A DNA stretch of 35,859 bases from positions 1 to 35,859 of the forward strand of contig NZ_JAPHEH010000002.1 in NCBI RefSeq assembly GCF_029607905.1. The letters are read 5' to 3'. Source of the DNA: Thiovibrio frasassiensis. Its GTDB lineage: Bacteria > Desulfobacterota > Desulfobulbia > Desulfobulbales > Desulfurivibrionaceae. The notes beneath the pieces were generated by a model that searched no databases, was not told where the DNA came from, and saw nothing but the letters and a program-made list of their open reading frames with translations. Shown here piece after piece: positions 1-35,859 of this stretch. The position numbers were made by a program, and so were the translations under genes. How positions within the stretch are numbered: the first letter of the stretch is position 1; the number at the start of each line of letters is the position of its first letter.

Positions 1-28
1 GCTTGGTGGGAGAGTAGGTCGCCGCCGA
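1..28 (+). rRNA. rrf: 5S rRNA, 3' end (partial)
   Basis: The first bases contain GGGAGAGTAGGTCGCCGCC, the conserved 3' part of bacterial 5S rRNA (helix IV and the closing strand). The gene is cut by the window edge. It is followed directly by a T-run and, at 44-78, by a strong terminator, as expected at the end of an rRNA operon. The exact 3' end (about 27-30) is an estimate. Confidence 0.8.
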
Positions 29-43
29 TTCTTTTTTTGTAGT

Positions 44-78
44 AAAACCCTTCCCCTCAAAAGGAAGGGTTTTTTTTT
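44..78 (+). terminator. Rho-independent terminator of the rRNA operon
   Basis: An 11-bp perfect stem (AAAACCCTTCC pairing with GGAAGGGTTTT) encloses an 8-base loop and runs into uninterrupted T to base 78. It lies just after the 5S end and before the glmU-like gene, so it closes the rRNA transcript. Confidence 0.9.
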
Positions 79-143
79 GCCAAAATCTCGGGTATGGTCT
101 GTGCGCGGTTACACAACCATATCGAATGCGGGAAGGAGTGGCT

Positions 144-1166
144 ATGGAGTTTTCTTCTGTTGTTGGTCTTGTATTGGCAGCCGGGAAGGGCACCAGGATG
201 AAATCCGATCGCCCGAAGGTGCTCCATGAAGCTTTTTTTTCTCCAATGATACACCATGTTGTGGATGTGCTTCAGGCCATATCTCTTGGCCGAAATATCG
301 TTGTCACCGGCCATCAGCATCGTCTGGTTGAAGAATCTCTCCGGGGGTATCCCCTGTCATTTGTCCATCAGTCTCAACAACTCGGTACAGGGCATGCGGT
401 TCTCGCCTGCGAGGGTGATTTGCGGGAGCATAAGGGCCATGTCCTTATCCTCTGTGGAGACACCCCTCTGGTCAGGCCTGAGACGTTGCGGCAGTTCCTC
501 CAGGCTCATGTCGAAAGTGCTTCTCAATTAACGGTGATGACGACCAAGGTGTTGGATCCAAGCAACTATGGAAGGATTGTTTCCGACGAATACGGAAATA
601 TTGTAAAGATAGTAGAAGAAAAAGATGCTACCCGTGAACAAAAAGAGATCAAAGAGATAAACGCCGGTATTTATTGTGTCGAGGCAACTTTTTTATTCGA
701 TTCTCTCAAAAGAGTCGGTACTGATAATATGCAGGGTGAGATTTATCTTACCGATATTGTGGGGATTGCCACTGGCGATGGGGTGCACGTTCACAAGTTT
801 TGTTGTTCGGACAGTGAGGAAATTTTGGGGGTAAACTCACGGCGCGAACTGTCGCAAGCACATACTGTTTTGCAGAGGCGTTATCTCCACGCACTTATGG
901 AATCTGGGGTTACCCTTATCCAGCCAGAATCTGTTACCATCGAAAAAACCGTCATAATCGGAAAAGATTCGGTGATATATCCCTACACTTCCCTGACCGG
1001 GAAATGTACCATTGGCGCTGGGGTGTGCATTGACTCATTTGTGAAGATACGTGACTGTATGATTGGGGATTCTGCGCGGATTGGCTCTTTTGCTCATTTG
1101 CAGCAGAGCAATATTCCTGCCTGGTGTACAGTTGCGCCTCATACCATAGAGGTAAAGACGCGTTAA
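144..1166 (+). CDS. Short GlmU-like N-acetylglucosamine-1-phosphate uridylyltransferase
   Basis: The 340-residue product belongs to the GlmU nucleotidyltransferase family. The N-terminal Rossmann domain carries the sugar-nucleotide signature LAAGKGTRM (residues 11-19) followed by PKVL, then QQLGTGHAV and GDTPLV, which are the uridine- and metal-binding segments. From about residue 255 there are a few left-handed beta-helix hexapeptide repeats. Bifunctional GlmU is usually about 450-460 residues. This protein stops before the acetyltransferase active site, so it most likely makes UDP-GlcNAc (or a related UDP-sugar) from the sugar 1-phosphate but cannot acetylate glucosamine 1-phosphate. The ATG at 144 is chosen over an upstream start at 126 because GGAAGGAG sits just before it. 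It follows the rRNA terminator and precedes zapB-like/zapA. A 20-bp tandem duplication covers the stop codon without changing the protein. Confidence 0.8.
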   Translation: MEFSSVVGLVLAAGKGTRMKSDRPKVLHEAFFSPMIHHVVDVLQAISLGRNIVVTGHQHRLVEESLRGYPLSFVHQSQQLGTGHAVLACEGDLREHKGHVLILCGDTPLVRPETLRQFLQAHVESASQLTVMTTKVLDPSNYGRIVSDEYGNIVKIVEEKDATREQKEIKEINAGIYCVEATFLFDSLKRVGTDNMQGEIYLTDIVGIATGDGVHVHKFCCSDSEEILGVNSRRELSQAHTVLQRRYLHALMESGVTLIQPESVTIEKTVIIGKDSVIYPYTSLTGKCTIGAGVCIDSFVKIRDCMIGDSARIGSFAHLQQSNIPAWCTVAPHTIEVKTR

Positions 1167-1186
1167 TAGAGGTAAAGACGCGTTAA
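1147..1186. repeat. Exact 20-bp tandem duplication across the glmU-like stop codon
   Basis: The unit TAGAGGTAAAGACGCGTTAA occurs twice head to tail (1147-1166 and 1167-1186). The first copy ends with the TAA stop, so the second copy is untranslated. It resembles a recent slippage or recombination event. A second exact 20-bp duplication of unrelated sequence occurs at 14171-14210. Confidence 0.95.
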
Positions 1187-1250
1187 TCACTGGAGCGGTT
1201 TATTTTACCTTATAACACAAATAGTCCTTCTCTCGTCCGAGATAAAGGGC

Positions 1251-1280
1251 TTGACTTTCGTTTTTCCGAAGGAGTAAATT
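1251..1280 (+). promoter_or_regulatory. Candidate sigma-70 promoter for zapB-like/zapA
   Basis: TTGACT at 1251-1256 is separated by 18 bases from TAAATT at 1275-1280. The site lies about 130 bases before the coiled-coil gene in a 220-base gap. It matches the consensus only moderately, and no other evidence supports it. Confidence 0.35.
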
Positions 1281-1409
1281 TCATTGCTTAATGAGCAGTT
1301 GCTTGAACTAGTTTTTTTGGCTTGCTACCTCAAGCCATTGGCTCGCGGGGTGGGCTTTTCTAAATAAATTCTATTCATTTCGCCTTGTTTTGGGTGAGAG
1401 GAGTTCTGT

Positions 1410-1727
1410 ATGGAGTATGAGGAAGATTTGAAGAAGCTTGAGAGTAACGTCGAGAAAATGTTGAACAATCTCGATTCAGTCCAGGGGGACAAGGTGCGAT
1501 TGCAAGCCGACATCGTGCGCCTGGAACAGGACAAGAAAGAACTTGAGGAGCAGGTCAAGCGGTTGAAGGAGGAGAAGCAGAGTATCCATCAACGGGTATC
1601 AGGTTTGCTCGGCTCTATTGAGAAGTGGGAAAAAGCTGGGGCAATAGAGGTTGTTCCCGCTTCTGCAGCGAATGCTCTTGGCAAGGGCCCTTCTCAGCCT
1701 GTCCAAGGAGTCCTGGTGGGCGACTGA
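1410..1727 (+). CDS. ZapB-like coiled-coil protein
   Basis: This 105-residue protein is almost entirely a coiled coil over residues 1-70, with heptads of Leu, Val and Ile in a highly charged Glu/Lys background. A short Ala/Gly/Pro-rich tail follows. Length, composition and position just before zapA fit a ZapB-like division-associated protein, which in other bacteria bridges ZapA at the Z ring. The family assignment rests on this pattern, not on a diagnostic motif, so the gene could also be an unrelated small coiled coil. The ATG is preceded by GAGAGGAG. It ends 60 bases before zapA, probably in the same transcript. Confidence 0.6.
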   Translation: MEYEEDLKKLESNVEKMLNNLDSVQGDKVRLQADIVRLEQDKKELEEQVKRLKEEKQSIHQRVSGLLGSIEKWEKAGAIEVVPASAANALGKGPSQPVQGVLVGD

Positions 1728-1787
1728 TAGTGGAAATATATTGCTTTCAGGGATTTATTCTGTTAACCCTTTTAACTATGGTGCATT

Positions 1788-2069
1788 GTGGAACGATTGG
1801 TCACATTTAAAGTGCTTGGCCAGGAGTATCCGCTTTATACAGATGCCCCGGAAAAAGATGTGCAGGAAATTTTGTCTTTGGTAAAAATGCAATTGGAAAA
1901 TGTTGGGCAAGCGTCTCAGCATGTTTTGCCAGCAAATAAGATCGGCATTTTAACCAGCTTGAATATCGCAAGCAAGTATGTGAAGATGAAAAGGGAATAC
2001 GAAGAATATAAGCAACGGGTCGAAGAAAAAATTATTCTTCTGAGTGAAAAAATAGAAAAGAATTGTTAG
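1788..2069 (+). CDS. zapA: Cell division protein ZapA
   Basis: This 93-residue ZapA-family protein would bind FtsZ and promote bundling of Z-ring filaments. The N-terminal part (residues 1-45, beginning MERLVTFKVLGQEYPL) is the ZapA globular head. A central helix with the family-typical ILTSLNIAS segment lies around residues 55-65, and the C-terminal third is a coiled coil rich in Lys and Glu. The start is GTG at 1788, which gives the family's normal N-terminus; no better ATG is in frame. The context of a coiled-coil partner upstream and a 6S RNA immediately downstream is the conserved zapA-ssrS arrangement of many proteobacteria and supports the call. Confidence 0.85.
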   Translation: MERLVTFKVLGQEYPLYTDAPEKDVQEILSLVKMQLENVGQASQHVLPANKIGILTSLNIASKYVKMKREYEEYKQRVEEKIILLSEKIEKNC

Positions 2070-2084
2070 ACGGTGCAGTGTTTT

Positions 2085-2260
2085 CCCCTGCCTTGTTAGT
2101 GATTTAGGAGAGTGTCTCGAGCCAATATTTAAATTGAGGGCGACGTTGCTGTTTCTGGGATGGAATCCATTTAGGTGGAATTCCTTTAAGGGAACACAGG
2201 TACCGCCCACCTAACTCAGTTAGGTTCGATGTCATATCCTGACACTTCTATGGCGGGGGA
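2085..2260 (+). ncRNA. ssrS: 6S RNA
   Basis: The segment just after zapA has the hallmarks of 6S RNA, the sigma-70 RNA polymerase mimic. The 5' end (CCCCTGCC at 2085-2092) can pair over 8 bp with GGCGGGGG at 2252-2259. Inside this, GAGTGTC (2110-2116) pairs with GACACTT (2241-2247). The 5' strand contains GAGCCAATATTT, close to the conserved GAGCCGATATTT of enterobacterial 6S RNA. The total of about 176 bases matches the usual 180-190. The position after zapA is the conserved one. The exact ends are inferred from the pairing. Confidence 0.72.
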
Positions 2261-2757
2261 TTTGTTTGTTGCTGATTCTGTCCCTGCAGGATAGCGTTGG
2301 GGCATTTAGATAATATTGCATGGTGAAGGTTTATGGGTAGAGAGAATAAAGCTGAAACGGTTATTCTACCCATAAAGAGGATGCGAGAACGAAAGTGAGT
2401 ACCGTCTTTTCCCAAAAGGGAACGGTACGTAGGATTGTGCTTCAGGTTCCTTGTTGTCATCATACGACAAAAAAAACTCTCCGGTCATATTGAGAGATAT
2501 CATATTGAAATTGTGAAACAAATAGTCGTTTGAGGAGTTGTGTCAAACAAGAGATTTCCCCTGAAGCAGTTTTTCCTTTCCGTTGTTGTTTCCTCCTGAT
2601 CCCCTTTCCCTGCATAAATAAGGGATTGCGGCTTATGTTGTTAGCCTGACCGTAAACTTTGCAATATTCCTTCCCATTATTTTAGGTATAATCACGATAT
2701 GTTTCCCAAAGGGAACAGTGCGTGTTTTTCAGATAAATTCGACATGAGGTTGTCTCC
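2261..2757 (+). other. Structured intergenic region between 6S RNA and rny
   Basis: About 500 bases hold no convincing protein gene. A long imperfect hairpin lies at 2330-2376: TTTATGGGTAG and CTACCCATAAA arms continue into AGAATAA/TTATTCT with a 4-base bulge and an 11-base loop. A second hairpin at 2399-2428 pairs GTACCG/CGGTAC and TTCCC/GGGAA. A related CCCAAAGGGAAC motif recurs near 2706. A weak minus-strand terminator-like stem followed by T8 is at about 2466-2495. I recognise no known RNA family. The 2300-2440 part could be a small RNA or processed leader. Confidence 0.45.
2687..2692 (+). promoter_or_regulatory. Candidate -10 box of the rny promoter
   Basis: A perfect TATAAT lies 65 bases before the rny start. 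No good -35 hexamer is found at 16-18 bases upstream, so a factor-assisted promoter is possible. The implied leader would include the TTTCCCAAAGGGAAC hairpin at about 2701-2716. Confidence 0.45.
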
Positions 2758-4317
2758 GTGACTGTACAGATAATATTAGCGATCGTGCTTGGCATATGCA
2801 GTGGGGTTGGCCTTGGCTTTTTGGTGCGTAAGAAATTTCTTGAAGATCGCACGGAGAACCTTGAGGCACAGGGGCGTAAGCTTATCGAAAATGCCCTGGC
2901 TGAAGCAGAGCAAATTAAAAAAGAAGCGCTCCTGCAAAGTAAGGACGATGCTTTTGCTCTCAAGCAAGAAGCTGAAAGGGAGATTAAAGCGCTTAAAAAG
3001 GATGTTCTTGAAGAAGAGAAGAAATTCATTCAGAAGCTTGAACAGATTGAAAGGAAAATGGATTTTCTTGACAAACGGGAGATGGATTTTCTGAAAAAGG
3101 AACAAGCCTTTGCCCGAGAAGAAGAAGTTGTCGCTCGCCGGCAAAAAGAGATTGATCTAATTATTGAAGAACAGCGCGTCCAACTTGAAAAAATTTCCGG
3201 AATATCTCGCGAGGAAGCAATAAAACAGCTGACGGACAGTATCGAAAGTGAAGCACGGATGGAAGCCGCCAAGATGGTGGTCAAGATCGAAAACGAAACA
3301 AAGATCATTGCTGATAAAAAGGCAAAGGATATCATTGCCTTGGCTATTTCTCGATATGCGGGTGATTATGTCGCGGAAAAAACCGTCTCCGTCGTCCCCT
3401 TGCCAAATGAAGAGATGAAGGGGCGAATTATTGGTCGTGAAGGGCGGAATATCAGGGCGATTGAAGCAGCCACCGGGATTGATATCATTATCGATGATAC
3501 CCCGGAAGCAGTTATCCTTTCGGGCTTTAATCCTGTGCGGCGTGAGGTGGCCCGTCAGTCTCTGGAAAGGTTGATTACCGATGGACGTATTCATCCTGCG
3601 AGAATCGAAGAGATTGTAGAAAAGGTGAGCGAAGAACTCGAAGTGACCATGCGGGAGGCCGGAGAGCAGGCAACCTTTGATGTGGGCGCACATGGCGTTA
3701 ACCTGGAGTTGATCAAGTTGCTCGGCCGGCTTAAGTACCGAACCAGCTATGGTCAGAATGTCCTGCAGCATTCCTTGGAAGTCGCATTTCTGTGCGGCGT
3801 TATGGCGGCCGAGCTTGGCGTTGATGTGAAGCGGGCAAAACGGGCGGGATTGTTGCATGATATCGGCAAGGCTGTTGATCATGAAATTGAAGGTTCGCAC
3901 GCCAGCATTGGCGCGGATTTGGCTAAAAAGTATGGCGAGTCCCCGGTTATTGTGCATGCCATTGCCGCCCATCATGAAGATATTGCCCCGGATGGAATCC
4001 TTGATGTGCTTGTTCAATCTGCGGATGCCCTTTCCGGCGCCCGCCCTGGGGCACGCAAGGAAATGCTGGAGTCGTATGTCAAGCGGCTTGAGGATCTGGA
4101 GAAGATTGCCAACTCCTTCAAGGGCGTTGAGAAATCCTATGCCATTCAAGCCGGGCGAGAGGTTCGTATTATTGTCAACAGCGGAGTGGTTAGCGATGCA
4201 GAGGCAATGATCGTGAGCAAAGATATTGTCAAAAAGATCGAGCAGGAGTTGACCTATCCCGGCCAGATTCGAGTGACCGTAATTAGGGAAACCAGGGCAG
4301 TGGAATACGCTAAATAA
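2758..4317 (+). CDS. rny: Ribonuclease Y
   Basis: The 519-residue product has the length and full architecture of RNase Y, the membrane-anchored endoribonuclease that starts mRNA decay. Residues 1-25 form one hydrophobic N-terminal anchor ([19 protein letters not shown]). Residues 30-200 are a long charged coiled coil. A KH RNA-binding domain follows with [15 protein letters not shown] at about residue 222. The HD metal-dependent phosphohydrolase domain has [10 protein letters not shown] at about residue 366 and a later AHHED segment. The GTG at 2758 is used as start because it places the anchor at the N-terminus as in the family. It is followed by its own terminator, so rny is probably transcribed alone from the promoter near 2690. 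Confidence 0.95.
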
Positions 4318-4327
4318 TAACTTTCTG

Positions 4328-4376
4328 AAAAGCTGATGGGATCCTTGCTTGTATGGAGCCCATCAGCTTTTTTTTT
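4328..4376 (+). terminator. Rho-independent terminator after rny
   Basis: A 12-bp perfect stem (AAAGCTGATGGG at 4329-4340 pairing with CCCATCAGCTTT at 4359-4370) closes an 18-base loop and is followed by T to 4376. It begins 11 bases after the rny stop. Confidence 0.92.
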
Positions 4377-4403
4377 GCTTGAGCATCAATTCGTGGCCAC
4401 CAC

Positions 4404-5621
4404 ATGAAAATATCAATTGAAAAACAGGTTGAGCTGATAGAGCGCGGGGCGGTCAACGTTATTTCCAGGCCAGATCTCGTCAAAAAATTGGAAAAGTCGC
4501 AAGCGACCGGTATTCCCTTAAGAATTAAGGCAGGATTTGATCCGACCGCTCCGGATCTCCATTTGGGGCATACCGTTCTTATCCAGAAGTTGAAGCATTT
4601 TCAGGATCTCGGCCATGAGATTTGTTTTCTGATCGGTGATTTTACCGGGATGATTGGAGATCCGACCGGAAAATCCGAGACCCGCAAGCCTTTGACGGTG
4701 GAGCAGGTTGAAAAAAATGCCGAGAGCTATAAAGAGCAGATTTTCAAGATTCTCGATCCTGAGAAAACTACAGTTGTGTTTAACAGCACTTGGCTGAACA
4801 AACTCACTTCCAAGGATTTTATCATGCTTGCCTCGCAACTTACTGTGGCGCGCATGCTTGAACGTGAGGATTTTAAGGTCCGTTTTGAAAATGAACGGCC
4901 TATCAGCATCCACGAGTTTCTCTATCCTCTGATCCAGGGGTACGATTCTGTTGCGCTCAAGGCGGATGTGGAGATTGGCGGCACCGACCAACTCTTTAAT
5001 CTGCTCATGGGCCGCGATCTGCAGCGGGTCTGGGGCCAGGAACCCCAGGTGGTCATCACCATGCCTTTGCTTGAAGGCCTCGACGGGGTCAACAAGATGA
5101 GCAAGTCCCTGGGGAATTATATCGGTATCACCGAAAAGGCCGATGACATCTATGGTAAGACCCTGTCGGTTTCCGATGGCTTGATGTTCCGTTATTTCGA
5201 GTTGCTGAGTGATCTTGCCGCCGATGAAATTCTCCGGCTCAAAGATGAGATGGCGTCAGGCAAGGCGCACCCCAAGGCCATCAAGCAGCAGCTTGCCCGG
5301 GAATTGACCGCTCGCTTTTATGGCGCGGAGATAGCCCGTCAGGCAGAGGAGAATTTCGAGCGGGTTTTTAGCCAGCACGAACTGCCGGAGGATATGCCGG
5401 AACTCACCCTGTCTGCTGCTTCTGAGGGGGTGTGGTTGCCCAAGCTCCTTGTTGATGCGGGGATGGTCAAGGGTAGCGGCGAGGGGCGCCGTATGATCCA
5501 GCAGGGCGCGGTGACGGTGAACGGCGAGAAGGTGAGCGATGTTGAATGTATGGTCAAGGGTGAAGGTGAAGTGCTGCTGAAGGTGGGCAAGCGTCGTTTT
5601 TGCCGGGTGCTCTTTGTGTAG
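4404..5621 (+). CDS. tyrS: Tyrosyl-tRNA synthetase
   Basis: This 405-residue class I synthetase charges tRNA-Tyr with tyrosine. The HIGH motif appears as HLGH at about residue 53, and the KMSKS loop is intact at about residue 231. Between them are the tyrosine-pocket segments [17 protein letters not shown] and [15 protein letters not shown]. The C-terminal 65 residues are an S4 RNA-binding domain ([19 protein letters not shown]...VTVNGEKV). Features such as [11 protein letters not shown] and the length point to the TyrZ-like (TyrRS II) branch and not to E. coli TyrS. The ATG at 4404 lacks a strong ribosome-binding site but gives the standard N-terminus. The gene stands alone between two terminators. 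Confidence 0.95.
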
Positions 5622-5683
5622 AATACATTGAATCCTTTCTTCTTGAAGAAAAGTGATTTTTTCAGTTGTTCTTTTCAAGAGAT

Positions 5684-5733
5684 AAAAAAAGACATCCTCT
5701 CTGTTTTAGCGCAGGAGAGGATGTCTTTTTTTT
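5684..5733. terminator. Bidirectional terminator between tyrS and the cytochrome c gene
   Basis: GACATCCTCTC and GAGAGGATGTC form a perfect 11-bp stem, extended by A7 on the left and T7 on the right, around a 13-base loop. A-run and T-run flanks make it usable in both directions, which suits the convergent tyrS (+) and cytochrome (-) genes. Confidence 0.92.
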
Positions 5734-5786
5734 AGGCTCTGTCATGGTGAAGCGCTATTTCTCCTGACCCAGGAGAAAAAATTCTA

Positions 5787-6191
5787 TCAACCGCATTTGG
5801 TTTCATCGTATGGGTCATAGGTATTGGCCCCATAGCGCCAGAGAAAATCGTTGATCGCCAGTTGATCTTCCAACGTTATCCCATCCCATGCCCCCTGTTT
5901 GGCGCACAGGGGGTACCTTTGGTAAAAAACCCGGTTCCAGCCACGCGGGGGTATGGATTCGGCATTGAGATAGGGCGCGCCCTTGTCATTCTTGCGGGTG
6001 TGACAGCTTTTGCACCGATCCGCCCACAGATGGCGTCCCTTGCCATACCACATGCTATCCCCCCCGAGGATGCGGCAGCTGTCGGTGCCTTTATCGTAGC
6101 GCTTGAGATCTTTTGCCTCGGCTGGCAATGAAAAAGCGGTAAAAAGAACTGAGACCATTAAAATACTGAGAAAGAGCTGTCGGTGGCGCAT
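5787..6191 (-). CDS. Small periplasmic monoheme cytochrome c
   Basis: This 134-residue protein has a typical signal peptide (residues 1-26, ending PAEA) and one heme attachment site CKSCH at residues 60-64, so it should be exported and receive one covalent heme c in the periplasm. The rest is rich in Tyr, Trp and charged residues. It contains three extra cysteines outside the heme motif, around positions 39, 96 and 133. It looks like the c-type cytochromes with a DUF1924/DHC-like single-heme domain, but I cannot name a partner. The ATG at 6191 has AAAGGAG in good position. It is convergent with tyrS and divergent from the GlxA-type regulator, so that regulator could control it, although nothing in the sequence proves this. 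Confidence 0.8.
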   Translation of the reverse strand: MRHRQLFLSILMVSVLFTAFSLPAEAKDLKRYDKGTDSCRILGGDSMWYGKGRHLWADRCKSCHTRKNDKGAPYLNAESIPPRGWNRVFYQRYPLCAKQGAWDGITLEDQLAINDFLWRYGANTYDPYDETKCG

Positions 6192-6399
6192 AGTGTTTTC
6201 TCCTTTTCTCCAAAAAAAGTAGTTATTCTTTCCTTCCTTCTCTAGAGTATAGACAGAGGTGCCTGATCTTGAACAGTGTCGTTAGCGACAATGAAGGGGT
6301 TGAATCCGTCAGTGCGTTGTTTTGCCTGAAAAAGCTATTGTCTCATGCAGATGTTTGGTGCATCATGGGTTGTGACTAGACGTCCAGCAAGGGGGTGCA

Positions 6400-7395
6400 A
6401 TGAAGAAGGTTACAATCTTGGCCTTGGATGGGGCCTCGGCGACAACGATTACCGGCCCCATGGATGTGTTCACCAATGCCGGAGTTTTGTGGAATAAAAT
6501 TTTCGGGCAGAGCGTTTTTCCATTTTTTGAGGTGGAGATTGCGACCATCTCCGGAAAGCCGATTATCTGTAATAATAACCTGCCGTTACAGCCGCATACC
6601 GCTATCCGGGATATCACGCAGACAGATCTTATCATTGTTCCGGCGGTGTTTAATATCGAAAATTCCTTGGCCAAACACGGGAATACGGTGATTCCCTGGC
6701 TGATTGGCCACTACGAGCAGGGTGCCCACCTGGCCAGCATATGCACCGGTTCCTTTGTCCTTGCCCTGACCGGCCTGCTCAACGGCAGGGAGGCCACAAC
6801 GCACTGGGCGGTGGCGGAAGAGTTTCGCCAACTCTATCCCAAGGTGATTCTCAAGCCGGAAAAGCTTATCACCGATGCCGGTGATATTTTTTGTTCGGGG
6901 TCTTTCAGCAGCTGCATTGACCTTGCCATGTATCTGGTGGAGAAGTACTGCGGTCATCAAGTGGCGGTGGAATGCAGTAAAGCCCTGGCGCATGATATGG
7001 GGAGATTTTCCCAGGCACCCTATATGCCCTTTCGTTTTCAGCGTAACCACAAAGATGATGCCGTCTTGCGTTGCCAGCATTTTCTTGAAGAGCAGTTTCC
7101 CGAAGAGATCGATATTGAAGTGTTGGCCGGCCGCAACGGCATGGGCCGCCGGACTATGGAACGGCGCTTTAAGGCGGCTACCGGCGATACGCCGTTGAGT
7201 TACCTGCAGCGGGTGCGGGTGGAGCAGGCTAAAAAGATGCTGGAGTCAGGCAGGGAGACCTTTGACGAGATCAGTTACAAGGTGGGTTACGAGGACAGCA
7301 GTTTTTTCCGGCGGGTGTTCAGAAAATATACCGGGCTGAAACCTACGGAATATCGCGGGAAGTTTCAGCGCATTATCAATATGTCCGATTCATGA
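6400..7395 (+). CDS. GlxA/FtrA-type transcriptional regulator (DJ-1/PfpI domain plus AraC helix-turn-helix)
   Basis: This 331-residue regulator has two parts. Residues 1-190 are a DJ-1/PfpI-like (class I glutamine amidotransferase-like) sensor domain, with the nucleophile-elbow segment SICTGSFVLALTGLL holding Cys at about residue 114. Residues 220-325 are an AraC-family DNA-binding domain with two helix-turn-helix units, ending with the signature VGYEDSSFFRRVFRKYTGLKP. Such proteins usually act as one-component activators; ligands vary and cannot be predicted here. The ATG at 6400 follows AAGGGGG. It is divergent from the monoheme cytochrome gene (208 bases apart) and convergent with dapL. 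Confidence 0.88.
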   Translation: MKKVTILALDGASATTITGPMDVFTNAGVLWNKIFGQSVFPFFEVEIATISGKPIICNNNLPLQPHTAIRDITQTDLIIVPAVFNIENSLAKHGNTVIPWLIGHYEQGAHLASICTGSFVLALTGLLNGREATTHWAVAEEFRQLYPKVILKPEKLITDAGDIFCSGSFSSCIDLAMYLVEKYCGHQVAVECSKALAHDMGRFSQAPYMPFRFQRNHKDDAVLRCQHFLEEQFPEEIDIEVLAGRNGMGRRTMERRFKAATGDTPLSYLQRVRVEQAKKMLESGRETFDEISYKVGYEDSSFFRRVFRKYTGLKPTEYRGKFQRIINMSDS

Positions 7396-7509
7396 TCGAT
7401 GGGATTTGTCTTTCAGGCGTCACCGTGTCGATTTGGGTATGGTAGGGATCTCTGTTTGGCGCATGGTAAGGCATTTTCAGTGCGGAACATTTTTTCGCGG
7501 TGACGATAT

Positions 7510-7544
7510 CCAGAGCAAGACACCGAAGTGACGCCTTGCTCTGG
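7510..7544. terminator. Hairpin between the convergent GlxA-type gene and dapL
   Basis: CCAGAGCAAG at 7510-7519 pairs perfectly with CTTGCTCTGG at 7535-7544. On the minus strand the apex contains a CAC-TTCG-GTG tetraloop helix. No T-run follows on either strand, so it may be a weak or factor-assisted terminator, or an mRNA 3'-end stabiliser. Confidence 0.5.
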
Positions 7545-7563
7545 TGTCATGCAAACCGGCACC

Positions 7564-8799
7564 TTATTTGCCCCATTTCTGTTGGATTCTCTGGATCGCT
7601 TCCTGCACATTCTCGTGTGAGCCAAAGGCAGAGAGCCGAAAATATCCTTCGCCGCTGGGGCCAAAGCCGCTGCCAGGCGTGCCTACCACATGGCATTCAT
7701 TGAGCAGTTTATCGAAGAAATCCCAGCTTTTCATGCCTTCCGGTGTTTTGAGCCAGATGTAGGGGGCGTTGACCCCGCCATAGCAAGTGATGCCCGCCGC
7801 TTTGAGTCCTGCCAGAATAAGACGAGCATTCTCCATGTAAAAGGAAATGGTTTCCTGCACCTGGGGCCAGCCCTCTTCAGAATAGACTGCAGCCGCAGCC
7901 CGCTGTACCGGATAGGAGACTCCGTTGAATTTGGTGGATTGCCGGCGATTCCAGAGTTTGTTCAAGGCAACTTTTTCGCCGCTTTTGGTAAGGGCCATCA
8001 GTTGCTCGGGAATAACGGTCAGGCCGCAGCGCACCCCGGTAAAACCCGCAGTTTTTGAGAAGGAGCGGAATTCGATGGCGCAAGTCTTGGCCCCTTCAAT
8101 CTCGTAGATGGAGTGGGGGATGCCCGGTTCGCTGATGAATGCTTCGTAAGCCGCATCAAAGAAGATGAGCGAGCCTTGGGCGTTGGCATAGTCAACCCAG
8201 GCTTTCAGTTCAGTCCTGGTGGCTACCATGCCGGTGGGGTTGTTCGGGTAGCAGAGGTAGATGATGTCAACCTCTTCCTTGGGGAGGGCAGGGGCAAAGT
8301 TGTTAGCCTCGGTGCAGGGCATATAGACCAGCCCCTCGTAGTATCCCTTGTCGTCAGCTTCGCCGCTCCGGCCGATCATGACATTGGTGTCGTTATACAC
8401 CGGATAGACCGGATCGCAGATGGCGACCTTGTTATCCAAGGCCAGGATGTCGAGGATATTGGCGCTGTCGCATTTGGAACCATCGGAGATGAAGACTTCC
8501 GACGGCATGAGCTCTACGCCAAGCGGCTTGTATGATTTTTCAATGATGATCTTGCTCAGCCAATCGTACCCCTGTTCCGGCCCGTAGCCGTGGAAGGATT
8601 CTCCCCGTGCCAGATCGTCCACCCCGTCATGGAAGGCCTTGATGACTGCCGGGGCAAGGGGTCTGGTTACGTCGCCGATACCCAGGCGGATCACCTTGGC
8701 CTCGGGATTGGCATCGGTAAAAGCTTTTACCCTGCGGCCGATTTCCGGAAAGAGATAGCCTGCTTTCAGTTTGAGATAGTTTTCATTTATTAAGGTCAT
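7564..8799 (-). CDS. dapL: LL-diaminopimelate aminotransferase
   Basis: This 411-residue fold-type I PLP enzyme would convert tetrahydrodipicolinate directly to LL-diaminopimelate with glutamate as amino donor, the short diaminopimelate/lysine route used by plants, chlamydiae and many Desulfobacterota. Family marks include the N-terminal [16 protein letters not shown], the GIGDVTRPL segment, [33 protein letters not shown], and the Schiff-base lysine in [14 protein letters not shown] at about residue 249. The length is standard. The ATG at 8799 is preceded by GGAGGG. The gene lies after nifJ but is separated from it by a strong terminator and a structured leader at 8838-8970, so it is likely transcribed on its own. 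Confidence 0.95.
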
Positions 8800-8837
8800 G
8801 TTCCCTCCTGCGTAAAAAAGCTTAACTCTTCAGCTTG

Positions 8838-8970
8838 ATTCCGTAATGGAACGAAAATTACGGAATGTAACTAGGTAGCAGTGCCGCAGATGCTAGGAAG
8901 AGGTCTGCGAAGTGTGCTATTGCACATGAGCAGGCCGATGACAACGCAGATGTGGTGCTGCTAACTAGTT
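8838..8970 (-). other. Structured palindromic region upstream of dapL
   Basis: Two nested signals lie between the nifJ terminator and dapL. A 9-bp perfect stem (ATTCCGTAA at 8838-8846, TTACGGAAT at 8858-8866) encloses 11 bases. An outer imperfect inverted repeat follows: AACTAGGTAGCAG at 8869-8881 against CTGCTAACTAGTT at 8958-8970, 12 of 13 matching, enclosing about 76 bases that include GTGC/GCAC. This could be the dapL mRNA leader, a small RNA, or a MITE-like repeat. I do not recognise a lysine riboswitch in it. Confidence 0.5.
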
Positions 8971-8972
8971 AT

Positions 8973-9006
8973 AAAAAAATCCTGCCTTGCAAGGCAAGGC
9001 AGGATT
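8973..9006 (-). terminator. Rho-independent terminator of nifJ
   Basis: Read on the minus strand, AATCCTGCCTTG and CAAGGCAGGATT form a long GC-rich stem followed by seven T. It begins about 30 bases after the nifJ stop. On the plus strand no T-run follows, so it works for nifJ. Confidence 0.92.
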
Positions 9007-9034
9007 CCCAAACAAGACTTGGTCAAGCCATGTT

Positions 9035-12580
<3,546 letters not shown>

Positions 12581-12813
12581 AGACTCATCTCCTTCCATTC
12601 GATTGGGTTGTTAATGGTTAAACTTTCAGGGCCGCACCCCGTTGTGCGCGAAGCAAAAATGGCTGCGGCCAAAATAACGTTGTTATTGACAGGGAAAAAA
12701 CAAAATCACAGGCAGCTCTTTACGTATAAATACGAGGGGTTAAAAGTATCTGCCCGTCTGTCATTCTTGCTGAACTCAACAATCTAAACGAAGTTTTCAA
12801 GAATATCCAGTTT
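12581..12813 (-). other. Intergenic region upstream of nifJ
   Basis: About 230 bases between cysE and nifJ. A 7-bp inverted repeat (GGCCGCA at 12630-12636, TGCGGCC at 12664-12670) lies 50-90 bases before the nifJ start. CGTAT-AA-ATACG near 12724-12735 is a small symmetrical site that could be an operator. I see no clear -35/-10 pair, terminator or gene. Confidence 0.35.
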
Positions 12814-13800
12814 TTATTTTAGCGGCTGGTTTTGCGCGGTTTTTATGATGAGTTCCTGGGATTTGAGCAAGACCTTAGTGTCCGGCGGGACGGACTGGGT
12901 GAGCCAGGTGTTGCCGCCAATGACCGATCTGGCGCCGATGATGGTATCCCCTCCCAGGATGGTGGAGCCGGCATACACGGTGACATCGTCTTCAATGGTA
13001 GGATGGCGTTTGCTCTGGCGGTCAAGATCGCCGGAGTCGTCCCTCTTGAAGGACAAGGCTCCTAAGGTCACGCCTTGATACAGTTTAACCCGCTGGCCGA
13101 GGATGCTTGTCTGGCCAATAACCACGCCGGTGCCGTGGTCGATGAAAAACGAGGCGCCGATGGTGGCGCCGGGATGGATATCGATCCCGGTGATGCTGTG
13201 GGCATGCTCGCTCATGATCCGTGGCAGGATGGGAACCCCGAGGGCATACAGCTCGTGGGCGACCCGATACACCATGATGGCGTAGATGCCGGGATAGCTG
13301 AAGATGATTTCGTCAAAACTGCCGGCGGCAGGGTCGCCTTCGAAGGCTGCACGGACGTCAGTGGCAAGAATCGCCCGCAGGGCAGGCAATGAATTGACGA
13401 ATTTGAAGGCGTTTTCCTTGCCAGTATCTTCGCAATGCTGGCAGCTTATGTCGTGGCGAAGACACTCGTGCCGAATGGCGTTGGTGATTTCCCTTGTCAG
13501 TTTTTCGTAAAGACCGGAGATCTCCAGGCCCAACTGGTATTTGAGGCTGATCCGGTCGATGCCTTGGTTTCGGAAATAACCGGGGAAGAGGATGTCGCGG
13601 CAGGATTCCAGGATGTCGATGATGTGCTGGCGGCTGGGCAGGGGTTCTGCTTCCACGTGTTCAAAGCAGGCGTTGTTGTAACAGGTGTCCACCACCTGAT
13701 CGACTATCTGCGGAAGCCGACTCCGAAAATCGGAGGTGGTCGGATGCTCCTTGGGGCAGGCTTCGTTCTGGGTAAGGGGGATTTTTTTCGTCTGGGGCAC
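12814..13800 (-). CDS. cysE: Serine O-acetyltransferase (EpsC/CysE type)
   Basis: This 328-residue acetyltransferase would make O-acetylserine from serine and acetyl-CoA, the first step of cysteine synthesis. Residues 1-190 are the helical N-terminal part typical of the long EpsC-type enzymes. It includes DIFSYPGIYAIMVYR-like residues (here IIFSYPGIYAIMVYRVAHEL), with a CQHC pair near residue 120 that is unusual for the family. Residues 200-310 are a left-handed beta-helix with the catalytic-region hallmarks GIDIHPGATIG, FFIDHGTGVVIGQT, LYQGVTLGALS and hexapeptide repeats to GGNTWLTQSVPP. The start is a GTG at 13800 with GGAGG 9 bases upstream. It stands alone between nifJ and an intron remnant. 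Confidence 0.92.
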   Translation of the reverse strand: MPQTKKIPLTQNEACPKEHPTTSDFRSRLPQIVDQVVDTCYNNACFEHVEAEPLPSRQHIIDILESCRDILFPGYFRNQGIDRISLKYQLGLEISGLYEKLTREITNAIRHECLRHDISCQHCEDTGKENAFKFVNSLPALRAILATDVRAAFEGDPAAGSFDEIIFSYPGIYAIMVYRVAHELYALGVPILPRIMSEHAHSITGIDIHPGATIGASFFIDHGTGVVIGQTSILGQRVKLYQGVTLGALSFKRDDSGDLDRQSKRHPTIEDDVTVYAGSTILGGDTIIGARSVIGGNTWLTQSVPPDTKVLLKSQELIIKTAQNQPLK

Positions 13801-14005
13801 GGTGTGTCCTCCGGTTTTTACAAAAAAAACAGGAAAAGAATAAACAGCGGAATATGGATTGAAACAGTAACAACGATTTGTTGTTCCCTCAAGAATTCCC
13901 TGAAATTATCTGGTGTTTTAAGTGGGATCTTCAGGTGGCAGGGCGAAGATGGAAGATGAAAAACAGGAGGCTTGCCGCCGCCAAAACGGCGCAGACGCCA
14001 AGGAC

Positions 14006-14386
14006 AACCGCAAAGGCACTCCGCCGGGCCGGGTGATTTCGCCTCTGCTTGCCAATCTCTACCTGCACATTCTCGACAGGATATGGGAGCGGCGTGGCCT
14101 GCAAGTACGACTTAGCGCTCGAATCGTCAGATATGCCGACGATATTGTGGTCCTATGCCGGAAAGGCAGGTCTGCGGCGGCGATGGAAGTTCTGCGGCGG
14201 CGATGGAAGTTCTGCGGCAGATCCTGACGCGGCTGGAACTGCTCCTGAACGCGACGAAGACAAGGACCGGATCACACGATGAGCAAGAGGGAAAGAACTG
14301 TCATGCCCCTTGAGTGGATTGTTAACGAGGTCAACGGCATGCTGCGGGGTTGGGTGGGACATTTCCACTATCGCAATTTTCTCACC
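14006..14386 (+). pseudogene. Decayed group II intron reverse transcriptase/maturase fragment
   Basis: The frame starting in 14006 reads KGTPPGRVISPLLANLYL, the conserved RT block GTPQGGVISPLLANIYL, followed by VRYADDIVVLC with the catalytic YADD. An exact 20-bp duplication at 14171-14210 then shifts the frame. In the original frame the sequence continues with EVLRQILTRLELLLNATKTR, as in intact RTs. A further stretch (about 14290-14386) encodes MPLEWIVNEVNGMLRGWVGHFHYRNF, the maturase domain end, after a deletion. The N-terminal RT part and the HNH domain are missing. It is a fossil of a group II intron or related element. Its 3' end overlaps the last codons of the convergent radical SAM gene. 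Confidence 0.85.
14171..14210. repeat. Exact 20-bp tandem duplication inside the reverse transcriptase remnant
   Basis: TCTGCGGCGGCGATGGAAGT occurs twice in direct succession (14171-14190 and 14191-14210) and is followed by a further TCTGCGGC. Since 20 is not a multiple of three, it shifts the RT frame and leads to a stop at about 14225. Confidence 0.95.
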
Positions 14387-15315
14387 AAAAACCGGTGGCC
14401 TTCATACTCGACAAGGATGAGTTTTTTGCTCTTCAGCAGCTCGTTGAGTATCTGCCTCCCATTTTTTCGCGCCTTGAGCAGGGAGGACACGGTCTCCTCC
14501 CGCAATGGGTGGACCGCGGTGATGCCGAGTATCTCCTCGGCAAGATCATCGCCGACAACAGCGCAGCTCTGTTCAAAGCCGAGGAGATACTCCACCTGCG
14601 CCAATTTTTCCGTAAACAGGTGATGGGCTGCGGCCATAACGGATTCATCGGGAGTCCGGACCCATTTTTCCGCTGGCGGGCGAATCGGTGCGGCAAGATA
14701 GGCTCGGGCCGGTTGTATTTTTGCGAGAAAATCCGCGACTGCCCGTATGTTGTCCGGTTTGTCGTTTAGGCCGGCGACGAGCATGGTTTCCGTTACCAGC
14801 TCCCCGGTGAAATCCCGGGCAAAGGCCTCGATCCCTTGTAATACCTCCTCAAGCCGCAACTTGGGGTGCGGCCGGTTGATCCTGCGCCAGCAACGGGGAT
14901 CGACGGAATCGACCTTCACCGAAACCCATTGGGCCTTGGCCACGGCCTGGCGCACCTCCGGCCGCCAGAGCAGGGAACCATTGGTGATGACGCCGATCTT
15001 TATTCCCAAAGCCTGAAGCTGTTCAATGGCTTCTCCCATCCGGCTGTCCAGCGTGGGTTCGCCATCGGGGACAAAGGTCAGGCAATCCACCACGCCCCCT
15101 TGGCTGGTGAGCGCTGCCAGGCGTCGCGCTGTCCGGGCGTGGATTTCCGGCGGCTCAAAAAAATGGCGGGGCTCGATTTCCATCTGCAAGGTGCGGCCCA
15201 CCTGACAGTAAACGCAGGAGTAAGTGCAGACCTTGGGCCTGATATTGTTGATTCCGAGACTGTTGCCAAGCCGCCTGGAGGCGACGGGGCCGAAGGTAAT
15301 CATGGCATCGTTCAT
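14368..15315 (-). CDS. Radical SAM protein of the MinD/Mrp/NifX cluster
   Basis: This 315-residue radical SAM enzyme has the cluster motif CTYSCVYC (Cys30, Cys34, Cys37), which binds the 4Fe-4S cluster that cleaves S-adenosylmethionine. GVVDCLTFVPDGEPTLD is the glycine-rich SAM-binding region of the COG0731-type branch. The C-terminal 70 residues (from about 245) resemble a small winged-helix-like extension with an HPLREETVSSLL segment. The substrate is unknown. The ATG at 15315 is selected because AAGGAG precedes it; an upstream in-frame start exists at 15384 but lacks this. It is the last gene of the six-gene ORP-like run, 80 bases after mrp. Its final codons overlap the intron remnant on the other strand. 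Confidence 0.82.
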   Translation of the reverse strand: MNDAMITFGPVASRRLGNSLGINNIRPKVCTYSCVYCQVGRTLQMEIEPRHFFEPPEIHARTARRLAALTSQGGVVDCLTFVPDGEPTLDSRMGEAIEQLQALGIKIGVITNGSLLWRPEVRQAVAKAQWVSVKVDSVDPRCWRRINRPHPKLRLEEVLQGIEAFARDFTGELVTETMLVAGLNDKPDNIRAVADFLAKIQPARAYLAAPIRPPAEKWVRTPDESVMAAAHHLFTEKLAQVEYLLGFEQSCAVVGDDLAEEILGITAVHPLREETVSSLLKARKNGRQILNELLKSKKLILVEYEGHRFLVRKLR

Positions 15316-15395
15316 CCCCTCTCCTTTTTTTATCTGAAATACGTTAGCAAAGGCAAAACCATCATGCTCAAGCGCAGGGGCCATGCATTGGGAAG

Positions 15396-16454
15396 TCAGG
15401 CGTAATCCGGGGCGCGCGGAGCCTTTCTGATCATGGCGGCTATGCTCTGGAAAATAGCCCCGACCGCTGATTCCGGCTCCGCCACCATCAGGGGCAGGCC
15501 GCGGTCTTCGCAGTTTCTGATCGTGAGGTCGAGAGGGATGGCGCCCAGCAGGGGGAGGTCATATTCGCGGCTGAGCTGTTTGCCGCCTCCCTGCCCGAAG
15601 ATGTTCAGGGGTACGGCCCCGGGTTCGCTGACAAAATAGGCCATATTTTCCACCAGGCCGATGATAGTAAGGTTGTACTTGCGGAACAGGTCGATGGCCC
15701 GCTGGACATCGGCCAGGGCCAATTTTTGGGGCGTGGTGACCATCAGAATCCGGCAGCGGGGGATGGCCTGGGCAATGGTGATGGAAGGGTCGCCGGTGCC
15801 GGGAGGCAGGTCGATGACCAGGTAATCGAGTTCCCCCCACCGGACGTTGCCCAAAAGGTGGCCGATCATCTTGGCCACCAGGGGCCCACGCCAGATAAAG
15901 GCTTCGCCCTGCTGGGAAGACATTCCCAAGGACATGATTTTCAGGCCGTACTTTTCCAGGGGCAGGATCATTCCCTCCGGCCCTGGTTCCGGCGTGCCAG
16001 TCAGGTCAAGCATAATCGGAATCGAGGGCCCATAGATATCGGCATCCATCAGGCCAACCCGCAATCCTTGTCCTGCAAGGGCCAAGGCAATGTTGACCGC
16101 CACCGTGGTTTTGCCGACCCCGCCCTTGCCGCTGGCCACGGCCACGATCTGTTTGACCTGGGAAATCCCCTGGTAGACCGGAGGCGGAAAGATCTTCTCC
16201 CACTCTTCCCGGCTCAGTTCCGCTACCTGTATCCGGACATGGCTTACGTCGGGCAGGGCGCGAAGGGACGAGTCGATTTGTTTTTCAAGACCCTTGCGCA
16301 GGGGCGAGCTCTCGCTTTTCAGGGCCAGGGTCAGAGAGACCGTATCTCCCGCAACAGTGATGTCGCGGATGAGTCCCAGGTCGAGAAAAGATTTTTGGGT
16401 CTTGGGGTGCTTCACTGTCTGCAGAATCTGGCGGACCTGTTTTTCCTCAATCAT
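15396..16454 (-). CDS. mrp: Mrp/ApbC-type P-loop ATPase lacking the CxxC motif
   Basis: This 352-residue Mrp/NBP35-family ATPase belongs to a group whose better-studied members carry and transfer Fe-S clusters. Residues 1-85 form a MIP18/DUF59-like N-terminal domain. The deviant Walker A GKGGVGKT is at 109-116, switch I is MDADIYGPSIP at about 136-146, and the Walker B-like IDLPPGTGD is at about 214-222. The segment LVENMAYFV at 268-275, normally followed by CxxC, reads SEPGAVPLNIFGQGGG here, so the cluster-binding cysteines are absent. The only cysteines are at about 234 and in IRNCEDRG. The start codon overlaps the CDF-NifX stop by 8 bases, showing tight co-translation. Confidence 0.9.
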   Translation of the reverse strand: MIEEKQVRQILQTVKHPKTQKSFLDLGLIRDITVAGDTVSLTLALKSESSPLRKGLEKQIDSSLRALPDVSHVRIQVAELSREEWEKIFPPPVYQGISQVKQIVAVASGKGGVGKTTVAVNIALALAGQGLRVGLMDADIYGPSIPIMLDLTGTPEPGPEGMILPLEKYGLKIMSLGMSSQQGEAFIWRGPLVAKMIGHLLGNVRWGELDYLVIDLPPGTGDPSITIAQAIPRCRILMVTTPQKLALADVQRAIDLFRKYNLTIIGLVENMAYFVSEPGAVPLNIFGQGGGKQLSREYDLPLLGAIPLDLTIRNCEDRGLPLMVAEPESAVGAIFQSIAAMIRKAPRAPDYA

Positions 16455-17661
16455 CTCGTTCCCCTCCCTCGGGAATAGGAATATGGAGTTCTTTTTTGGC
16501 TAAGACCAGCGCCTTGTCCGCCTCTGTTTCCTCCGTGAGCAGCACTTCGACTCCGGCAGAGCCGAAAACATAGCCCGGTCCCTTGCCTTCCTGCGGTCTT
16601 TTTGCCACCAGAACATCGAGCCTGTTTTGCAGCAGCCATTGGGCTACCTTGATGCCCTTGCCTTTTTCTTCTTGGAGGAAGGGGTTTTGCAGGAGGTGCT
16701 CTTCCGTGATGGTGCCGTCGCGCAAGTACACGGTGATCAGCTTGAAGCAGGGCGCCTCGCCGAAATGTTCGGAAATGCTCAGTCTGTCGTCGGCCAGGGG
16801 GGTGCCGATGGTCATATAATCCCGGGGATGGGGCTGATAGTGGATCAAAATACGGTCGATGTTTTCGATTTCCTTTTTGATTTGGCCGGCAAGTTCCTGC
16901 GACAGGGCGTGGCCTTTGCCCAGATCCCTGATATTGAAGGAGAGATCGAGTTCGACAAATTTGTAGCGGCCGGCGTTTCTGGCCCAGATCTCATTGATCG
17001 CCGACACCCTTGGGTCGGCAAGGATAACTTCCCTGATTCGGTTGAGGGTCGGATAATCGAGGGAGGCATCGAGCAGAACCCGCACCGAACCAAGAAAGAT
17101 GGCAAAGGCGCTTCGGGCGATGAACGCCACCACGATGAGGGCCGCATACCTGTCGATGGCAAAGCCGATGGCATCGCCGATCAGGGCGCAGAGAATGACC
17201 AGGGAGGAGAGCGTGTCGGTCCAGTTATGTCTTGCGTCGGCAATCAGGCTTGGCGAGCCGGTTTCCTCTCCTTTTTTCAGTTCGTACCGCGAAAAGGCCC
17301 AGTTGATGAGGATGCTCAGGATGATGCCGAGAACAGCCAGGGGAATTGCTTCCATTTGCGGTTGGGATCCGCCGAAAACCTCACGGCAGATCTCATAACC
17401 GGCATAGAAGATCAGCAGGGAGGAGGTCAGGGCCACCAGATTTTCCAGTTTGTAGAGGCCGTATGGAAAATCCGGGCTGGAGCGCTGGGAGATTTTGATG
17501 CCCAGCAGAATAATGACCGAGGAGACAATATCGGACAAGGAGTGAATGGCGCTCGCCTTGATGGCCAGGCTGCCGGTGGCCACGGCCAGACCTGTATTGA
17601 TGGCCACCAGTAAAAGATTGGTCAGGATGGAGAGGAAGGCGGTTTTTTCGGTGGTTTCCAT
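16447..17661 (-). CDS. Cation diffusion facilitator fused to a NifX-like domain
   Basis: This 404-residue protein joins two functions. Residues 1-200 are a CDF-type inner-membrane metal exporter with about six hydrophobic segments. It carries the paired metal-site motifs HSLSD (His40, Asp44) in helix 2 and HNWTD (His144, Asp148) in helix 5, which favours Zn/Fe-type CDF chemistry. Residues 205-278 are the usual cytoplasmic CDF tail (ending DRILIHYQPH). Residues 282-395 are a dinitrogenase iron-molybdenum cofactor (NifX/NifB C-terminal) domain with ISEHFGEAPCFKL. The ATG at 17661 follows GGAGG and is preferred to upstream starts. Its place among MinD, Mrp and NifX-like genes suggests metal handling for a cluster-containing protein. 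Confidence 0.9.
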   Translation of the reverse strand: METTEKTAFLSILTNLLLVAINTGLAVATGSLAIKASAIHSLSDIVSSVIILLGIKISQRSSPDFPYGLYKLENLVALTSSLLIFYAGYEICREVFGGSQPQMEAIPLAVLGIILSILINWAFSRYELKKGEETGSPSLIADARHNWTDTLSSLVILCALIGDAIGFAIDRYAALIVVAFIARSAFAIFLGSVRVLLDASLDYPTLNRIREVILADPRVSAINEIWARNAGRYKFVELDLSFNIRDLGKGHALSQELAGQIKKEIENIDRILIHYQPHPRDYMTIGTPLADDRLSISEHFGEAPCFKLITVYLRDGTITEEHLLQNPFLQEEKGKGIKVAQWLLQNRLDVLVAKRPQEGKGPGYVFGSAGVEVLLTEETEADKALVLAKKELHIPIPEGGERDD

Positions 17662-17725
17662 CTTCGACCTCCGGGCGGCAACGCCGTCCGCATGTCGCAT
17701 TGCCGCGATTGGGCGCAACCTCTTC

Positions 17726-18607
17726 CTAGAGCATGATTTCTTCGCGCACTCTTTCCGTCAGCCTTCTGATCGCCTTGGCAGAGGGAGCGTCGGGATAGGC
17801 CGCCACCACCGGCCGGCCATCGACAATGGCCTGGGTGACCATTCTGTCCTTGGGAATTTCTGCCAGGATGGAATGATTGTTTTCCTCGGCATAGCGGTAA
17901 ATGGCATTTTTGCTGGCGTCATGGAGCCCGGCACGGTTGATGACTATCCCCACCGGCACATGAAAGTGCCGGATAACCTGGATCACCCGATCAAGATCGT
18001 GCAGGGCCGCGGGAGTCGGTTCGGTAACGGCCATCACATAGTTGGCCCCCCTTACCGCCGCAATCACCGGACAGCCGATGCCGGGAGGGCCGTCTATCAG
18101 CAGGATTTCCGCCCCGGTTTGTTCCGCTTTTTTCCTGGCCGTTTCCTTGACCATATCGACCAGCAGCCCGGAACTGCTCTCCCCGATATGGAGTTCCCCG
18201 GCAACCACAACCAGGCGCTTCGTGGAAAATACATTGATTCTGCCATTGACCACCTTGTCGATGATTATCGCCTGCGCCGGACAGATAATGGCGCAGGCGC
18301 CGCATCCCTCGCAGGAATAAGGGACAACCAGCGGCGATTCGGTGCCGATAATGGCCGAAAACCTGCAGACCTCTTGGCACTGCAGGCAGCGCAAACATTT
18401 TTCATAATCGATCAGGGCCTTTTCCGAGGTCTTGATCTCCCGGCTGGTCTGGAGTTCTGCTCCGAGCGTAAGATGCAGGTTGGGGGCGTCCACATCGGTA
18501 TCCGCCAGGGTCACCCTGTGTTTTCCTCCAAGAAGCCAGCCCAGGGAGGCGGTGAGCACCGACTTGCCGACCCCGCCCTTGCCGCTGAGGACAACGATTT
18601 CCTTCAT
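17726..18607 (-). CDS. MinD-superfamily ATPase with two inserted 4Fe-4S clusters (second copy)
   Basis: This 293-residue P-loop ATPase has the deviant Walker A GKGGVGKS at residues 9-16 and a switch region ADTDVDAPN at about 35-43. A ferredoxin insert follows with CLRCLQCQEVC (Cys71, 74, 77, 81) and CEGCGACAIICP (Cys99, 102, 105, 109), then LLIDGPPGIGCP as Walker B. Such proteins belong to the COG1149 group found next to orange-protein and NifX-like genes in sulfate reducers, where they are thought to help assemble or position a metal-cluster protein. The start ATG overlaps the stop of the upstream paralogue (ATGA), so the two are translationally coupled. Both paralogues keep all eight cluster cysteines. 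Confidence 0.9.
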   Translation of the reverse strand: MKEIVVLSGKGGVGKSVLTASLGWLLGGKHRVTLADTDVDAPNLHLTLGAELQTSREIKTSEKALIDYEKCLRCLQCQEVCRFSAIIGTESPLVVPYSCEGCGACAIICPAQAIIIDKVVNGRINVFSTKRLVVVAGELHIGESSSGLLVDMVKETARKKAEQTGAEILLIDGPPGIGCPVIAAVRGANYVMAVTEPTPAALHDLDRVIQVIRHFHVPVGIVINRAGLHDASKNAIYRYAEENNHSILAEIPKDRMVTQAIVDGRPVVAAYPDAPSAKAIRRLTERVREEIML

Positions 18608-19542
18608 ATTGCAAGCTCCTTCGCCACGGTCTGGGCCAGCTCGGAAAAAATCAAGGCGCAAGGGCTTTGCGGAGACATTCGTATCAGAGGGGTGGCTTCC
18701 ACATAACTTTTGACCAGGCTGTCATCGAGGGGGAGCGTTGCCTGTACCCGCGTATGGTGATGTGCCGCAATGGCATATATCTGTTCGGCTGTGCCGGGAG
18801 GTTCGGCCCGGTTCACCACCACCCGGCTGGAGATGGCAAAGATATCGAGTAGGGAAAGGATCAGTTCAAGATCGTGGGCGCCCAGGGGCGATAATTCGGT
18901 GACTGCCAGTACCAGATCGGCACCCTCCAGGGCAAAGATGACATTGCAGTGGGTGCCGGGCGAGGTGTCGACGATGAACAGGTCGAATTCCGCGGCCTGA
19001 CGGAAGGCTCTGGCCTTGAGGGCTTTGACAACGCCGGCGCTTTCCTCGGCCGTGGGGGTCAATTCGCCGGTGAAGAGGGTCAGTCCGCAAGATGCGGAAC
19101 AATAGGTGCTGCCTACCATCCGCGCCTTGCGCGTAAAGGCATCTTCCGGGCAGACCAGAAAACAGGCCTCGCAGCCATTGCACTGTCCCAGAAGCAGGGG
19201 AGTCCCGCCTTTCGGGAGAAAGAGAGCATTGAGGCGGCAGGCTTCGATGCAGATTCCGCAGCCTGTGCATCTCTCTGTATTCACCTCCGGCATGCCGATG
19301 GAGACGGGTTCGGGGTTTTCCAGGGAAATGCCGAGCAGAAGGGCGGCATTGGGCGCATCGACATCGGCGTCGATCAGCGCCACCCTGTAGCCGTGATCGG
19401 CAAGGCTGCAGGCCAGATTCACCGCTACCGTTGTTTTGCCGACCCCGCCCTTGCCGCTGGTCACCCCCAGAATCGGGGTGGTAAAACTCTTTTGCTGAAA
19501 GGCGGTGATGATCTCCGGCGCCAGTTTTGTTACGGCCGGCAT
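18604..19542 (-). CDS. MinD-superfamily ATPase with two inserted 4Fe-4S clusters (first copy)
   Basis: This 312-residue paralogue of the next gene has Walker A GKGGVGKT at residues 30-37, a switch region IDADVDAPN at about 57-65, and two cluster motifs: CTGCGICIEAC (Cys92, 95, 98, 102) and CNGCEACFLVCP (Cys121, 124, 127, 131). The Walker B-like segment is FIVDTSPGTHCN. A pair of such ATPases encoded in tandem is characteristic of ORP-type clusters and suggests a heterodimer. The ATG at 19542 is preferred over a start at 19599, because the upstream residues are Arg-rich, lack a ribosome-binding site and lie inside the preceding gene. The chosen start overlaps the NifX-like gene by 13 bases. 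Confidence 0.9.
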   Translation of the reverse strand: MPAVTKLAPEIITAFQQKSFTTPILGVTSGKGGVGKTTVAVNLACSLADHGYRVALIDADVDAPNAALLLGISLENPEPVSIGMPEVNTERCTGCGICIEACRLNALFLPKGGTPLLLGQCNGCEACFLVCPEDAFTRKARMVGSTYCSASCGLTLFTGELTPTAEESAGVVKALKARAFRQAAEFDLFIVDTSPGTHCNVIFALEGADLVLAVTELSPLGAHDLELILSLLDIFAISSRVVVNRAEPPGTAEQIYAIAAHHHTRVQATLPLDDSLVKSYVEATPLIRMSPQSPCALIFSELAQTVAKELAI

Positions 19543-19955
19543 CTGCCCCAGCCTCGGCCCAGTCCGTCTTTCCTGCCGAACCCGAGTCCTTGGCCGCAAC
19601 CGCCCCGAGGGCTCACCGCGGATGAGGCACTGAACTTGCCCTGCTTGAATCTGTCAATCGCCTCCTGCGCAGTATCGCCGGGATCAACACCTTCATAGGT
19701 TTTGATCCTGGCCGCCTGCAGCGCCTCAACGGCATTGGGGCCGACCGTGCCGGTAAGCACCGCCGCAACTCCTCTGTCGGTCAGGAGCTGGGCAGCCTTG
19801 ATTCCCGCTCCCTGCCCCGTGGCGCTAGCCGGATTGGCAATGGCTTCACAGCTCAGAGTCTCCGTGTCAATCAGTAAAAAGTACGGTGCCCGGCCGAATC
19901 TGGGGTCGACACGGGCGGATAATTTTTTTCCAGTGGCGGTGATACACAGTTTCAT
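19530..19955 (-). CDS. NifX/ORP-family dinitrogenase iron-molybdenum cofactor domain protein
   Basis: This 141-residue protein has a NifX/NifB-C-terminal fold over residues 1-110: MKLCITATG at the start, VDPRFGRAPYFLLID, and the GQGAGIKAAQLL helix and TGTVGPNA loop of the family. The C-terminal tail is Gly/Arg-rich with two extra cysteines (GGCGQGLGFG...GRCRP). Members include the orange protein of Desulfovibrio, which binds a Mo-Cu cluster, and small carriers of FeMo-cofactor precursors; the metal here is unknown. It is the first gene of the run, with GGAGGG before the ATG at 19955. No nitrogenase genes are in the window, so a role in nitrogen fixation is not indicated. Confidence 0.88.
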   Translation of the reverse strand: MKLCITATGKKLSARVDPRFGRAPYFLLIDTETLSCEAIANPASATGQGAGIKAAQLLTDRGVAAVLTGTVGPNAVEALQAARIKTYEGVDPGDTAQEAIDRFKQGKFSASSAVSPRGGCGQGLGFGRKDGLGRGWGRCRP

Positions 19956-20032
19956 GAGTAACCCTCCTCATGGCGTGCTCAGATTATTGCGGCAGGAGAT
20001 CATCCGGCATTCCCCACTGTGGGATATGCATC

Positions 20033-20099
20033 GAGAGAGGCGAGGCACAGCGAAGAGCCGCGCCTCTCTCCAGCAAACCGTAGCCGTGCTTCGGTTTGC
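20033..20099 (-). other. Two adjacent hairpins between the selenoprotein gene and the NifX-like gene
   Basis: GCAAACCG (20073-20080) pairs with CGGTTTGC (20092-20099), directly abutting the peroxiredoxin stop. GAGAGAGGCG (20033-20042) pairs with CGCCTCTCTC (20061-20070). Neither is followed by a T-run on the minus strand. They may stabilise the 3' end of the peroxiredoxin mRNA, act as a weak terminator, or lower readthrough into the cluster. Confidence 0.5.
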
Positions 20100-20816
20100 C
20101 TATTTGTCAAAGGCCATGTTCGTGGTCCACTCTTCCCACACCTTGCCAACCAGATTGATGCCTGGTTTCAGGGTTTGCTTCCCCGGTTGCCAGCCGGAAG
20201 GAGTCGCTTCGCCGCCCTTGGTTTTTCGGACCAGTTGGAAGGCCTGGAGCTGGCGGATGGTTTCGGAAACGTTGCGGCCCACCGCCGGGGTGAGAACCTC
20301 GTAGCCTTGGATCACCCCATCCGGGTCGATGATAAAGCGGCCGCGCGTCTCAACCCCTGCGTTTTCGTCATAGATGCCGTACACCTTTCCTACGCGTCCC
20401 CCTGCATCGGAAAGCATGGGAAAAGGGATGCCGCCCTTGACCATCTTGGAAAGCTCGTTGTCGTTCCACATTTTGTGGACGAACATGGAATCAATGCTCA
20501 TGGCAAGCACGTTGACGCCAAGTTTCTTGAACAGGGGATATTTTTCCGCAACTGCGGAAAGCTCGGTAGCTCAGACAAAGGTGAAATCCCCTGGATAAAA
20601 ACAGAGGAGCGTCCATTTACCGAGATTTTCTGAAAGTTTCATGCTGATGAATTTGCCGTTATGGTAGCCCGGCGCTTCAAAATCGGGAGCTTTCTGTCCG
20701 ACCATTATCATTCGCTTTTCCTCCACAATTTTTTCAGTTTGCTCTTTCGGGCCGGCTTCTTCGCCAACCGGCCCTCCCGTGGGGCGGGCACATCCGACGC
20801 TTAGTTCTTCACTCAT
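20100..20816 (-). CDS. Selenocysteine-containing peroxiredoxin (UGA at the peroxidatic position)
   Basis: This AhpC/TSA-family peroxiredoxin has 238 residues if the UGA at 20571-20573 is read as selenocysteine (Sec82). The active site reads YPGDFTFV-U-ATEL, where the family has YPGDFTFVCPTE. The frame is open on both sides and family similarity continues seamlessly (SAVAEKYPLFKKLGVNVLAMSID, DPDGVIQGYEV). It would reduce peroxides in the cytoplasm. The resolving cysteine found in typical 2-Cys enzymes (GEVCPANW) is replaced by GEATPSGW, and no cysteine follows Sec82; Cys9 and Cys72 are the only others. The N-terminal 35 residues are an unusual extension. The ATG at 20816 follows GGGAGGTG. A SECIS-like hairpin follows the UGA. 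Gene callers will split this gene at 20571. Confidence 0.9.
20543..20560 (-). promoter_or_regulatory. Candidate bacterial SECIS element of the peroxiredoxin mRNA
   Basis: On the minus strand, UUUCCGC and GCGGAAA form a perfect 7-bp stem with the tetraloop AGUU. The loop begins 18 bases after the UGA, and a G occupies its second position. This fits the usual bacterial SECIS rules: a small stem-loop immediately 3' of the UGA, inside the coding sequence, with a G in the first two loop bases. It would recruit SelB with Sec-tRNA. Confidence 0.78.
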
Positions 20817-21159
20817 AGGCACCTCCCTTATAGTGGTTGATGGACCTTTTTTTTGTCTGGTGTTTCCAGGTCAACAAATGCAGCTGAATAAGGAGTTATT
20901 TTTAGCCTATCAGAAAAAGGATAGTAACAGAACTTGCAAGTTTTCCTTGCCAAGTTAGAGGGGAGGGAGGCGCCAAGGGAGGCGGAGAAGGGGAGAGTAT
21001 TCTTGAATCACCTAATAGTGCCCTTCGGGTCATTCGGGTCAGACCACGTTAACAAATGCTTCTTTTTTTGTATGGTACTGGAAATTGGAGTTGCCGCAAT
21101 CCCTGCCATCATTCGGATGGGTTATGGAATAACAGAGGGACATCGGGTATAGTGGCTCC
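20817..21159. other. Divergent intergenic region between the peroxiredoxin and ABC transporter genes
   Basis: About 340 bases with no gene. A near-perfect inverted repeat at 20931-20956 (AACTTGCAAG, spacer, CTTGCCAAGTT) is a possible operator for either direction. A 9-bp direct repeat TTCGGGTCA occurs twice at 21024-21041. A TATAAG-like box lies close to the peroxiredoxin start near 20829. I see no convincing full promoter. Confidence 0.35.
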
Positions 21160-22125
21160 ATGTTCCAGGCAATCTCCCAACCAGAATCAATACCGGCCGC
21201 CCCTGGCAGCCAGACAGTCGTTTCCGTGACCGGCCTCACCAAGCGGTTCGGTGAGCGGCTCGTGGTGGATAATATCTCTTTTTCCATCCAACGGGGCCAG
21301 TGCGTTGGCTTTCTCGGCCCGAACGGGGCCGGGAAAACCACCTGCATCAACATGCTCCTTGGCCTGGTGGAAAAAAACGGTGGCGAGATTCGGATTTTTG
21401 ATCTGGAGGCGCCGCGCTTCCATCGGCAGATCAAGGGGCGCATCGGCGTTGTCCCCCAGGCGGACAGCCTTGACCCGGACCTGAGCGTGGAAGAGAATCT
21501 CCGCATCTATGCCGGCTATTTCCGGATTCCGCGCCGTCTGGCCTGCCAGCGGGTTGACGAACTCCTGCATTTTTTCGCCCTGCACAACCGGCGCGATGAG
21601 ATCATCGAACATCTTTCCGGCGGCCAGCGTCGTCGGCTTCTCTTGGCCCGCGCCCTGATCAACGAGCCGGAGCTTTTGATTCTTGATGAGCCCACCATCG
21701 GTCTTGATCCCCAGGCCCGGCATCTGATCTGGGACCGTCTGTCGATTCTTCAGGCCCAGGGGACCACCATGCTCTTGACCAGCCATTATCTCGACGAGGT
21801 GGCTCGGTTGAGCCAGCAGGTGCTGATCCTGGATCATGGTCAGGTCGTGGTCCAGGGCGAACCGCAACAGCTCATCACGGATCTGGTCGGGGTGGAGGTT
21901 TTTGAGGTGGATGGAACTGCGGCCGAGCTCGATGCGCTCGCGGTTTCCTTCAGGCAGTGCAATGCCACGCAGGAAAGGGTGGGCGACAAGTTGTATGTTT
22001 ATGCCCGGGAGGATTGTTCCCGCGTGGAAAAGGTGGTGGGGCAAACCGGGAGCTGGATCCGACGTCCGGCCAACCTGGAGGACCTTTTTATTCAGCTTAC
22101 CGGCAGGTCCTTGAGGGAAACATAA
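21160..22125 (+). CDS. ABC-2 transporter ATP-binding protein (NodI-like)
   Basis: This 321-residue ATPase subunit has Walker A GPNGAGKTT (residues 53-61), a Q-loop at VVPQADSLD (about 98-106), signature LSGGQ (152-156), Walker B LLILDEPTIGLD (173-184) and an H-loop in LLTSHYLDE. Residues 230-320 are the C-terminal accessory domain of NodI/DrrA-type exporters. It would energise the integral membrane protein encoded just downstream and move a lipid, polysaccharide, drug-like or other amphipathic substrate; the sequence does not reveal which. The ATG at 21160 has a weak ribosome-binding site. The N-terminal 19 residues are not part of the core fold, so translation might begin slightly downstream. 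Confidence 0.9.
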   Translation: MFQAISQPESIPAAPGSQTVVSVTGLTKRFGERLVVDNISFSIQRGQCVGFLGPNGAGKTTCINMLLGLVEKNGGEIRIFDLEAPRFHRQIKGRIGVVPQADSLDPDLSVEENLRIYAGYFRIPRRLACQRVDELLHFFALHNRRDEIIEHLSGGQRRRLLLARALINEPELLILDEPTIGLDPQARHLIWDRLSILQAQGTTMLLTSHYLDEVARLSQQVLILDHGQVVVQGEPQQLITDLVGVEVFEVDGTAAELDALAVSFRQCNATQERVGDKLYVYAREDCSRVEKVVGQTGSWIRRPANLEDLFIQLTGRSLRET

Positions 22126-22174
22126 CCGTTCGTGAAAAAAAGAAAGGGGTCAAAGATCCATGAAAATAAAGATG

Positions 22175-22210
22175 CAAGCCACAAATCAATTCCGTCGTAA
22201 TTGTGGCTTG
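22175..22210 (+). other. Intercistronic hairpin between the two ABC transporter genes
   Basis: CAAGCCACAA at 22175-22184 pairs perfectly with TTGTGGCTTG at 22201-22210 across a 16-base loop, ending 17 bases before the permease ATG. Without a T-run it is not an obvious terminator. It could protect or cleave the mRNA, or modulate translation of the permease. Confidence 0.5.
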
Positions 22211-22227
22211 TTACAATTTCGACAATC

Positions 22228-22986
22228 ATGAACGGATTTTCTTTCTTCACAATTTGGCTGCGCAACGGGCGGGTTTGGCAAAAACATTTCCTGGCGAGCC
22301 TGATCGGCAATCTCGGCCAGCCCCTGCTTTTTCTCGTGGCCATGGGCTATGGTCTTGGCAGGGATATGGCGCCGATGGAAGGGTTGAGCTACCTGCAGTT
22401 TATTGCCCCGGGACTGGTTGCCTCGGCGGGGATGTACAGCGCGGCCCTGGAAACCACCTATGGTTCGTATACCCGGCTGACGGTGCAGAAAACCTACGAG
22501 GCCATTCTGATGACCCCCCTCGGCGTTGTGGATCTGGTCTTGGGGGAGATTGTCTGGGGGGCGAGTAAGGGGGTTTTATCCGGAATCATCATGCTGCTGG
22601 CCTTGCCTCTTTTTGGCGTGGTTCCTTCCCCCTGGATTGTTGCCCTGCTGCCGATGCTTTTTCTTTCCGGGATGTTTTTTGCCGCCTGTGGCCTGATCAT
22701 GACTGCCTTGGCGAAAAATTATGATTTTTTCAACTACTTCATCTCACTGGTCATTACCCCGCTCTTTCTCTTTTCCGGGATTTTCTTCCCGATCCAAAGC
22801 CTGGCGCCGCCCGTCAGGAATCTTCTTGAGCTGCTACCGCTGACGCCCATTGTCAGCCTGGCCCGCATCTTCTGTTATGGCAGGTTCACCGAGCCGATTC
22901 TGTGGAAAATTCTTGGTTCGCTCCTGGCCACTGGCTGCGCGGTCTGGCTGGCCGGTTATCTTGTCAGGCGGCGTTTGATTCAGTGA
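22228..22986 (+). CDS. ABC-2 type transporter permease (NodJ-like)
   Basis: This 252-residue integral membrane protein has about six hydrophobic helices (for example LIGNLGQPLLFLVAMGYGLG, LSGIIMLLALPLFGVV and FFAACGLIMTALA). The family-typical pre-helix segment FNYFISLVITPLFLFSGIFFPI lies near residues 170-192, and LLPLTPIVSLAR follows. It is the membrane half of the exporter whose ATPase is encoded 100 bases upstream. The ATG at 22228 is chosen over a TTG at 22201, because the upstream residues lie in the hairpin stem and the family starts near this point. It ends overlapping the convergent thioredoxin-like gene by 7 bases. Confidence 0.9.
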   Translation: MNGFSFFTIWLRNGRVWQKHFLASLIGNLGQPLLFLVAMGYGLGRDMAPMEGLSYLQFIAPGLVASAGMYSAALETTYGSYTRLTVQKTYEAILMTPLGVVDLVLGEIVWGASKGVLSGIIMLLALPLFGVVPSPWIVALLPMLFLSGMFFAACGLIMTALAKNYDFFNYFISLVITPLFLFSGIFFPIQSLAPPVRNLLELLPLTPIVSLARIFCYGRFTEPILWKILGSLLATGCAVWLAGYLVRRRLIQ

Positions 22987-23258
22987 CCGGTGGTGGCTGA
23001 GTTGTCATCCTGCAGGTGTTGCTCGATAAAACACCGGATCTTTTGCGGAGTGAGGATGAGACCGGTGAGGATATCGTTGCCGATCTTGATGGCGGGTACG
23101 GTTCGGATCCCTGCTTGGCGGGTCTGCGTCAGATGGGTGGCAACTTCGATAACCTCAAGTTCGATCTGCGGGGAGTGTTGTTCCACGATCTTTTTGAGGG
23201 AGCGGCCTACCAGCAGGCAGCGCGGGCAGAGAATGGTGCGGTAGAGTTCTATTCTCAT
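22980..23258 (-). CDS. Small thioredoxin/glutaredoxin-like protein with a CPRC motif
   Basis: This 92-residue thioredoxin-fold protein has the redox motif CPRC (Cys11, Cys14) after a beta strand (MRIELYRTIL), a helix VGRSLKKIV, a second strand ELEVIEV, and the cis-proline loop TVPAIKIGN. It ends in an alpha helix with an extra Cys in KIRCFIEQH. The size and CPxC site resemble glutaredoxin-like or small thioredoxin-like proteins that handle disulfides in the cytoplasm; there is no signal peptide. The ATG at 23258 is a conservative start; a TTG at 23297, inside the end of the cyclase gene, would add 13 residues. It is the last gene of the ftsH-folP-cyclase run. Confidence 0.75.
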   Translation of the reverse strand: MRIELYRTILCPRCLLVGRSLKKIVEQHSPQIELEVIEVATHLTQTRQAGIRTVPAIKIGNDILTGLILTPQKIRCFIEQHLQDDNSATTGH

Positions 23259-23286
23259 GGTGCTCGTTGCGGTTCTTGCTTGGGGA

Positions 23287-25284
23287 TTATCGTTCAAGGA
23301 GGGTCCGGAGATAGCTTTGTTCCTCCTGCGGCGGGATGAAAATCTCCAGGTTGTTATTCCAGCGGCTCACATAATGCTGGGTGAGCAGGGTGCGTATCGC
23401 GTTTTTGAGCTGAATTGCGGTGGTGTACTCCTGGATGAAATATTCGCCGTAGCTGTTTTCTGTAATCATGGTCGATTTCAGGGTTTTTGATCCTTTTACC
23501 GGTTCCTTTTCAAAATTGACGATGGCCAGCGCCCGCAGCACGGTTTCCCGCTTGAGCAGGTTTGCCGGGGAGATGCGGGAAAAATGAATGATGGGAAAGG
23601 TCTTGATCAGCAGCTCGGTGAGTTTCTGGATATCCACCAGGTCGATGGGCAGGAAATTTTTTGTCAGATGGAGCTGGCTTTTGGAGGAAAGGATGCCGTT
23701 GACCAGGAGCCAGAGAATAAGCCGGATCAGGTTGTTTTCCCGCTTGATCACCGAGTCCACGTTGCTTTTTACTGTTTCGTGGTCAAGTTGGCCCTGAAAG
23801 GCATAGTAGTGAAACTCGCCTTCGTATTTGGTGATATGGATGGTGATATGACGTTGCACCATCAGGTCGCGGGAAACGCTGCGGATGTAGTCGATCTTGC
23901 TTTCTTTCTGTTCATAGAAGGTGAACAGCTTGCGCCCTAAAATGGAGATGTCCCGCTCGGTGATGGTCAAGCCCGTGTCCGGGCCAAAGCTTTTAAAGAT
24001 CCAGCGCAGCCTTTTGTAGGTTTCGATGAGATAATCGTGGACCTTGGCGCCAAAGGCAATGAGTTCTTTGTACTTCCAATCGCGGAAGCGCAGGAAATGG
24101 GTGAAATTTTCCGGGAGCAGATGCCAGGCCTGCATCATGGCCATGGTTGCCTTGAGGTGGCTGGTCTGGCCGAATTTGGTGTTTTTTTGTGATTCAAATC
24201 CCTCAAGGGTCTTGAGAAAGAGGCATTCCTGGATCAGGGTGGCCCGTTTCTTTTCCCCTTTTTCTTGCGAGTACAAAGCGATGATGTCTCGGGCCAGCAG
24301 GATGTATGGGTCGATCTCGGCCAGGTCCATGACGCCCTGTTCCGCCTCGGCCAATTTTTCCGGATAGGTTACCAAGCATTTTACCCGGTCCGAGAAGAGC
24401 GGGAGCGAGGTCGCTTCCCCGCGCAGGAGAAGTTCGAGGTAGGCAAACTTGATGACCGACTTGAACGGGCTGTCCAGCGCCTTGTTCATCTGCCAGAGGC
24501 AGGCCCCGAAAATCTCTGATTTGGGGATGTCTGAAAGATAGCCGAGATCAACAAAGTCATTGGCGCGGATCTTGTTGCGCGAAACAAGATTGTGGACAAA
24601 GTTCAGGTATTCGCCTTCGGTAAGACCCGGGGGGATAAACCACCAGAGGAGCATCTTGCCGGCTACGAGAATATGGGTACGGAAGAGTTCATCCTTGAGC
24701 AGGAGTTTGATGGCAGAGCCGGCCGACTCCTCGTCCGTTTCGGATTCGAAGTTGTTTGCCTTGGTCTGGTCTATATCCACCAGGAAGAAGTGCACCTCCG
24801 AGCCTCGTTTCATCGCCCATTCTTCAATGGCCTTACATTTCGCCTCTAAAAGTTGCAGCCCTGTTTTGCCAATCTCTTCCTTGCGGATGCTGACCCAGTA
24901 ATCGCAGTCGGAAATCGTCGATTGGGCGATGGTCCCGATGCTGCCGATGGTTTTTAGGGAATGGATGCACGGTTTGTCATGGAAAGGGGAGGGTCTGTCC
25001 TGCCGCATGGCGCTTGAATTGGGGAAATAACGGCGAAAGAGCTCGTGGGGCAATTCTTCCGTCGGGTTGAAGCGATGGATGCCATAGGGACAGGTCGCAT
25101 CATCGATAAAGCCGGGAAGGTCCGGATAGTTGCTGTGCAGCAGATAAGGAAGCACCTTGAGCAGAAGATTGCCTTGGTTGGGGTTGAAAAGCAGCGCCTT
25201 GGCCTTGCGTTCCTCGTTATACTTGAGGTAGCGGGTTATCTTTTGCTGGAAGGTATTTGTGCCGGTTTCCGGTGTGGTCTCCAT
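23287..25284 (-). CDS. cyaA: Class I adenylate cyclase
   Basis: This 665-residue protein matches the class I (enterobacterial CyaA type) adenylate cyclases, which make cAMP from ATP in the cytoplasm. The nucleotidyltransferase core includes KTIGSIGTIAQSTISDCDYWV (Gly114-Ser115 and the metal-binding Asp126-x-Asp128), then VHFFLVDID, LLLKDELFRTHILVAGK and LGYLSDIPKSEIFGACLWQM, all aligned in order with E. coli CyaA. E. coli CyaA has 848 residues. Here the C-terminal regulatory part is shorter and differs in sequence, so control by the glucose PTS is unlikely to be the same. The ATG at 25284 has AAGGAA upstream. It starts 18 bases after folP. No CRP gene is in the window. Confidence 0.9.
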   Translation of the reverse strand: METTPETGTNTFQQKITRYLKYNEERKAKALLFNPNQGNLLLKVLPYLLHSNYPDLPGFIDDATCPYGIHRFNPTEELPHELFRRYFPNSSAMRQDRPSPFHDKPCIHSLKTIGSIGTIAQSTISDCDYWVSIRKEEIGKTGLQLLEAKCKAIEEWAMKRGSEVHFFLVDIDQTKANNFESETDEESAGSAIKLLLKDELFRTHILVAGKMLLWWFIPPGLTEGEYLNFVHNLVSRNKIRANDFVDLGYLSDIPKSEIFGACLWQMNKALDSPFKSVIKFAYLELLLRGEATSLPLFSDRVKCLVTYPEKLAEAEQGVMDLAEIDPYILLARDIIALYSQEKGEKKRATLIQECLFLKTLEGFESQKNTKFGQTSHLKATMAMMQAWHLLPENFTHFLRFRDWKYKELIAFGAKVHDYLIETYKRLRWIFKSFGPDTGLTITERDISILGRKLFTFYEQKESKIDYIRSVSRDLMVQRHITIHITKYEGEFHYYAFQGQLDHETVKSNVDSVIKRENNLIRLILWLLVNGILSSKSQLHLTKNFLPIDLVDIQKLTELLIKTFPIIHFSRISPANLLKRETVLRALAIVNFEKEPVKGSKTLKSTMITENSYGEYFIQEYTTAIQLKNAIRTLLTQHYVSRWNNNLEIFIPPQEEQSYLRTLLER

Positions 25285-25302
25285 AGGGCGGGTCGTTTCC
25301 TT

Positions 25303-26142
25303 TTAGGGCGCCAGGATTATGGCCTCGTGCAGGCGAACCGCCTGCACGGTTTTCTCTACATCATGGACGCGCAAAATATCGGCCCCTTGCGTGGCGCAAT
25401 AGGACGAGAGCAGCGCCGTCGCCAGATCCCGCTCCTGGGTTTCCAAGGAAAGAAGCTTGCCGATGAAACCCTTACGGGAATGGCCGACAAGAAGCGGGCA
25501 GCCCAGATTCTTAAACTTCCCCAGATGCTTGAGGATTGTTAGGTTGTGGATTACAGTTTTGCCGAACCCGAGCCCGGGGTCAACAATAATCTGCTCCCGG
25601 TCGAGCCCCTGTGCTGTTGCCCAGGATATCCGCTCAGCCAGAAAATCGATGATTTCCTGGACAACATCATCGTACACCGGTTCGTCCTGCATGTCTTTGG
25701 GAGTTTTGCGCATATGCATGAGGATGACCGGCGCCTGATAGTCAATGGCGATCCGGACCATGGCCGGATCGAAGCGCAAGCCGCTCACGTCATTGATAAT
25801 GTCCGCTCCCTCTTGCAGTCCCTGGCGGGCTACTTCCGCCTTGGTCGTATCGATGGAAATGGGAATGGTGCGGTGCAGGGCGCGGATGCAGGCAATGGCA
25901 GGAAGTACCCGCTGCAGTTCTTCGTGTTCCGAGACCGGTTCGGCATAGGGTCTGGTGGATTCGCCCCCCACGTCGATGAGGTCCGCCCCGTTGTCCAGCA
26001 TGGTCCGAACCTGGGCGGAGAGGGCCTCCTTTTGGCTATAGCGGCCGCCATCGGAAAAGGAATCCGGGGTGACATTGAGGATGCCCATCACCAGAGGCCG
26101 GGGGCCAAAGGTTATGGTCTTGTTTCTGGTTGTAATCCGCAT
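25303..26142 (-). CDS. folP: Dihydropteroate synthase
   Basis: This 279-residue TIM-barrel enzyme condenses 6-hydroxymethyl-dihydropterin diphosphate with p-aminobenzoate in folate synthesis, the sulfonamide target. Both family signatures are present: MGILNVTPDSFSDGG near residues 18-32 and DLIDVGGESTRPYAEPV near 54-70. Later segments DIINDVSGL, VILMHMRKTP and DPGLGFGKT are the pterin and phosphate-binding loops. The start is placed at the ATG of MRITTRNKT (26142), because the longer reading frame upstream is Arg/Pro-rich and overlaps the ftsH end. No strong ribosome-binding site is seen. It lies between ftsH (127 bases upstream) and cyaA. Confidence 0.92.
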   Translation of the reverse strand: MRITTRNKTITFGPRPLVMGILNVTPDSFSDGGRYSQKEALSAQVRTMLDNGADLIDVGGESTRPYAEPVSEHEELQRVLPAIACIRALHRTIPISIDTTKAEVARQGLQEGADIINDVSGLRFDPAMVRIAIDYQAPVILMHMRKTPKDMQDEPVYDDVVQEIIDFLAERISWATAQGLDREQIIVDPGLGFGKTVIHNLTILKHLGKFKNLGCPLLVGHSRKGFIGKLLSLETQERDLATALLSSYCATQGADILRVHDVEKTVQAVRLHEAIILAP

Positions 26143-26162
26143 GGGGCAGCCTGAAAATGCGA

Positions 26163-26196
26163 GAGCCCTTTGAGCGGGTATTCCGCCAAAGGGCTC
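26163..26196 (-). terminator. Hairpin between ftsH and folP
   Basis: GAGCCCTTTG (26163-26172) pairs perfectly with CAAAGGGCTC (26187-26196) over a 14-base loop. On the minus strand it is followed by TCGCATTTTC, a poor T-run. It may attenuate transcription into folP or mark a processing site. Confidence 0.45.
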
Positions 26197-26269
26197 AGGT
26201 TGTTGGAAGGTGCAGACAGGAGCATCGGTAATCCGGTGAGGCCGTGGTGGAAAGAAAACACCGGCGGGG

Positions 26270-28135
26270 TTATTCCTGCGGGGAAGTCTCAGTCGGTGTC
26301 TCAGCCGGAGTTGCAGTCGGAGATGCAGCCGGAGATGCAACCTTGCTCTCACGTCCCATGAGTAAATTGATATCCTCAAGGCCGATGGTTTCCTTTTCAA
26401 GAAGAGCCTCGGCAATGGCCCGCAAAACCGTAATGTTTTCCGAAAGCAGCTGATGGACCGTATCGTTGGCCGTCAGAACAATGGTCTTGACCTCCTCGTC
26501 AATCCGGATTGCGGTTGATTCGCTGTAGTCACGGTGTTGCGAAATTTCCCGGCCCAGGAAGATCTGTTCTTCCTTTTTGCCGTAGGACATGGGACCCATC
26601 TTCTCGCTCATGCCCCACTCACAAACCATTTTTCGCGCCAGTTGGGTGCAGCGTTCGATATCATTGCCGCTGCCGGTGGTTATTTCACCAAAGATCAGCT
26701 CTTCCGCCACCCTGCCGCTGAGCAGGATGCAGAGATTGTTCTGGAGGAAGGAGCGGGCATAGGTGTGTTTTTCATCCACCGGCAGCTGCTGGGTAAGACC
26801 TAAGGCGCGGCCCCTGGGGATAATGGTCACCTTGTGGATCGGATCGGTGCCGGGCAGGAGCATGGCCACCAGGGCGTGTCCTGCCTCGTGGTAGGCGGTG
26901 ATTTCCTTTTCCTTCTCGGTGATGATCATGCTGCGGCGTTCGGCCCCCATCATGACCTTGTCCTTGGCCTGCTCCATGTGGACCATGGTGATTTTTTCCG
27001 CATCGTTTCGGGCTGCAAGCAGTGCGGCCTCGTTCACCATGTTTTCCAGGTCGGCTCCGGAAAAACCGGGGGTACCACGGGCAATAATCTCCCAGTTGAT
27101 ATCGTCGGCAATGGCCTTTTTATGGCCATGCACTTCCAGGATCTTCTCTCTGCCCTTCACATCCGGCACCGGCACCACCACCTGGCGGTCAAAGCGGCCG
27201 GGGCGGAGCAGGGCAGGGTCAAGGACATCGGGACGGTTGGTGGCCGAGATGATGATGACCCCTTCGTTGGATTCAAAGCCGTCCATTTCAACCAAAAGCT
27301 GGTTTAAGGTCTGTTCCCGCTCATCATGCCCGCCGCCCAACCCTGCGCCGCGGTGGCGGCCCACCGCATCGATCTCGTCGATGAAGATGATGCAGGGGGC
27401 GTTTTTCTTGCCCTGGATGAAGAGGTCCCGTACCCGACTTGCGCCAACGCCGACAAACATCTCGACAAAATCGGAGCCGCTGATGGAATAGAAGGGGACT
27501 TCGGCCTCGCCGGCCACGGCCTTGGCCAAAAGGGTTTTTCCGGTGCCCGGTGCCCCGGCAAGCAAAACGCCCTTGGGGATGCGACCGCCCAAGCGGGTGA
27601 ATTTCTTTGGGTCTTTCAGGAAATCGATGATCTCGGAAAGCTCTTCCTTGGCCTCTTCAATGCCTGCGACATCGGCAAAGGTGACCTTGGTTTGATCCTT
27701 GTCCAGTAAGCGGGCCCGGCTTTTGCCAAAGCTCATGGCCTTGCCGCCGCCGCCCTGCATCTGGCGCATGAAGAAGATCCAGACGCCAATGAGGAGGAGC
27801 ATGGGGAACCAGGAGATCAGGACCGTGACGTACCAGGGAGATTCTTCCTTCTGCTTGACCAGGATATCGACCTTGGCCTTGCGCAGGACGGGGATAAGCT
27901 CGGCGTCGGCAGGGGGGGTGACGACCTTGAAGTCCTTGCCCGCGCTGCCCTTGCCCGTTACTTCGTCTCCCTGGATGTTTACCGAGGAAATCTGGCCGGA
28001 TTCAACGCTGGTCAGGAAGTCGCTGTAGCTCATTTCCACCACGGATGGCTGCGGCTTGTTGAACAGGTTGAACAGCAGGATCATGGTGAGGCCGATTACC
28101 AGCCACATGGATAAATTTTTATAAAAGCTATTCAA
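26270..28135 (-). CDS. ftsH: ATP-dependent zinc metalloprotease FtsH
   Basis: This 621-residue membrane-bound AAA+ protease degrades misfolded membrane proteins and short-lived regulators. Order: first membrane helix at about residues 7-25, a periplasmic domain to about 100, a second helix at about 103-122, AAA+ domain with Walker A GAPGTGKT at about 193-200, Walker [12 protein letters not shown] and the second region of homology [18 protein letters not shown], then the zinc site HEAGH at about residue 412. The C-terminal tail is an Ala/Thr/Pro repeat ([17 protein letters not shown]). The start is a TTG at 28135 with GGGAGGT 6 bases before it; it gives the standard [10 protein letters not shown]-terminus. 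A TTG start in such a gene hints at lowered translation. Confidence 0.95.
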
Positions 28136-28283
28136 GCAGAACCTCCCTCATTAGGTGCAAATCGCAGGGAGACTCCTGCGAAACGTGTCAGGCATTTTCG
28201 GTTTCGGCCGCATGGGATGATTCAGGATCCAGGCGGAATTTTTTTGTTCCTTCACCATAAGTCAGACCTTGGAGAAAGTCCAG

Positions 28284-28312
28284 AGGAGGGGCGCGGCGAA
28301 CCCCTCTTTTTT
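28284..28312 (+). terminator. Plus-strand terminator-like hairpin in the carB-ftsH gap
   Basis: GAGGGG and CCCCTC form a GC-rich stem around GCGGCGAA-like loop bases, followed by six T on the plus strand. Both flanking genes read leftward, so in this orientation it would stop antisense RNA entering carB. In the minus orientation the following T-run is weak. Confidence 0.5.
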
Positions 28313-28326
28313 GCGCGACGTGCAGC

Positions 28327-31542
<3,216 letters not shown>

Positions 31543-31622
31543 CGGATTTTCTTACCTGCTTGTGGTTATCATCAATTGATGAGGTGTTACGCTGTCGGTT
31601 GTCGGTGTTGCTGGCCACGCTA

Positions 31623-32732
31623 CTACTGCATCATCTCGATGAAACGGTCAAAGAGATACAGCGAATCATGCGGCCCCGGTGCGTTTTCCGGATGATACTG
31701 CACGGAAAAAATCGGGTATTTCCGGTGCCGCATCCCTTCGACGCTGCTGTCGTTGAGGTTGATATGGGTCAGTTCTATATCATCGGGATTCAGGGTGGTT
31801 GAGTCAACACAGAATCCGTGATTTTGCGAGGTTATTTCAATCTTGCCGGTGGTGAGATCCTTGACCGGCTGATTGGCGCCGCGGTGGCCGAATTTGAGTT
31901 TGTAGGTGGTGCCGCCATAGGCAAGGCCGAGCAACTGGTTGCCCAGACAGATGCCGAAGATGGGTTTCTTGCCGAAAAGGGCGCGGATATTGTCGACAAT
32001 CCCCGGAATACCTGCGGGATCGCCCGGGCCGTTGGAAAGAAAGACCCCGTCCGGGTTCATGGCCAGGATCTCGTCGGCTGAGGTGGTGCAGGGGACAACC
32101 TGCACCGAGCAGTTCCGTTCGGCCAGGAGTCTGAGCTGGTTGTATTTCAGGCCGAAATCATAGGCGACAACCTTGTATTTGCCCGGAGCGGTTGTGCTGA
32201 AATTGCTGCCGGGAGCGGGTTTGTTGTCCCGCCAGCCATAAGGCTCACCACAGGTCACTTCCCGGACCAAATCGCGGCCGACCAGACCGGGAGAATTCTT
32301 GGCCTTCTGGATGAGGGATTTCGGGTCGAGATCCTCGGTGGAGACGATGCCCTTTAAGGCCCCGGCATTACGAATATGCCGGGTAAGGGCGCGGGTGTCG
32401 ATGCCCTCGATCCCGAGGATGTTGTCCTTTTTGAGGAAGTCGGCAAGGGTGCCGGTTGCACGGTAATTGCTGGGGATGGCGTTGTATTCCTTGATGAGGA
32501 ACGCCTCAACCTGCACCCGGTCGGATTCGTTGTCTTCGGGGTTCACGCCGTAGTTGCCGATGAGCGGGTAGGTCATGGTGACGATCTGTCCCTTATAGGA
32601 AGGGTCGGTGAGCACTTCCTGGTAGCCGCTCATCCCGGTGTTGAATACGATCTCGCCGCTGGTTTCTCCGGAGCCGGTGAAGGATTTTCCTTCAAAGATA
32701 GTGCCGTCTTCAAGGGCGATAAGTGCTTTCAT
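31623..32732 (-). CDS. carA: Carbamoyl-phosphate synthase small subunit
   Basis: This 369-residue glutamine amidotransferase subunit hydrolyses glutamine and channels ammonia to CarB. The N-terminal CarA-specific domain contains GSGETSGEIVFNTGMSGYQE. The class I amidotransferase domain carries SNGPGDP, the nucleophile Cys in FGICLGNQLLGLA at about residue 259, and the catalytic His/Glu in VQYHPENAPGPHDS. The ATG at 32732 has AGGA 8 bases upstream. A small hairpin between kdtA and carA suggests that carAB has some transcriptional independence from kdtA. Confidence 0.96.
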   Translation of the reverse strand: MKALIALEDGTIFEGKSFTGSGETSGEIVFNTGMSGYQEVLTDPSYKGQIVTMTYPLIGNYGVNPEDNESDRVQVEAFLIKEYNAIPSNYRATGTLADFLKKDNILGIEGIDTRALTRHIRNAGALKGIVSTEDLDPKSLIQKAKNSPGLVGRDLVREVTCGEPYGWRDNKPAPGSNFSTTAPGKYKVVAYDFGLKYNQLRLLAERNCSVQVVPCTTSADEILAMNPDGVFLSNGPGDPAGIPGIVDNIRALFGKKPIFGICLGNQLLGLAYGGTTYKLKFGHRGANQPVKDLTTGKIEITSQNHGFCVDSTTLNPDDIELTHINLNDSSVEGMRHRKYPIFSVQYHPENAPGPHDSLYLFDRFIEMMQ

Positions 32733-32778
32733 AAAATTGTCCTAAGCCGATGTTTTAAAAAAAATAATTGTCATAAAA

Positions 32779-32800
32779 TAATGCCGTGACCGGCATAATG
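32779..32800 (-). terminator. Weak hairpin between kdtA and carA
   Basis: ATGCCG and CGGCAT (32781-32786, 32791-32796) form a 6-bp stem with a TGAC/GTCA loop, followed on the minus strand by TTATTTTATG. It is a possible weak terminator after kdtA, or a leader hairpin upstream of carA. Confidence 0.4.
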
Positions 32801-32823
32801 GGCCGAGATACAAGGTCGAGCAA

Positions 32824-34167
32824 TTATTGGGTAACGCCCTCTAAAATCTCGGTTGTCGTTTGCACGCAAGAGGAGTGCGATACGGAATGCAGATCCTCTT
32901 TGATGAGGGCGACCTGTTTTGCGGCCGAACCCTGTTGCCGGCCTGCGACCTTCAGGGCGCTTCGTCCCGTCACGGCGTATTCTTCCGGTCTTTCAGTAAA
33001 ATAGAGAAGCATGCTGGCCAGTTCCTTGGGGTTTTTCACGCAGAACCCCGCGTTTTCCGCCTCAAGCAGCGCCGTCGCGTCGGAAAAATCTCCCATGTGG
33101 GGGCCGTAAAAAACAGGGGTGCCCCAGGCCGCCGCCTCTAAGACATTATGGCCGCCCCGCTCCACCAGGCTTCCGCCGCAGAAGACATAGGTGGCAACGG
33201 AATACAGCCCGGCCAGTTCTCCCATGGTGTCCACCAAAACCACATCCGTGCTGCGGCCTTGCTCCTGTACCTGGCGCAAGCGCATGCTGGCGACCCCTTG
33301 CTCTTCCAAGACCTTTTCAACCTCGGTAAGCCGCCGGAGATGCCGGGGGGCAATAACCCAGACCAGATCCGGGAGGCGCTGTTGCAGGGAGCGAAACACT
33401 TCGACCAGCATCGCTTCCTCGCCGGTGTGGGTGCTGCCGGTAACAAATACCGGTTGTTGAAGATGGATATTCAGCATCTGCCGATAACGCTCGGGCATGG
33501 CCGGGTCTGCCTGCAGCATTGCCTGATCGTATTTGGCGTTGCCCAGAATCCTGATGCTGGCCGGATCTGCGCCCAGCCCTCTGAAGCGCTTGGCATCATC
33601 ACCCTGGATGACGGAAATCTTGATGAAACAGGAGAGCAGATCCTGCATGAACCCCTTTATCTTCTTGTAGCCGCGAAACGATTTTTTAGAAAGCCGGCCA
33701 TTCAAGAGGAAGAGCTTCGCGCCGTGATGTTGCGCCTGCCGGATAATGTTGGGCCATAACTCTGTTTCCAGGCAGACATATACCGTGGGCCGGATTGTTT
33801 CCAGGGCCCGGTTGACAATGCCGATGAGGTCGAACGGGGCAAAAAAACAGGGGACATCGTCGGGCAGCAGTTGTTCCGCCACGGCAAGTCCGTGCCGATT
33901 TCCGGTGGAGACGACGATGGCCGCCTCAGGCAACTGTTTTTTGAATTCGGAGATCAATACCTTGGCGACCTGCATCTCGCCGACAGATGCAGCGTGCAGC
34001 CAGATGCGAACGGGTTTGTCTTCGTCAAGTTGCACATCTTCCACATGACCAAAGCGTTGCCGGAGACCTTGGCGATGTTTGCCTGCGAAAGCAAGGTACA
34101 CACAGGCAAAGGGGAAGATGACAATGAAAAAGAGCCAGCCGAAGAGTTGATACAGAGTATATAGCAA
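32824..34167 (-). CDS. kdtA: 3-deoxy-D-manno-octulosonic acid (Kdo) transferase
   Basis: This 447-residue GT-B glycosyltransferase adds Kdo from CMP-Kdo to lipid IVA at the inner membrane, so the organism makes lipopolysaccharide. Residues 1-25 are a hydrophobic membrane anchor (LYQLFGWLFFIVIFPF). The GT30-type N-terminal domain includes IWLHAASVGEMQVAKVLI with the conserved catalytic Glu in GEM, and TELWPNIIRQA. The C-terminal domain has FVTGSTHTGEE, APRHLRR, GGSLVERGGHNVLEAAAWGTPV and GPHMGDF. The start is TTG at 34167; the family N-terminus supports it, although no clear ribosome-binding site is present. A good promoter lies 65-93 bases upstream. Confidence 0.95.
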   Translation of the reverse strand: MLYTLYQLFGWLFFIVIFPFACVYLAFAGKHRQGLRQRFGHVEDVQLDEDKPVRIWLHAASVGEMQVAKVLISEFKKQLPEAAIVVSTGNRHGLAVAEQLLPDDVPCFFAPFDLIGIVNRALETIRPTVYVCLETELWPNIIRQAQHHGAKLFLLNGRLSKKSFRGYKKIKGFMQDLLSCFIKISVIQGDDAKRFRGLGADPASIRILGNAKYDQAMLQADPAMPERYRQMLNIHLQQPVFVTGSTHTGEEAMLVEVFRSLQQRLPDLVWVIAPRHLRRLTEVEKVLEEQGVASMRLRQVQEQGRSTDVVLVDTMGELAGLYSVATYVFCGGSLVERGGHNVLEAAAWGTPVFYGPHMGDFSDATALLEAENAGFCVKNPKELASMLLYFTERPEEYAVTGRSALKVAGRQQGSAAKQVALIKEDLHSVSHSSCVQTTTEILEGVTQ

Positions 34168-34231
34168 GGATTAAGGTGCCCTTTTATACGAGAAAATATG
34201 TCGGTTGCAAACCTCAGGTAAAAATCAAAGT

Positions 34232-34260
34232 ATTAAAACTGATTAGCGCTTTTTCGTCAA
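34232..34260 (-). promoter_or_regulatory. Sigma-70 promoter of kdtA (and probably carAB)
   Basis: On the minus strand TTGACG (34255-34260) and TTTAAT (34232-34237) are separated by exactly 17 bases, with 4-5 of 6 consensus matches in each box. The predicted start of transcription is near 34225, about 58 bases before the kdtA start. Confidence 0.6.
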
Positions 34261-34478
34261 TAAGAATTACGGGAGAAGCCGGAGGCGGTATGGGCTTGGC
34301 TCCGGTTCTGCGCAAGGCCTTAACCTCGCCAGCATGGCTGCAAGGAGCCATCTCGATGAGCCCCGGAAGGTGTTTTGCGCAGCTGTCCGAGAGGGCGGTT
34401 AAGGGGAGTAAGTCGGGTCGTAACGAAGCAGGGTTGTCTGGCCTGCGGGTAAAGGAGCGGAAGAATACTGACCTCCCC
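34261..34478. other. Unassigned structured region between amrS and the kdtA promoter
   Basis: This is the largest part of a 311-base gap without a convincing gene. CTGCGCAA (34308-34315) pairs with TTGCGCAG (34375-34382) and encloses a smaller hairpin (ATGGCT/AGCCAT at 34334-34351). An imperfect CCGGA/TCCGG pair lies at about 34279-34305. Open frames cross it on both strands, but their composition is not protein-like and they match no family I know. It may be a small RNA, the amrS 3' end, or a relic. Confidence 0.4.
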
Positions 34479-35495
34479 CTAAAAAATGCCGGCAATCGCC
34501 GCCTGGCAGTAGTTGCAGTTGCCATTGGTCATGTGCTGCTGTTGCACTGAGAAGCCGGCCCGCTCTATGATCAGTTTCCCACACTTGGGGCAGAGGGTGT
34601 TTTCCCCGGTGTCGCCGGGGATATTTCCGACATAGACATAATGCAGCCCCTCGGCCAGGCCGATCTCCCTGGCGCGGACTAGTGTGTGGTGCGGGGTGGG
34701 GGACCGGTCGGTCATCATGTATGTTGGCCAGAACCGGGTGACATGCCAGGGGATATCCGCGGAAATGCCTTGGATAAAGCGGGCGATGTCACGCAATTCG
34801 TCATCTGCGTCGTTCCAGCCCGGAATAACCAAGGTGGTGACCTCCACCCATACCCCCAGTTCCTTCATGAGCCGGATGGTGTCGAGGACCGGCTGCAATT
34901 TGGCGCCGCACACCTCTTTGTAAAACTTGTCGGTAAACCCCTTGAGGTCGATATTGTTGGCGTCGAGATACGGGGCCAGTTCCCTGGTTGCTTCGGGCCC
35001 AGTGTAGCCGTTGCTGACAAAGATGTTCTTCAATCCTGCCGCCCGTGCCAGTTTCGCGGTATCGAGGGCGAATTCGTAGAAGATGGTGGGTTCCACATAG
35101 GTGTAGCTGATGGACTGGCAGCCGCTTCGCAGCGCACCTTCTACCACTTCCTCCGGGGTGCGCAGGGTGCCGGGGATCTCTCCTCCGTGGCGCTGGGGAT
35201 ACTGGGAGATGTCGTAATTCTGGCAATGTTTACAGTGGAAATTGCAGCCCACCGTGGCAATGGAATAGGAAAGCGAGCCGGGCAAGAGGTGAAAGATGGG
35301 TTTTTTTTCGATGGGGTCGATGTTCTCGCTGATCAGGCGGCCGTAATTGAGGCTGTAGAGAATCCCCCCCCGGTTTTCCCGGACCTTGCAGATTCCCCGC
35401 TTGCCATCGCCGATCAGGCAATGGTGGTTGCAGAGCAGGCAGCGGACATGGTCGGGGGAATCGGCGGGATGGGTGTAAAAGAGCGCTTCGTGCAT
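34479..35495 (-). CDS. amrS: AmmeMemoRadiSam-system radical SAM enzyme (AmrS)
   Basis: This 338-residue protein resembles pyruvate formate-lyase activating enzymes and the AmrS group. The radical SAM cluster motif CNFHCKHC is at Cys84, Cys88 and Cys91. An N-terminal Cys-rich segment (Cys19, Cys22, Cys26, Cys36) and a C-terminal zinc-ribbon-like part (CPKCGK...CNYC) flank the barrel. Other marks are KPIFHLLPGSLSYSIATVGC, TYVEPTIFYEFALDTA and VSNGYTGPEAT. The function is not known for certain. The partner proteins AmmA (AMMECR1) and AmmB (Memo-like) of the named system are not in this window. The ATG at 35495 is chosen because AGGGGGTGATC precedes it. Confidence 0.9.
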   Translation of the reverse strand: MHEALFYTHPADSPDHVRCLLCNHHCLIGDGKRGICKVRENRGGILYSLNYGRLISENIDPIEKKPIFHLLPGSLSYSIATVGCNFHCKHCQNYDISQYPQRHGGEIPGTLRTPEEVVEGALRSGCQSISYTYVEPTIFYEFALDTAKLARAAGLKNIFVSNGYTGPEATRELAPYLDANNIDLKGFTDKFYKEVCGAKLQPVLDTIRLMKELGVWVEVTTLVIPGWNDADDELRDIARFIQGISADIPWHVTRFWPTYMMTDRSPTPHHTLVRAREIGLAEGLHYVYVGNIPGDTGENTLCPKCGKLIIERAGFSVQQQHMTNGNCNYCQAAIAGIF

Positions 35496-35532
35496 GATCA
35501 CCCCCTAAGGCAATTGGCCTCGTGTCTATTAC

Positions 35533-35538
35533 ATTATA
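35533..35538 (-). promoter_or_regulatory. Candidate -10 box of the amrS promoter
   Basis: On the minus strand a perfect TATAAT lies 38 bases before the amrS start in an AT-rich stretch. The matching -35 position (about 35556-35561) reads AGGTAG, a poor match. Confidence 0.45.
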
Positions 35539-35646
35539 TAGTATGAAAAATGGCTCTACCTGTATTAATTCACAAACAATGGGGGTGGGTCAATAAGAAA
35601 ATATCTAATTTATTTCAATGGATTACTGTGCTTTTTAGCGTCTAGC

Positions 35647-35697
35647 GAATAAAAAGTAAAAAATAGGGTTGACGTGGTGGGCCGGATCGACTAATTT
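35647..35697 (+). promoter_or_regulatory. rRNA-type promoter with UP element and GC-rich discriminator
   Basis: TTGACG (35669-35674) and TAATTT (35692-35697) are spaced by exactly 17 bases. An A-rich tract at 35647-35666 is a typical UP element, and the following GCCGCTCTCCGC is a GC-rich discriminator as found at stringently controlled rRNA promoters. No protein gene follows within the window. Confidence 0.6.
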
Positions 35698-35859
35698 GCC
35701 GCTCTCCGCAACGATGGAGGCCAAGACTGACTTCGGGTCAGCAAGCTTGGCGCAGCGATCATTGAAAACTGAATAGTGAAATAAAGTAAAAGATGGGCCC
35801 CAAGAAACCGGAGCTTCGGCTTCGGGGAGTTTTATTGCATTAAAGAGATCAAGATCTCG
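35698..35859 (+). other. Probable rRNA operon leader
   Basis: The stretch downstream of the rRNA-type promoter has leader-like features: the hairpin GCCAAG...CTTGGC with an inner CTGAC-TTCGG-GTCAG stem at about 35720-35753, and the GATCATTGAAAACTGAATAG phrase common in rRNA leaders and spacers. The mature 16S start would lie just beyond the window. The identity is inferred, not seen. Confidence 0.5.

Follow-up and report, generated by a model that had tools for sequence, protein, structure and literature searches.

The window, which is the whole stretch of 35,859 bases analysed here, encodes a 404-residue protein in which a CDF transporter is continued by a C-terminal NifX-type domain (Table 1). 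The open reading frame runs on the minus strand from an ATG at 17661 to a stop codon that ends at 16447; a longer form that starts from a TTG at 17718 is also possible. Pfam searches revealed three domains above their cut-offs in this single frame: Cation_efflux (PF01545; residues 9–197, E 8e-39, 133.9 bits against a cut-off of 26.6), ZT_dimer (PF16916; residues 204–278, E 5e-9) and Nitro_FeMo-Co (PF02579; residues 295–386, E 6e-8, 33.3 bits against a cut-off of 26.3). The CDF model TIGR01297 also matches the protein with 175.2 bits (cut-off 82.35). The original prediction of a CDF transporter fused to a NifX-type domain is thereby borne out: the PF02579 match falls inside residues 282–395, where the extra domain had been placed, and the tail of about 110 residues that was expected to carry ISEHFG (residues 296–301) behind the CDF cytoplasmic part is recovered by this match and as a domain of the structural model. 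Pump and tail occur in one frame at 77 of the best 80 related loci, which excludes chance or a frame error. The fusion of a CDF-family pump and a NifX-type domain is real.

Table 1. Genes and protein domains of the fusion locus, with positions in the window.
Feature	Position	Strand	Basis
Standalone NifX/orange-protein-like protein, 141 aa; Arg replaces His (VDPRFGR)	19530..19955	minus	PF02579, E 2.7e-23
MinD-like ATPase A with inserted 4Fe-4S ferredoxin domain; true start may be internal	18604..19599	minus	Pfam, NCBIfam
MinD-like ATPase B with inserted 4Fe-4S ferredoxin domain; true start may be internal	17726..18661	minus	Pfam, NCBIfam
CDF transporter with C-terminal NifX-type (DIMC) domain, 404 aa	16447..17661	minus	Pfam, ORF, AlphaFold model
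Six-helix membrane domain, residues 3–196; A-site His40, Asp44, His145, Asp149	17074..17655	minus	PF01545, model helices, YiiP alignment
ZT_dimer cytoplasmic domain, residues 204–278	16828..17052	minus	Pfam, fold match, YiiP alignment
NifX-type domain, residues 283–392; His299-Phe-Gly motif	16486..16815	minus	PF02579; TM1816 and orange protein folds
Mrp/ApbC-type ATPase, FeS_assembly_P domain, without CXXC cluster motif	15396..16454	minus	Pfam
Radical SAM protein, final gene in the run	14368..15384	minus	PF04055; recurs beside fusions

The fusion gene lies in a run of six co-directional genes, which encode the standalone NifX/ORP-like protein, two MinD-like ATPases, the fusion, the Mrp/ApbC-type ATPase and the radical SAM protein. 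The first 8 bases of the Mrp gene are shared with the end of the fusion gene, and the whole run probably forms one transcript. The pump tail is the only NifX-type domain of this putative operon with the cofactor-ligand histidine, because the standalone protein has an arginine in its place. A second Mrp gene is found on another contig of the same genome (C1), which also carries nifH. No MrpORP scores above the cut-off in this genome; the Mrp protein of the window reaches 271 bits against the required 450 and has no second domain. Both ends of the contig that forms the window resemble rRNA-operon borders by eye, and the Rfam scan of the window reported 6S RNA only. A plasmid or mobile origin of the contig was rejected, as none of the matches listed, which come from a total of 71 plasmid records with a match, covers 80% of the query. 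With rRNA-like ends and no such plasmid record among the matches listed, the window was treated as chromosomal.

The AlphaFold model of the fusion protein, which was built from 73 sequences, has a mean pLDDT of 83.9 and a pTM of 0.54. Its six membrane helices are followed by a ferredoxin-like cytoplasmic domain and then by an alpha/beta domain (residues 282–391), whose placement relative to the rest of the model is unreliable at this pTM. The tail is presumably cytoplasmic, as we take the general CDF topology to apply. The pump part of the model superimposes on YiiP with a VIA Z-score of 21.8 and an rmsd of 5.4 over 274 aligned residues, and Foldseek matches it to YiiP chain 8f6e_A with an E value of 1.8e-14. 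The middle domain matches the CTDs of MamM (Z 13.3–13.7). The tail matches TM1816 (PDB code: 1o13; Z 14.7, 104 residues, 2.1 Å) and the apo orange protein of D. gigas (PDB code: 2wfb; Z 13.9, 105 residues, 2.3 Å).

The fusion protein shares with YiiP/FieF (PDB codes: 5vrf, 8f6e and 3h90) the fold of the membrane domain and CTD, the A-site positions and two histidines of site C. It differs in its A-site quartet (HD-HD against DD-HD in YiiP), in lacking site B, in three changed site C residues and in the added NifX-type tail. Two intramembrane HxxxD sites had been predicted; His40/Asp44 was assigned correctly, whereas the TM5 pair is His145/Asp149 and the earlier numbering (144/148) was off by one. 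Across the 73 aligned fusions, the quartet reads HD-HD in 62, HDEH in six, DDHD in three, and HDED and HDHH in one each, and the more distant fusions (alignment A1) show HD-EH in some cases, HD-DD in others and ND-DD in one. FPYGLYKxEN is common to all 73 aligned sequences, and part of YiiP site B falls within this segment; the positions equivalent to the site B residues D70, H73 and H77 (62, 65 and 69) are D, H and H in 0 of the 73, which shows that site B is absent from the fusions. In site C, His251 aligns with YiiP His263 and His274 with YiiP His285, and these positions are histidine in 62/73 and 69/73 fusions, respectively. Three of the five site C residues are changed in the window protein (Asn223, Asp239 and Gln276), with Glu at position 276 in 51 of the 73. 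Since all site B ligands are gone in every aligned fusion and three of five site C residues are altered, the mechanism of YiiP may not transfer as a whole. Of the YiiP site residues used here, D51, D70, H263 and D287 are borne out by mutant names among the structural matches. According to the available part of PMC5703985, HD-HD is the most frequent quartet among CDF clades and occurs in clades for Zn as well as for Fe, so the A-site does not settle which metal is transported. The NCBIfam cut-offs for CDF equivalogs are unmet for MamB (136.1 bits against 350), MamM (111.8 against 350), FieF (92.1 against 420), MntE (97 against 500) and Cdf31 (100.1 against 460). The best-scoring of the equivalogs is thus the magnetosome protein MamB, yet at 136 bits it stays far under its cut-off.

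One genome per species from 84,980 species was scanned with one conserved peptide as the probe, which yielded 529 loci that encode a relative, and the best 80 of these, ranked by similarity to the window protein, were kept. The fusion is widespread among them; the three loci at which pump and tail do not share one frame are cut by a contig end (L083 and L106) or carry an in-frame stop (L104). The alignment of 73 rows (A2) combines the window protein with 72 of the 80 loci, leaving out three partial matches (L083, L095 and L106) and five loci with a stop within the matched span (L061, L066, L089, L104 and L126). The 72 aligned relatives are 38–95% identical to the window protein. Judged by record title, the carriers belong to Thermodesulfobacteriota, Bacillota, Chloroflexota, Aerophobetes, Poribacteria, Schekmanbacteria and other groups, together with one Rhodopila, and most of the named carriers are presumably anaerobes. 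In evenly drawn whole genomes of the window's phylum, 58/395 have a near full-length match with an E value of 2.8e-118 or better, and six more (G435, G390, G196, G262, G444 and G366) have weaker matches that span the tail (E 1e-60 to 1e-65). At a profile E value of 1e-90, samples drawn around a seed genome, with the seed counted, gave 2/149 for Sporomusa, 6/150 for Rhodopila and 3/151 for Anaerolineae, which indicates that the fusion is present but uncommon outside the phylum of the window.

The CDF domains of the sampled fusions form one clade. A quick tree of 77 rows, of which 37 come from A2 (73 rows) and 12 are distant fusions from A1, the rest being 20 ordinary and eight other CDFs, groups all 49 fusions with three tail-less relatives (L160, L161 and L162) apart from the 25 other CDFs with an SH-aLRT support of 99. 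Thinning this set to 54 rows, by leaving out 18 fusions and five ordinary CDFs including the long-branched L141, gave a careful tree that separates the same groups with a support of 100/99. L161 has its tail in a frame of its own, about 1.4 kb downstream of the CDF frame, and no tail was found in the 9 kb around L160 or L162. Repeated independent fusion was therefore rejected for the sampled set. A single clade with three tail-less members suggests a single gain of the tail within this sampling, followed by a few losses or splits, and the separation of the clade from other CDFs points to an old CDF subfamily that spans several phyla.

In the tail, His299, Phe300, Gly301, Asn326, Gly336 and Gly361 are invariant in all 73 aligned fusions. 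The distant fusions of A1 keep the motif histidine in 19/19 cases and have lost Phe-Gly in some. The available text of PMC8496260 names H121, within the His-Phe-Gly motif of NafY, as a key FeMo-co ligand. For NifX, a structure-based account has H35 as the ligand of the apical iron of NifB-co, inside a pocket of positive charge, and its accessible part also proposes the relatives without this histidine (NifY and NafX) as possible placeholders (PMC13128457). Basic residues recur in the fused tails, with K/R at position 333 in 67/73, at position 335 in 73/73 and at position 360 in 70/73. At the last two positions such residues are uncommon in the standalone NifX proteins encoded at these loci, which have A at position 335 in 32/47 and P at position 360 in 26/47; the comparison covers 47 members of a neighbour cluster of 48, one of more than 260 aa being left out. 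Position 302 is Glu in 61/73 fused tails against Arg in 33/47 standalone proteins; among the distant fusions, L052–L057 and L059 have Arg, Ser or Lys there instead. Position 303 is Ala in 69/73 against Cys in 29/47. Cysteines are scarce in the fused tails, 40 of the 73 having none. At position 299 itself, the standalone NifX/ORP-type neighbours have His in 14/47 and Arg in 16/47. By sequence, the fused domain is closer at the ligand position to NifX/NafY than to its ORP-type neighbours. The earlier comparison with cofactor-binding domains is consequently sound for NifX and NafY, whose ligand histidine is kept, and weak for Mo-Cu clusters, as the neighbouring ORP-type proteins mostly lack this residue.

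The fused domain has PF02579 and the His-Phe-Gly ligand motif in common with NifX, NafY and the C-terminal domain of NifB, from which it differs in being joined to a transporter and in showing no association with nifH. TM1816 has the same fold and the same ISEHFG letters, and is a standalone protein. The D. gigas orange protein likewise shares the fold and stands alone, and the ORP-type proteins beside the fusions are mostly without the histidine.

The nine genes on each side of 81 fusion loci (the best 80 and the window) include NifX-type genes at 34 loci, Mrp at 30, MinD-ferredoxin at 22 and radical SAM at 19. At least one of these four families is present at 53/81 loci and at least two at 29/81, while FeoB, ZnuA, ABC-3, Fur or the heavy-metal exporter ArsP_2 lies near 20/81. 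These neighbours come from simple frame picking, on contigs that often end near the fusion, and the name of a neighbour cluster is the Pfam assignment of a single representative. For comparison, 20 fusion loci and two sets of 20 ordinary CDF loci were picked by hand and their flanks of up to 8 kb were searched with profiles built from the neighbours of the 81 loci, at score thresholds that we set ourselves. An ORP-like gene is found beside 9/20 fusions against 0/20 ordinary CDFs of the phylum (Fisher p 0.0012) and 1/20 ordinary CDFs of the order, the one case being a MamB-like CDF; the remaining 11/20 sampled fusions have no ORP-like gene within this distance. The single families give uncorrected p values of 0.02 for Mrp (6/20), 0.047 for MinD (5/20), 0.11 for NifX (4/20) and 1.0 for radical SAM (1/20). 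Mrp, a very common protein, alone accounts for 4 of the 9 fusions with an ORP-like neighbour. Metal-uptake and Fur genes show no difference within 8 kb, being present beside 2/20 fusions against 0/20 and 1/20 ordinary CDFs. The counts from the 81 and the 20 loci are not independent, since at least four of the sampled loci (L168, L171, L178 and L184) lie on contigs equal in size to those of the 80.

In the hand-picked sample, the flanks of the fusions are accordingly enriched in ORP-like genes, and across genomes the fusion shows no association with nifH. In the window's phylum, nifH is present in 17/58 fusion genomes and 82/337 others (Fisher p 0.42), with the six genomes with weaker tail-spanning matches kept outside the fusion count. 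We therefore rejected a general link to nitrogenase: as a rule the tail is no accessory of nitrogenase, and its cargo cannot in general be the nitrogenase cofactor. Rfam scans at gathering thresholds found no metal riboswitch in 26 of the 80 loci and the window; they reported three c-di-GMP riboswitches in L130 and the 6S RNA of the window.

The gene set recalls the D. vulgaris ORP locus, which comprises two MinD-type ferredoxin proteins, a NifX-type protein and MrpORP in the part of PMC6345978 available. Going by that part, the two share paired MinD-ferredoxin ATPases, a NifX-type protein and an Mrp ATPase in one locus; Desulfovibrio MrpORP bears its NifX-type domain on Mrp, whereas here the domain sits on the CDF and Mrp has neither that domain nor CXXC. 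An archaeal locus of a similar kind seems to exist in ANME-2a, where the available portion of PMC12622379 assigns neighbouring locus tags to a CDF, a NifX-family protein, a P-loop NTPase and two 4Fe-4S proteins. FmpB of magnetotactic bacteria carries a NifX/NifB domain, a likeness to the fusion, according to the accessible text of PMC4287615. A metal-binding regulatory cytoplasmic domain is known in CDF exporters from the parts available of PMC7441159 and PMC7864060. We found no description of a CDF-NifX fusion in the literature searched, which was mostly without subscription journals; the architecture may be recorded in domain databases. Each part belongs to a known family, and together they make up an old subfamily of CDFs that is set apart by its tail.

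CDFs are metal exporters with proton antiport. It is reasonable to infer that the tail senses or accepts metal, as had been supposed for the cytoplasmic face of the pump. Our main reading, to which we give a probability of roughly 0.4, is that the protein exports a metal(II) ion and that its tail, by binding a metal-sulfide cluster or its precursor through His299, sets this export. The membrane domain would export, by proton antiport as in other CDFs, a divalent metal for which Fe(II) and Zn(II) are the likeliest candidates; transport, its direction and the metal are predictions. The extra cytoplasmic domain would bind an anionic metal-sulfide cluster or assembly intermediate via His299 and the conserved lysines, its occupancy would be relayed through the CTD dimer to the membrane domain, and export would thereby be matched to the state of the adjacent ORP-like MinD/NifX/Mrp cluster machinery. 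Cluster binding and gating are likewise predicted. The conserved A-site and site C histidines, the invariant His299-Phe-Gly with the recurrent basic residues, the single clade and the ORP-like and metal-related neighbours favour this reading. The scarcity of cysteines in the tails, the loss of Phe-Gly from some distant fusions, the missing link to nifH, the many fusions with no ORP-like neighbour, the lack of a difference in metal-uptake and Fur genes, the absence of metal riboswitches from the scanned loci and the divergence from YiiP at sites B and C weigh against it. A stricter form, in which the pump is gated by a cofactor-assembly intermediate and the level of iron (or zinc) is set by how full the cluster line is and not by free ions alone, is doubtful.

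Two other readings are real rivals. The tail may be a docking module that brings the MinD, NifX and Mrp proteins to the pump, its own cargo being irrelevant, which we consider rather improbable. The genes for these proteins neighbour the fusions, and at L144 the NifX-type region belongs to a separate protein that comes after a MamB-like CDF. Furthermore, CXXC is missing from all 14 readable Mrp proteins encoded directly downstream of a fusion (16 such genes, that of the window included), which suggests that this Mrp may be a partner ATPase instead of a classical cluster carrier. However, among 15 Mrp proteins at other positions CXXC is also missing in six (it is present in nine), more than half of the sampled fusions lack ORP-like genes in flanks of about 8 kb, and docking alone leaves the full conservation of the cofactor-ligand histidine unexplained.

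Alternatively, the tail may be a second metal sensor that holds a free divalent ion on His299, Glu302 and other residues, with no cluster involved; this is unlikely. The prevalence of Glu302 in the fused domains, where the standalone proteins mostly have Arg, the few cysteines of the tails and the Zn/Mn/Fe-type uptake genes near some fusions are consistent with such a sensor. In contrast, the replacement of Glu302 in the distant fusions argues against it, and the conserved lysines 333, 335 and 360 suit an anion better than a cation.

A membrane metallochaperone that hands metal directly to or from cofactor assembly, in place of a regulated exporter, would fit the ORP-like neighbours and the NifX-type carrier domain, but is very improbable, because the membrane site is that of CDFs, which export, nifH is not associated and we know of no CDF that acts in this way.

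A large and old CDF subfamily with a cofactor-carrier domain at its regulatory end suggests control of the pump by a cluster or its precursor. In addition, the little-understood ORP-type gene clusters gain a membrane transporter as a partner.

All 14 readable Mrp genes located directly 3´ of fusions lack CXXC, the cluster motif of Mrp/ApbC-type ATPases. Eight of the 14 contain YF-x-CGH, and the window Mrp has YFVSEP.

In the genus of genomes G010, G015 and G007, the operon shows apparent signs of decay, with full-length fusions found in 3 of 17 genomes; the assemblies are drafts, and some of the breaks may be errors. In the stretch fetched from G010 (L058), the Mrp and radical SAM genes are present and the NifX-type tail is all that remains of the fusion; this tail is in frame with other sequence, the start of which resembles a signal peptide by eye. 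The G015 stretch (L041) is devoid of MinD genes and its Mrp gene is broken across frames, and one MinD gene is broken in the G007 stretch (L040).

Further features of the window, and a locus on the contig of a related fusion, are summarized in the table. The reverse transcriptase remnant reaches the 3´ end of the radical SAM gene, the last of the operon, and the frame that follows its PF00078 stretch resembles, as judged by eye, the end of a group II intron maturase. The peroxiredoxin is interrupted at the motif TFVUATE, where a TGA lies in frame. The part downstream of this codon, scored alone, matches PrxU with 256 bits against a cut-off of 270, and the protein is likely a selenoprotein produced by TGA readthrough. 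The 6S RNA is flanked by a ZapB-like gene and an RNase Y gene.

Coordinates of the features at the window and at the MamB-like locus.
Feature	Location	Strand	Evidence
6S RNA	window 2082-2263	plus	Rfam RF00013, 52.5 bits
Reverse transcriptase remnant	window 13922-14400	plus	PF00078 at 13922-14224
PrxU-like peroxiredoxin, candidate selenoprotein	window 20103-20900	minus	PrxU score of downstream part
MamB-like CDF, then 501-aa frame	L144:7941-10297 (G030 contig C2)		MamB score

The MamB-like CDF, with a score of 239.7 bits (under the 350 cut-off), shares its contig with a CDF-NifX fusion (L054). The 501-aa frame directly after it combines a NifX-type region with weak matches to MamT/MamP and PDZ proteases, and thereby recalls FmpB of strain RS-1.

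In Parasporobacterium paucivorans DSM 15970, the gene for the fusion (L104:7968-9300) is interrupted by an in-frame stop within the cytoplasmic CTD. A subgroup of fusions (L047-L050, L110, L112, L122, L124, L125 and L132) carries the odd membrane-site quartet HD-EH, which may point to a different metal.
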